Below, piece after piece: positions 1 to 64,000 of a DNA stretch of 64,000 bases. The notes under the pieces are model-generated. The model saw only the letters and a program-made list of their open reading frames with translations. It was not told the DNA's origin and made no database searches. The translations under genes were made by a program, and so were the position numbers. The stretch comes from Pollenia angustigena (Eukaryota; Arthropoda; Insecta; Diptera; Polleniidae). The stretch's first letter is position 1, and each line of letters begins with the position of its first letter. The stretch lies in NCBI GenBank assembly GCA_930367215.1, contig OV884056.1, forward strand, positions 93,631,285-93,695,284, written 5' to 3'.

Positions 1-360
1 GTAAAACATAACCTTAAAAATATTTAAAAAAAAAAAAGTGATTCATATGAGATGAATAATAAAGACATCGGCGCATATTCAGAACTCATAACTAAAGTTG
101 TAACTAACGAAACAGAAACTAAAAAATAGTTCATAGAAAGTTATAGATCTTATTCACAATTCATAACTAACGTAGTAATAGCTCTCAGCTGATAGAAGAA
201 ATGCAACCATGCATATTGGCATGTAGAGAAAATTAAATGTCGATAATATTTTGAACGATATATTCTGTAAATAATTAAAAAGCTTATCAAACTATTAAAA
301 ACCCATTCTTTGTTCTTTAAAGAATTAACACAAATTCTTAAAAGATTAGTTTTTGGTTAT

Positions 361-366
<6 letters not shown>
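1..366. other. AT-rich DNA with no recognised feature
   Basis: No coding frame, repeat or inverted structure of note was seen here. It is plain AT-rich dipteran DNA. Confidence 0.5.

Positions 367-418
<52 letters not shown>
367..418. repeat. (AT)n microsatellite
   Basis: An uninterrupted run of about 26 AT dinucleotides. It is likely to be length-polymorphic. Confidence 0.95.
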
Positions 419-420
<2 letters not shown>

Positions 421-839
421 ATTTAAATAAGGACTTGTTAAAATAAAAATATTCAATAGAATTTGATCGACTAAGGACACATTTATTATTTTTTTTTTTT
501 TTTGTATGGATGTTTTTTGGATACAGTAGAAATGCATTTCAAATGGATTGCAGCGTGTTTTATACGTCTTAACTGCTTTTGCCATGTTTTTATCTGATAT
601 TATTTGAATATCACTTTTAAATTTTTCCATTTATTTTTTTATAACCACTTCAAAAATGTTGAACTTTTGAAATAAATTATATAATGATATCAATCAGCTG
701 TTCTTTGAATGTATTAGTTTGTTGGCATTTACTTACAGCTTTACCTATAATTAAGTGTAATTTTTTATACTGAAAGTAATCATCTGTGAATAACTAAAAT
801 AGGTACTTAAAAAAGTTAACACTTGGTCATAATTTATGA

Positions 840-1371
840 ATATGCGCCATTGAATTTATCGATTATTTAATTTTTAAAATGCTAGAATATTAATTTTAAA
901 ATTATTACTTCAATTAATTAATTACAATTTCAATGTAAGATTTGTTTAATGAATTATTTCTCTTTTGTTATTGAATTTTAATGTCTTTTTATTTAACCCT
1001 AGATACACTTTCTTCGTCGTATTGACGAATACCGTGAAATAGTACTTATTTAACTTCGCAGTTTTTCACTGAAGATATTGCTGATCTGCCGAAGTGTGTG
1101 GAAGTACGTGCTAATATGTGGTGTGTAAGTCTGATTTTTCGTTGATTGTGTTCGTCGCACTGACGATGGAAGTGTGAAAATTTTCGTGTTTCCTTATATT
1201 GGGTGGGTTTGGGGCCAGATCATAAACGGACTTCGTCGATTCGACGAAGAAAGTGTGTAGTGTATAAAAAATAAGAAAGTGTATCTAGGGTTAAAAAAGT
1301 TTTTAGCCATTTCTTAGCCATTTTTTTCCGTAAGTTTAGACATTTTTGGTCACCAAGTTTTGGAAACACTG
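840..1371 (-). mobile_element. 5'-truncated hAT copy, right end only
   Basis: From about 1300 to 1371 the sequence is the reverse complement of the left end of the hAT element at 1676: both carry repeated ATGGCTAAA words, a GGTCACCAAG-type block and a terminal ACACTG/CAGTGT. The match continues on the far side of the MITE at 997-1290 through an AATTCAATAAC-type block. It fades towards about 840, and I found no matching left terminus or 8-bp duplication, so the copy is truncated. It lies head-to-head with the 1676 element across about 300 bp. Confidence 0.55.
997..1290. mobile_element. piggyBac-type MITE in a TTAA target
   Basis: This 294-bp element is bounded by perfect inverted repeats beginning CCCTAGATACACTTTCTT and is flanked by TTAA at 993-996 and 1291-1294. 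A CCCTAG-type terminus in a TTAA duplication is the signature of piggyBac. Inside are several direct and inverted TTCGTCG/CGACGAA words that resemble subterminal transposase-binding repeats. There is no coding capacity, so it is non-autonomous. It sits inside the truncated hAT copy and is therefore younger than it. Confidence 0.9.
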
Positions 1372-1470
1372 CCAACAGTATTTGAAGAAATTACAATTTC
1401 CTTAAATTTTTCAATCAAGATTTAGAGTGATTTTTGAAAATTCGGAAAAAGTCTTTAAATATTTTATAAT

Positions 1471-1675
1471 TTGCTAAAGGCTAATGCTGAATTTGGCGTC
1501 CAAGATGTAGTAAAGCGAGCACATTTTTATGTAAAATGTTGCACCACTCCTACACTACTCTCAACCATGCCTACTAGTGATTGGTCCCTGTTTTTCGCAG
1601 ATGAGGCTCTACCGAACGACTATTGGAGATATGTCTATAGCACCTGTTCCTCTCAGGAAATGTTTGGGATCCACA
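1471..1675 (+). other. Unrecognised open frame, interrupted by a hAT insertion
   Basis: About 68 codons are open from a TTG at 1471 up to the hAT target site, with coding-like composition including the motifs HFYVKCC, FFADEAL and DYWRYVYSTCSSQEMFGIH. An AG at 1479-1480 could act as a splice acceptor. If the hAT element and one copy of its 8-bp duplication are removed, the frame continues at 3475 for ten more codons to a TGA and stays open after it. I do not recognise the product. It may be a dead exon of a host gene, an old transposon gene, or chance. Confidence 0.3.
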
Positions 1676-1934
1676 CAGTGTTGCCAAAACTTGGTGACCA
1701 AAAATGGCTAAATTTTCGGCAAAAAATGGCTAAAAAATGGCTAAAAGCTTTTTTAAATAAAAACACATTAAAATTCAATAACAAAACGGAAATAATTCAT
1801 TTAAAGTTGTTAACGATGAAATTGTGAGTTAAGATCAATTTGTTAAATAAGAATAAACGTAAATTAATATTAAAAAATTAAATCATCGAAAAATTCGATG
1901 TCGTTCTTGTTCATCTCATAGGAATCACTCATTA

Positions 1935-2522
1935 CCCAGCAAAAACTTTGCTTACAAAATAAGCAGAAAAATAATGAGAATTTGACGAGCCGTCTACTTA
2001 CTTTTCTACTAGAAAAAGTACTTATTTATGTTCGAGATGTCCCAAAAGTAATCCTTTATAATTTAGCCTATTATAATCTAAAAAATAATATGTTTTTTTA
2101 TACTTAAAATTTTTATAAAAATATATAGTTACACAAAGTCAATAAAGTAAAAATTTTTTTTTTTAATTATTTTTATTTTTTATTTTTTTAATTATTTTAT
2201 TTTTTATTTTTTTCTTATTTTATTTTACTTTATTTTATTTTTTTTTTCTGTCTCTGGCGGGATTCGATCGCGCAACCTCGGTGCTGATAGACTAGCTCGC
2301 TACCAGCTAGTCTACCAGGCAGTGTAGTTTTTCTATTAAAAAACTATGTTTTTTGACTTTTATTGTCATAATGAAATTTAAATTTTTCTGTGTATTTAAG
2401 ATATAATAATAAAGTTATTATTTAATATTTAACTAATAATCCAAAAAGTGGCGAATAAAGCTTCAAAGTAATGAATTCTTGAAGTCATTAAAAGTAGGAT
2501 TGTAAGTAAAGTTTTTGCTGGG
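1935..2522 (-). mobile_element. TA-flanked inverted-repeat element with tRNA-like module, copy 1
   Basis: The ends are CCCAGCAAAAACTTTGCTTAC and its near-perfect complement, about 20 bp each, flanked by TA dinucleotides at 1933-1934 and 2523-2524. Between them are A/T homopolymer-rich DNA and, at about 2258-2330 on the minus strand, a tRNA-like block with box A and box B. A second copy in the opposite orientation is at 4174-4798. TA flanks suggest a Tc1/mariner-type mobiliser. No coding frame is present. Confidence 0.75.
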
Positions 2523-2614
2523 TAGTTTCAAATAATCATAAGTTTTAAATAATTTGAAGGTAAATCATAATCACGACAACATTTACCCAACCTTTTGAGT
2601 CCAGATCTACAATA

Positions 2615-2905
2615 AAAAACAAGTAAGAAAGTATAGTCGGTTAAACCCGACTTTTGGATACCCTACACCACATTAGAACCTTTTTACCAAATTTTATCAA
2701 ATAATCACTAAATTGCGACCTGTACTTTGCGCACAAGGTTTACATGGACAGCTAGCCAGCCGGACAAATCTCGTTAATTTGACTCAGAAAGTGATTCTGA
2801 GTTAATCGGTATACGTAAAGGTGGGCTAAGGACTAATATTTTAAGGTGTTACAGACATCAGCACAAACGCCTAGTACCCTCTCCACTATTGTGGTGGTGA
2901 TATAA
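2615..2905. mobile_element. HINE/mini-me-like dipteran repeat fragment
   Basis: It begins AACAAGTAAGAAAGTATAG, runs through a short GTCGG/CCGAC palindrome and a TACCCTACACCAC block, and ends CCACTATTGTGGTGG. The middle matches 22930-23110 (GTACTTTG.GCAC, GACATGGACAGC, AAAGTGATTCTGAGT). The layout is that of the non-autonomous Helentron-like repeats common in flies. It lies within the hAT relic. Confidence 0.5.
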
Positions 2906-2939
2906 ATATTGTATTGTTATGGTAAAACAATTTACCTAC

Positions 2940-3200
2940 TTGATAAAATCGAATTAACGGTTGCTTAATGTAACCTATTTCTCAAATTACTTTTAACGAT
3001 GTTTACTTGGCTAAACACCCTCTCTACTTCAGCATTAGACCATAGAAGTGAGAGCAACTTTATAGTAAATTTTGAAATTTATAAAACAATTTTGCTACCA
3101 CCTGCATCCCTTTATTGAAATACTTGCAACCAGAAAGAAACAGCGATGTTTGTGTTGATCCATTTTATAAATTTAATAGTGGAATACTGGTCCTTTATTT
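2940..3200 (-). pseudogene. Decayed hAT transposase C-terminus (hATC dimerisation domain)
   Basis: On the minus strand, translation gives the run LLSLLWSNAEVERVFSQVN followed by IVKSNLRNRLH. This is the family's characteristic C-terminal signature (SNAxxER.FS followed by a basic KSxLRN stretch). Stops and frame breaks occur on both sides, and a tryptophan replaces the usual proline before SNA. The catalytic N-terminal part is not recognisable, since the rest of the body is replaced by later insertions. The relic shows that the 1676-3466 element once belonged to a protein-coding hAT lineage. Confidence 0.7.
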
Positions 3201-3866
3201 TGAAAGATGTTTCAGCGTCATAGTTTATAGCTATTTTTAACATTTGTAAAAGTTGTGATTTAAATCAAAGGCGTTTTAATTGTTCAAAATGTTTATTTTA
3301 CTTTTATAAATTTTTATAATAAAATAAAAATTATTCTTTTAAAAGAAAAACGGCAAAAAAATTTGATGGCTAAACAAGTTGAAAAATGGCTAGACTCATT
3401 TTTAAATGGCTAAACAGGGTGAAAATGGCTAAGTCTAGCCACTAAATGGCTAAATTGGCAACACTGGATCCACATCACAATAATGGCAGGTTTGAATGCC
3501 TACTGATATGAAAATGTGTACGAAATACCTTTCACCGAAGTATGTATCTTTGGTCTAATCAGCTATCGGCTACTGAATGCATTTTGATTCGAATTTTTAC
3601 AAAAAAATGCAACATTTGATACGGATATTGACATAATAGGAATCTTTTTTACTTAAAAGATCTAACGACGATAAATTTCCAGTTATTTAGAAATAATTGT
3701 ACAAACACAATATCAATCATGACATTGCGCACATTTCTGCATACTTAACTATAAATCGTTTTTTTTTTAATTCTGACACTACATATTTATTTAAATGAGC
3801 AAGATGGTAAATTTTGGACCGATCATCACAAAATTCTTTAAGTGTAATTCTTAATAATAGTGTAAT

Positions 3867-4160
3867 TCAAATAATAGGACCAGTCCAAACATGCGTGTAA
3901 AATGTAGCTCACAAGGGACTAGGACTAGTCCAAAAGTAACCCAAACGTATGAAAAAAACATGGTCTATTTAACATTACGATGTCCTATGGCAGGGCCATT
4001 TAACCCAGCTTTGGACTACAAAGGAGTAGTTTTAAAACTACTCCATGGTATACTCAAGAGGATTAGTTTTGAAGTCGTTTAAAAACGAAAGCATGTCGTT
4101 AAAAAATCAAGGCATGTTGTCTCACTACAAACACTTTTTAGTTCAATATCATTTGCAGGG
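3867..4160 (+). mobile_element. MITE with CCCTGCAAAT-type ends, copy A
   Basis: The left end is degenerate (CAAATAATAGGACC) and the right end is TATCATTTGCAGGG. The first 190 bp (ACCAGTCCAAAC, AGTAACCCAAACGTATG, AACATTACGATGTCCTAT, GTAGTTTTAAAACTACT) match 58056-58242 in reverse orientation, where the intact CCCTGCAAATAATAGG end can be seen. It has no coding capacity. The short frames here are fortuitous. Confidence 0.6.
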
Positions 4161-4173
4161 CCTGCAGACTATA

Positions 4174-4798
4174 GTCTGCAAAAACTTTACTTACAATCCT
4201 ACTTTTAATGACTTCAAGAATTCATTACTTTGTAGCTTTATTCGCCACTTTTTGGATTATTAGTTATATATAAAGTTATTAAGTTATATATAATAATAAC
4301 TTTATTATTATATCTTAAATATACAGAAAAATTTAAATTTTCATTATGACAATAAAAATGTCATTATAGTCATTATAGTCAAAAAACATAGTTTTTTAAT
4401 ACAAAAACTACACTGCCCCGGTAGACTAGCTGGTAGCGAGCTAGTCTATCAGCATCGAGGTTGCGCGATCGAATCCCGCCAGAGATAGAAAAAAAAAAAT
4501 AAAAAATAAAATAAAGTAAAATAAAATAAAATAAGAAAAAATAAAAAAAAAATAATTAAAAAAAATAAAAAAAAATAAATTTTACTTTATTGACTTTGTG
4601 TAACTATATATTATTATAAAAATTGTAAGTATAAAAAAAACATATTATTTTTTAGATTATAATAGGCTAAATTATAAAGGATTACTTTTGGGACATCTCG
4701 AACAAAAATAAGTACTTTTTCTAGTAGAAAAGTAAGCAGTCGGCTCGTCAAATTCTCATTATTTTTCTGCTTATTTTGTAAGCAAAGTTTTTGCTAGG
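4174..4798 (+). mobile_element. TA-flanked inverted-repeat element with tRNA-like module, copy 2
   Basis: This is a reverse-orientation copy of 1935-2522. It has the same AAAAACTTTACTTACAATCC end, the same GAATTCTTGAAGTCATTAAA-type internal block, the tRNA-like module, A-rich tracts and the GGACATCTCGAAC block. TA flanks it at 4172-4173 and 4799-4800. The left end has diverged to GTCTGC. It lies directly beside MITE copy A. Confidence 0.75.
4412..4482 (+). promoter_or_regulatory. tRNA-like Pol III promoter module (box A + box B)
   Basis: TAGACTAGCTGG at 4422-4433 fits box A. GATCGAATCCC at 4467-4477 fits box B 33 bp later, a normal tRNA spacing. The sequence does not close an acceptor stem, so it is a tRNA-derived segment and not a functional tRNA. 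The same module lies on the minus strand at 2258-2330 in the sister element. Confidence 0.65.
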
Positions 4799-4800
4799 TA

Positions 4801-5760
4801 TGTTACCCTGCAACAATACTAGTATTTTCTTTTGGTATCACTTCGAAAACTCGTATACGTTCAGGTGGTTGAATTTTTATAAAAGTCATGTTTAATGTTG
4901 GGTAAATTTTTACAAAGCTTGGGTATTGTTTTTGTTTGTTTTGACAAACAATTCTAAGTTAAAACAAATTTGCTATTAGTAACATTATATTCGATTCTTT
5001 TAAATTATTCTTTAGATGAAAGTCTTTTCAAGGCTATAGTTTTTGGGCTGGTTCTGTTTGTTGGTTTTACAAATATGTTAAGTAACCAAAATATGAGTAT
5101 AACGAAGTTTTATGCAAATATTGACTAGCTTATTTTTATAAACAAACTATCCATTTCTTCAAAATCCCTACACAATAATCTAGAATGAATAATCGATTAA
5201 TCGATTATGAAAACGCACCATTTAAATAAACACTTTTTGTGTAGGATGAATGGATGCTGACACTTCAAACAAAAAATAATAATAAAACAACAAAAGTTGT
5301 ACTAAAAGAAGAAAAAAACCAGTTAGTAAACGTATGACATTTAGAAGATAACGGGCGGATACACACTCGCACAAAAGTAAATATGTGTATAACAATGCAA
5401 AAAAAAAATTACCAACACATACATTTTACTCTTTCTTTTTCTCTCAGCTTTATGCATTCCCAGCAAACACGATGCCAAACCTTTGATACAAAATTACTTT
5501 ATTTATTTGATATCAAGCACAGTTCTCAAACATTTTTCGTAGTTGGATTTTTAACATTAATAATTATTTGAATATAAAAATTTGATTTGCCATGTTTTAT
5601 TAATTTATTATTAAATTGTTATCAATTCTCAAATCAAAAATAATCTTGGCAACACTGAAGAGAAAAATAAATTTCTAATCCGGTGAAAATATTTGGTTTG
5701 TCTTTGCTATCAACTCGTCATTTTATATCGTTCTAGGGCAAAAGTTGCGTAATATTCTTC
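4801..5760. other. No recognised gene
   Basis: AT-rich sequence. The open frame near 5383-5571 is low-complexity and has no family resemblance. A GGCAACACTG word near 5648 could be a lone hAT terminus, but no partner end was found. Confidence 0.4.
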
Positions 5761-5763
5761 TTA

Positions 5764-5940
5764 AGGCTCAGTTAGCCGCCAGTAACAGTAACGTTGCAAA
5801 TTAGCAATTTCTTTTTGTTGTTTGTAAAGCAATTAGAACGATTACAGTTAGCAGTAAGATGTTAAGTCTCAATCTGTAAGAAATAGATTGATCTTACTTT
5901 ATTACGGTAAGGTCACTGTTACTCCCGGCTAACTGAGCCT
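5764..5940. mobile_element. MITE, AGGCTCAGTTAGCC ends, TTA TSD
   Basis: A 177-bp element with about 30-bp inverted arms (AGGCTCAGTTAGCC, then an AGTAACAGT block) and TTA at both flanks (5761-5763 and 5941-5943). A TTA duplication with G/C-rich AGGC-type ends is typical of PIF/Harbinger (Tourist-like) MITEs. Confidence 0.8.
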
Positions 5941-5943
5941 TTA

Positions 5944-6360
5944 AGCAGCGGTTAATAAAAGTTTGGAGTCGTCTTTGCCAGATGCAAAAAAATACCCTGG
6001 CCTTGTTCTCCTTTTGCAGTAATCTCGCATCCTAGATAGCAGAATTAGTCACTTGTCTCAAACATTTGGTTGTTGCTGGTCATTGAAACTATTTTGTACC
6101 GATATTAACCAAATACAAGTAGCAAACGAGATACGTAAACGAAAGTGGCAGTGGATTTGACACACCCTCCGTCGAAACGACAACAATGTATCTAAACAAG
6201 CTCTTAGATGGAACCCATTCAGGAAGATGGAAGAGGAAGCGGCAGGCCACGCACGACATGGTGACTACGGTCTATTGCTCAAAACCGGGTCAGACAAAGA
6301 ACAGCTGTTATTGGCGCCCTATGCCCCCGTGGAAGCTAGAGGAATATGTTAAAATATGGC
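5944..6360 (+). pseudogene. Decayed non-LTR retrotransposon RT C-terminus
   Basis: Across frameshifts the plus strand reads EIRKRKWQWI, HTLRRND, SKQALRWNP, then in a shifted frame GRGSGRPRTTW and finally ALCPRGSRG. This order (RKRxWxWIGHxLRR, then ALxWNP, then a basic GRPxTTW, then LCPRG) is the usual C-terminal tail of many LINE polymerases. At least one stop (before HTLRR) and one indel (after WNP) are visible. No upstream catalytic RT motifs are recognisable, so only a 3' fragment remains. Confidence 0.65.
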
Positions 6361-6654
6361 AATCAAAGTCAAATATTTTTTACAATTAAAGAAAAATTAC
6401 TTGTAAAAAATATAAAAAAATTAGTGAGTAAAATAAAATTACTTCGAGTTAGAATACAAATAAGATAAAACGGGAAAGTGAAGAAGTTATAGGTTTGTTG
6501 TATGATCGAGGATCTAGGTAGATCCTCTGAAAATAAAGAGGAGGATTGTGTCCTTCCAAGAATTTAAAAACGGTAAGAATGTTATTTCATACTCCAGTAG
6601 CAGCGATGGCGCCAAATGTTTAGCGAGCAGTTTATTTTATTTAACAACTAGTGG

Positions 6655-7080
6655 ATACCCAGCGTGAGCTACTGCACTCCCCTCGTAGTTCCTTTTAAAA
6701 AAAAAATCCATAGCTTATGTTTCTGTCTAAATAGGGATCAGTCTAAATTTCAAATTTGATAAGAATCTCTTTGGTAGTTTCGGAGAGGCAGAAATTGCCC
6801 CCTACATCCCCACGTGTTCTTTTTTTTTTTAAAATGCATAGCTTAAGTGTCCATGTTAAAATATGGATCGATTCCTATTAAATTTCATTAGAATTCGTTA
6901 AATTGTTTCGAAGAGGTAGATATCGCCCTCTAACTTCCTTGTGGTCCAATTTTTAAAAATCTATAGCGAATGTGTCCATTTAGTTAGGGATCTATCTATG
7001 TATGTTTAAATTTAATTAAAATCTGCTAGATAGATTTAGAGAGGCGGAAATTGCCCCAGCTCCCCTCGTGGCCGTAGTTT
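6655..7080. repeat. Tandem repeat, about 130-bp unit, three copies
   Basis: Units start at about 6677, 6808 and 6935, with a partial one at 7061. Each has a CCCCTCGTGG-like block, an A/T homopolymer, a CCATAGCTTA-like word, TAGGGATC and a GAGAGGCAGAAATTGCCCC-type end. The units have diverged from each other. No coding frame or mobile-element end was found. Confidence 0.7.
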
Positions 7081-8870
7081 AAAAAAAATATAAATCCTAA
7101 AACCATCTTCACAAATTCGCCTTTCTAATAAAATCAATCTAAACCACATCGGTTGGATGGTTCTATGGTCTTTAGTGGACATAGGTAGAAACATTTTTTT
7201 ATTCTTCATTTACATATGTTCCACATTGCATTACAATCCACATTTCAGAAAGATTTATAAATAACATTTGAAAGCAAGTTGAAAATAAATCCATGTCTCG
7301 ATTTGAAAATAATTTTCCCTTTTTGTCGAGAATAACAAAGATTTTAAAGATTATCTTCACAGGTTTGCTAGAAATCATTCCTACTTGCCTGTTGGGTTAT
7401 GTCATATCCAAAAAAGTAATACCAACAAATTAAACAACGATTTTAATTATTAAGTATGTATTAATATCAAAATGGCAGGCGAACAAACCAAAAATTGCAA
7501 TGGAACAAAAACTAGAAGAAACATGAATGTGTTGGTGGCTAAACAAACATTAACATTAAATAATTCATACATACTTTTGAATTTAAAAATTTGTTATAAC
7601 ATTTTATTGTGGGTTTTTTGAAATTAATATTAAATAAAAACACAAGTATCACAATATTTTTACTTTATTATTACATTTCATTTGTTCACATTATTGTTGA
7701 CAATGTATTTTTTTTAATTATCCATATTAATATTATTGTTCCTTTTTATTGGCAAATAATGTGATTTTCCTTTAATTTATTTAATCTTAGAGAAAAAAAT
7801 TACACTAGCTCTTTGTTAAACAATTGTAGCAGCCTTAAAATATACTATGATTTTTTTATTTAAACAATTACGTTCACTCTCCCATAAACACAATGAATAC
7901 TTTGCAGAGCTCTCATTCACCAACACCAATGTCGTTTAATGTTTGAACGATGATTTTTTTTTATTATTTCATCTTCTTTTTTTCATTCAGCAGAACTGTA
8001 AAATACAACATGAAATTTTCGTTTTTCATTTATATTTCATCTTCTTCTTTTCCTTTCCCTTCCTTTTATACTATTCAATTCATTTTGCACTTTATTTAAC
8101 TTTACTTTGACCACTAGTTGCTGTACGAAATAGAAATATTTTTTTTTTTTTTTGCAATACATGCTGTAACGACAATTGCGTGAAAGAGAGATAGAAGGAG
8201 AGTAAAACGTATTTAAAGGATTTTGCCACATAAATAAAATAGCTATGCATGTTAGTACTTATAATGTGCTCTCATATTTTAACAAGTGAAATTATTTTCA
8301 TTAAAAAAAAAACTTTCAAGCTAACTTGAACTTTTTCTCAAATTATGTACAACATTTATATTTTGTATACTCTTTTTTTTCCTTATGTCAAATATTTAAG
8401 AGAATATATCCTTTTTCGTTGACAGCCATTTTTTGACAGTTTAAGTTGGCAGAAGCGCATGTCTGAAGAATTTTTGTTCACTTAATGTTAAGTTTAACAG
8501 TTTTTTTTTTTTTTATATGTGTGCTATCTTTCACTATATCTATTTAGTTCAAATGTCATAATTTTTAAGGTTATGTTTTCGAATCGTAACAAAAGGGAAC
8601 ATTTTGGATTGAAATATATTAATGTTGCCGGATTAGTTAAGATAAATAGGCAAATTTTAGAGAATTACTCATTTAAAATAATTTTTTTTTTAAATTATAG
8701 GACTATTTCTTTTTTATATACATATCGTTGGTCTCATGTAGAAGGCCCTGACTCGAATTTTTCGAAATTCAGTAAGTTTCATGCAATTCACACTTAAACA
8801 CCTTGTAACAAGAATTTATTGCAAAAGTATAAAAGATAACTATTTTACATGGAATTGTACATTGTGATAC
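7081..8870. other. AT-rich, homopolymer-rich DNA with no recognised gene
   Basis: Many poly-T and poly-A tracts. Short open frames near 8037-8231 (minus) and 8519-8797 (plus) have biased composition and no family features. Confidence 0.4.
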
Positions 8871-8874
8871 ATAT

Positions 8875-9107
8875 GGGCACTTCCACAGAAAAGCTCTCTT
8901 TTTGTCACGTCACGTCACCTAGCAATTATTCTTGTATTTTAGAACCACGTTGTTCAAATTTGTGCTCTATTTTACTTAATGAAAACCTAGTTGCGCTCTA
9001 CACCCAAATGCAAAAATGTAATTAATATTTTCATTATTGTTTGAGAAACAATTAAAAATGGTTGGTGACGTTACGTGACAAAAATTAGACATTTCTGTGG
9101 AAATGCC
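8875..9107. mobile_element. MITE with GGCACTTCCACAG ends
   Basis: Inverted arms of about 45 bp: the left arm has TTCCACAGAAA and a TTTTTGTCACGTCACGTCACC block, and the right arm is its imperfect complement ending CTGTGGAAATGCC. The loop is AT-rich. The target duplication is unclear. Confidence 0.65.
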
Positions 9108-10970
9108 AATATAGCTTCTATTATGTTTTACCATCGTCCGTAATGTTGCAATTATATGAGTAAGGGCCTTTCTACATGATACCAACGATATGTATTTAAA
9201 TAGCGCAGTGCTACCAATGAAATTGTAAAGAGGAACATATTTTTTGTATATAAATTTCTGAGCTATAAGTTTTTATTATTTTCTTTCGATCAAGTAAATG
9301 CTCAAAAGTAAGAAAATATATTTGTTTATATCGAAGTTCTGGAGCAAATACGAGACGAACAAATTTCGAGCTGACAACTAGATTTAAAATATTCGTCCAC
9401 ACTACTCCATTGAAATCCTTAGAGGGCGTTTACACGGTCTCTATTCAGACATGTCTAACAAACACGTTTGTTTTGTTTGTAGGCAATCGGGGTAGAGAAA
9501 AAAGAGGCGTTACCAAACGGACATGAAATGATTTTTCATGTTTTTTATACATGACTTACAATGTTTTTAATTTGTATGTACATATATCTATATTAGACTA
9601 TTATACATGAAAACAGACATGTTTGGAAAGACATCGTGAAAAGACAATAGGTTTTTGGAAGCGTGTTCAAAAGAGAATGTCCCTCTTAAGAGTTAAGAAA
9701 TGTATTTGTATACGAATGCGTGTAAAAAAGGTTATCCTTTTTAAAGATGCATTAAGAGAAATAGTTTTATAGTAAAACTTTTTATAACCATGATCGATTT
9801 AACTTTCGATTTCTAGAAAACTACAGACATTTCTAAATTACTTTTGTCCTCAAAATTAATCTTAATTGCAAAGCAGTCTTTCATCTCTCAAAAACTGCTA
9901 TAATGTTCGTATAATCTGGCAACATAGTTAAAAGTTTTATTTGCTTTTGCTTTTTTCTTTATTGTTGTTGTTGCTCTATTATTTTTTTCTCTAATAACCC
10001 ACATGTTGTATAATTGTAAACTAATAACATTACATTTAGACATTCACTCACACACACACACTCGCATACTGACAACCACATACATGCATGCATCAAAACT
10101 TATTATTTTATTCTCTTTAAAATTCCGTTTTTTATATTTTTTTTCTTTCTTTACAATGGTAAAGCAAATAATTTGTTTGTACTTATTTTTGCCTCTTGTA
10201 TTTTATACGCTTCTTCATCGTCAGCGTCACCATTGTCATCATCACCATCACCATCGCCATCAACCAACGAACCAACCAACCATCTTTTATTCTTTATGTG
10301 GAAATGAAACTATTTTTAGCATTTGTCATACAAGAGTGGTACTTGGCACCATTAACTATGTCAGTCAAAGCTGCGAAAGAAACGAAAAATCAACGTACAA
10401 TTCTCAACGAACAATAAAAAGAAAGAAAAAATAACTACTAAAACTACACAGAGAATACGACGACGTCATAGTAGTGACAACTACTTCCTTAAAAAACAGA
10501 TACGACTTTAAATCACGAAACCCGACACGCACAAACACTTGCACACAAAGGATTTTTTTTCTTTTTTTTCATACAAAAGGATGTAGAAAATTTAATGGAT
10601 TTTTTTATTGAATTCATATTTAGAATAGAAAATTTTATTGAAAAAATTTACGCAAAATTTTGGACAGTTTATCAAAATTAACTTAATTAAGTCTACTTTC
10701 ATATGTTCGGATAAGGTTAAACTTAATTTCCTTCACCGATGATAATGTTTTACCCTTTTTCACGGGTTAAGGATTGAATTGGTAAAAGTGTCGTTACATG
10801 TGTTTTGTGCAGTGTTACCAGATGTTAAAATAATATCAAGCTATATCATGTTTGAAATAGGGCTAAAAAGATCTAAAGAAAGAAATTTAGAGCCAAAAGA
10901 ATTAAAACCAAAATTTTTTTTATAACTTTCTAATAGTATTTTTTTATAACCCAAATTTTTATATTTTTAT
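9108..10970. other. Low-complexity and AT-rich DNA, no gene
   Basis: Contains CA-rich and CAT/CCAT-rich simple sequence (about 10,045-10,275). This yields a His-rich frame at 10003-10434 that I regard as spurious. A weak pair of GACATGT words around 9450 and 9615 may be an eroded MITE. Confidence 0.4.
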
Positions 10971-10973
10971 CAT

Positions 10974-11221
10974 GCCCGTAATTTGTACTAGTAGATATCT
11001 GGCTGTCTATAGATATCTATGGTGAAATAAGTTTTTCTTAATCGTTTCATTTAATTCAAAAATTAATAAAAGTGCAAATGTTGCCATGTTTTAAAAGGAA
11101 ACTTAAAGGAAAAACACGAAGGCAAATTCACCGTTGAAATTACCAAACTAGTTCTACCGGCTAGGTAAAGATAACTGTTAGTACGAGTACGACCAGATAT
11201 CTGTTTGTAGAAATTACGGGC
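10974..11221. mobile_element. MITE with GCCCGTAATTT ends
   Basis: The inverted ends GCCCGTAATTTGTACTAGTA and GCCCGTAATTTCTACAAAC both run into AGATATCTGG. Total length is 248 bp. The target duplication is not clear. It abuts the tRNA-like dispersed repeat that begins at 11226. Confidence 0.65.
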
Positions 11222-11225
11222 AATA

Positions 11226-11347
11226 GGCTAAATAAAGTTCATCAAATATAATTTTCATTAAATTATTTTTATGAAACAAGGAATTTTACGACATGAAATG
11301 CTTTAAGAATACCATTTGATTTAAAGATTGATGTTTGACTATTGACT
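11226..11347. repeat. tRNA-like dispersed repeat (family T), left piece split by foldback
   Basis: GTTCATCAAAT, then AATTTTCATTAAATTATTTT, then GACATGAAAT and GATGTTTGACTATTGACT are shared with 61441-61690 and 62441-62715. The piece stops exactly at the 9-bp duplication of the foldback element and resumes at 17022. Confidence 0.6.
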
Positions 11348-11800
11348 GGCGCTGCGAAATATCGCCCCAAAAAATAAATGAAAATTGACCCCAAATTTGG
11401 GGCTATTTTTCATAATGCAATATGGCCCCATTTTTTTAAGGAAAAATTACCCAAAAAAAATTTTAAAAAAACCCTAAAAATAAAATGAAATATGACCCTT
11501 AATTTGGGGTTATTCTTCATTATGAAAAATCACCTCAAAATTTATAATGAATTTTAACCCCAAAAAAGAACACAAAGAAAGTTACATTAAACATTTTCCG
11601 TGGAGTTCATATGTCCGAAACTAAAAATCCCAAATTTAGAATCCCGATTTCAAAATCCGGATAATTTTACAGTTTTGGTTTTAAAAATCGTACGATTGAT
11701 AGCATGGTTGGGCTTTCGGCCATGCGCAAGGATTTGTTTCTCTATGGTATAACGAACACTGGCTTTGCTTACTACAGCTTCACGTTATAGCCGGCCGTCG

Positions 11801-11838
11801 CACAGTGGCGCCATTTGAGTTTTTTCGTTGCAAAAATC
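11801..11838 (+). promoter_or_regulatory. Left Transib terminus: heptamer, 22-bp spacer, nonamer-like
   Basis: CACAGTG at 11801-11807 is identical to the V(D)J recombination-signal heptamer. After 22 bp comes GCAAAAATC at 11830-11838, which resembles the A-rich RSS nonamer at seven of nine positions. It is the presumed transposase binding and cleavage site. Confidence 0.75.
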
Positions 11839-12119
11839 ATATCTTTTGAACCGAATAAGATAATTGAACAGTTTAAACAGCATATGATAGATAACTGTTC
11901 AGCCTATGAAATGAGCGTTTGGAAAGGGTGCTACGCTCTGTAGGGGCCTAATTATGGGTTATCAAAGTTAAAATTAGTAGAAAAATCAATTTTATGGTAA
12001 CTAAAAAAAATTATTTTTACATTTTTAGATTGTTTTTATTTTTTTTCTTTAGGTTTTTATGTTTTAAATTATTACCCAACAAATTAAAAAAAAAATTATT
12101 TTTTTTTAAATTTATTTTT

Positions 12120-14171
12120 TCAATTTTCTGTAAAATATTCATCACAGTTCGTAAGAGAAGGTATATCTAAAAGACTAACCATTTCTAAACTATAATTATT
12201 TTCTAACTCTATTCGTGACTTCACATGCCGCAGGGAAGATATAAGTGGATCGGAAGATGCTGCCAACATGTTGAAGAGGTCCTCATTTTGCCTTACCCTT
12301 GATGCTTTGAATGTGTTCTGCAATCTATATTTTTTATAAAATTTGTTAAGAGACTCCTGTGCTTCTTCAGAAAGCTCTCCAATTGGCAAAGACTGGTACT
12401 CAATTATATCTTTGCCATGCGCCAATATTTTATGGACGGTCGGGGTCAACTTCTTCTGTGGATACATTTCTGCTAAAAGAGATGCAGTTTTCGACGCATA
12501 TTCTCCATATTTTGTAGAATTGACATTTTCTTTGCAGTTTAAAACATCCAAGATCGTTCCCAATCTTTTCACGATTTGATTGTCAATTCCAGTGATTCTA
12601 GTTACTGCCTCATCATTTTCAAAAAATCTCCTAGAAGTGTTTCCATCGTTTGAGTTACCGTATCCGTGCTTGGGACAGTCTACTTTTAGTCCAACTTGTT
12701 TAAAAAAAGCATCCTGTATTTGCTTCTTTCTGATCTTTTCCTTATCCTTTATTGATGTATTTTCATCGAAGTTTTCCTCCTCTTGTGGTAGGGTATACGC
12801 CAGTTTTAGCAAGAATTCCATACACCTTATCCTTGCGTGCAATGGTGACATTCCATATTCGTAATTCTCCTCATTTGTAGAATCGTTTAAATTACCAAAG
12901 TTCTTCTGACTCTTTTTGCAAATCGGGCATGACATTGTTGAGGTTGTTCCTGTCAGTTCGTTTACGACTTTTCCGTCAACCATGGTCAGATGGAACTCGT
13001 AATTGCATTCAATATATTTTCCTTCTCCAATTTGCAGCTTTGTAGGCTTAATCTTGCTTATTTGTTCTTCAATGTCCTTCACCGTGGTCCTTATGAGTTC
13101 TGCCGATTCCCTTGCAAACTGAAACATTATTGGTCGGCAATAATGCACTGATGACGGACGTGGATTTTTCCAGTGAAGGGAAACATCCGATTTAAGCCGC
13201 AAAGGAACAACAGATGCCATAAACATATTTCCGTCCGATATTGTAGCGTCATCGGAAGATATCCTTTGCTTATAAACGCTTTGTCCGGATGATCCATCGC
13301 AGCCCCATTTGCTGATCAATGTCAACTTCTCAGGAAGAATTTTCACCTCATTTTCAGGAAGACTCTCCAACAACCGTTTTGCTGTATGGCCCATGAGATC
13401 CTGCAGATTGGCTTTCGCAGAGACTTCCGTAAATTCCGTATGCAGTGGTCGTGAATTTATTTTGGCTTGCGTAATATGCTTGTATCCGGGTAAAACGTCA
13501 GCGCCGTGTCGCGTTAAAGATGCCCGTAGTTTCTCATATTTCTCTTTGGAAAGTTCTAAGTCCATAAACAAGGCCAAGGCTTCTTCGGAACCATACTTTT
13601 TAATGTGTGCGTTTGTGGGCGTGGGAATGCTTTCCTTAATCCTTTTTAGTCGCAGTGGGCTTGCATCAGCAACAGATTTGGTTATGTGCGACCTAACTCT
13701 TTCACTATCCTTTGTAAATTTAATAGACAGCGCTTCCGATAATTGCTTCGTGGTCAAGTCATTGGTGGCATCGGCAAGTTTCCTCTTTCTTGTGAAAATT
13801 GAACACTCCTCAATACTTTTTTTTGGCCTTCCTTTTGCTCCTCTGGTTGATGTGGTGGGTTTATCTACTGCCAATATATCCAGGATGGTATCTTCATTAA
13901 GCCAGTCCTCGTATTTGGAGTTGAAGTTCTGAATGGTTCGATTAGATTTCACCCATTTTGCCTTAATATTTGCATATATCAGATAAAAATTATTTTTTAT
14001 AATTTCGCTTCTCTCAATATTTCCGTATAAGCTATCAAGTTCTTCTAAAGCAGCTTCCGTGAAAAAATTTGGTGTGGTTGACTTTCTAAACAGTTCAAAT
14101 AATTTAAAATTGTTCAACGCCATGTTTTCAGTACTTAAATTGTTTAATGGTTTCAGTAATTGTTGCGCCAA
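12120..14171 (-). CDS. Transib (RAG1-like) DDE transposase, intact
   Basis: A 683-residue protein that should excise and insert the surrounding element by a RAG1-type cut-and-transfer reaction. Visible features: a basic AT-hook-like GRPKK (114-118), comparable in place and kind to the GGRPR start of the RAG1 nonamer-binding domain; the first catalytic Asp in KWGCDGSSGQS (D292); the second in TMVDGKVVN (D399); a zinc-site pair CPIC (C415, C418); a second pair in VHKILAHG (H580, H585); and the third acid in LSEEAQESLNK (E606). RAG1 has the same order of catalytic D, D, E with CxxC and H-x4-H zinc ligands between the second Asp and the Glu. The start is the first ATG of an open frame with no internal stop or intron. 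Length is normal for Transib. No neighbouring gene belongs to it. Activity is inferred, not shown. Confidence 0.93.
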   Translation of the reverse strand: MAQQLLKPLNNLSTENMALNNFKLFELFRKSTTPNFFTEAALEELDSLYGNIERSEIIKNNFYLIYANIKAKWVKSNRTIQNFNSKYEDWLNEDTILDILAVDKPTTSTRGAKGRPKKSIEECSIFTRKRKLADATNDLTTKQLSEALSIKFTKDSERVRSHITKSVADASPLRLKRIKESIPTPTNAHIKKYGSEEALALFMDLELSKEKYEKLRASLTRHGADVLPGYKHITQAKINSRPLHTEFTEVSAKANLQDLMGHTAKRLLESLPENEVKILPEKLTLISKWGCDGSSGQSVYKQRISSDDATISDGNMFMASVVPLRLKSDVSLHWKNPRPSSVHYCRPIMFQFARESAELIRTTVKDIEEQISKIKPTKLQIGEGKYIECNYEFHLTMVDGKVVNELTGTTSTMSCPICKKSQKNFGNLNDSTNEENYEYGMSPLHARIRCMEFLLKLAYTLPQEEENFDENTSIKDKEKIRKKQIQDAFFKQVGLKVDCPKHGYGNSNDGNTSRRFFENDEAVTRITGIDNQIVKRLGTILDVLNCKENVNSTKYGEYASKTASLLAEMYPQKKLTPTVHKILAHGKDIIEYQSLPIGELSEEAQESLNKFYKKYRLQNTFKASRVRQNEDLFNMLAASSDPLISSLRHVKSRIELENNYSLEMVSLLDIPSLTNCDEYFTEN

Positions 14172-14210
14172 CTTTCAGTCGTAGACTAATCCAGGCATTA
14201 TGCTTATTTT

Positions 14211-14507
14211 GCAATATATAGGCTTATGCTACCATGCCGAAAAATGTACCTGTTCCCTACATACATATGGATTTAGGCTGAATAATGCATTTTTATATTA
14301 TGCACGTGTCCAAATAAGATTTGTGCCTACCTGTAGTCAATATTGTTCTTGACCATTTGCAATATATAGGCTTATGCTACCATGCCGAAAAATTTACCTG
14401 TTCCCTGCATACAAATGGAATTAGGCTGAATAATGCAATTTTGATATTATGCACGTGTCCAAATAAGATTTGTGCCTACCTGTAGTCAATATTGTTCTTG
14501 ACCATTT
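14211..14507. repeat. Tandem duplication, about 148 bp x 2, upstream of the transposase
   Basis: Two adjacent units (14211-14358 and 14359-14507) differ at only a few positions. Each contains TATAGGCTTATGCTACCATG, a GCACGTGTCC word with an E-box-like CACGTG, and a TGCCTACCTGTAGTCAATAT block. They lie within 340 bp upstream of the transposase start, so they may double a promoter or 5'-leader segment. Confidence 0.85.
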
Positions 14508-15107
14508 GTACGCCAAAGTATTGTTTAAGTGAGGTACGTACCTGCTAATTTCAATGAGTAGTTTTTTTAGATTTTAGATCAAACTACTGTCATACAATTT
14601 CTGCAACCATGTCTTTTTAACCTTTTTTACCTCTAGAAGCCAAACGGGCACGTACGGGCAGATAAAATTTTTGAATTATGTATAGAAATAATCAAAGAAC
14701 AGATTTTGCAAATATGGCAAATAGAAAAATATAGATTTTTGTTATTTTCCGTCAAAGTTGAAAAATAGTGAAAAAACGGATAGTTTTTAAATAGTGATTT
14801 ACCAGGAGAAACACAAAGCAAACAGTTCATTTTTTTTTTATCATTACACATTTAATAAATGCATCAATCAATACAAACAAAAAATAAGGCGATTCGTTAC
14901 CTATTTTTCGTGATATTACACCTGAAATCGCAACAAATTTACTAAAAATTGTGTGTTTTTTTGAAAACCGAAAGTCGGTCAACTTTGAACGGCTATATCT
15001 TCTAAACTAAAAATGTGATATTATTAAGAGTGGCAGATTTGAAATCGTTGAAAAGTTTCCTATAACATGAGTTTATTCAAAACTTCGTCGGCGCTCATGA
15101 AAATTTT

Positions 15108-15146
15108 GATTTTTGCAACCTCGTTTGTTCTACGGGCGCTACTGTG
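15108..15146 (-). promoter_or_regulatory. Right Transib terminus: heptamer-like, 23-bp spacer, nonamer-like
   Basis: Reading inward from the end on the minus strand: CACAGTA (15140-15146, one change from the RSS heptamer), 23 bp of spacer, then GCAAAAATC (15108-15116), the same nonamer-like word as at the left end. The spacers are 22 and 23 bp, so both ends look like 23-type signals. Confidence 0.75.
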
Positions 15147-15151
15147 CGTCG

Positions 15152-15500
15152 GCCGGGCGCAAAGCTTTTTTTCTCTATGGTATAACGAACACTGGCTTCG
15201 CTAACTAAAGCTTCTCTGTATAAGCGGCCTTCGGCCGCGTGAAAGGATTTTCTTCTCTTTGGTATAACGAACACTGGCTTCGCTCACTAAAGCTTCACTA
15301 CATAGCCGGCCTCGGCCGGGCGCAAGGATTTTCTTTTCTATGGTACAACGAACTCTCGCTTCGCTCAGTTAAGCTTCTCTAGGTAACCGGCCTTCGGCCG
15401 GGCTCAAGGATTTTTTCCTCTATTGTATAACAAACACCGGCTTCGCTAACTAAAGCATCTCTGCATAACCGGCAAGGATTTTCTCTACTTTGGTATAAGA
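15152..15500. repeat. Foldback-arm satellite, about 82-bp units
   Basis: Four diverged units each contain a GGCCGGGCGCAAGGATTTT-like block, a GGTATAACGAACACTGGCTT-like block and CTAAAGCTTC. Each carries the short palindrome GGCCTTCGGCC. The same unit recurs at 11720-11795, in reverse at 15890-16300, and in the foldbacks at 40.7-44 kb. Confidence 0.8.
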
Positions 15501-15520
15501 ATTCGGGTTTTTTATACTAT

Positions 15521-16673
15521 GGCGGTGCGCAAAATGACCCCAGGAAATATGGCCCCAAAAGGAAAATGAAAAACGGCCCCAAAATTTTCAATGAGACACA
15601 ACAACACGCAATTTTGGCGCCGTTTTTTTGTTTTTTTTGGGGTTATTTTTCATTTTTTCGTTAGGGTGTTTTTGCATTTTAAGTGGAATGAAAAATGACC
15701 CCAATAACAAGGAATGAAAAATGGCCCCAAATAAAATCACAATTTTTACTTTGGGGCTTTTTTTCATCTACTTATACAAAATGCAAGTTTAAAGAAATGA
15801 AAAATCACCCCAAACATTTTTACACAAACTTATATAAAATTCTATGTAAAAGTTTCTAGGGATAACATAAAAAACCCGAATTCTTATACCAAAGTAGAGA
15901 AAATCCTTGCCGGTTATGCAGAGATGCTTTAGTAAGCGAAGCCGGTGTTTGTTATACCCTAGAGGAAAAAATCCTTGAGCCCGGCCGAAGGCCGGCTATT
16001 ACGAGAAGAGTTCGTTATACCATAGAAAAGAAAATCCTTGCGCACGGCCGAAGGCCGGCTATGTAGTGAAGCTTTAGTGAGCGAAGCCAGTGTTCGTTAT
16101 ACCAAAGAGAAGAAAATTCTTTCACCCGGCCGAAGGCCGGCTATACAGAGAAGCTTTAGTTAGCGAAGCCAGTGTTCGTTATACCATAGAGAAAAAAATC
16201 CTTGCGCCCGGCCGAAGGCCGGCTATAACGTAGAGCTTTAGCAAGCAAAGCCAGTGTTCGTTATACCATAGAGAAAAAAATCCTTGTGCATGGCCGAAAG
16301 CCCAACCGTGCTATCAATCGTACGATTTTTAAAACCAAAACTGTATAATTATCCGGATTTTGAAATCGGGATTCTAAATTTGGGATTTTTAGTTTTGGGC
16401 ATATGAACTCCACCGAAAATGTTTAATGTCTTTGTGTTCTTTTTTAGGGTTAAAATTCATTATAAATTTTGAGGTGATTTTTCATAATGAAGAATAACCC
16501 CAAATTTAGGGTCATATTTCATTTTATTTTTAGGGTTATTTTTAATTTTTTTGGGGTAATTTTTCATTAAAAAAATGGGGCCATATTGCATTATGAAAAA
16601 TAGCCCCAAATTTGGGGTCAATTTTCATTTATTTTTTGGGGCCATATTTCCTGGGGCCATATTTCGCAGCGCC
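15521..16673. mobile_element. Nested foldback element F2 inside F1, 9-bp TSD
   Basis: A 1153-bp element that starts GGCGGTGCGCAAAATGACCC and ends ATATTTCGCAGCGCC. The direct repeat TTATACTAT flanks it at 15512-15520 and 16674-16682. Its left end matches the right end of F1 and the reverse, so it sits inverted relative to F1. The arms have the same satellite units and GGGGCCATTTTTCAT-like words. There is no coding frame. It must have arrived after F1. Confidence 0.88.
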
Positions 16674-17021
16674 TTATACTATACCTAGAAACTTTTACAT
16701 AGAATTTTATAAAATTTGTGTAAAAATATTTGGGGTGATTATTCATTTTTTAAAATTTGCATTTTTTATTAGTAGACGAAAAATAGCCCCAAAGTAAAAA
16801 TTGTGATTTTATTTGGGGACATTTTTCATTCCTTGATATTTGGGTCATTTTTTATTCCACTTAAAATGCAAAAACACCCTAACGAAAAAATGGAAATTAA
16901 CCCCAAAAAAACAACAAAATTGCGCCAAAATTGCGTGTTGTTGTGTTTCATGTAAAATTTTGGGGCCGTTTTTCATTTTCCTTTTGGGGCCATATTTCCT
17001 GGGGTCATTTTGCGCATCGCC

Positions 17022-17315
17022 CTATTGACTGTCTGCCGTCGTCAATGGCGGTGAGCGTTGAACGGCAAGAAAATTCTGAGGAGATATTGTGGTTGCAATC
17101 AAAACATGCCAAATCGACATGTCCGTGAACCCCCGGTTAGTCAAGAATGACAAATTATCAATAAATTTTAATTTATTTTATATTGTCAAATTCCTTTCTT
17201 CGTAAAAACGATTTAATAAAAATTAAATTTGATGAAATTTAGCCTGATTAAATATAAAAATTTGGATTAAAAACCATAAACAGTACAATAAAATAATCAC
17301 AATACTAATTATTGT
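17022..17315. repeat. tRNA-like dispersed repeat (family T), right piece
   Basis: It resumes at the foldback duplication. GTCAAGAATGACAAATTATC, GTCAAATTCCTTTCTTCG, AAATTAAATTTGATGAA and TGGATTAAAAACCATAAA align with the reverse complement of 62375-62715. The tRNA-like core is eroded here. Confidence 0.55.
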
Positions 17316-17650
17316 AATTTTTTATGGTCTTAATAGTGTTTGTGTAGGTATGTATTATATAAAAATATATTTTTGGTTCATTTAAATAAAAAAAAAGAAG
17401 TTAAATATGTACGTACAATATGTACAGCTACTCACACTATAAGTTTGACACCTCATTAAAATACTTAGGCTACATACTTCATGTACATTATATTATTTAG
17501 ATCTGCATTAAATTTTGATTATTTAATTCACATAATTCATTTAAACTAAAGTACATTTAATAAAAACATAAGATTTTTCTATGTGCCCCACTTATAATGG
17601 AAGAAGCTATAGTAAGTACGTTTAAACTTTTCTTAATTCTCATGCAATAG
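17316..17650. other. AT-rich DNA, nothing recognised
   Basis: No coding frame or repeat structure stands out. Confidence 0.4.
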
Positions 17651-17764
17651 TATCGGGTGATTTTTTAGCTATTATCTTTTTGGCAACACTGGTTTAAACA
17701 GCTGACGCACGTTTCATGTTTTGTTTCACTGTCAAACATCTTCAGTTTGGTCTATAATTTAACC

Positions 17765-18487
17765 ATGAATCGTCTTACAAACGAACAACGCTTGCAAATT
17801 ATTGAATTTTATTATCAAACCGCGTGCTCTGTTAAGAAAGTTCATCGCGCGCTTCTTCCATTTTATGGTCAGTTTAATCGACCCACTGAAGCGGCTATTC
17901 GGTACGTTAATAAGCAGAATTGTCGATTTTGGAGTGAAGATCAGCCAGAAGCATTGCAAGAGCTACCAATGCATCCAGAAAAAGTCACAGTTTGGTGCGG
18001 TCTATGTGCTGGTGGCATCATTGGACCGTACTTCTTCAAAGATGATGCGAATCGTAACGTAACTGTGAATGGTGAGCGCTACCGTGAGATGATATCCAAC
18101 TTTTTTTTGCCCAAAATGCAAGACCTTGACTTGCGTGACATGTGGTTTCAACAAGATGGTGCCACATGCCACACAGCACGCTTAACAGTGGACTTATTGA
18201 GAGGCGAGTTCGGTGAACATTTTATTTCACGTTCGGGACCGGTCAATTGGCCGCCTAGATCGTGCGATTTAACGCCTTTAGACTATTTTTTGTGGGGCTA
18301 TGTTAAAGCTCATGTCTATACACACATGCCCGCTTCAATTGACGCATTGGAAGACAACATTGAAGCATTTATTCATGAGATACCGGCCGAAATGTTGCAA
18401 AGAGTATGCCAAAATTGGACTAAGCGGATGGACCATTTGAGGCGCAGTCACGGTCAACATTTGCATGAAATAATCTTCAAACATTAA
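17765..18487 (+). CDS. Internally deleted DD41D mariner transposase, open frame
   Basis: 240 codons from the ATG of MNRLTNEQR; an upstream in-frame ATG at 17747 is less likely. The N-terminal helix-turn-helix (residues 5-46, SVKKVHRALLPF) joins directly to YVNKQNCRFW, so the second DNA-binding part and the stretch with the first catalytic Asp are missing. The copy at 50827-51749 still has that Asp, in LDEAHFGLNGYVN. The rest is complete: WCGLCAGGIIGPYFF, the second Asp in FQQDGATCHT (D131) and the third in RSCDLTPLDYFLWG (D173), 41 residues apart, which is the DD41D spacing of rosa-type elements. Family members are usually about 340 residues. The product should be catalytically dead but could still bind DNA. 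Confidence 0.82.
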   Translation: MNRLTNEQRLQIIEFYYQTACSVKKVHRALLPFYGQFNRPTEAAIRYVNKQNCRFWSEDQPEALQELPMHPEKVTVWCGLCAGGIIGPYFFKDDANRNVTVNGERYREMISNFFLPKMQDLDLRDMWFQQDGATCHTARLTVDLLRGEFGEHFISRSGPVNWPPRSCDLTPLDYFLWGYVKAHVYTHMPASIDALEDNIEAFIHEIPAEMLQRVCQNWTKRMDHLRRSHGQHLHEIIFKH

Positions 18488-18498
18488 ATTATATGGTA

Positions 18499-18949
18499 CA
18501 TGCAGAGAAAAAACATGTTTAAATATGGTCACCTCCAACAATACTATGTTTAAAGAAAATGTTAACCATATTATGTTTAATTTAACCATATTTTTGTCAC
18601 TGACAACCATGTTATGGTTAAATTAGTCCCCTATCAAGAAGACACAACCATATTATGGTTGCCTCTAAACATGTTATGGTTAAATATGACAATAATTTGT
18701 TTTTAAATTGACAATAGTATTTTCCTCTTTTTTAAGAGCAACATGATATGGTTGAAAACCAACAATGCTATTGTGTTCGGAGGCAACCATATTATGGTTG
18801 TGGCTTCTTGATAAAGGACTATTTTTACCAAATTATGGTTGTCGTTAACAATAATATGGTTAAATTAAACATAATATGGTTAAAATTTTCTTTAAACATA
18901 GTTTTGTTGGAGGTGACCATATTTAAACATGTTTTTTCTCTGGGTGTAC
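18499..18949. mobile_element. MITE with CAGAGAAAAAACATG arms, inside mariner copy 1
   Basis: Long inverted arms (CAGAGAAAAAACATGTTTAA, then GGTCACCTCCAAC) with many internal AACCATATTATGGTT words in both orientations. The mariner sequence is continuous across it when compared with copies 2 and 3 (GGTAC followed by TATCG), and GTAC is duplicated at 18496-18499 and 18950-18953. The ACACCCAGAGAAA-type end recurs inside the foldbacks at 41.2-43.5 kb. Confidence 0.8.
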
Positions 18950-19051
18950 GTACTATCGTTTCAAATAAAGATTTTATGCATTTTTCTGAATTTTATGTGT
19001 TTTTTTTAAAACATTCCTATAGCTCTTAAAAGATCACCCATTACATGGTCT

Positions 19052-19475
19052 CCCAGCGGTAAATATTGAAAGGACCGCAAGTGGCAGGCCTTTTTGAAGG
19101 CCTCTTTACTCCTTTCTAAAAGATTCGCTTCGCATGATATCCTGCCTTCAGAACTATGCCTTCTAGAAGGCATAAACTTGTTTTTAAAAGACCTTCTGAA
19201 ATATTCAGTACACATTCGCTACTCCCTTCTTTAAGAAGGCAGAAAGGAAGGTGTTCAGTTTTATTTACTTTTTATTTTTAGTGACCTTCCTTACTTCCTT
19301 CTTTGGGAAGGGATCGAAGTTGTTTTTAAAGGAAGTGTGGAAGGCCTTGCGCCCAATGACAACCTGTGTAAAAAATAAATAATTATGGAATGCGGCAAGA
19401 AGGGCTTCTGACTGCTTGTGACTGCTAAATAAGGCCTTCTATTAGGCCTCTTTACTCATTCTAGTTACCGCTGGG
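19052..19475. mobile_element. MITE with CCCAGCGGTAA ends
   Basis: 424 bp between CCCAGCGGTAA and TTACCGCTGGG. The interior is unusually rich in AAGGCCTTC/GAAGGCCTT and CCTTCT/AGAAGG words in both orientations. It begins 10 bp after the mariner. The target duplication is unclear. Confidence 0.65.
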
Positions 19476-19727
19476 CTTGAAACTTGCTTAGCTGTACGGG
19501 ATGTCTCTTACTTTTAAATATCTAAGTTATGTTTTTTTTTTCAATAAATAAATTTATTGTCTTCGTTTTATTACTGAAATATGGAAAAAAAAAGATTTGT
19601 TTTGTATAAATCACTTAAATTTACATTTATTATCAATTAATATTTCAAAATGTTCCTTTTAACAAAAAAAAAGTAACTTTTTTATTATTTTATTCCTCTG
19701 GCAACACAAGTACGAATGTAAATAAAA
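19476..19727. other. AT-rich DNA, nothing recognised
   Basis: No supported feature. Confidence 0.4.
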
Positions 19728-19867
19728 GTGCCGGTTCACACGCGTCAAGTTTGCACCTAGAGTCTTGAGCTTTAAGGAGAAAAGGGAAAAAATATCTCAT
19801 TTCTTTTCGCCTCTCACCTAAAATCTCAACACTTGACAAATCAAACTTGACGTGTGTGAAACGGCAC
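19728..19867. mobile_element. Hairpin MITE, GTGCCGGTTCACAC ends, copy 1
   Basis: A 140-bp near-complete palindrome: GTGCCGGTTCACACGCGTCA, then a central TTTAAGGAGAAAAGGG arm, then the complementary arm ending GTGTGAAACGGCAC. The second copy at 44164-44305 is better preserved. Confidence 0.8.
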
Positions 19868-20447
19868 AAATTTGCAACATCGATTGTTTCTGCGGTGCCA
19901 GGATCTAATTTTTTAACTTTTCTGTATGGTTACCACAGATTAATTTATTCCGATAAACTATTTTATTTATTTTGAATTTCAAAATTTGAAATATAAATTA
20001 GTTACGCGAAAGTGAAACTAGAGAAAAAGTTAGAGAAAGCTAAACTCATTATTTAAAAAGCTGAAAAACAAGCTAAAAGCCAAAATGAATATTTAACATG
20101 AAGAAATAAAGCTTAATTTAAGTCGAAAAGGCTAATGTGTCCATACTGGTAATTCATATTTTTGCCACACGTTATTTTAATTTAAAAAAAATTTCCCAAA
20201 TACGAAAAAAAAAATTTATAAATATGTATGTATTTTGATTGTCACAATTAATTTCTTTGATGTGTGATCCTCCCCCCTCTCACTAAAAAACCAACAATTC
20301 TGAAAGAAAACTTTCATAGTGCTGTTATTTGTCTGAACTGCACAATTGTTTAACCATATGTTTGGACATTTTGCCTTTTATATATTTTTTGACAAGCATA
20401 TGAACATATTTTTAAATTAACAACCCAATAAAAAATGGAGCTTCCAA
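19868..20447. other. AT-rich DNA, nothing recognised
   Basis: No supported feature. Confidence 0.4.
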
Positions 20448-20672
20448 CGAAGCTGGTTTGTAAGGGAGAAACATAAAAGTTTCGCTTACCATTGCGCTTA
20501 CGGAAGACATGAATTTTATATGGCGAGTTCCCACTTTGAAGCAATACATTTTTGACACATAAAGCGCATTATTCAGCGCACATAAAAGTTGTTGGATGTA
20601 ACGATCAGCTTTACACACTGAATGTTTTGATACCGTTATTTTTTGGTATTCTCCCTTACAAACCTGCTTCGT
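20448..20672. mobile_element. Inverted-repeat element, probable MITE
   Basis: Arms ACGAAGCTGGTTTGTAAGGG and its complement (CCCTTACAAACCTGCTTCGT), about 24 bp each, enclose 175 bp. No clear duplication was found. The overlapping short frames are shadows of this structure. Confidence 0.5.
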
Positions 20673-22001
20673 GGTAAGGGAATGCCGTAGCACTTGAAAT
20701 GTTATTTTTTTGTAATAAAAGTTGTTGATAGTTCTTTCACTTACTTTACTGCATTTCTGTATGTCTTATTGCGTAGCGCATATTTGTGCGCTTATTTTTT
20801 AAATGTACATTTAGTGCTTCGCAAAATGATAAAATTTTTTATTGGGAAGAATGTAACAAATTCAATTTTTCTCTAGTTAACTCTTCCAGCTATAATTTTA
20901 ATGTACCAAACACTCATTTCAATAATGAGGTGACATAATTCTAAATCCAAAAAACCAAAGATACGGATAAGCAAAACTTTTTAGTTTTTTTTTTTATTTT
21001 TAAAATAGACTTGACCGTTTTATCATTGACTATTTTCAGTTTTGATCTTTTATTGTTAATACACAAAATAGAATTTAAAATGAGTGACAGACGTTGTTGC
21101 TACGTAATGGGTTTGTATAAATAAATGTATGAATGGAAATTTTTTGTATGTCACAGTTATTTTCTTTTGCAGTAATTAAAACTGAACACACTTACTTCAG
21201 CTGAGCAGCTGTGTGTATGAGTAAGAGTGTTCAAATTCTCATGCATGCTTTTGTGTTCATGTACAAATATGTGCAGGTATGAAGGTTTGAGTGTATTCAT
21301 GTTTACAAGTGCATAATTCCGTTATTTACACTTCCTTCTTGTTTTAGCCTGACAAAGAACACGAACGCATACTTTGATATACAAACACACTTATTCGAAA
21401 ACTTAAACACACACACCCTTTCAGATAAGATAAAAGAATTCTTTCTCTAAGTGCACTCATTCGCTCATTGCAATAAATTGTTGTCTTCTGTTTTGTTGTT
21501 GCTGTTTGTCTTAGAACTTCATAATTTTTTTTCTTTAAACTTTTTCTTCATTTTTATTCCTTTATATATGTTTTTCTTCTATTTTATTTATATGTGTAAG
21601 TATGTATTTATGTGGTGTGTATGTGTGTACAAAACTTGTGCTTTTGCCTTTAAACAACTTTATCTTGAAGTACTTCTTGTTTATAATTATGCATGCATAT
21701 AATTTTTACTCGTTTTCTTTTCATTAAGCTTTTCGCTTGCAACTCAAGGACTTTGTAGATTAGCTGAGCAGATTTTTAATAAAATTTTACGTTCTTTTCA
21801 ATCTTTTTCCCGCATCTTTAATTAAATTTTTTTTTTTATTTAAAAATGTCTTTATCCAAGTGCGGGAAATGATAATAATGATTTATGTTGCAATTAAATA
21901 ACTTTGGATCCCAAATTTAGTCTAAATAGCAACATAATCAGATGGTTTATGGACACAAAGTCTCTATTCCTGAAACAAGCTTAAGTTCGAACTATTTGAA
22001 G
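20673..22001. other. AT-rich and low-complexity DNA, no gene
   Basis: Contains GT-rich stretches and a hydrophobic low-complexity frame at 21451-21702 that I do not consider a gene. Confidence 0.4.
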
Positions 22002-22863
22002 TAGGGATTGCTGTTCGGTTTTAACCGAAACCGCGGTTTTAAATGCCTAAAACCCGAAACCGAAAAACGACAAAAAAAACCTCGGTTTTAGCTTTAACTT
22101 TAACAATGTATTTATGCTTGAAGAAATTGCAAATTAAACATCATACTCGTACTTAATATACAAAAACTTTATACATAACAGCCTTCAACAATGACAAGGT
22201 ATTTCGAAATTCTTAAAATTCAAAATAAGTACTAAGAAGAACAAATGTTATCTTTATAACTATTAAGTACACACCTTATTTGTGAGGCATAAACTGCCAC
22301 CTGGGCCACTTGAACTTTGTATGGAGTTTCTTTTGGCTATAGAAAAAACTCACTCTAACGAACCCCTGGGCAAGGTTGGGACTGCTTTTATATGTATGGA
22401 GTTTTATGGCTATAGCAGGAACATTTTGTTGGGAAATAAAATAATTTTTCGAAAAAACAGAAAAGAAAGAATTCTTATGTGTTGCATATGCTTTTTGAAA
22501 CGTTTCATTTTGATTTTATTTACTGCAGTACATATATTATAGTGGATACAATATGCACAAAATTTTCATTTGGCCAATTGCGGAATTGAGGAATACATAA
22601 GTTTCGTTCTAATATACTTAATAATTATATAAAAAAAAAACTAGAAAAAAGTCAAAAAAGCCTGGCCAGGCCCAGGTATACACTTAAGGGCGAATAAAAG
22701 TGCCTGAATTGAAACAAATAAAAAACTTGCAAACAAAAATATATATGTTTATGTATGTATTTAACTTTGATATTTTCAAAACCGAAAACCGAAACCGGCC
22801 GGTTTTAATAATTTTAAAATCGAAACCGCGGTTTCACATTGTTACGGTTGTTAGCAAACTCTA
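22002..22863. mobile_element. Large inverted-repeat element, AACCGCGGTT motifs near both ends
   Basis: The left end has TAGGGATTGCT, then CGGTTTTAACCGAAACCGCG. The right end has the inverse (CGAAACCGCGGTTT, then a GTTAGCAAACTCTA end). The subterminal zones are unusual clusters of CCGAAA/TTTCGG words. The 600-bp interior is AT-rich without a coding frame. Confidence 0.5.
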
Positions 22864-22879
22864 ATTTGAAGTAATGGGC

Positions 22880-23110
22880 CTATTCTCTGCATTTTCAACA
22901 GGCTTGATCCTCGTTAGAACCTTATACAAAATGTCATTGAAGTATCTCCAGAATTGCGACGTGTACTTTGTGCACTAGGTTGACATGGACAGCCAGCCAG
23001 ACGGACATCGTTAGATCGATTTAGAAAGTGATTCTGAGTCGATCGGTATATGTTCTTAAACGTAGGTCTAGAACCAACATTTTAAGCTGTTTTAATTATT
23101 AGAACAAACG
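22880..23110. mobile_element. HINE/mini-me-like fragment
   Basis: Shares GCGACGTGTACTTTGTGCAC, GACATGGACAGCCAGCCAGA and AAAGTGATTCTGAGTCGATC with 2700-2870. No ends are visible. Confidence 0.5.
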
Positions 23111-24155
23111 CAAAATGTTTTTAGTCTTGCTAAACAATGTTTGGATTCCTCCATGTGTGAGTGGAACATTTGCCGTTCTAAGCGTATAGATTTCGGCTGA
23201 AATGGTTACAGTTGCCACTAGATTTGCAGCTGGCGCTATCTTACCATCACTGCTGAAATGACCAGCTTTTGTTGATTAGCAAAAGCACCTGGATACATCC
23301 GCTAGCAGAGCCGACTTTTTAAGATCTCCCAGCCCGTGATTTTGGTTAAAAGCCAGAGCCACAAGTTAATTCCCAAAGGGTCCTTATCAAGTCCACGATC
23401 AATGTCTCAGGTACCTCTATTCCCGTTATTCCAGATAAGGATTTCTGATAAGCTATTATCCCAAAAAGAGAGTTCGGAAATTTAAGACTGCGTGTCAAGC
23501 TATTGCTGGACCTATATCCCCCCAAAGATGTAACACACATAAACATATATCCCATGGGGAAAGTCTTGCTTGGTGACTTTTTGTGCATTTTGTGCACACA
23601 CAGGTAGCAATTTTAATTATAATCCGACAAAAATTAAACATTTGCTATTATTATTGCTATTATTAAAAACCAGCCGAATCTTTCGAAAAGCAACAGCACT
23701 TAGGGAACCTCCACAGGCCGAACAGCCTTCCATGTGTAAGTCCTCTTCACCACGGTTTTGTGTAAAAACTACAACCACAACGGTACCCCCGAAAGTTTCC
23801 CTTCGTCAGAAAGAAAACATTCCATCAGAAGAGCAGGACTTCCGCAAAAAATCATCCTGAAAGACAGGAAGCATTTCTCCTAAGAAGCGTAGCTACTACC
23901 GGGATCCTCAACCAAGAGTCAGACCAGTGCTTTGCACTCACCTGTGGCTACTGACTCCCGTAGCACTATAGAAAATCGTACTGTGGTAAGTATCACGGAC
24001 TCAAGATATCAAACATTTTCAAGAGTCATGACTTTCTGGATGTTTGTAGCATCCCAGGTATGCGTGCAGCTGAATTGCCCTGTAGGATGTAATATCAAAA
24101 GGTAACATGGAGATGATCCCAACACCCCGGGAGGAAGTCTTGCTTTAGAAATATT
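23111..24155. other. Unclassified, less AT-rich stretch with unrecognised frames
   Basis: Two overlapping frames, 23346-23597 (minus) and 23570-23860 (plus), have mixed amino-acid composition; the second is Thr/Ser/Pro/Lys-rich. The base composition differs from the surrounding AT-rich DNA, which suggests an old retrotransposon ORF1 or a dead exon. No motif was recognisable. Confidence 0.3.
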
Positions 24156-24158
24156 TAA

Positions 24159-24470
24159 GCCAAGTCTGTGTTCATACGGCTCATGTCTTATTGACAAGAT
24201 TCTTCTTTGAACATGAATTGGCGTTCAAATGATTCATGTCATGTTGACGACATGTTCTTATTTTATATAGTCGTGCGTATGCATGTATGTATGCTTTTTT
24301 GATATTGAAAACAATAAAAAAATTAAACAATGAAAATGAAATGAATGAAAAAGCAAAACGTAAAGCAGTACATGCATCTGTGTACTCGTTTCTTTTCCCC
24401 TCGTCCCTCCCGCCTATAAAGTAGCAATCATGTCAATAAGACATGAGCCGTATGAACACAGACCAAGTAG
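24159..24470. repeat. Perfect 34-bp inverted repeat with 235-bp loop
   Basis: GTCTGTGTTCATACGGCTCA at about 24164 continues to TTGACA at 24197. Its perfect complement runs from about 24433 to 24468. The loop has no coding frame. Confidence 0.75.
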
Positions 24471-24480
24471 GTACTCCGGT

Positions 24481-24533
24481 TGGTCAGTTGGCTGTGAGCA
24501 AGTCTATCAGTGCGAGGGTTGCGGTTTCGATTC
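24481..24533 (+). promoter_or_regulatory. tRNA-like Pol III promoter module (SINE-like)
   Basis: TGGTCAGTTGG at 24481-24491 fits box A and GGTTTCGATTC at 24523-24533 fits box B, 31 bp apart. There is no acceptor-stem pairing. It directly follows the inverted repeat ending at about 24470. It resembles the module at 4412-4482 in TCTATCAG.GCGAGGTTGCG and is probably a relative. Confidence 0.55.
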
Positions 24534-24545
24534 ACTCCAGATACA

Positions 24546-25836
24546 AAGTTTATGTGGTGTGGGTATAAAAAACCCCTTAAAAATCTAAACATACAATTAT
24601 AATAATGGAATGACTATCGATAATTTTGAACCTCTGCCATGAAAATTTAAAATTGTAAAATTAAAGGAAGAGCTTACAAGCTCATAGACAGTAGCATATC
24701 TGACTTTTATTGAAAAATCATTTAAAAGCAAAGACATTAACTGCTGGGCTACAGCGATTACGCTTTAGCGATACAAAAAAATGTTTTGTACAATGAATAG
24801 GATTGTAACTGGGGACGAATATCAGCTGTTTAAACTTGTCAATTTATCACGGAAGAGTTGTATCAAAAACTTAAAATATTCCATCATAATCGAAGCTATT
24901 TTCCACTTTAGGTATGAAAAATAGATTTGGAAAACAGCAAACAGCTTGTTACATTGTAATTATATTTTGCCCTTATAAAATTAAAAAAATTAAAAATTCT
25001 TCCATAATATTCAAAAAAATATGTTACATTACAAAAGTGAACTCTTTTAAATTAAAAAAGGCACATCTTTTAAATGAAGAAAACAGTTTGATGGAAAAAA
25101 ATTTTAAAAATCCAACATGTGAGAAACTTATTTAAAAAACAAAAAAAAAGTTGTAAAATTCTATGGAATTTAAACCTAATTTTTTGTCACAAAATCTATT
25201 CCCAGTCATGCACTTTTTATTCCTTGAGAACTTCTTAGGCCACCGTATTTCTTTTCACTTTTAAACTATACCTACCAATAATAAAGAATGGAATTGTACC
25301 AAATTAATCAACCCTGTTTTAGAGTAGAAATTCAGTACTTTTTCAGTATTTACAATTACTCCTGCACGTTATTGTTTCTGTTGTTGTCGTTAATGTTGCT
25401 GTAGTTGTTGCTGTTATTTTTGCCCAGCACTTTTGCTGCTTTAAGGCTTACAAGTGGGTTGTTTTTTGTGTTTTCTTTTTTATTCTTTATTATTTGTATT
25501 TTCTTCTGTCTGTCTGTTTTTTTTTTTTTTTTTTTGTTAATAATATTTTTTGTGTTTTTTACACTCTATTAACCTAATTTTTTTGGCAGATGCGGTTATC
25601 AAGGAAATTAAATGGAAAATTTCTGAAAAATTTTTGTTTATTTTCGTTTTGTGTGTGTGTATTTGTTGGGTTTTTATTTATTTTACAGTTACAAATGCGA
25701 GGTTTGTTTAAGTAGTTAAAGGAAACATTAAGCTGGATAATCTTAACAGATTTAAGACATTATATTCTTTTAGATTTTCTTTTCAGGTTTTTAATAATAA
25801 GAATGAAAAAGTTTTTACAAAGATTTGTTTAAGTTA
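24546..25836. other. AT-rich DNA with CTGTTGTTGC-type simple sequence, no gene
   Basis: GTTGTTGCTGTT-like low complexity lies around 25375-25430, followed by poly-T and a GT run near 25650. Confidence 0.4.
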
Positions 25837-26081
25837 GGGGCCTAATTACCGCATTCGATATCGAGTAAGCTTTCGTATCGAGTTAACTATCGTATTTTTC
25901 TGCATACGATAGACACTGACGTATCGAATGAAAACTCGAGAGATTTAATGTCTTTGGTTACTCGATATCGAATACTATCATCTCAAATTATGATACATTT
26001 CATTCGATATCGAGAGCCATGATACCAAAATAAAAAATTTCGATCAATTTTGCTCGATATCGTATGCGGTAATTAGACCCC
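25837..26081. mobile_element. MITE with GGGGCCTAATTACCGCATTC ends
   Basis: Inverted arms of about 30 bp, GGGG(C/T)CTAATTACCGCAT(T/A)C, then TCGATATCGAG-type words repeated at least six times in both orientations through the whole 245 bp. The target duplication is unclear. Confidence 0.7.
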
Positions 26082-26164
26082 AGGTTATTTACTTTGTCTA
26101 GTTTTGTGTCTTATTGGTTGTATTTGCTATAATTTTATGAATGTTTAAAATTTTCCATTTACCT

Positions 26165-27210
26165 GGGTTATAAACTTGGACTCGGGAAGATCTATGATTC
26201 CCAATAATGGTCATACCTATATTTTGCTCATAATTTTTTTTTGCACCTGAACCGATTTTGCCGAGTTTTTCAGAAAATATGTCTACTAAAGATTTTTGAT
26301 ATATAAGGCGAATACGTAGGTCATAATATGACAGCCCAAAAATTCAAGTTTTTATAAAATTTTTGATGTGTAATACAAATACAACAACAACAAGGGATTT
26401 TTTAAAAAAATTAGAGGTAGTCGTGGTTTTTCGCTGATGACTCAGCTATTTTTTAACCGATTTGACAGATTTATATACCGACGTGTTAAGCAAGAAATTT
26501 ACCATTTGTTTGTGTTATAAAACTTGGACTCGGGAAGATCCATGGTTACCGAAAATGGGTATTTTAAAAAAAAAATTAAATTTTGGTCATAACTTTTTTG
26601 TATCTGAACCGATTTTCCCGAGTTTTTATAAAATATGTTCTACTAAAAATTTCCGATATTTTGGTATATAAATCATATCCATAGGACATATGGCAGCCTT
26701 AAAATTTAGGTTCTTATAAAATTTTTAATTTTTTTTGTACGGGAGGTACCACGCCCACTTCTCCAATCCCGCCCACATTTTGTAGGATGGTGTGTATTGG
26801 CAACCTTATTTTGTGTACCTAGTTTGGAAGATTTGGCTTTTTCCGTTCACCAGATATACAGCAAAAAGTAATAAAAATACAACAACCACAAGGGATTTTT
26901 GGGAAAAATTAGAGGTAGTCGTGGTTTTTTGCTCATATCTCAGCCATTTGTGGACCGATCTGGCTGAATTTCAATAGCAAAATTATAATAAGAATAAGAA
27001 AGATACCCCAACGAAGCTCCCATCATATCTGGGGGCTTCGGAAAACCCATTTCAACAGACAGACGGACAGACGGACAACCGGATTTGAACTTCGCTTTTC
27101 ATAAGAACCCAGAATATATCTACTTTATAGGGTGTAGGATCAATATTGTAGAAATTACAAACGGAATGACAAAGTTATATATACCCTTTTACCTTCGGTG
27201 AAGGGTATAA
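26165..27210. mobile_element. HINE/mini-me-like repeats, two or more merged copies
   Basis: Repeated blocks: AACTTGGACTCGGGAAGATC (twice), AACAACAAGGGATTTTT followed by AGAGGTAGTCGTGG (twice), CCCACTTCTCCAATCCCGCC, CAGACAGACGGACAGACGGA, and an end ACCTTCGGTGAAGGGTATAA. The GACAGACGG motif is the complement of the GTCY tract of mini-me elements. No coding potential. Confidence 0.6.
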
Positions 27211-27725
27211 AAAGAAGAAAATAACAACAAGGGACTTTTGGAAAAAATTAGAGGTAGTCGTGGTTTTTTGCTCATGTCAATTATAATGAGCATACCTGAC
27301 ATAAATTTGGAGCTTCGGAAGCCCCATTTTATCAGACAGACGGACAACCGGATTAGAACTTCCCTTCTCAAAAGGATCCAAAACATATATACTTTATAGG
27401 GTCTAAGATCAATATTGTAGAAATTACAAACGGAATGACAAAGTTATATATCGTTACTTTAATATAGAAAAGCCCTAACTAATGTTGTTCTTAATTTACA
27501 GGAGAAGGAAAAAACTTAATAAAAATTATAGTCTAAAGGAGCAGTTTTTTTATTAAATTGCTTAGAGAATTTAATAAAAAAAATGCGTTAAAAAAAATTG
27601 CGACTACAAGACTATAGTTTTTATTAAGTTTTTTCCTTCTCCTATAAAGTAAGGAAAACGTTAGTTAGGGCTTTTCTATATTAAACATACGTATACCCTT
27701 TTACCTTCTGTAAATAGTATAAAAA
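27211..27725. mobile_element. HINE/mini-me-like repeat split by a MITE
   Basis: Continues with AACAAGGGACTTTTGG, AGAGGTAGTCGTGG, CAGACAGACGGACAACCGGA and ACAAACGGAATGACAAAGTT. It then breaks at 27457 and resumes at 27686 with the expected TATACCCTTTTACCTTCTG end. Confidence 0.6.
27458..27685. mobile_element. MITE with TTTAATATAGAAAAGCCC ends
   Basis: A 228-bp element with about 75-bp inverted arms that are almost identical (AGAAAAGCCCTAACTAA, GGAGAAGGAAAAAACTTAAT). It interrupts the HINE repeat and is younger than it. Confidence 0.8.
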
Positions 27726-27734
27726 TTAGCGCAG

Positions 27735-28007
27735 TTGTGCACAGAAAGAAAAACAAGTACGAATAACACTAAAGCCTACTCAAAATAATCCTAAATGGGA
27801 TTACTTTCGAACATCAATCCCGGAATTTCTTGAAATAAGTATAAAATTCTTAAATCAAGTAAAAAAAAGATTAAACTTTTCGTTGAGTTTAAGCCTCCTT
27901 ACACATGTTTTGATTTTCTATACACATTGAAAAAAGGTCTGGCCAGACTCATGTGTACCACGAAGAGTTCAAAAGTAAATTTGAACTCTTGCTTCTCATT
28001 TAGTTTA
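27735..28007. repeat. Dispersed AT-rich repeat, left of mariner copy 2
   Basis: ACAGAAAGAAAAACAAGTACGA and related words resemble the AAGTACGAAT words at 29390-29620 on the other side of the mariner. It could be one repeat opened by the mariner, though the correspondence is loose. Confidence 0.3.
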
Positions 28008-28009
28008 TA

Positions 28010-28946
28010 TCGGGTGATTGTTTAGCTATTATCTTTTTGGCAACACTGGTTTAAACACTTGACGCACGTTTCGTGTTTTGTTTCACTGTCAAACATCTTC
28101 AGTTTGATCTATAATTTAACCATGAATCGGCTTACAAATGAACAACGCTTGCAAATTATTGAATTTTATTATCAAAATGCGTGCTCTGTTAAGAAAGTTC
28201 ATCGCGCGCTTCTTCCATTTTATGGTCAATTTAATCGACCCACTGAAGCGGCTATTCGGTACGTTAATAAGCAGAATTGTCGATTTTGGAGTGAAGATCA
28301 GCCAGAAGCATTGCAATAGCTACCAATGCATCCAGAAAAAGTCACAGTTTGGTGCGGTTTATGGGCTGGTGGCATCATTGGACCGTACTTCTTCAAAGAT
28401 TATGCGAATCGTAACGTAACTGTGAATGGTGAGCGCTACCGCTACGTATCCAAGTTTTTTTTTGCCCAAAATGCAAGAGCTTGACTTGCATGACATGTGG
28501 TTTCAACAAGACGGTGCCACATGCCTCACAGCACGCTTAACAATGGACTTATTGAGAGGCGAGTTCGGTGAACATTGTATTTCACGTTCGGGACCGATCA
28601 ATTGGCCGCCTAGATCGTGTGATTTAACGCCTTTAGACTACTTTTTGTGGGGCTATGTTAAAGCTCATGTCTATACACACATGCCCGCTTCAATTGACGC
28701 ATTGGAAGACAACATTGAAGCATTTATTCATGAGATACCGGCCGAAATGTTGGAAAGAGCATGCCAAAATTGGACCAAGCGGACGGACCATTTAAGGCGC
28801 AGTCACGGTCAACATTTGCATGAAATAATCTTCAAACATTAAATTATTTGGACCGTTCTATCGATTCAAATAGAGATTTCATGCCTTTTTCAGAATTTTA
28901 TGTGTTTTTTTCAAAACTTTCCTATAGCTCTTAAAACATCACCCAT
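28010..28946 (+). mobile_element. DD41D (rosa-like) mariner, copy 2
   Basis: 937 bp with the same ends as copy 1 (TCGGGTGATT and the complement of a TGGGTGATGTTTTAAGAGCT-type right end), in TA at 28008-28009 and 28947-28948. It shares the exact internal deletion junction of copy 1 (RPTEAAIR joined to YVNKQNCRFW), so the two descend from one deletion derivative. Confidence 0.87.
28122..28842 (+). pseudogene. Broken DD41D mariner transposase
   Basis: The frame opens with MNRLTNEQRLQIIEFYYQ and is cut by a TAG at 28317-28319, where copy 1 has GAG. A small indel near 28440-28465 shifts the rest to another frame. Downstream, FQQDGATC and CDLTPLDYFLWG with 41-residue spacing and the C-terminal HEIIFKH survive. 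The segment with the first catalytic Asp is absent, as in copy 1. It is non-functional. Confidence 0.88.
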
Positions 28947-29321
28947 TATTTTTGGTTCCATATCGGGCATGATGTTGGTGTTTTATCCACAAAACATACA
29001 GAGATGAAAAAAGTGACGTATGAAAAATGCCTAAATCATTTGCGAGGATAGCTATCGAAGAAAGAGAAAGAAAACGTTTTTGGCAGTGAAGTGGCAATTT
29101 GTAAAAACAGGCCACTATTATCAACACAAATTGCGTGATTAAAACAAAAAATGCAAAAAGGGCAGAACAAGGCAGAAAACACTCCATCTTTTCTGACTCG
29201 TGACGCCTCTGTGTGCTCTGTGGTTTTATCATTTTGTAAGGTGTAAAACGGGTAAGTAAATCCTACATAATAAATATTTCTTTCTTTCTTATTCCAAATA
29301 AAATCAAATTTTAAAATACTT

Positions 29322-29560
29322 TAATCAAGCACATTTTGAGATTGATTCAATCTTAGTTTTACTAAAATCAGTCTCATTTTCTGATTATATTAAGTACGAA
29401 TTCGGATTAAAACAATTTTATAATTCTTGAATCAAGCGCATTTTTGGATTGAATTAATATTAGTTTAACTTAAATCAATCTCGTTTTCGGATTATTTCAA
29501 GTACGAAATCGGGATTAAATATGGATAATTTAAATATTTTGCGATTAAAAATCCGTGCTT
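29322..29560. repeat. Two diverged direct repeats of about 115 bp
   Basis: TCTTAGTTTTACTAAAATCA, TCTCATTTTCTGATTAT and AAGTACGAATTCGGATTAAA recur about 115 bp later as TATTAGTTTAACTTAAATCA, TCTCGTTTTCGGATTAT and AAGTACGAAATCGGGATTAA. Further ATTCGTACT/AGTACGGAT words follow to 29650. Confidence 0.55.
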
Positions 29561-29835
29561 GAATCAATCTTTCTGTACTTGATTCAAGAAAATTCGTACT
29601 CATCGTACTATTAATACCGCTTCGGATTGATTTGAGTACGGATGGATTGATTTTTCTTTTGAGTGTGTGCTTGTAGTTGTTAATAACTACCCAGAAATTA
29701 TTTAAACGTTTTATACCTAGTTTTTACTAAGAACTTTTTGCCAAAGAAAATAAGATTATCAACAAATAAATTAGTTGCATAAAAGGGAAAGATAAAATTT
29801 ATATGTATATGACATTATTCTGTACACAAACATAT

Positions 29836-30454
29836 CGTCACCTAAAACGCAAACGGCTCGAACTAACCAAAAATTAAAATTCAACTTTTTCATTGATTCT
29901 GATGTGTTGCATCAACACAACTATACACAACATTTTGGAAAATTCCGACTAAAGTAAGTAAATTTTATAAAAAAAAAATTGCTCTAAATGCCCTAAAAGA
30001 CCTAACTAAACATAGATTACTAACAAACCGTTTGCATAATATGCAACATTGTGAAAACAACTGCGGCCTGATTCTGGCAGTCGTGAGCGAGTACTTTCTC
30101 GATTCGAAAGCAATTTAATATCTAATTATTTCAGTCAATACTGAACGAATCGGAATTATTTTTCAGTGTTGTAAAGCATTAATTTGAGTTTCACAATACA
30201 AAAAAATAATTTCGATTCGTTCAGTATCGACTGAAAGAATTAGTAATAAAATTGCTTTCGAAAAGAGAAAGTACTCGATCACGACTGCCAGAATTAGGCA
30301 CCTGGTAAGTTTTACTGTCAAACAATTTATATATTAAAGAAATAAATTGTAAACAGTTTATCATTGAAACTAAACTTTTTATTTTAAATAGTTTTTTGCT
30401 TTTCCTATAAAATGTTCAAACTGTAAGATAGAGCCGTTTGCGTTTTAGGTAACG
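29836..30454. mobile_element. MITE with CGTCACCTAAAACGCAAACG ends, split by another MITE
   Basis: The left end CGTCACCTAAAACGCAAACG and the right-end complement CGTTACCTAAAACGCAAACG both continue GGCTC. The same end family occurs at 44571-44739 and 46116-46225 with AAAGGGCG in place of AACGGCTC. It contains the MITE at 30066-30299. Confidence 0.7.
30066..30299. mobile_element. Nested MITE with GCCTGATTCTGGCAGTCGTG ends
   Basis: Inverted arms of about 35 bp (GCCTRATTCTGGCAGTCGTG, then a GAGTACTTTCTC block), followed by inner arms with TTTCAGTC.ATACTGAACGA. 234 bp in total, no coding frame. Confidence 0.75.
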
Positions 30455-30465
30455 TTATATACCTA

Positions 30466-31424
30466 GTGCTGTAAATGTGTGTTGTGGAAGGAAATAAAGG
30501 TCCTTTTTTCTATTTGAAAATAACTCATTAGACACTTGTCAGACCATCATGATTATCCCCACATTGATAAAACCCAAAATGACAGCATAGATTTAACGCT
30601 TTTTTAATTAGTTCAGATGTCATGCTCACACAAACGATTTTTTTTTTAAATTTAATAATGAAGTTTAAATGGTAGTTATGAATTTATTTTCAATGTTGAA
30701 TAATTTGAACAAGCAATCTGGTCATCATTTAAGAATTTTAAAGAATTATTATTTTCTCTCCAGATTATCTCTAGATATGAACACGTAGGGTTTTCCTAAA
30801 AAAAATCAAATATAATTTAAAGGGATAGGTTTATTCACAATGGACCGTATTTATATCCGAGTGGAAGTGTGCCCTTGGGCACATAACCCTTCTTAACCTA
30901 ACCTAACCAAAAGGGATAGGGATACTACTTCCTTAAGGCACTTTAGTGTCTCTAGGGATTGTAACGTTCTTTAATAAATATCAATTAAAGTTAGCAGGAT
31001 TCACAGCAAATTACTACTCAAATAACTTATTTGTTGTGTTCTTGTAAACGCCACTTGTTCCGAAAACCGATTTTTGGGAAAAACTGGATTTGTAACTTAA
31101 GTAAATACTAAGATTAGTTTATTTATACATGAAAAAATAAGTATTGGTAACACATTTTACTTCGTATTGACTTTCTGAAGAAATTTTAAAGGAAAACCCC
31201 ATTTTTCTAGAAGGTGAATTTACATATGAACAAAACTCTCTATAATAATGTTTACAAAAAAAATCTTTAAATTTAAATATTTCAAGCTAACTATAAATCG
31301 TTCTGAAATTATCTATTAGTGCTTTTTTTGGTGTGGCTCTATAACTATAACTATTGTTCCGGGAGGATAATTGTATGCTAACTTTCATTATTGCGAATGC
31401 GTACAAATATAACACTTCTATTTG
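30466..31424. other. AT-rich DNA, no gene
   Basis: A GTGCCCTTGGGCAC palindrome with AACCTAACCTAACC near 30870-30905 is the only distinctive sequence. It may be the edge of a dispersed repeat. Confidence 0.4.
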
Positions 31425-31475
31425 TATACCCTTCACCGAAGGTCAAGTTTGTCATTCCGTTTGTAATTTCTCGCT
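31425..31475. mobile_element. HINE/mini-me-like end fragment
   Basis: TACCCTTCACCGAAGGTCAAG followed by TTTGTCATTCCGTTTGTAAT is the standard terminal block of the repeats at 26-37 kb and 44-47 kb. Confidence 0.5.
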
Positions 31476-33186
31476 TTTTATGCAGCAGCAGCACAAGTAA
31501 AAATAAAATTTAGTTTGTCAAAATCAGCTGCTTTGTTCGAACGCTGCTTGTGACGCTTACAAAAGTAGAAAGTAAACCTACTTTTCGCCTCAAGGCATCT
31601 ACGCTTTTGTGCATGTAACTTACTACGTATAACTACACAGACTCTACTTTTTTGACAGCTGCGTATGCTGCGAAAAAGCGAGTAACGCGTGGTGTGGACC
31701 TCCAGCTTTACTTGTTACTTAATATTTACATTAGACAGAACAGAGTCTCTGGCGTAAATCGAGCCCACAACCCCCACACTGATACACTAGCCCATAACCA
31801 ATATTTAACAAAATTGTTTATCACTTTCCTAATTCGTTTTATGTTGGCCCCTGTTGTCGAAAATTCCTTTTTCCGTGAATATATTTTAGTAGGAAATATG
31901 TAAAATAATGAGACAATATTTTCCTATCCAGTGTATCAGAGCTTTAAACAACTGCATTCAATTGGCATTGAAATCAAAATGAGTGCAACCAAACTAATTT
32001 CTTTCTTTCGTTTCAAAATGATTTCAGATTTAGAAATTGTCAGAGTGGCAATATTTTGTAATTGCAATCATTTTAAAATAATTTTTTTAGAAATCATTGA
32101 ATAAAATTAATATAATTCCTCTGAAATTATCACAATAGTGAAAGTAAAAAATATGCCCTTGGAATCTAGCGGTTGTAAATAAATTTTGACATTGTTTTCA
32201 ATTAAAAATTATGAATGTCAGTGTTCAATTAGAACTGCGTCGAGACCACATTTTTCATACAATTTGACATAAAAATTTGTCGTAGAAATCCGTCGTGAAA
32301 TTATAAAGGTATTCACGTCAAAAGTTGCACCCTTGCAAAAAAGTAAATGTGCAAAAACATAACAACAACCCCATAGAAAATTATTTCGCACAAATGATGC
32401 AAAATTGTCAGGGTCTAATGCCCAATTTTCAGGATAGTATTTAAATCTATATTAAGTTATTTTCATAACAAACTTAAATCGTATTTAAATACAGATTGGT
32501 TTTTGACTTTTATTTGAAAAGTCTTATTTAATTAAGATAAAAGTATGGTAGCACTACTAAATACAAAAAAAAAATATATATAAAAACGGGTATTTATTTA
32601 CAAGGTGGTCTGAAAAAACAGCTGTCTTTTAATGCTTTGCCTATTGTTGTTGTATTGTTGTGATATTGAGGCCACCTTGCTAAAATATTACAATGGAAAC
32701 TTAAGTTGAAATTTAGTGTACCACATCGGTGACTTAAGTTTTTAGTGAAGAAGAGAATTTTGTATTTAAAACGATTTTAAAAATAAATGTGTTTTAATAT
32801 CAATCCTGAAAATAGGACATAAGAGTAAAAGCATAAATTTTTGCAAGAAATAAGAGTTCATTTAAAATTACTGCCGAAGTTTTAATTATGTGCTTTAGGA
32901 TTTTTGTCTGAAATTTAAGACTCAATTTGTTAAACACTCAGTTTTATTTCCAGAAGAACCAGTTTCATTTGAAGAGAACGAAGATTTTGATTCCGATTTT
33001 ATTCTGACTGCAGTCACTAGACTCGATTGCAATTAAATCAAGTCGATTGCAGTCAAATTTGATTGTAATTAATTAATATATGAATATATTAAAAAAAAAT
33101 TGTAATCATAAAATAAATTTTTCTATTTGAAATGCAATCAACAAATTACACCGTGCCCGAAATTTACACTTTTTTTAAGTCAAGCT
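31476..33186. other. AT-rich DNA, no gene recognised
   Basis: The frame at 31652-31903 has no recognisable features. Confidence 0.4.
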
Positions 33187-33700
33187 GGGCACTTGGCGTT
33201 TAAACATAAGAGTCTAAACACAATGTTTGCGGTGGAGTGCGATTTCTCGCTGCGGGAGAGAAAATAAACATAATACAACGAAAGACGGCTACGGCAATAG
33301 TTGTAATTGTTTGTTTACAGTTTTATTAATTTATTTATGCATACATTTTTATCATGTTTTTTGTATACAATAATGTTGTGAACATCATGAATTATTCAAA
33401 AACTATGGCAACATCAGAAAGTCCGCAATTAAATAAACCCCCGTTTTTTACTTCAAAATCGTATGAAAAACCGCCCGCAATAAATTATCGTTTCATTGTG
33501 TTCAGACTCTAATTCGGGTAAGCTGAATCCAGTGGCGGCCGCCGTTGTTTTAGGTTGGCTCTGGTTTTCGAGATATACCGTTATTTCGAAAATGGAGGAG
33601 GTTGCACAACATATGTTCGCGTAACTAAAAAACGATTCAACTTATTGAAAAAACTAAAAAATTCCGCAATAAAATTCCTTTCAGAAAAGTAAAACTTCTT
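33187..33700. repeat. Dispersed repeat R, copy 1, opened by a MITE
   Basis: AAGCTGGGCAC at the left and, after the MITE, TTCGGGTAAGCTGAAT, GGAGGTTGCACAACATAT and TTCCGCAATAAAATT match 49778-49990, where the two halves are contiguous. Nature unknown. Confidence 0.65.
33210..33509. mobile_element. MITE with GAGTCTAAACACAATG ends, TAA TSD
   Basis: 300 bp between GAGTCTAAACACAATG and CATTGTGTTCAGACTC. TAA flanks it at 33207-33209 and 33510-33512. The paralogous uninterrupted site at about 49793 has a single TAA, which confirms the insertion boundaries. A TWA duplication suggests PIF/Harbinger. Confidence 0.88.
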
Positions 33701-34779
33701 TCAGATATGCGCAGTCGTTTTAGAATCATAATTTTTTTTTAATGTTTGGCCCAACGTTAAAGTATTTAACACTGTAAAATCTGTTTTTAAAATAAGACCA
33801 TCTTGTATGAATTCGCCTTGATTCATACGAATGAAAGTTACCAGAAAGTTTGTCCTTTTTCTTTTAAACAATATTTTGCTGAATCCCGGGGAATTCAAAA
33901 TGTATCACTTCTTCCCGGGAAGTAAAGAAAAATCCGGAAACCCCCTTAATCTAACTCCTCCTTATATAAATTAGCTCTTGCTTTTCCTTTACGGTCTATA
34001 AAAATAATGTTGCATTTAAGATTAATATACTGTTGAAGTGGCACATATTCTTGCTTGAATTTATAACAATGCAAACACAAACGTGTGAAAATCCATACAC
34101 CATTTTTTTCATCGCTTTCGAAACTTTTAAAAGAAATTGTAACAAGAAACGTTTTAAAATATTTAAAAAGTAAGTATAAAAAAAATAGAAAAGAAAAAAG
34201 ACTTGAATATAAAAAATAAGACACATCTGTTTCCACTTTGATGTTATTCGTATTTGATTTAGGCGTAAATCGACAATATGTCACTGCAATACGTGACAAC
34301 ATTCAAAAATGATGTTTGGTTTACGTTTGATGTCAGATTAAAAAAAAAACAGAAAAACTTCGACAGAAAACAATCATTTACTCTACTAAATTGTATCGTA
34401 GGTATGTATTTGATATTGTAAGCCAACTCTTCGTAGTTGGCTTAATATTTAGTAGAGAAAGAAGGAAACAAAATGTTTGCATGTTGCAGTTTTGACACGT
34501 AAAAATGAAATATAATATTTAAACTATTTTTATTTGATTTCTTAGTTTTTTTTTTCTCTAAAACAAACCATGTGCCACGTTAAGTCAAAAAAAGGAAGAA
34601 AAAAAATATTATAAATGGCACGATTCGAATATGTTAAAATACAAACATACACATACGCTTACATAAAAATACAACCATGCAACCATATTTTTTCCCACAA
34701 AATAGAAAAATTACAACCTTGTGCCTGCAGAATTTATAGCGTTAATAAAAAAATGGAAAACAATAATAAAATAAAAATA
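33701..34779. other. AT-rich DNA, no gene recognised
   Basis: A minus-strand frame at 33946-34302 (118 codons) has a mixed C-terminal half but no recognisable family. A short hairpin with GCCAACT/AGTTGGC arms lies at about 34421-34441. Confidence 0.4.
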
Positions 34780-35765
34780 AGTCAGAGTGCTGTATTCGGC
34801 TATGCCGAATCTTATATACCCTTCACCATTGTGCGATAAGAAGAGAAAGTTATTTAAATAAATACATTATGTATAAATATTTCTTGTATTGGTATCGAAT
34901 TTTTTTGTACTCAATTTTGTAAATTTTACTGTTACTAATCTGTTTTGTAATTGTATGGGACGTGCCACGCCCACTTATCCAAAAGCACCCACTTTTTGAC
35001 GGACCCTGCTACAATATGTGTACCAAATTTGAACAATTTTACAACTACCGTTCTACGGATATAAAGAAATGTATTTTGTGCCTCCTCCACTTCTCCAATC
35101 CCGCCCACTTTTTGCCAGATGTCTCGCATTAACATCGAAGCTATTTGTACCAAATTTGGAAACTTAAGCTGCTATCATTTTTCAAATACACAGAAATCGA
35201 TTTTTAAATTTATGTGGAAGGTACCACTCCCACTTTTCCAATCCCGGCCAGTTTTTCAGATAGGTTGTGTGTTGATAACCCAGCTTTGGCTACCAAATTT
35301 GAACTCTAACCGTTCTTGAGATATAAATAAATATATTTTGAGCCACGCTCACTTCCCCAACCCAGCCCACATTTCGTTGGACGCAGTGAATTGATAACAA
35401 AGATGCTTGAACCTAATTTGGAAACTTTTTCTCTCTCTGTTCTCCAGATATACCTAAGAAAGCAACAACAAGGGATTTATGAGTATTTTGCTCATATCTT
35501 AGCCATTTGTGGATCGATCTGGCTGAATTTTAATAGCAAACAAATCAGAAGTATATGTGACATAAATAAATAACAACCTAGTCCACATCATATCTGGGGT
35601 CTTCGGAAAAGCCATTTCATCATACCCGCCCACATACGGACATCGTTAAACTAACTTCGCATAATTTATACTTTATAGGGTCTAACATCAATATTGTCGA
35701 AATTGCAAACGGAATGACAAACTTATATATACTATTTGCCACCTGTGGCGAAGGATATAATAAAT
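34780..35765 (+). mobile_element. HINE/mini-me-like element with central tandem repeats
   Basis: It begins with the palindrome ATTCGGCTATGCCGAAT followed by TATATACCCTTCACCAT, and ends GAAATTGCAAACGGAATGAC then a CACCTGTGGCGAAGGATATAA end. The centre is a tandem array (see next entry), followed by AACAACAAGGGATTTATGAG and ATCTGGGGTCTTCGG. The order (terminal hairpin, short subterminal repeat, tandem core, conserved 3' block) is that of Helentron-derived non-autonomous repeats. No coding frame. Confidence 0.6.
34955..35460. repeat. Central tandem array, about 127-bp unit, four copies
   Basis: Each unit has a CCACGCCCACTTCTCCAATC-like GC block, a TTTTTGACGG-like link, a GTACCAAATTTGAA-like word and a TCTACGGATATAAAGAAAT-like end, starting near 34962, 35088, 35222 and 35340. 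Confidence 0.75.
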
Positions 35766-35879
35766 AAATAAGAATAATTTATGAGCAAATTATATGAAAA
35801 ATATTTATCAACTCTTACTTTTACCGGCATTTTAATGTTAGCTACACATAAACTACACCCAGAGAAATTAGTTATAATG

Positions 35880-37147
35880 TGTTTATTAAAATTAAAAAAA
35901 AAACAGGTAGGACCTTGAGTCCTTGGTCCGTTTTAAATGAAAATTTACACACACATTGCTAGTTGTATGTGTATCAGCATGCCCACTTTTTGTAATTTTG
36001 CAGGCATTATTGAACTAAGGAGGTAGGCGTGTCCTTGGCCCGATTTTTTTTTTAAACTGGAATTTTTCTTAAAAAAGGTAAATGTAACTACTGCAAAAAT
36101 TTTTAGAAGTCTGCCAACTCCTTCTATGTTTGTCCCTTCGTTATATGGGATCACAGCACTGCGCACCGCCTCCTGCCGTTCTCCAGATATACATACAAAT
36201 AGAGTAAAAAACAACAACAAGGCATTTTTTTGGTATAATAAGAGGTAGTCGTGGTTTTTTTCTCATATATCAGTCATTTGTGGACCGTTCAGGCTGAATT
36301 TCTATAGCAAACAATTCCGGATTATATGTGATACAAATATATTGTTATGTTACTGCCTTTCAATAACGTTTTGGTGTATTTCCTTTATAATAAACTGTTT
36401 AGAGTTCGTTAATTGCAATTCAAATAAAGCAAACACAACACTTTAATTTATAACACTTATGTATTTATGAAGAACTTAGTCACCTCAACAATGATCTGCA
36501 CACTTTAACGTTTAAAGTTAAACTCCGCGTGATGCGTTTCAACTTGACAAAGGCTGAACATATACCCTTTTTTGATGCTAGCCGCCGCAAGTATTTATAC
36601 TGTAATTCGGCCGTCTAGACCATTCGAAAGGATTTTCGAAGGTTCAAGGCTTTACTATTAACGATTAATACATCAGCTATTTTATGAATTTTAAATTTAA
36701 CGTCTAAAGCACCATCTATGGTTACATAGTCGCATCATTTATACTATAGCTTTCTAACGAACTTTTTAATATTAAATTACTTTTATACTAGAGCATTCTG
36801 CACATTGGGGTTGAAGTATAATGATGTATAACAATTTTTCAATAACAACGTAAACTTATAAAATTACTTATAAATACAAAACAACTAATAAATACAAGAT
36901 AACTAATAAATACAACTAATTCTAAACTAATAATTACAACTAATTCTTTACTGAAGCTACTTTCGTAATAATATAACTTCGAAGTCCCCATCTTCAGAAA
37001 ACCCATTTCAACGGACACATGGACAGACGGACATCGTTATATCAACTTCGTTCCTCATAAGGACCCAAAATATATATAAAATTAATATTGTAGAAATTAC
37101 AAACGGAATTTATGTATACCGCTTTGCCTTCGCTGAATGATATAAAA
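35880..37147. mobile_element. HINE/mini-me-like element split by a solo LTR
   Basis: The left part has GTAGGCGTGTCCTTGGCC, CCGTTCTCCAGATATAC, AACAACAACAAGGCATTTTT and AGAGGTAGTCGTGG. It breaks at 36342 and resumes at 36979 with CGAAGTCCCC, GGACAGACGGACATCG and a terminal CCTTCGCTGAATGATATAA. The order matches the uninterrupted copy at 34780-35765. Confidence 0.6.
36343..36978 (-). mobile_element. Probable solo LTR (636 bp)
   Basis: The segment interrupting the HINE repeat has short imperfect inverted ends (TGTTATGTTACT and GTTATATTATT). On the minus strand it reads like an LTR: a GTATAAATA TATA-box candidate, a GC-rich downstream part with a GTTGAAACGCATCACGCGGA block, then an AATTAAAG/TTTATTT-type end region. 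No second LTR or internal gag/pol is adjacent. A clean duplication is not visible, which lowers confidence. Confidence 0.5.
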
Positions 37148-37629
37148 ATTTAGACCTTGTTCCGTCTGACTTGCAACTATTGCGATTGATTCATAACATC
37201 ACTTAGTCAAAGATATCAAAAATTAACCTGAAAGATGTGCAGTTTAGTTTGAGCGGAAACGATATATTGCAAAAAAGGAAAAGAGCCGAGGCCAAAACTT
37301 TAAAAGAAAATAAAAAAATTGTTTTCCTTACCCCGACCTAACCGCTGACGTCTACGAACCAAGAGTTGCGCAAGAGACTTACGAAAGTAACTTGCCGAGT
37401 GTGAAAGGGGTCTAACTAAAAAAACAGCGAAAACAATTTTCACTATCAAAAGTCGCTTAAACCTGATTTTTATTTAATAGTTTAACTTATAAGTGGTAAA
37501 GATGACCAATTTGGAATACATTGTGGCAAATAACTTTCTTTATTTTTTATTTAGTTTCAATAAATTTGTAATTATGTATATCGTTATTTTTTAACCAAAT
37601 ATTTCTCCAAGTGTTTTTTTATTATCTTA
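37148..37629. other. No recognised gene
   Basis: AT-rich; nothing supported. Confidence 0.4.
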
Positions 37630-37945
37630 AGCTACGGTCACACTTATTAAATATTTAACCAAATAAGCATAACCACTACTTTTGTTAATACAGTAGAATC
37701 CCGATAGTTCGTAATCGCAAGAGACCGGCCATTTCTTACGAATTATAGGGGTTTTCGATTTATCGGGGTACGGATTATCGGGATTGGACTGTAGTTAGTG
37801 CGATTTAACATGGTCTTAATATCACAAAATAAAACTAGTTATATAATATAAATAAATATTGCAATTATAGGAAATTAAATTTAAAAAAAGTTTGCCTGTT
37901 GGTAACGTCTTTTTCGTCAAATATTTGCCAAGTGTTACCGTAGCT
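37630..37945. mobile_element. MITE with AGCTACGGTCACACTT ends, TTA TSD
   Basis: 316 bp. Left end AGCTACGGTCACACTTATT; right-end complement AGCTACGGTAACACTTGGC, continuing into AAATATTT. TTA flanks it at 37627-37629 and 37946-37948. It contains the pogo-type element at 37691-37791. Confidence 0.82.
37691..37791. mobile_element. Nested pogo-type mini-MITE, TA TSD
   Basis: Only 101 bp: CAGTAGAATCCCGATAGTTC and, inverted, CAGTCCAATCCCGATAATCC, flanked by TA at 37689-37690 and 37792-37793. CAGTnnAAnCCCGAT-type ends with TA are characteristic of pogo/Tigger elements. The inner halves also pair around TTACGAATTATAGG. Confidence 0.82.
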
Positions 37946-38379
37946 TTAGAAATAAAATTTGTGCAGTTTAATGTTTTATTAATGCGAATACAAACAAATT
38001 CATTGAAATATCAATGTTTGTAAACTGATTTAAAAGCAACAATTATTGTATAAACAAATGAACGTTAACATTTCAAGGTCAGTACAACGTATAGCTTGCG
38101 ATTAACGGTAATTTATTTGTCGTTGTCGCACATTGAAATGCGATCGAGAGCACCAACTTCTACAATTCACATTTCATGTTTTAATTCTCGTTTTAAAAAT
38201 TACCTTTTTATACAACAAATGAGCGAAAAATACTTAGCGAAAAATACTGAGCGAAAAATACTTTTTTATAATAAAAGTGGTTTTGATAAATTTTTTTTAA
38301 TCTCAGGATACATGTATATTTGTATTTTAAGGCGATGTTTCCTAAATTAGGGTTGTCCAAAAACTATTTCGTTATATGC
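37946..38379. other. No recognised gene
   Basis: AT-rich. GCGAAAAATACT is repeated three times near 38222-38262. Confidence 0.4.
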
Positions 38380-38439
38380 CAACGAAAATAGAAATTTAGC
38401 TGCATTTTTTTATGGTAATTTTTGTTTATTTGGAAGATG

Positions 38440-38830
38440 TAGTTTACCATAAGAGTGGGTTATACAAAGCTTGAAGACTTTTGTCTTCAGATATTCGATA
38501 CTTAGTATTTTCGCCCGTCAACCCCGCCCATTTTTATCTTAAAATTTAAAATTTACCATAATAGTGGCTTTAACCACGTTTGAAGACTCTAGCTATAATA
38601 GTTCTTCAGTAACGCAACACTAAATATATGCATCCTATGGGAGGTATTTCTCCCCCTGAGTCACCTCCTTAATTATTTTCAAATGTGTAGTTAACTAGAA
38701 GAGTAACTCCTACCAAGTTTGAGCATTCTCACTTTAACAGCTCTTAAGATATGTCATATTTAACGTTGGCGTCCTGTGGGGGTACCACTTTCCCTGCTGA
38801 TATCTTATTTTAATTTCAAACTTTTTTTGT
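38440..38830. repeat. Diverged tandem repeat, about 120-bp unit (HINE-core-like)
   Basis: Three units each have a TTACCATAAGAGTGGGT-like start and a GCTTGAAGACT-like or CCAAGTTTGAGCATTCTC-like middle, with ATGGGAGGTATTTCTCCCCC-like and GGGGGTACCACTTTCCC-like GC blocks. They resemble the central tandem units of the HINE at 34955-35460 and may be an eroded core. Confidence 0.45.
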
Positions 38831-39435
38831 TTGATGAGATAGAATTCTGAAATTTGGAATGAATCATGTCAAATATATTTGACAGTAAATGTGTTAATAA
38901 TAAAGCTTTAACTGAAAGGATTATGTAAATATATATTATTAAGCTCGAGTTTTCGTTTTTATAACTTGCATTTGTATTTACAACAAAAAGTTTTGTATTT
39001 ACAACAACTGAAATTAATAATTCATGACATTATTTCAAACTATGTATTAACAGTATTTTATTGCATAAATTTTATATACTAATGAGTTAAATTTACGTAT
39101 TCTTTGTGTATGTGATATAGAAAAGCGTTACCATAAAAAACTACTTAAAAATATTTCAATAAGGAAACTTAAAATATTTTTTTAAATTTATTTTTTATAT
39201 GAAGAAATGAAATGAATTTTAATAACCATTATATTTTCAGTATGAATATGTTGTGATAAATTCACAAAATTTAGAGCATCTACATCTAGGTTTTTTGCAA
39301 GTTTGGCGTATGGTTTTCGAAAGCTTGTCACATATGGATGGGAAGTGTATTAAAGTCTGTTAAAAATATTCTCATTTGTGGTTAATCGTGATACTTTTTG
39401 TAATCAATTTAACGAACAATTGATTGTCAGCCCTG
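38831..39435. other. No recognised gene
   Basis: AT-rich. Confidence 0.4.
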
Positions 39436-39566
39436 TGGGGTAATTCTGTAACTTTTTAACGACAAAAATTTGTCGATAAATAGAAAATTTTGACTTAAAA
39501 ATATGTACTTAAAATTTACTACTTAACGACAAATTTTTGTCGTTAAAAAGTAACAGAATTACCCCA
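39436..39566. mobile_element. Palindromic MITE with TGGGGTAATTCTGT ends, CTG TSD
   Basis: 131 bp. Each arm of about 42 bp (TGGGGTAATTCTGTAACTTT, then TTAACGACAAAAATTTGTCG) is almost perfectly complementary to the other, with a short AT loop. CTG is duplicated at 39433-39435 and 39567-39569. Confidence 0.82.
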
Positions 39567-40249
39567 CTGTTCTTTAAATCGAAAAATTCGTTAAATCCAG
39601 TACTAAACAAAAAAATATTAATTCGTGTAATAACAAATTCAAAGGACAATTCATATCATATCTTATTACTTATAATAGACTTTCATTTGGAATTTGTATA
39701 AATATCTAAACTTGTTTCAAAAAAAATATTTAGCTATATTTATTTGGTATTCATTTTTCGCACAAGTCTTGAACTCTTTTGTATGTAGAATTTGTTTGGG
39801 CACGAATATGCAGCTGTTTTTTATACATTAGTTTAGCTAAGTGTAGCTCAGATTTAAAATCCTTGCCAAAGTTAAGACATACTCATTAAAATCATTATAT
39901 GTTTCAGATGAATATATATCAAATAAGCTAACAGAAACTCAAAAGTTAGGAACAGAATAAAAATCTGCATAAAATTCCCTTTTTAAAAAGGTATAACACT
40001 TCTATATTATAAAGTAAAACATATTTGGGGGATTCACAAGGTGTAATAAAGTCATATGTCTTTAAATAATAACATGAAAAAATACGACTGTTTTGAACAT
40101 CCCCTCATAATTCAGTGTGCTATTTTGAATTTTAATCAGCTGACAAATATAAAAAAATAAATATTTACCAAATACATATAAAAATATTTTTTAATTCTAA
40201 TCTTTGAATTAATAAATTAAACTAGATCTTTCCTGACTATTTTCCATTT
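39567..40249. other. No recognised gene
   Basis: AT-rich. Confidence 0.4.
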
Positions 40250-40372
40250 TTCAGACGCAAATCAGAAATAAATTTTATTTTGTTTGGTTATCAAACAGCA
40301 GATCATTCTTCAGACTCAAATCATAAATAAATTTTATTGTGTTTATTAAACAGCAGAGTCCTAAGCCGATCT
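40250..40372. repeat. Direct tandem duplication, about 60 bp x 2
   Basis: TTCAGACGCAAATCAGAAAT and TTTTATTTTGTTTGGTTATC with AAACAGCAGA recur directly as TTCAGACTCAAATCATAAAT, TTTTATTGTGTTTATTAAACAG. Confidence 0.75.
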
Positions 40373-40717
40373 AATTTGACGCCGCAAGTGATTTGTTGCA
40401 AAAATTGCTATCCGCAGGTTCAATTCGGATGTTAGCCGGATAAAATTTTACCAACAATGGCGACGGCTTACAAAATTTAATGCGGCTCCGCCGCATTCAT
40501 TCAACTTAGGTCTCTACGGATTATTTATGACATCACAATAAACATAGCAAGCAAGGTTCTATTTATTTAAGACACTTTTTGTTTACAAAGCAACAACAAT
40601 ATTTTTAAACCATTGTAAAATGTTAGAACATTATGACAATATAACATGATAGCACATCTGGAATTAACAATAAATCGGCTGAACATATAAAAACAGAAAA
40701 TTGTGTTGGTGATTTAT

Positions 40718-42180
40718 GGCTGTAGGAAATATCGCCCAAAGAAAAATGGCCCAAAAAAAAAATGAAAAATCGCCCAAATGAAGAATCGCCCAAGCGAACA
40801 TGAAAAATTACCCAAAAAGGTAAATATGAAATTTTGCCCAAAAAAAAACGAAAAAGGGCCCAAAAAGAAAATGAAAAATGACCCAAAAAGCATAAACGAA
40901 TTTTTTCTCAAAAAAATAAAAAAAAAAAATACTAAATTTGCAAAAAAGTGTTTATTATTCATATAAATTTAAGTGACATGTCATAACGTCCAGTGTCGTA
41001 GTGTCCTTGGACACTTTTAAAGTGTCATAATGTCCATCGAAGACGATTGCGAGGACGTTATGACACTTTGCAACGTCCGCAACTTAACTTATAATCAAAA
41101 ATGTGTAATTTTTTTTTTAAAATACCGTTAAAATTTCAAGTGATTTTTTTAAAGATACTTATTTAACCATAATATGGTTGTCGGTGACAATGATTTGGTT
41201 AAATTAAACATAATATGGATAAAATATTTTTATAGCTTTTACTCCGGGTGTATGTATTAAATATATATATCCAAAATAAGGATTTCATCTTCTATGGTAT
41301 AACAAATACTGGCTTCGCTAACTAAAGCTTCACTGTATAGCCGGCCTTCGGCCGGGCGCAAGGATTTTCTCCTCTATGGTACAACAAAGACCGGCTTCGC
41401 TAACTAAAGCTTCTCTGTATAGCCGGCCTTCGGCCGGGCGCAAGGATTTTCTCCTTTATGGTCTAACAAAAACCGGTTTCGCTAAGTAAAGCTTCGAAAA
41501 ACTGCCTTGTTTCCGAACAAGGCCGACTACGCAGAGAAGCTTTAGTTAGCGAAGCCGGTGTTTGTTATACCATAGAGGAGAAAATCCTTGCGCTCGGCCG
41601 AAGGCCGGCTATACAGAGAAGCTTTAGTTAGCGAAGCCGGTCTTTGTTATACCATAGAGGAGAAAATCCTTGCGCCCGGCCAAAGGCCGGCGATACAGAG
41701 AAGCTTTAGTTAGCGAAGCCAGTATTTGTTATACCATAGAAGAGAAAATCCTTATTTACGATATATATGTATATATTTAATATATACACCCAGAGAAAAA
41801 AGCTACAAAACCATTTTTAAAAAAATTCTACCGATATTATGTTTAATTTAACCAAATCATTGTCGCCGATAACCATATAATGGTTAAATTAGTTTCTTGA
41901 AAAATAGTTTTGTTGTTTGCAACCATAATAAAACATGGTTTTCTCTGCTATGTAAGATTATGGTAGAATTTTAAAAATAGCCCATTTTTTTTGGGCCATT
42001 TTTCATACAACATTTTTGTTGTATGAAACGAAAAATCACCCAACAATAACGATAAATAGCCCAAAAATTTTGGGCCATTTTTCATATGAAATCAGGCCCA
42101 ATTTTACATGCAATTTTTTTGGGCGATTTTTCATTTTTTTTTTTTTGGCGATTTTTCTTTGGGCGATATTTCCTACAGCC
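40718..42180. mobile_element. Foldback element F3, 9-bp TSD GTGATTTAT
   Basis: 1463 bp, ends GGCTGTAGGAAATATCGCCC and its complement. GTGATTTAT is duplicated at 40709-40717 and 42181-42189. Order: a zone of AAATCGCCCAAA-like words; a GTCATAACGTCC/GGACGTTATGAC hairpin-rich zone (about 40975-41085); an AACCATAATATGGTT block; then satellite units (GGCCTTCGGCCGGGCGCAAGG, GGCTTCGCTAACTAAAGCTT) first in one and then in the other orientation around 41505. A mirror of the AACCAT and CCCAAA zones follows. No coding frame; the small frames are repeat translations. Confidence 0.9.
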
Positions 42181-42189
42181 GTGATTTAT

Positions 42190-42483
42190 AGTAAATACCC
42201 ACAGTTTAGGTCATAGCTTATTGCTATTGATTTTAATTTTCTTGTTTTAACTATATCGAGCCCTCACCGCAAAAATAGCTTAAGCGTCATCATTTTAAAT
42301 TTTCGTTTTTTCTTTTAAAAAATTAATTTATTGGTAATACTTGCATCATCTCCCAAAATGTTATGGTCACCTAAAGTACCGTTACAATTTTATAGCAAAA
42401 CCAATTTCAGCTTAAACGCCAACCTTTATACAAAATTTTTATGAAATATAACAAAAAAAAAACAATACTTATCCTTTAAAATT
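42190..42483. other. Spacer between the two inverted foldbacks
   Basis: AT-rich unique DNA, the ancestral sequence between the two insertion sites. No gene. Confidence 0.6.
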
Positions 42484-42492
42484 GTGTTTTTG

Positions 42493-43976
42493 GGCTGTAG
42501 GAAATATCGCCCAAAGAAAAATCGCCCAAAAAAAAAAATGAAAAATCGCCCAAAAAAATTGCATGTAAAATTGGGCCTGATTTCATATGAAAAATGGCCC
42601 AAAATTTTTGGGCTATTTATCGTTATTGTTGGGTGATTTTTCGTTTTTTAAATTCGGGTGATTTTTCATTATGAAAAATCACCCAAAAATGTTGTATGAA
42701 AAATGGCCCAAAAAAAATGGGCTATTTTTAAAATTCTACCATAATCTTACATAGCAGAGAAAACCATGTTTTATTATGGTTGCAAACAACAAAACTATTT
42801 TTCAAGAAACTAATTTAACCATTATATGGTTGTCGGCGACAATGATTTGGTTAAATTAAACATAATATCGGTAGAATTTTTTTAAAAATGGTTTTGTAGC
42901 TTTTTTCTCTGGGTGTATATATTAAATATATACATATATATCGAAAATAAGGATTTTCTCTTCTATGGTATAGCAAATACTGGCTTCGCTAACTAAAGCT
43001 TCTCTGTATCGCCGGCCTTCGGCCGGGCGCAAGGATTTTCTCCTCTATGGTATAACAAAGACCGGCTTCGCTAACTAAAGCTTCTCTGTATAGCCGGCCT
43101 TCGGCCGGGCGCAAGGATTTTCTCCTCTATGGTATAACAAACACCGGCTTCGCTAACTAAAGCTTCTCTGCGTAGTCGGCCTTGTTCGGAAACAAGGCAG
43201 TTTTTCGAAGCTTTACTTAGCGAAACCGGTTTTTGTTAGACCATAAAGGAGAAAATCCTTGCGCCCGGCCGAAGGCCGGCTATAAAGAGAAGCTTTAGTT
43301 AGCGAAGCCGGTCTTTGTTGTACCATAGAGGAGAAAATCCTTGCGCCCGGCCGAAGGCCGGCTATACAGAGAAGCTTTAGTTAGCGAAGCCAGTATTTGT
43401 TATACCATAGAAGATGAAATCCTTATTTTGGATATATATATTTAATATATACACCCGGAGTAAAAGCTATAAAAATATTTTATCCATATTATGTTTAATT
43501 TAACCAAATCATTGTCACCGACAACCATATTATGGTTAAATAAGTATCTTTAAAAAAATCACTTGAAATTTTAACGGTATTTTAAAAAAAATTTACACAT
43601 TTTTGATTATAAGCAACGTCCGCTGCAAAGTGTCATAACGTCCTCGCCCTCGTCTTCGATGGACATTATGACACTTTAAAAGTGTCCAAGGACACTACGA
43701 CACTGGACGTTATGACATGTCACCTAAATTTATATGAATAATAAACACTTTTTGCAAATTTAGTAATTTTTTTTTTTTTTTTTTGGGAAAAAATTCGTTT
43801 ATGCTTTTTGGGTCATTTTTCATTTTCTTTTTGGGCCCTTTTTCGTTTTTTTTGGGCAAAATTTCATATTTACCTTTTTGGGTCATTTTTCATGTTCGCT
43901 TGGGCGATTCTTCATTTGGGCGATTTTTCATTTTTTTTTTTGGGCCATTTTTCTTTGGGCGATATTTCCTACAGCC
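42493..43976. mobile_element. Foldback element F4, inverted near-copy of F3, 9-bp TSD GTGTTTTTG
   Basis: 1484 bp with the same ends as F3. GTGTTTTTG is duplicated at 42484-42492 and 43977-43985. Its sequence is the reverse complement of F3 along the whole length, including the asymmetric GTCATAACGTCC zone (about 43615-43720), with few differences. Distinct target duplications show that it is a separate insertion and not an inverted duplication of the locus. Confidence 0.9.
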
Positions 43977-44163
43977 GTGTTTTTGTCGCATGAGCTTTTT
44001 CTGCGATAAGGGCTCCATATGACTATTTGCAACATGATTATTTACTTAGAAGTCAGAACTATTTAATCTCTGCTCCATAATCAGCTTCTGTAGAACAAAA
44101 GCACAAAGAAATATCCGTTAGGAAGTCAAAATCAGCCGCTAGCACGGCAACTTTATGCTCTTA

Positions 44164-44305
44164 GTGCCGGTTCACACACGTCAAGTTTGACTCTTCAAGT
44201 CCTGATCTTTAAGGAGAGAAGGGAAAAGAGAATGTCATTTCTTTTCTCCTCTCTCCTAAAAACTCAAGACTTGACGAGTCAAACTTGACGTGTGTGAACC
44301 GGCAC
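44164..44305. mobile_element. Hairpin MITE, GTGCCGGTTCACAC ends, copy 2, TTA TSD
   Basis: 142 bp, near-perfect palindrome (GTGCCGGTTCACACACGTCA to its complement). TTA is duplicated at 44161-44163 and 44306-44308. Same family as 19728-19867. Confidence 0.87.
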
Positions 44306-44570
44306 TTACTACACACTGTCTGGATCTCAGTCGCAGCTAAAGGGTCTTATTTTAGCCCGATAGAACTTGAGTTTGTAAAAAAATTAAATTTTAATCATAT
44401 GTAGCAATTTTTTTATTCGGAATATTAATTTTTTAATATTAATTCAAAATATTAATTACAATTTGAAAATTATTTCGGGCATGGAGGGACAAAGTTGGCT
44501 TCACAGGATAAGACATTTCAATATATTTTAGTATATGTTCATTTACTTTCCACAGGTGGAAAAAGTATAT

Positions 44571-44739
44571 CGTCACCTTAAATGCAAAAGGGCGTAACAA
44601 CACTTTATTTTTATTTTATTTTTTATTTTTCTTTTTTTAGTTTTAAAGAGACAAGTAATTTAGTCTAGTTCATCAAAATCAATCAAAAACTCGATTTTGA
44701 ATTTTCTTGTTGTTACGCCCTTTTGCCTTTTAGGTGATG
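44571..44739. mobile_element. MITE with CGTCACCTTAAATGCAAAAG ends, in HINE
   Basis: 169 bp. Ends CGTCACCTTAAATGCAAAAG and CATCACCTAAAAGGCAAAAG (complement) both run into GGCGTAAC. It is flanked by TATAT and ATATA, in the TA-rich part of the HINE repeat. Confidence 0.78.
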
Positions 44740-45191
44740 ATATATAAGTTTGTCATTCGGTTTGTTTTTATACCCTCCACCACAATTAGTTGTGAAGAGG
44801 GTATATTAAGTTTGTCATTCCGTGTGAAACTTTTTTATTATTCATCTCAGACCCCATAAAGTATATATATTCTGGGTCCTTGAGTAATTCTAAGTCGATT
44901 TAGCCATGTCCATCTGTCTGTCCGTCTGTTAAAAACACGCTCACTTTCGAACAACTCAAAAGAAATGAACAAACTTGGTGCCAACTTGCTTGTAGTTATC
45001 CTAAGCAGTTTGGGATTGAAATCCAGCAAAATCGGTTCAGTAGGACCAGAGCTATGAATCAAAATGTGGAACCACCACCTAAAAAAATTGATAATTTTGT
45101 TACAAAAAATAACATAAATGCTGGAACAAGGCATGGAATGAGATAAGATTTTGCAAAAATTTGTTTTATTCGACTGGAAATCACGCTGTTA

Positions 45192-45440
45192 AATTTCGTG
45201 AATATCCGTCCATAATTTACCCTAGGCCCCATATAAACCCTACTACCGCCAAACAGTTTAGTGCGCCTAAAATCATAATTAATAATGCTATCATAACAGA
45301 AATTGGTACGTCACAGTTTAAAAAGGACTAGAAATGTCGCTGTGAAATTTCGTGATGATCGGTCCATAATTTACCCTAGGCCCCATATAAACCCTACTAC
45401 CGGAAAACAGTTTAGTCGCCTAAAACCATAATTAATAACA
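45192..45440. repeat. Internal tandem duplication in HINE, period about 151 bp
   Basis: TGAAATTTCGTGA, GTCCATAATTTACCCTAGGC and ATATAAACCCTACTACCG, with CAGTTTAGT, occur at 45194-45285 and again at 45345-45437 with few changes. Confidence 0.8.
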
Positions 45441-45560
45441 AATCGTCACAGCTTAAGATAATAATAACATCATACAGATATTATTCCTTAAACATTCGAA
45501 CTATCGGTGGAGGGTATCAAAGATTCGGCATAGCCGAATATAGCACTCTAACTTGTTTTT

Positions 45561-46079
45561 TTTTTTAATTTATCAACTTTTAAGCAGACCTTTGAGTTTT
45601 AAAAATTTAAACTACACCTAAAACTGTAACTTTAAATAAAACCAGAAACAAATGCCCAAAAAAACAATATTTAATATGTACCATAATAAAGACACTAAAT
45701 GTATTTCATTATAGTTCAACTTAAATTTATTGAACTAGAGTTCATTGCCTGAACTCATTTAGAAAAAAAGGTTGGGAAAAAAACATTGGCTTATAATTTT
45801 TCTGAGTGCAAAACACTTTGGCCTATAAATGCGTGACGGCTTCATGATTTTTTTCGATTTTTTGTTTTGTTTTTTTTTTTTTTTTTTGGCAGAATACGAG
45901 TGCATATGAGTTTTATTATAGATAACATATAAAAAGTTCAAAAACCCTAAAACTGCTGTTTTCTTGGGTTTTCTTATAAATCATTATAATCTATTTTTAT
46001 ATATACATACACACATATGTACATACATACGTATAATTACATTCATATGTATATGGGTTATGGGGTACTAGTTTAAAAT
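45561..46079. other. AT-rich DNA, no gene
   Basis: Nothing supported. The frame at 45759-45941 is homopolymer-driven. Confidence 0.4.
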
Positions 46080-46115
46080 TTGTTTTACCCTTCACCACAT
46101 ATGAAAGGGGTATAT

Positions 46116-46225
46116 CGTCAACAAAAATGCAAAAGGGCGTAACAAAAAAAATCCAAATCGAGTTTTTGATTGATTATGATGCACTAGACTAAATTAAAAA
46201 AAAAAAAAGTGCATTTTAGTTGACG
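46116..46225. mobile_element. Short MITE with CGTCAACAAAAATGC ends, in HINE
   Basis: 110 bp. Left end CGTCAACAAAAATGCAAAAG (then GGCGTAAC); right-end complement CGTCAACTAAAATGC. Flanked by TATAT and ATATA at the same place in the HINE as the MITE at 44571. Related to it but internally deleted. Confidence 0.72.
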
Positions 46226-46418
46226 ATATATACATAAGTTCGTCATACTATTAGTTCGTCCGTATGTAATTTCCTTTGATTCTTTAGAGCTTAAACATAT
46301 TACGGATTTCAGTAACTTCGCTAGATTAAACGATGTCCGTCCGTCCCTCCGTTAGTTTGTCTGTCTGTCTGTATGTTGAAATGAGTTTTCCAAAGACCCC
46401 AGATATGATAGGAACTAG

Positions 46419-47457
46419 CAGGGCTGCCAGATAAATTTGAGAGAAAATCGTAAATTTTTGAGAAAAAAATAAAAAAAACGTCCTTCACGTTTCGAAAAAT
46501 CATCAAAATAAATCGGACAACTTAAAATTTTGTTTTTTTTTAAACAATTTTTGTTAGATTTTTATAAAAAAAAAAAAACATTCAAACAAAAACATAACTA
46601 CTTTATTCCCATTATATCATTTTCAATCGTGTTAGAGATAGTAAGAGTCTCATGAAGGACGTCTTTGATCGTCGATGACCGCATTTTTTAATCGTAGAAG
46701 ATTCATCAAAGGGGAAAAACTGTAACACGACTGAGATTCTTACATAGCACAGCGAAAGACGCTTCTTCAGTCGTCGTCGGAATCGTTTAAGACGTGGGTA
46801 AAGATTATCTAACGAGTCTTTCATGTCGAGAATCGTATGAGACTCAAATATGATTTATACAGAGAGTCGTAAAAGGTTAATTCGATGATGGTTTGACGAA
46901 AGATAAACAAAGTGTAACATTGCTGTTTTTGTACTCTGTAAATAATCATTTAAAGATTTTTTAAGACTTGCATATAAAAACCGTACCTAAACAAAAGCGG
47001 CACGCGTTTTCTTGTTTATAAATAGAGCGGCCTCAATGCTTTGCAATAGGAAAAACCAATTTTGACAGCTGGTTTAATAGTTAAGTTTGCCGCTATTGTT
47101 AATTAATAATGGCAATTTAGCTATTTTTTGGTCAATCTTGCGTTTTTATCTCTATTTTTATTTATAATTAATGGGTTTTATTAAACAAGAAAGCTATCAC
47201 TACTGCTCGTGACACAACGTTGACGCTCTTGCTTAGGTATGGCATATCAGCGTAAAGGCTAAGCAAAAGAAAACGTTCCGCGTTCCGCTCTTGTTAAGGT
47301 ACGGCTGTTAAACATAAAAAAACGAACGTGTTAGAAAATCTAATGTTTTATTTAGACTTTGGAGACAGAAAAAAATCTTCACTTTTTAGAAAAAAATCAG
47401 CAAATCGGAACAAAAAATCGTAAAAATGTCGATAAATCAGCAAATCTGGCAGCCCTG
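46419..47457. mobile_element. hAT non-autonomous element, 8-bp TSD GGAACTAG
   Basis: 1039 bp, ends CAGGGCTGCCAGAT and the complement, flanked by GGAACTAG at 46411-46418 and 47458-47465. CAGGG ends with an 8-bp duplication define hAT. The HINE sequence is continuous across the site. Inside lies a further inverted pair (CCGTACCTAAACAAAAGCGG near 46979 and the complement of CCGTACCTTAACAAGAGCGG near 47305) that may be another MITE. No transposase is recognisable. Confidence 0.88.
46979..47305. mobile_element. Probable MITE nested in the hAT element
   Basis: Arms CCGTACCTWAACAARAGCGG followed by CACGCG/AACGCG and GTTTTCTT, about 38 bp each. No clear duplication. Confidence 0.5.
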
Positions 47458-47815
47458 GGAACTAGGTTGGTTTACATTCATATCGCATGTAGCCCGTTAT
47501 AGTTTTTTACTGAAATTTAGCAGATCGGTCCCCAAAACACGTTTGGCTCTAATTTTTAGCCATAAATCTCTGATTTGAATCCATAAACCTTTACTTTTTG
47601 AAGGTTTCTCTTAATCTCTAATCTATCAAATTTATTTTTCAACTTTGTAGAATACTGGTTGTAAAAATAAACAAACTTTAAACAAAAATTACCGACAAAA
47701 TACCTACTTATTCTTCCGGAATAATGGCACAATACAGCCCATACTAAATGAGCTGGTAGAACCAGTTTTGGCTTAGAAGGTTTTAAAAGATTTGGCACAG
47801 CCGAAAATAACACTT

Positions 47816-49443
47816 TTTTATATAGTCTTTATTTGAACATTCTATTTGTAGTTTTTTTTTTTTTTTTGTATTTAACTAATAGTTACGCAGTCATTGTAAT
47901 GCCATTCATTGTAGAACTATTTCAAAAGCAAATAGTTTTTCCAACTGTGTTTGTTCATTATTGCAATATACATAGAAATATTAAAAAAAAAACATATAAA
48001 AAAAGTACAATACAAAACACACATTAAAAAAGAAGTATGACACGCATACCCCAAAAATAGAAATATAAAATAGCAGCACTAAATATATGCGACCCTCTTT
48101 TTTGTTTTGTGACATGCGACGGGTGAGTGTATACAGCGCCAAAATTTCGTTAAAATAACGAAATGTGGTTAAAACGAAAAATCCCTGCATATCTTAAGGG
48201 GAGGAAGTCAAATGTAAAATTATTATTATACACTCTACGTACGAGTTTTACACTCTCTTTCTCAGTCTCTGTGATTCATGTTTTATTTTTAATTTTATTT
48301 AAAGGTTTACAGTACAAAAGAGTTGCCATAGTTGTGAGCGTAGCTCGTGAGTAGAAGCTCTTTGCTATGCTGATTTATAATATTAAGTTGATTTACAAAA
48401 TACACATTAAAATAGTTTTTGCATTGAAATAATTAATTTAATATAAAGTAGAAAATAATACGGCAATGTGAAACTTAAAAATTTAGAAATAGCTAAATAA
48501 AAGCCGATTCTTTTATAGATCCAACCAAAATATATTGATTTAGAATATAGGAAGATATTGCTTTGCTGCGACTATTTGTTTATATATAAATTGTTATGTG
48601 AGAGAAAAAAATTTTAAAGTATTTCTTTACACCTTTTGCTTCTCGATGAACTATGGCGATTTGATGTTTGGGCTAAAGCTAGCCGGGAATAGAGGGTTCG
48701 AATTCATCTAGGTCCTCACACTTTCCAAAAAAAATCATTCCAATTGAAACACAGAACATGAAATCAAGCAAAATAGTTATTGATGAAAAAATAACCCTTC
48801 CAGACTTAAGCAGACTTACATACCACTGCTTAATTCTCTAAAGTTCGGCAAAAACGTCTTAAGTCAAAAAAATTCATTTTAAGTTTTTGCTTTGGTTTTA
48901 CTCAATTTTTTGTTCTCTTTCGCTTGATATCAATAACATACGTAAGTCAGTTTTAAGGAAATAAATCAATTAAATAAGGCAATAAAACATTTTCAATTAT
49001 GAATTACGAAAAACTACTGAGTCTGACTTAAGATCTTTCTGCCAAACTTCAAAGAATTTCGATATGAGACTAGGAATACCCTGTGAAGAAATATTTAAAG
49101 CTGACAAAATGCTGTCCTACGAACTGTCACAGGCTGCACTCAAATAACCACTGTACACAACCTGCTTTTTGACTACCTTTTCCAATAAATCTGGCCGTAT
49201 GACTTCATTAGTGGCTTGAATATTGGCTTCTAATGCTTCAAGAGTTGCTGGTTTGTCGGCATAACCTTTTTTTTCATTTTTTATAGCAGGGGTCTAAAAA
49301 TTTGCGTCAGTATGTAGTTTGATAAAACGAACAATAATTAATTAAAAACTTCAATTTGAATTCTTGTATCGTTACGTCCGTTTGCAATAAAGATGATGAT
49401 ATGTATTTGTAAATGTATATTATGGGCCCATAAGTAATTTATA
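47816..49443. other. AT-rich DNA, no gene recognised
   Basis: Short palindrome AAATTTCGTTAAAATAACGAAAT near 48143-48166. Otherwise nothing supported. Confidence 0.4.
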
Positions 49444-49664
49444 CAAAAAAAATGTTCACCAATTAAAGCATTTATCAAAAATTAAGTCAGTTTTAATTAA
49501 AAAATGTAATCAAGTAAATTAAACGTTTAATTGATACAAGTAATTTGCACCAGTAAACAAATTCACTTGATTAAACGTTTAATTGATTTGATTACATTTT
49601 TAATAACAACTGTTTTTATTATAGATTAATGCTTTAATTGCTTTAAAAAAAATTTTCTGTGTAG
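49444..49664. mobile_element. Palindromic MITE-like inverted repeat
   Basis: Two nested arm pairs: an outer AAAAAATGTTCACCAATTAAAGC-like arm against GCTTTAATTGCTTTAAAAAAA, and an inner AAAAAATGTAATCAAGTAAA / AAACGTTTAATTGAT against its complement. 221 bp. Confidence 0.55.
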
Positions 49665-49777
49665 AAATCCTAAAACGGCCCTGATATTTATCATATTATA
49701 TGAACAAAAAATGTTCGTTTTTACTGTTTTTTTTTTTTAATTATTAAAAACACTTGCTAGTTGAAAAAATAGATAAG

Positions 49778-50010
49778 CCGGGCACATAGTGTTTTAACAT
49801 AATTCGGGTACGCTGAATACAATGGTGCTAACCGTTTTTTTTTTTTTTAGGTTAGCTCTTGTTTTCATAAATACCGTTATTATGAAAATGAAGGAGGTTG
49901 CACAACATATATTCGCGTTACTCAAAAACTATTTAGTTTATTGAAATTACTACAAAAAAACGAAATTCCGCAATAAAATTTCCTTTAAACAAGGTAAATC
50001 AATTTTTTTT
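49778..50010. repeat. Dispersed repeat R, copy 2 (empty site)
   Basis: AGCCGGGCACATAGTGTTTT, AACATAATTCGGGTACGCTG, GGAGGTTGCACAACATATAT and TTCCGCAATAAAATTTCC match 33187-33680 without the MITE that interrupts that copy. Confidence 0.65.
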
Positions 50011-50239
50011 TTTTTTTTTTTTTTGAAAAAATTATTTTTTTATCCAAATTTCGAAATTCTTGTTTTTTAAAAAATATTCATTAAAAATTGGAAAATGCAG
50101 CTAGGCTTCTTCTTTTGCAGACATATAAAAAACGAAGCTGCAAATAAAACAAGCCATAAATGTTTAAAATCTGCTAGCAACTTTTGATTTTATTCACAAA
50201 AGTTTAATTAATTTAAGAATTTCATAAAACTCAATATTT

Positions 50240-50600
50240 TAATGGGAGCCCCCCTAAGAAGTGGTGATAAGGGGCAAGTACGTATGTCTCGAGAAAATGT
50301 TAAGGACAAAAAATTAATTGAGGTCGGTCATATATTATATTCCAATAGGGGCGACTCCTGGGCATTTATAGGACTTTTTCTTCAATATATTTCTAGTCTG
50401 CATTGAACATTTTGTATAAGAGCCCCCTTAAGGAATGGAGATAGCGGGTGGTTATGTTAGAAATAAATGATTGAGATGAAAAACAAAGTGGGGTTGGTAA
50501 AACATTTTACCCATCTAGGGACATCCTAGGCATTGCAGGGGCCAAATTTAAGAATTTCATTAAACGGCCACATTTGCATTGGAGCCCCCCATTTTCGTTG
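50240..50600. repeat. Tandem repeat, about 170-180-bp unit, two and a bit copies
   Basis: GGGAGCCCCCCTAAGAAGTGG at about 50243, AGAGCCCCCTTAAGGAATGG at about 50421 and GGAGCCCCCCATTT at about 50581 start similar units, each with an AATAGGGGCGACTCCTGGGC-like or ATCTAGGGACATCCTAGGC-like end. Confidence 0.6.
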
Positions 50601-50826
50601 TGAGAAAATGATATTCTACCAATTTGCTCCGATAAAATCAGCACCATTTATTATTTATTTGACCAAACATTGTTTTGAACCAATCAAAAGTTATCGGGTG
50701 CTCACAAAGAAAAGAAGGAACCATTCGCACTTGCCTTTATTTTCATTAAATGGCAATAATTTTTAGGCTTCGTTTTAAGCCAAAAATTATCTGAAAAGGC
50801 TGATTTAGTTAAATAAAATGTTTATA

Positions 50827-51749
50827 TCGGGTGATTTTTTAAGAGCTATAGGAAAGTTTAAAAAAAACACATAAAATTCAGAAAAATGCATATTATCTTT
50901 ATTTGAATCGATAGCACGGTCCATATAATTTAATGTTTGAAGATTATTTCATGCAAATGTTGACCGTGACTGCGCCTCAAATGGTCCATCCGCTTAGTCC
51001 AATTTTGGCATACTCTTTCATTTATTATTCAAACATAAATAAATGCTTCAATGTTGTCTTCCAATGCGTCAATTGAAGCGGGCAAGTGTGTATGGGCCTG
51101 AGCTTTAACATATCCCAACAAAAAATAGCCTAAAGGCGTTAAATCGCACGATCTAGGCGGCCAATTGACCGGTCCCGAACGTCAAATAAAATGTTCACCG
51201 AACTCGCCTCTCAATAAGTTTATTGTTAAGCGTGCTGTGTGGCATGTGGCACCGTCTTGTTGAAACCACATGTCATGCAAGTCAAGCTATTGCATTTTGG
51301 GTAAAAAAAAAGTTGGATATCATCTAACGGTAGCGCTCACCATTCACAGTTACGTTACGATTCGCATCATCTTTGAAGAAGTACGGTCCAATGATGCCAC
51401 CAGCCCATAAACCGCACCAAACTGTGACTTTTTCTGGATGCATTGGTAGCTCTTGCAATGCTTCTGGCTGATCTTCACTCCAAAATCGACAATTCTGCTT
51501 ATTAACGTACCCATTGAGCCCAAAATGAGCTTCGTCTAAAATGGAAGAAGCGCGCGATGAACTCTCTCAACAGAGCACGAATTAATATAATAAAATTCAA
51601 TAATTTTCAAGCGTTGTTCGTTTGTAAGACGATTCATGGCTAAATTATAGACCAAACTGAAGATGTTTGACAGTGAAACAAAACACGAAACGTGCGTCAG
51701 CTGTTTAAACCAGTGTTGCCAAAAAGATAATAGCTAAAAAATCACCCAT
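50827..51749 (-). mobile_element. DD41D (rosa-like) mariner, copy 3
   Basis: 923 bp on the minus strand with the same ends as the other copies, in TA (50825-50826 and 51750-51751). It has a different internal deletion from copies 1 and 2. Confidence 0.87.
50930..51637 (-). pseudogene. Broken DD41D mariner transposase, different deletion
   Basis: Starts at the ATG of MNRLTNEQ (51637) and should end at a TAA at 50930-50932. RALLPF is joined, with a frame change, to LDEAHFGLNGYVN, so unlike copies 1 and 2 it keeps the first catalytic Asp but lacks most of the second helix-turn-helix. The EDQPEALQELPMHPEKVTVW, WFQQDGAT and RSCDLTPLGYF-like blocks can be traced. A further deletion is visible near 51020-51045. 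It is non-functional. Confidence 0.8.
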
Positions 51750-51992
51750 TACATTATTAAAAATGGTTTTATTTGTATTAATATACATTTATTCATTTAA
51801 AAGTTGTAGGGATTTCTGTAGAGACTATTTCTTTAACGCGTAAGGAAAAATAGAAATTATTTCGGGCTGCGTAGAACCAAGCAAAGATCCTAGCTAATGA
51901 TCGAGTAAAGTGGAGAGGATTTGTTGACGCCCTTTGTTCTTTGCGAATTTTTATTTAGTTTACATATGTATTATGTAAATTTTATAAATAAA

Positions 51993-51993
<1 letters not shown>

Positions 51994-52047
<54 letters not shown>
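51994..52047. repeat. (AT)n microsatellite
   Basis: An uninterrupted run of about 27 AT units. Confidence 0.95.
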
Positions 52048-52051
<4 letters not shown>

Positions 52052-52637
52052 GCAGATATCGTGGCAAAAGTCTTACACAGGGGGGCTACTAAGCAAATGA
52101 ATGGACTGATCTGAGACATTTGGCCCATTTTCAGTACCAAACAAATCAGTCGTCTAAAAATCATTTCTAAGTCTTAAATGCGAGCTCTATCGCTCTTTCA
52201 ACAGACTAGAATTTTAAAAGGACAGTATTATTTTTTTTTCCTATCGTTATACAAGTATTGAATTAAAGAATTTAATTTTGTAATTTATTTGGTTTAAATA
52301 AGTTAAGCTTTCATTTAAAATATTGTTTTATTGGCTTTTGGCTTAAAGATAGAGTTGTAAATTAATAGATTATTTTTTTTTTTTATTTTTTATTTATTTA
52401 ATTTGTGTTTCTGTGCTACAAGATTTAGAATCTTATTATTATCGCACAGAATTATTGCAATGATAATTAGCATAATTATTACAGTAAAAAAAATAATATT
52501 ATATAATTTAAAATAATTTTATAATAAGTAACAAAAAATTATAAAAAATGTATAAAAAATTATGAAAAAAACTACATTGGCAAGAGCAATACAAGCATAC
52601 TTCATACAATTATAAGACAAATCAAAAACAATTATAA

Positions 52638-54668
52638 TTAATTGTAATGTTTAAAAATTTCTTTTTTGAATTGCAAAGCGTTACTAATAAATTGTAGATT
52701 TGGCGGTAGCTCGTTCCAAAGACGTATAGCAAAAATATAAAAATGATGTTCAGAGAAAGAGGTTCTATATCTGATTTGTATCAAATCATTATATCTTCTA
52801 GATCGAGTAGGGACTAATCTGTTAAATAAGTATTTTGGTTCACTTGTGAAAAGAATTTTATGAAAAAGTAACAAAGTTCTTATCTCCAAAAGATCAATAA
52901 TGTTAACCCCAAAAAGACGTTTCTCAAATGCTGAGATGTGATCATATTTTCTTAAGTTGAAAACATATCTTAATATGGAGTTATAAGTCACGGTAAGTTT
53001 TTTCTTAGTAGTAGAATCAAGGTTGGCAAACACTTCACATCCATACAACAAAGTAGGTATAAGATAGGTTTTGGCAAGCAAAATACGAATATTGAGTGGG
53101 GTAAGGTATTGAGTAGTCCAAAGTGTACGTATCATGGAGTAGGTTTTTCCGGCTGCGGCATTAATATGATCAGACCAAGAAAGAGTATTATTAAAGATGA
53201 TACCCAAATTTTTGGTTGAGTTTACAACTTGAATTGGTTGATTATTAATAGATACTGTTGGTTCAGTAATCAAGTTTACTGACTTACGGGTTATAATTAG
53301 GCATTTCGATTTAGATGGATTAATGCATAGTCCATTAGCTGTTGCCCAAGTGTGTACATTAGCCAGATCTACATTCAATTTATCCACGCAAGTAGTTATT
53401 TTCTCTATTTTACTATTTATATATATCTGCACATCGTCAGCATACAAATGAATTCTGCAGTATGATAGATGTTTTACTAGATCATTAATATAGATCGAAA
53501 AAAGAAGTGGACCCAGAATTGAGCCTTGAGGCACACCCTTAATCACAGGCAAAGCACGTGAAATTTGGTTATTAGAAAACACAGATTGCAAACGTCCAGA
53601 TAAGTAAGACGATATGAGTTTGGTTGACGAGGATGAAAAATTAAACATTGTTAAAAGTTTCGTGCATAGAATATTGTGGTCGACCGTGTCAAATGCTTTA
53701 GAGTGATCTAAAAGAACAAGAAAACATATATCACCATCATCAATACTTTCACGTATATCTTCCGACACATCAATAAGGGCGGTAACGCAACTGTGCTTAC
53801 TACGAAAACCTGATTGTCTATCAGTTAGCAAAGTATTATCATGTAGGTATTTGTTCATTTGTTGGTAAAGCAGCTTTTCATACACCTTCGATAAATATGG
53901 TAGAATTGCAACAGGCCTGAAATCATTATTGGACTTTGGTATAGGAATAATTTTGGCATATTTCCAATTTTTTGGAAATTCACTTTTCGTAATTATTGTG
54001 TTAAAAATATATGTTAGATAAGGTAACACTGCAGGCAACATAGCTTTAACAAATTTGGGATGCAATCCATCATATCCAACAGCATTCGATTTTACAGCAC
54101 AACAGCTTGAGAGTACATCTAACTGCGTTACACAATTGAAGTAAAACCTGTTTTCATCTGGTGTGGGATTGTGAATGTCATTATAGAAATTATAATTTGC
54201 GGGAACATTAGGAGTATTTATAAACGACTCGTTAAGCATTTCCACATCTATTTTAGTGGAAGTATTTGGTTGAGTTTTTCCAACACCTATTTCACGAATA
54301 GTCTTCCAAGTTTTTGACGATCCTACAGCAGAATTAAAACGATGGTAATAATACGCAGCTTTAGCACATCGTATCTTTTTGTTGACTTCTGTTCTCATCT
54401 TACAATACTCTTCATGTAAATACGATGTTTTAAATCGCTTCCAGCTTTTGTATGCAAAATCCCTGCGAGAAATCATTCGTTTTATATCCATATTAAACCA
54501 TGGTTTGTTTTTAAAATTTTTATTAATTTTTTTCACAGGCACAGACATATTAAAAATGTGCAACAAATTGTGTTCAAAAAAGTTTAATTGGTCTTCAACA
54601 AGTGGCATATAATAGATCGAATCCCAATCAATTTTATAAAATTCGTTAGAAATTATATTAAAGTCCAT
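52638..54668 (-). CDS. LINE reverse transcriptase (ORF2 RT part), open frame
   Basis: 676 codons from an internal ATG; in the ancestral protein it is the continuation of the endonuclease frame upstream. RT motifs in order: FRPVAILPYLSKVYEKLL (250-267), DRQSGFRSKHS (283-293), LLDHSKAFDTVDH with the first Asp at 321, GVPQGSILGPLLFSIYINDL (378-397), LYADDVQIY with catalytic D411 and D412, then a thumb and C-terminal region ending in a FAIRLWNELPPNLQ block. There is no RNase H domain. This architecture fits the CR1/Jockey group. The RT is intact, but the ORF2 as a whole is broken, so autonomous retrotransposition is unlikely. Confidence 0.9.
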   Translation of the reverse strand: MDFNIISNEFYKIDWDSIYYMPLVEDQLNFFEHNLLHIFNMSVPVKKINKNFKNKPWFNMDIKRMISRRDFAYKSWKRFKTSYLHEEYCKMRTEVNKKIRCAKAAYYYHRFNSAVGSSKTWKTIREIGVGKTQPNTSTKIDVEMLNESFINTPNVPANYNFYNDIHNPTPDENRFYFNCVTQLDVLSSCCAVKSNAVGYDGLHPKFVKAMLPAVLPYLTYIFNTIITKSEFPKNWKYAKIIPIPKSNNDFRPVAILPYLSKVYEKLLYQQMNKYLHDNTLLTDRQSGFRSKHSCVTALIDVSEDIRESIDDGDICFLVLLDHSKAFDTVDHNILCTKLLTMFNFSSSSTKLISSYLSGRLQSVFSNNQISRALPVIKGVPQGSILGPLLFSIYINDLVKHLSYCRIHLYADDVQIYINSKIEKITTCVDKLNVDLANVHTWATANGLCINPSKSKCLIITRKSVNLITEPTVSINNQPIQVVNSTKNLGIIFNNTLSWSDHINAAAGKTYSMIRTLWTTQYLTPLNIRILLAKTYLIPTLLYGCEVFANLDSTTKKKLTVTYNSILRYVFNLRKYDHISAFEKRLFGVNIIDLLEIRTLLLFHKILFTSEPKYLFNRLVPTRSRRYNDLIQIRYRTSFSEHHFYIFAIRLWNELPPNLQFISNALQFKKEIFKHYN

Positions 54669-55474
54669 GTGCTTAAAATCGTAGTATGTTACTATATCAT
54701 TAACTGTTTGCAGTTTAAAATCATACGTTAGAAATATCAGATCGTGTTTTGAAAAGCAAGGTACCGATAGTTGTTCATAAAGTAAGACTTTGTGCTTTGT
54801 GAGTCAGTTGTTGACGTATAATGAGTTGGTACTGTACTATTAGTTGGTGTTAAGCCAAAGGTTTTCATGCAATCAATTAAATGAACTTCACATAGTAAGT
54901 TGGAATTAAAGTCACCACAAATTATAACATCCTCATAAGATACAGTAAGTGTTTCAAGTTTCTCTTGAAATATATTTAAATCAATTTTACGATTAGGTCT
55001 ATAAACACATCCAATAAGTATTTTTTTACCACAAGCAAAGATTTCAATAAACAGATATTAAATTTTTTCTCCTGGCAAAGAGGTACAGCAAACTTTACTT
55101 GAAATCCCTTCTTTTACATATATTGCTACCCCACCACCACGAGGTTCTTTTTTTCGTTGTTCAATATTACCTTGTTCAATATCACATTGTCCACCTTGAA
55201 TCTCAACTTTAGCCTTCCTATCCCAACGATACAATATAAAACCCTTCAAACCGATAATATTATCCGAAACGGATTTACCCAACCACGTTTCTGAAACACA
55301 AACTACATCAACACCGGAATTCTCAAAGATGTAACGAAATTCTTCCATCTTATACCTTAAACTTTGAGCATTAATATGACAAATATTAATACCAGATCTC
55401 TGTTTACATAAAATTCGAATCATTTCAGACGTAATGTCATTGGAACTGTAATTTAAGCTATCGTCGAACATCAT
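54669..55474 (-). pseudogene. LINE APE-type endonuclease (ORF2 N-terminus), broken
   Basis: Starts MMFDDSLNYSS at 55474. Endonuclease motifs: NICHINAQSLRYKMEEF, VVCVSETWL, YRWDR and RGGGVAIYVKEG. It reaches a TAA at 55058-55060; beyond this, translation continues with LIGCVYRPNR and VIICGDFNSN. A frame change near 54790 is followed by FSKHDLIFLTY, which corresponds to the SDH-type catalytic motif (here SKHD). So one stop and at least one frameshift separate it from the RT frame. Confidence 0.87.
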
Positions 55475-55700
55475 TATTTAAAAAAAAAAAAATATATTTT
55501 AGATATGCAACGCAAGCAAAACAAAAAAAAAAAAAAATAAAAATTTTAAGCAAACATGTTTTTTAAAAATTTTAGAAATATAAATACAGTTTAAAAAGTA
55601 TAAAAAGTTTTTAAGAAAAAATAAATAGTATATGGCAAAGCAAAAATATGATTTAATAAAGTATAATATCAAACACAAAATAAACTTTATAAGACATAAT

Positions 55701-55851
55701 TTATTGTACATAATGGGCTTCATTCTCATAATTGGTCTGTTCCTCACGGTAAGACTGATTCTGATCACGAAAAAGACCATCCAGTTCTTCAATGCTTTCC
55801 ACACGAATAGGTTCATCTTTTAAGTTGAATTTTATATACACAATGCCCCGC
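55701..55851 (-). pseudogene. LINE ORF1 C-terminal remnant
   Basis: On the minus strand the frame reads RGIVYIKFNLKDEPIRVESI, then EELDGLFRDQNQSYREEQ, and ends HYVQ with TAA at 55701-55703. Its acidic composition, and its position 227 bp before the ORF2 start, fit the end of an ORF1. Upstream coding cannot be followed, so the element is truncated there. The overlapping 105-codon frame is a shadow. Confidence 0.55.
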
Positions 55852-55860
55852 ATTGTAAAG

Positions 55861-56393
55861 ACCGACTTCAGATAATCCAGAACAACGACAAAGTTTCTTC
55901 AAATAAGCCAATTAATTTGAATTATTTGTTTAATATAATTATTAATTAATTTGAATTAGATTTATATGAGTTAATTCGTCTCTATATCTCATTCACTCGT
56001 TAAACGTCGATCTAGATGTATACAGAGATATTTTACATGTGAATGTTGAGGTTATTAATTGTATTGGGGTGGGGGCTTTTTTGCTCGGTGACCTTTATTT
56101 TCCATTGTTGCCATCAATGATCAGCTGTGATCACAAAGTATTTAATAAAAATTTTAAAAGGTATGAATTGCAACCAAGTTCACTAGATCGAAATATTTTA
56201 AATTACAACGGCAACACTCGCTTAATGAGAATGAGAGATACTGCACGATGTATCCGATTATAAGAGATTGGCAGGATGCAAACTTAAGAATTAGCGAAAG
56301 AATTGATTAAATACTGTATGATAATCCAATAAATAAAAAAACTGCTTTGAATTTTCATTGGTTTAAACTTTAATCAGGTAGTTTCTAGTTATT
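55861..56393. other. No recognised gene
   Basis: The frame at 56039-56263 has no recognisable features. Confidence 0.4.
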
Positions 56394-56397
56394 ATTT

Positions 56398-56664
56398 CTG
56401 TGGCATTTTGACAAAACATCTTAAGTCAAATTTAAAAAGTTGAAACAATTTTGTTAATCATACGAATTTTCATTAAAAAAATATTTTTGTTTACTTTTTA
56501 TTTATTTATTTTTGTTTACGTTTGTAAAATTTTGTTTTATTAACGAAATTTTTCTTAAATTTTGGATTGTTTTATTTTTAATAAAAATTATTTGTTCGCC
56601 GATTTTTTTTAAATTTTTTTATAAATCTTATCTCGACTTAAGATGTTTTGTCAAAATGCCACAG
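56398..56664. mobile_element. MITE with CTGTGGCATTTTGACAAAAC ends, ATTT TSD
   Basis: 267 bp. The inverted ends CTGTGGCATTTTGACAAAAC, then ATCTTAAGTC, are perfect for about 30 bp. ATTT flanks it at 56394-56397 and 56665-56668. Confidence 0.82.
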
Positions 56665-56716
56665 ATTTAAATTTACTTATAGTTTTGTTTTTTTTTCATT
56701 TTTTAATATTTAATTA

Positions 56717-57158
56717 CACTACGTGACAAAATTTCAACAAAGTCGTGGCCAAATGAATCTGACAGCTAATCTTTATGTAAAATTTTCCGCTGAATCCGAA
56801 TATGAAGTCAGAATTGTCAAAAGTAGAACAGAGAGATATTCAAACTTATTTCAAACTTATAATGAAGTTTGAAATAATGTCCACTATAACTCTGCCATTT
56901 ATTAACTCATCTTCACAAACGACCCATGGTTATTTTGGTTATAGCCTTTCACTAAAAAGAAAGAAACACATAATCCGCTTGAAATTTTTGAAGATATTTG
57001 CATTTCAGTCACATCATCTCTTTTAAAAACACAAATAACGGTTATTTTGGAAGAACTGTTCTACTTTCGACAGTTCTGACTTATATTCGGATTCAGCGGA
57101 AAGTTTTACATAAGGATTAGGTGTCATATTCATTTGGTCAAAAAACTGTCACGCAGTG
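56717..57158. mobile_element. MITE with CACTACGTGACA ends, TTA TSD
   Basis: 442 bp. Arms of about 110 bp (CACTRCGTGACA, GGCCAAATGAATCTGACAGC-like, TTCCGCTGAATCCGAATAT, GTAGAACAG) are strongly complementary. TTA flanks it at 56714-56716 and 57159-57161. Confidence 0.82.
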
Positions 57159-57652
57159 TTATTTATTATTTTTTGTAAAAACCTTCCATCTATTTAAAAC
57201 TATTATAAAAGTTTATAAAAACAATAATACTTTTTTTAAAAGAACTTGGAAATTTCTGCAGAACTTTTTAAAGACCTAAACAAAACAAAGCCGCATGGCA
57301 ACACTATTCACTATTCTCCATGAGCAGTGTGACCACAACTAAAGAAAAATTGGATGCTAAATTGGGCTTAAAACAATGCTAAAACTGCTAAAAATTCTAA
57401 ATTTTCTTAAATAATTGTATCATTTTAATGAATGAATTATATATTATTTTACCTGAAAATATTACATTTCTTTTTAATAAAACGAAGTTTATATCAAAAA
57501 AAATTATATACAATTCAGTAGTTTGACAAAAGTTAACGATTTTTAATCAAAAAAACAAGAGGCCCTATCTACAAAATATTACATGATAAACGCTTTACCT
57601 AACCTACAGTTTGCAAAACATGCAACATTGTCAACTGTCAAAAAAACTGTTA

Positions 57653-58052
57653 AGGTAGAAGTACATAGCACGCGTTAGTGCGCGCGCGCTCTGTCGTCTT
57701 CTGTCAAAAAAGTTTAACTAGTGTATTTTCATAAAACAAGCTTCATGCAAAATATTTTGACGCGTTTGAGCCAGAAAGTTGGTTAAATTTAAACTTTTTA
57801 ACGTATTTTTGACATGTAATCAGCTGACAATAAAAAGAATAGTTTAACAAATTTATGAATCATGAAAAAAAAACTTATTGAAGAACTTAAAAAACATACA
57901 ATATTTATATAAAAGGGATAAATTTAATAAAATAACAAAATCTTGATAAACTTTCGAACCCGTGTTTAATGCACAAATAAGTAAATAAATAAAAAACAGC
58001 TGACAGGAATGGCTTTTGTCGACGAACTAACGCGTGTTATGTAGTTCCACCT
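57653..58052. mobile_element. MITE with AGGTAGAAGTACATA ends, TTA TSD, nested in hAT
   Basis: 400 bp. Left end AGGTAGAAGTACATAGCACG; right-end complement AGGTGGAACTACATAACACG, both continuing CGTTAGT. TTA flanks it at 57650-57652 and 58053-58055. Confidence 0.82.
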
Positions 58053-58055
58053 TTA

Positions 58056-58242
58056 GGCTTTACAAGAAAAGTAGTTTTAAAACTACTCCTTAGTGGTCCA
58101 AAGGTGGGTTATATGGTCCTCTCATAGGACATCGTAATGTTAAATAGACCAGGTTTTTTCCATACGTTTGGGTTACTTTTGGACTAGTCCTGGTGGACTA
58201 CTCTTTACACGCGTGTTTGGACTGGTCCTATTATTTGCAGGG
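58056..58242 (-). mobile_element. MITE with CCCTGCAAATAATAGG end, copy B (partial)
   Basis: Reverse-orientation match to 3867-4055. It carries the intact CCCTGCAAATAATAGGACCA terminus at its right side. Its other half is absent, and it begins right after the TTA duplication of the MITE at 57653. Confidence 0.6.
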
Positions 58243-58307
58243 TATGCATTCAGCTTTTGCCATTGCTGTTCCAAAACCGCTATTTCTTCTGCAGTAAAAT
58301 CTACCAT
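58243..58307 (-). pseudogene. Possible N-terminal stub of a hAT-encoded protein
   Basis: On the minus strand an ATG at 58307 opens MVDFTAEEIAVLEQQWQKLN, a coding-like helix, cut by the MITE end at 58242. A poly-A tract and the hAT right end lie just upstream. It could be the start of the lost transposase or chance. Confidence 0.25.
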
Positions 58308-58597
58308 TTCTTTTTTAATTTTTTTTTTTTTTTTTGGTGTTTACAGGGTTGCTATTGTTATACACTTGTATAAACGTATAAATGACAATATACAATGATT
58401 GACAGAAATGTTAAAGTATATTGTGAAATAGCAATATATTAAATTTATAAGATTAAAAATGCTAAAGAATGCTAAAAATATATTAGAAAAATGCTGAAAA
58501 CAATGCTAAATGCAATTTAAAAACTTCGCTGCTAAATCAAAATAAATAATGCTTAATTTAGCAGCGAAAATGCTAAAAGGGTCACACTGTCCATGAG

Positions 58598-60568
58598 AAA
58601 CACAGAGAAAACAAAATAGAGATATGTTAAAATAGAGTAAGTAGAGCATGAAAACGACAGCAAAAAAAAGGAAAAAATCATAAAAGTAGAAAAATACAAA
58701 ATTCCATTTGCATATAAATTATTACTTACATTTGCTCTAAAAACAATCCTTTAAGGTAATTTGCTACTAGTAGTTGTTCTTGTTGTTGCTGCTACTATTT
58801 ATGTTATTGTTGTTGTGGTGAGCTATTTTTGAATTTTATAATTTTAGATAATTTTATAACGACAAGTGTCAACGACATTTGAGACACATTTTTTGATGGC
58901 AGTTTAGCTGAATATGATAGAATTTGTGTATATGTATGTATGGGATAGGTAGTAATTGTAGTAGCAGAAGTAGTAGTAGTAGTAGTACAAGTTGTTAACA
59001 CATACAAACATACGAACGAACGAACGAACTTACGAAAATAACGTGTGTTTAGTAAGTAAGTGCGCGAAATGGTTTGTTGGTTGATTAGTTGATTTGTTTG
59101 CTGGGTAAGTTTCTTGTATATCTATAGATTATATGCTATCAGTGTGGTTTTGTTTAGATGTGTAAGTGTATATGTGTGTGTGTGTGTGTGTGTGCAGAAA
59201 TGTTGGTGTAATTTTTCGCTGCTCTTTTTTTCTTCTATATATTTTTTTTACACTTTTATCGATATGCTTTTGGTTGTGTTGTTGCTGCTGCTGTTGTAAT
59301 ATTTAAGAATAACTTTCTTTTTTGTAATTTATGCAATATTTTTTTTTTATTTATTTATACCTACACACATTTTAACATCATTTCATTAAATAATATTATT
59401 TTGTTTGCTGGTGATTTCTTTTATTGAAAATTTCATACATCTTTTGTTATACATTTAATACTATAAATGCCATTTTTTTTTTTTTTTTATTCCTTTTTTT
59501 TTGCTACTAACTACTATATTAATTTTTTCTGCACTTTGAGAAATTTACATTTTATCTAAAAACTCACGAAAAAAAAGAAATTAAAACACAAACACAATAA
59601 TTCATTTTATTTCACTAAAAGAATAATTTTTTTGCTATTATTAAGTCTTTTATAACTTTTACACATTTTTTCAACATCATTTTTTAAGCTTTTTCAAAAT
59701 TTAGTATACTAAGCGTGAAAATTTCCTTCAACAATTTTTTTCTTTTTTAACTTCTTCATCACCACCACCCCACCCCGTTCGTTTCCGTTCTTTACTTTAT
59801 TTCCATAGTCTTGTTCGTTCATCTATACACAGAAAACCCAAGTGTGCCAATATTCCCGTTATGGTGGGGCTGGCTACCAATAAAAAAAAAACTCATATGT
59901 TGGAGAATGAAAAAAACCTAAAATAATTTATATATAGAAATTTTCTTTTTCAAAAACACTCCATTATGTATAGAATTTTAATAGTTTTAGTTGAAAAGAA
60001 AGAAAAAAACACAACACTTTTGGTAAATTAAATAATTTTACAACTTTTTCATTAAATTTAATTTATATTTAACTAATATTTTACACTTTTTTTCAGCTAT
60101 ACACACATTAAAATATATATATTTTTCAAATTGTAATTAGAAAAAATTCTTTTGGTTTAATGCGAAAAAACCCCGAAAAGTGGGTCATCTTCGGTCGTTC
60201 GGTTCGGTCTACTTGTATTTTTCATCCACAACTTGCTTGCTTGCACACACAGCAATCGATTTTTGCTGTATGTGTCTTAGATTTGCTTTAACATTGTGAT
60301 TTAACAGTTATTTCTCAACTTGTTTTAATACTAACGGTACTTTTTCTTATATTTAAGAGAGTATTTTTGTGCTCTTTGGTATCAATTAACAGTTCCGTTT
60401 CCGTTTTGTTTCTGTGTGATTATGAAGTAATGTGTTGCATACTTTATAGAGGGGTAGTGCTTAAGTAAAAGAGATATGTGTGCGTTTTTTGAAAACAGTT
60501 GATGGAGATAAGCTTTCAAGGCATGAAACAAAATATGTATGTTCATTACATACTTTGGTATTTTAAAA
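58598..60568. other. Low-complexity AT-rich DNA, no gene
   Basis: GTTGTTGCTGCTAC-type sequence near 58775, GTA runs near 58970, (GT)n at about 59173-59194, GTTGCTGCTGCTGTTG near 59280, many homopolymers, and TCGGTCGTTCGGTTCGGTCT at 60191-60210. This texture is common near fly developmental genes and their introns, but no exon is visible. Confidence 0.4.
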
Positions 60569-60760
60569 ATAACATATTTATTTTTAATATTATAAATATT
60601 AAAGTAAAACCAGGGCTGTGGTGTCGGAGTTGAGGTTTTTGTACCGGAGTCGGACTCGAGTATGTACCAAAATAACATATTTATTTTTAATATTATAAAT
60701 ATTAAAGTAAAACCAAGGCTGTGGTGTCGGAGTTGAGGTTTTTGAGGTTTTTTTTCCGGC
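60569..60760. repeat. Tandem duplication, period 102 bp
   Basis: AATAACATATTTATTTTTAA, then AATATTAAAGTAAAACCA and GGCTGTGGTGTCGGAGTTGA, occur at 60569 and again at 60671 almost unchanged. The GGCTGTGGTGTCGGAG block resembles the termini of widespread hAT-type MITEs. Confidence 0.8.
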
Positions 60761-60815
60761 ATAAAAAATTTTTTGTATTTTCTTTAAAAATTTTGAAGTC
60801 CGAAAATAAGAACCA

Positions 60816-61141
60816 GGGGGGCTCTCTATTGCGATGCGAAAGAAAATTGCAGCAAATCTAGCGATTGGTACTCTTCAATACGTTTGCGCATGTGTCTTTC
60901 GCATCTTTTAATTTTTTTTTTCTTTTCGTAAATCATCACTTTAGTTTATTTAAATTTTCCAATTTCAAATATTTTTACACACTTGGGCATTTCATTACTG
61001 TAAATCCGCGCCATCTTTAATTTTTATTGCCACTATCGCTTAATTTTTCAGAAAATTTTGCGAAAGTGATACAGAGTACCAAGTTTTCATTTAGCTTTCG
61101 CATCGAAATTGTTTTCGCATCGCAATAGAGAGTAGACCCCC
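60816..61141. mobile_element. MITE with GGGGGCTCTCTATTGCGATG ends
   Basis: 326 bp. Left arm GGGGGCTCTCTATTGCGATG, then CGAAAG.AAATTG; right-arm complement GGGGGTCTACTCTCTATTGC, then GATGCGAAAAC. Inner GCGAAAG words occur in both orientations. The target duplication is unclear. Confidence 0.72.
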
Positions 61142-61440
61142 AGTCTACCTTACATATGTAAGTAACTATATTAAAGCTCAATGCGACACGTGTTTAAATT
61201 AAAATATTGATTTGGAATTTAAAATGTACTGTTAAAAAGAGTTTATTATGAGTAACCTTCGGAAAAATAATTTTCGCTGGCTTTCGAACATAGACTATCG
61301 AAAGTTATGGTCACACTTAAAAAACCTTTCATGCCCAACACGTAACCAATATTTTTATAAAACACTTGTTTGACTGCAATTTTCAAAGGTGAAGTTAAGT
61401 TAATTCACAAAAATTGTTTAAAGGTACATACGTATAATAA

Positions 61441-61690
61441 TTGTGATTGATATTTAGCTGGGCTTGAGCTCATCAAATTTAATTTGTATTACATTGTTTT
61501 TACTGAAGGAAGGAATTTTACAACATGAAATTAATTAAAATTTATTGATAATTTTTATTCTTGGCTGAACTGATGCTCGAAGAAACATGTAAATAAAATT
61601 GAAAAATGATAATTAATTACAGCAAATTTCGAACCACCAAAACCATTGGTTAAATATTGATGTTTGACTGCTGGCTGGCAGGCACCGCGG
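61441..61690. repeat. tRNA-like dispersed repeat (family T), diverged copy
   Basis: GCTCATCAAATTTAATTTG, TTTTACAACATGAAATTAAT, ATTCTTGGCTGAACTGATGC and TTGATGTTTGACTGCTGGC align with 62441-62715 and 11226-11347. The tRNA-like boxes are lost. Confidence 0.55.
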
Positions 61691-62374
61691 GGGTGATGAG
61701 GGTAGAACGCAAAGAAAGCTGATGATGAGAATGTGGTTATTTTTGATTTTTTGAATTTATTCTATGAGCTAAATTTCAGTTATGTTTTTATAAAGTTTTT
61801 TGTAATAGTTCTATTCCTTCAATTTTTCAGAAATGACTTTATACACTACCAGACTATTAAATTGTATCTTCTTGTTACATTTTACCTTAGCTTTCCTTTG
61901 GACAGCAATGAATTATATTGTATGTAAAGAAAAATTTACAATTATTAGACACCAGCAGAATGTAATGCATGTTCTGGCCCGGTACGGCCCTCGTCAGCAT
62001 TCTTTGTGTCACACTGGATAGTGATACTTTTGTAAATTGAATGTATTTTACTCAACAATTTTAACAAATAGAAACTGGGAATTATTTCCTTTCGAAGGTT
62101 ACTTTTTATATTATATTCAACATTTTTTTATTTTTCGAATTAATTCTATGAGCTAAATTTCAGTTATGTATTTTATAAAGCTTTTTTGTAAGGAGAAGTT
62201 GCGAATATTTTGCTTAAATCTCAGTATGAGATGGCCTAAGATGCGTCGAAAACTGCCAACAGGAAGACAAACACCATTCTGAGACCGAAGCTAAAGAAAT
62301 TGAAAATCATTTTTTTTTTTTTAATTCATGTCTTTTTTAATTTAATGGATAATGAAGAACTTAAATACTTTACT
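61691..62374. other. No recognised gene
   Basis: AT-rich. TCTATGAGCTAAATTTCAGT is repeated at 61761 and 62145, so part of it is a direct duplication about 385 bp apart. Confidence 0.45.
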
Positions 62375-62715
62375 TAGTATTGTGGTAATTTTGTTGAACT
62401 ATTTATGGTTTTTAATCCAAATTTTCAATATTTTTAATCAGGCTTAAGTTCATCAAATTTAATTTTCATTAAATTATTTTTATGAAGAAATGAATTTTGA
62501 CAACATGAAAATTAATTAAAATTGTTAATGATAATTTTTTATTCTTGACTGACCTGAGATTCGAACCCAGGCGGCTGGTTACCCTGACATGTTTCGATCG
62601 CTACCACTCAAACTCCTCAGAGGGATTTGCCGTCTTACACTAGCAGCCATCGACGACTGCTGACGTCAATAGTCAAACATCAATCCTTAAACCAAATTGT
62701 ATTTTAACCTTTGGT
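62375..62715 (-). repeat. tRNA-derived SINE-like repeat (family T), best copy
   Basis: On the minus strand, box A TTTGAGTGGTAG (62601-62612) and box B GGGTTCGAATCTC (62556-62568) are 32 bp apart. The 3' part has GTCAGTCAAGAATAAAAAAT, TTTTCATGTTGTCAAAATTC, AAATTAAATTTGATGAACTT and TTGGATTAAAAACCATAAAT. The box A/B match is strong, and the flanks do not make a tRNA. Confidence 0.65.
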
Positions 62716-63234
62716 AGATCGAAATTTGATTTTTTGAATGATTATCCATTTTTTTATTGATTTTACATATTTTTCCTTTACCTCTGTTTTTTCCGTACTT
62801 TTTGTCAAGAATTCCTCTTGAAGTCCAAAGTACATTTTTGTTTTTTCATGTTTTGTCTTTCTTTTTCTTGTTGACTTTTTTCAGCACAACTTGAAGGACA
62901 AATGTACACATAGAGCTCGTGCCTTAGCTTTAACAATAATTAGTATTGTGGTAACTTTGTTGAACTATTTATTTATTATTACATTTAGACTTTTGGAAGG
63001 ATGCAACATGAGAAGATATATTGCACTTTATAGTACATTGTCAAAACTATTTTAAAGGTAAAAAATAATTAGTAATTGCTTTTTTTAAGACAAAAAATAA
63101 AAGTTAAATTTTAATGCAGTATTCATTAGAGCTATAACTTTTGCACACTTTACTAATAAAAAATATGATAATTTTTTCGAATTGCTAAAAAAGTTCACGC
63201 AGGAATCGGGTTGAAGTTTTAAAACAAACATTTA
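62716..63234. other. No gene; small family-T fragment
   Basis: AATTAGTATTGTGGTAACTTTGTTGAACTATTTAT at 62937-62970 repeats the edge of the family-T copy (62375-62409). Confidence 0.5.
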
Positions 63235-63503
63235 GGCCCTGAATTTGTAAAACGCAATCCCAAAAATAACATTGAAAGCAAAAACAATGTCAAAAATTTT
63301 TCAAAATTTTGTTGTTGCTTTCTACAGAAATACATATTGCGTTTAAAAATGATCAACGCCACAAGATATGCAGCGTTTAAAATTTAAAAATTCAATATTC
63401 ATTTCAATAGAAAACAACAACAAAATTATGAAATATTTTCGATTTTGTTTTTGCTTTCAATATAATTTTTGGCGTTGCTTTTGCGTTTTACAAATTTAGG
63501 GCC
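63235..63503. mobile_element. MITE with GGCCCTGAATTTGTAAAACG ends, TTA TSD
   Basis: 269 bp. Left end GGCCCTGAATTTGTAAAACG; right-end complement GGCCCTAAATTTGTAAAACG, both then GCAA. TTA flanks it at 63232-63234 and 63504-63506. GGSCC-type ends with TTA match Tourist/PIF-Harbinger MITEs. GTTGTTGCTTTC / GAAAGCAA words recur inside. Confidence 0.87.
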
Positions 63504-63555
63504 TTAATCTCACGGAAATTTTAAAAAATATATATTTATATATACAGTACTTTTC

Positions 63556-64000
63556 ATTTATAGTTACTACGCTTATAGTCACATTAGCGATATAGTCCAT
63601 TTTATCTGTTTATTTTGCCGCTATAAGTTAATTTAATATAAAGTTTTAACGTTATAGTCCATTTAGCGATATAAGAACATTTGCCATATATGCCATTTAT
63701 TAGCAGTCGTTAAAAGGAAAAGTAAAGCAAATTAATGGCGTTATAGGCACATTAGCAAAATTTACTTAGTTCTTTTTAGTTTTCGAATCAAAAGTCCATC
63801 CAAGGAAAGAATGAATTAAATCATTTAATTTTTGTCATCAACTCTCTACTCGTAAAAAGTTCGTTTTTGCCGTTGGTATCAGCTATTAAATATCTTGTTA
63901 TTATTTTAACTACTTTCTATACAGTATGTAACTCTGTTGAAAAACCATAAGCCTGATGTCGGTGAAATGTATATGATTTTTTATTTCATTTATTCACATA
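63556..64000 (+). mobile_element. Possible pogo/Tigger-like left end
   Basis: A TA-rich tract is followed by CAGTACTTTTCATTTATAGT and then several TTATAGTCACATTAGCGATATAG-like words. CAGT next to TA suggests a pogo-type terminus. The other end would lie beyond the window. Confidence 0.3.

What the first reader, a model, noticed from the sequence alone, without database searches (positions are those of the whole stretch)
11801..15146. Complete, apparently intact Transib transposon with a RAG1-like transposase
Seen directly: perfect 5-bp TSD (CGTCG), CACAGTG/CACAGTA ends and an uninterrupted 683-codon frame. Known: Transib is the transposon family from which the RAG1 core derives. The frame keeps D292, D399 and E606 plus CxxC (415/418) and H-x4-H (580/585), the same acids and zinc ligands as RAG1 D600, D708, E962 and C727, C730, H937, H942. 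Inferred: the copy is recent and may be active.
Basis: partly seen in the sequence, partly recalled or inferred. Interest (0 to 1): 0.9.

Follow-up and report, generated by a model that had tools for sequence, protein, structure and literature searches.

The report
RAG1-like transposon outbreak in fly
This stretch is a complete Transib jumping gene, a relative of the enzyme that cuts our antibody genes, and its 35-letter 5' end (one letter free to vary) occurs 1,138 times in this genome (most likely that of the cluster fly Pollenia angustigena), so it likely spread very recently and is predicted to be still able to move.

The parts
11796..11800 (.). target-site duplication, left copy (CGTCG)
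   Evidence: sequence; empty-site match
15147..15151 (.). target-site duplication, right copy (CGTCG)
   Evidence: sequence
11801..15146 (-). complete Transib element, 3346 bp; the gene reads on the minus strand, so the element's 5' end is at 15146
   Evidence: the window copy is 3346 bp; most other copies read are 3348 bp with 5 differences from it (two of them an inserted TA)
15140..15146 (-). 5' end heptamer CACAGTA
   Evidence: CACAGTA in 47 of 48 copies, CACAGTG in 1
15108..15116 (-). nonamer-like GCAAAAATC, 23 bp inside the 5' heptamer (7 of 9 to the recalled RSS nonamer; resemblance only)
11801..11807 (+). 3' end heptamer CACAGTG
   Evidence: 48 of 48 copies
11830..11838 (+). nonamer-like GCAAAAATC, 22 bp inside the 3' heptamer (7 of 9; resemblance only)
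12120..14123 (-). transposase gene, ATG to stop, 667 aa, D276/D383/E590, zinc ligands C399, C402, H564, H569
13806..13832 (-). GRP stretch (residues 98-106), the place of a nonamer-binding-like (AT-hook) region
   Evidence: G98, R99, P100 kept in at least 90% of 86 sequences; collinear but weak match to the RAG1 NBD, 0.3 bits and 6.2 bits
14208..14508 (-). two tandem 148/149-bp units upstream of the gene; the number varies among copies (2 in 43, 1 in 3, 3 in 1, 4 in 1 of 48)
11716..11800 (+). left part of the 82-bp host repeat into which the element inserted; continues at 15149

Best explanation
This is a complete autonomous Transib cut-and-paste DNA transposon whose 5' end (35 letters, A or G allowed at one) occurs 1,138 times in a genome that is most likely that of the cluster fly Pollenia angustigena, and its RAG1-like transposase likely spread, in a very recent burst, both the full-length copies and a family of derivatives without the gene that carry the same ends. 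Shown: intact ends, TSDs, intact frame, near-zero divergence among 47 of the 48 copies read, discrete derivative size classes, TSDs on the 12 derivatives read. Inferred from HzTransib and RAG: the enzyme binds each end (heptamer, and perhaps the A-rich motif 22/23 bp further in), nicks, forms hairpins on the flanking DNA and joins the ends 5 bp apart at CGNCG. Inferred: the derivatives move by transposase supplied in trans; an exchange of 5' ends between two lineages about 4-6% diverged came before or during the burst.
Against: No transcript, protein, piRNA or population data; activity today is not shown. The one search list holds identical frames only (65 scored of 11,712), so the 48 copies read are biased to the youngest; of 35 full-size elements found by their ends, 25 are in that list and the other 10 were not read. 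The 5' heptamer is CACAGTA, not CACAGTG. Copy L010 has unequal flanks (CGACG/CGCCG), and 7 of the 47 equal TSDs are not CGNCG; of the 12 derivatives 4 are not. The nonamer-like motif is 7 of 9 and weak (39 of 6,092 control positions do as well). Pfam gave only two hits far below their cut-offs.
Confidence: 0.9

Rival explanations
1. The burst is over: a recent amplification that host silencing has already stopped, leaving intact but silent copies.
For: The sequence evidence fits this as well as a running burst; 55 of 94 paired ends sit on elements without the E590 segment, and such derivatives can titrate transposase in other transposons (recalled).
Against: Divergence is near zero and 34 of 35 full-size copies keep the exact E590 segment; neither separates 'just stopped' from 'running'.
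Confidence: 0.35
2. Recent horizontal transfer of a foreign Transib into the fly caused the burst.
For: PMC12230796 (passages) reports such a transfer of Transib1 from D. simulans into D. melanogaster, spread 2013-2016; the nearest full-length relative listed is only 62% identical.
Against: A lineage with a 3.7% diverged 5' end (L010) is also present, with 129 ends of that type, so relatives were probably resident or arrived more than once; a 95% identical 450-aa protein of unknown origin exists (P0001).
Confidence: 0.35
3. Assembly or contamination artefact.
For: Copies are almost identical, which assemblers can multiply.
Against: 47 of 48 copies read have equal flanking 5-mers, and apart from one duplicated insertion (L023/L025) their flanks differ; they lie inside a 329-Mb contig; the 100 listed variant ends lie on five contigs.
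Confidence: 0.02
4. A domesticated host gene rather than a transposon.
For: Intact frame.
Against: TIRs, TSDs and dispersed copies.
Confidence: 0.01

Closest known systems
HzTransib (Helicoverpa zea), structures 6pqn/6pqr/6pqu/6pqx/6pqy/6pr5
   Same: Homologous transposase over profile positions 174-662 and fold; CACA-type ends and 5-bp TSD (recalled for HzTransib)
   Different: 37% identity in the structural alignment. PMC8289069 (passage) says HzTransib TIRs have little or no similarity to the RSS nonamer; here both ends carry GCAAAAATC at 23/22 bp. Copy number here is far above the 'one or at most a few' stated for autonomous Transibs in PMC4411706 (passage)
Transib1 of Drosophila simulans/melanogaster
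   Same: Recent invasion by a 3-kb Transib in a fly (PMC12230796, passages)
   Different: Other element and host (not aligned here); here the ends number over a thousand and a gene-less family in several size classes is present
RAG1/RAG2 of jawed vertebrates
   Different: No RAG2-like frame seen, no 12/23 asymmetry (spacers 23 and 22), works as a transposon
ProtoRAG / BbRAGL
   Different: No RAG2-like frame found in the element

Membership tests
Transib superfamily | transposase homologous to a known Transib transposase | tested here: met
Transib superfamily | D-D-E triad and CxxC / HxxxxH zinc ligands in the RAG1 order | tested here: met
   seven of seven invariant in 21 sequences; six invariant and D383 at least 90% in 86
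Transib superfamily | 5-bp GC-rich target duplication with CGNCG preference (CGNCG from PMC4735498, passage) | tested here: met
   47 of 48 copies with equal flanks, 40 of 48 equal and CGNCG
Transib superfamily | short TIRs beginning with an RSS-like CACA heptamer | tested here: met
   CACAGTG at the 3' end of 48 of 48, CACAGTA at the 5' end of 47 of 48; the seventh base of the 5' heptamer departs from CACAGTG
Transib superfamily | hairpin-forming cleavage and 5-bp staggered joining | not testable with these tools
   needs biochemistry
RAGL / ProtoRAG | a RAG2-like second gene | tested here: not met
   the only other sense-strand frame of 60 aa or more in the element has 72 aa; a spliced gene is not excluded
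V(D)J RSS pair | 12/23 spacer asymmetry with heptamer and nonamer | tested here: not met
   spacers 23 and 22

The most novel reading that the evidence does not exclude
A live RAG1-like transposon outbreak: an autonomous Transib that swapped its 5' end (a 546-bp block, with heptamer CACAGTA instead of CACAGTG) with a gene-less relative about 4-6% diverged, then exploded to over 1,100 insertions, several hundred of them with an intact transposase, dragging along at least three deletion classes in trans. It would be a natural, still running experiment in how RAG ancestors behaved before domestication, with bipartite RSS-like ends of the 23/23 kind.
Probability: 0.35. Interest if true: 0.75.

Novelty: new member of a known kind. 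Interest (0 to 1): 0.55.

Why it matters
Autonomous Transibs were described as present in one or at most a few copies, often damaged (PMC4411706, passages). A family with probably hundreds of near-identical full-length copies and co-amplified derivatives gives a natural system to ask which end sequences a RAG-like enzyme needs, how such elements are tamed, and whether a RAG-like invasion is under way in a fly. It also offers a candidate transposase and ends for bench study.

Tried and rejected
Pfam scan of the transposase: two hits far below their cut-offs (DUF3793 E 0.083, SEA E 0.2), although many of the 120 relatives listed carry PF26100.1; the cause was not followed. Viral contigs: 18 pattern matches, none a relative. 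Host identity by the LINE protein at 52641-54803: none of the 120 hits listed bore a name; mitochondrial ND2 served instead. RSS nonamer: kept as resemblance only, since 39 of 6,092 positions inside the element and 572 of 42,628 in the window score as well at that spacing, and the two ends are not independent. A nonamer-binding-like N-terminus in Transibs is already in print (PMC9435367, passage) and my test of it is weak (0.3 bits; 6.2 bits); one RAG1 chain aligns from model residue 124 (6cik, rmsd 7.5), inconclusive. Age: 18 substitutions in 145,590 sites would be tens of thousands of generations at a recalled fly mutation rate of about 3e-9, but the copies come from a list of identical frames, so this does not date the family. 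Searches of print (open-licence library only): on Transib with other terms, on Pollenia genomes, on 'Pollenia' with 'Transib' (0 papers). In the Pollenia angustigena genome note the word start 'transpos' occurs 0 times. The 2005 Kapitonov and Jurka paper is not held; what I know of it is recalled or second-hand.

Full report
The observation. The window carries at 11801-15146 a 3346-bp element with CACAGTG and CACAGTA ends, flanked on both sides by CGTCG. The minus strand holds one long frame, 14171..12120, 683 codons from a TTG. The closest relatives begin at the residue that is M17 of that frame (P0001; P0002 and P0003; the alignment itself was cut to start there), so I take ATG 14123 as the start, giving 667 aa.

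Where it sits. The element interrupts an 82-bp tandem repeat. Joined with one CGTCG, the flanks match the opposite, uninterrupted arm at 16312-16113 over all 200 bp at 93% without a gap: a clean insertion.

How many there are. A protein search of the window's own genome (1,370,458,813 bases, 31 contigs) scored 65 of 11,712 candidates; the 65 are 100% identical over 683 residues and lie on contig 1. Pattern searches of the whole genome gave 1,138 copies of 35 nt of the 5' end, A or G allowed at position 19, 1,251 exact copies of 39 nt of the 3' end and 557 exact copies of 81 nt around E590, each with 0 hits for the reversed control. A variant 5' end with CACAGTG occurs 129 times. Each search lists only its first 100 places.

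The copies. I read 48 of the 65 (30, 18; 17 not fetched). 47 of 48 have equal 5-bp flanks and 40 of 48 are equal and CGNCG. Two of the 48 (L023, L025) share flanks and are one duplicated insertion. CGNCG occurs at 40 of 63,996 window positions. Of the first 30 frames 28 are identical in nucleotides to their consensus. Over 47 copies (L010 left out, alignment columns 600-1145 left out) there are 18 substitutions in 145,590 sites, 6 of them two sites shared by three copies. A 148/149-bp unit upstream of the gene is present twice in 43, once in 3, three times in 1 and four times in 1 copy. The window copy (L016) belongs with L004 and L036 to a minor type (positions 19 and 55).

The gene-less family. 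The listed ends reach to about 103 Mb of contig 1. There, 94 of 94 5' ends have an exact 3' end on the right side: 35 at 3.33-3.64 kb (34 with the exact E590 piece), 33 at 1.42 kb, 11 at 1.74 kb, 10 at 1.08 kb and 5 others, four of which keep the E590 piece. Of 100 3' ends, 94 pair with these; of the other 6, four pair with listed variant 5' ends (1,154, 1,111, 1,820 and 3,241 bp, from the coordinates), two do not. If the share of 35 in 94 held for all 1,138 ends, about 424 would be full-size; that is an extrapolation. Twelve derivatives were read (six, six), 12 of 12 with equal TSDs, 8 of them CGNCG. Eleven of the 12 (1,745, 1,743, 1,418-1,419, 1,343, 1,076-1,077 bp) match the autonomous element in the first 546 bp at 99.8-100% and in the last 334 bp at only 93-94%, with a middle that does not match it beyond short pieces; four representatives compared with each other are 99.4-100% alike apart from internal deletions. 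The twelfth (L059, 1,673 bp) is a plain internal deletion of the autonomous element. That the unread members of each size class are the same is inferred from their size.

End exchange. A block identical at one end and 6% diverged at the other is hard to get by simple descent, so I infer that sequence was exchanged. L010 shows the same from the other side: its first 546 bp differ by 20 substitutions from a majority-type copy, the differences end near position 668, and none follows in the compared stretch; its frame is 100% identical. Which end type is older is not settled.

The host. The mitochondrial contig's ND2 is 100% identical to Pollenia angustigena, 99% to P. rudis and 95% to P. pediculata; the next are 88%, and P. 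vagabunda is 86%. The published P. angustigena assembly spans 1370.5 Mb with six chromosomes (abstract and passages, PMC11437293), the length of G000. In that paper the word start 'transpos' does not occur.

Mechanism. Shown: ends, duplications, intact gene, homogeneity, size classes. Inferred from HzTransib and RAG: the transposase pairs two ends, cuts at the heptamer, makes hairpins on the flanks and inserts 5 bp staggered at CGNCG. Both ends carry GCAAAAATC, 23 bp (5') and 22 bp (3') inside the heptamer, 7 of 9 letters like the recalled RSS nonamer; this could be a second contact for the N-terminal GRP region, but such a resemblance at one end is met at about one position in a hundred. It is not a 12/23 pair.

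What is known. Transib, CGNCG (PMC4735498, passage), RAG1 kinship, an active HzTransib enzyme (PMC6941560, passage) and a recent Transib1 invasion in D. melanogaster (PMC12230796, passages) are known. Helicoverpa armigera is listed with 188 Transib copies (PMC7764229, table passage). PMC4411706 (passages) says that autonomous Transibs are typically present in one or at most a few copies. I found no report of this element or of a comparable number of near-identical autonomous copies in the listings and passages named under Tried and rejected. So: a new member of a known kind, in an unusual state.

Noticed in passing
window 15149-15473, 16010-16302, 41278-41495, 41519-41753, 42949-43183, 43207-43424: Arrays of an 82-bp unit in facing (inverted) pairs, like arms of a foldback-type repeat; the Transib sits in one arm of the first pair.
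   Followed up: partly
window 17669-18487 and 28426-28842: Two related open frames, the first with a DUF4817 helix-turn-helix, sharing a PPRSCDLTPLDYFLWG motif; they look like mariner-type transposase remnants.
   Followed up: partly
window 52638-54803 and 55058-55477, minus strand: Non-LTR retrotransposon: reverse transcriptase frame of 721 aa (PF00078) with what looks like an endonuclease piece in a separate frame upstream.
   Followed up: partly
L062, L063 (G000:C1:83.92 and 83.94 Mb): Two COX1 copies over the whole profile, read with TGA as in mitochondria, 21 kb apart in a nuclear contig: mitochondrial insertions.
   Followed up: no
G000:C2:201341349, 201345921, 201350493: Three variant (CACAGTG) 5' ends exactly 4,572 bp apart: the element seems caught in a tandem duplication.
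   Followed up: no
G000:C1:120.82-120.85 Mb: Four exact E590 segments within 34 kb, a local cluster of copies.
   Followed up: no
P0001: A 450-aa protein 95% identical to the transposase, 20 member sequences, from an unnamed ENA contig of 2,102 bases: a close relative elsewhere or a transcript.
   Followed up: no
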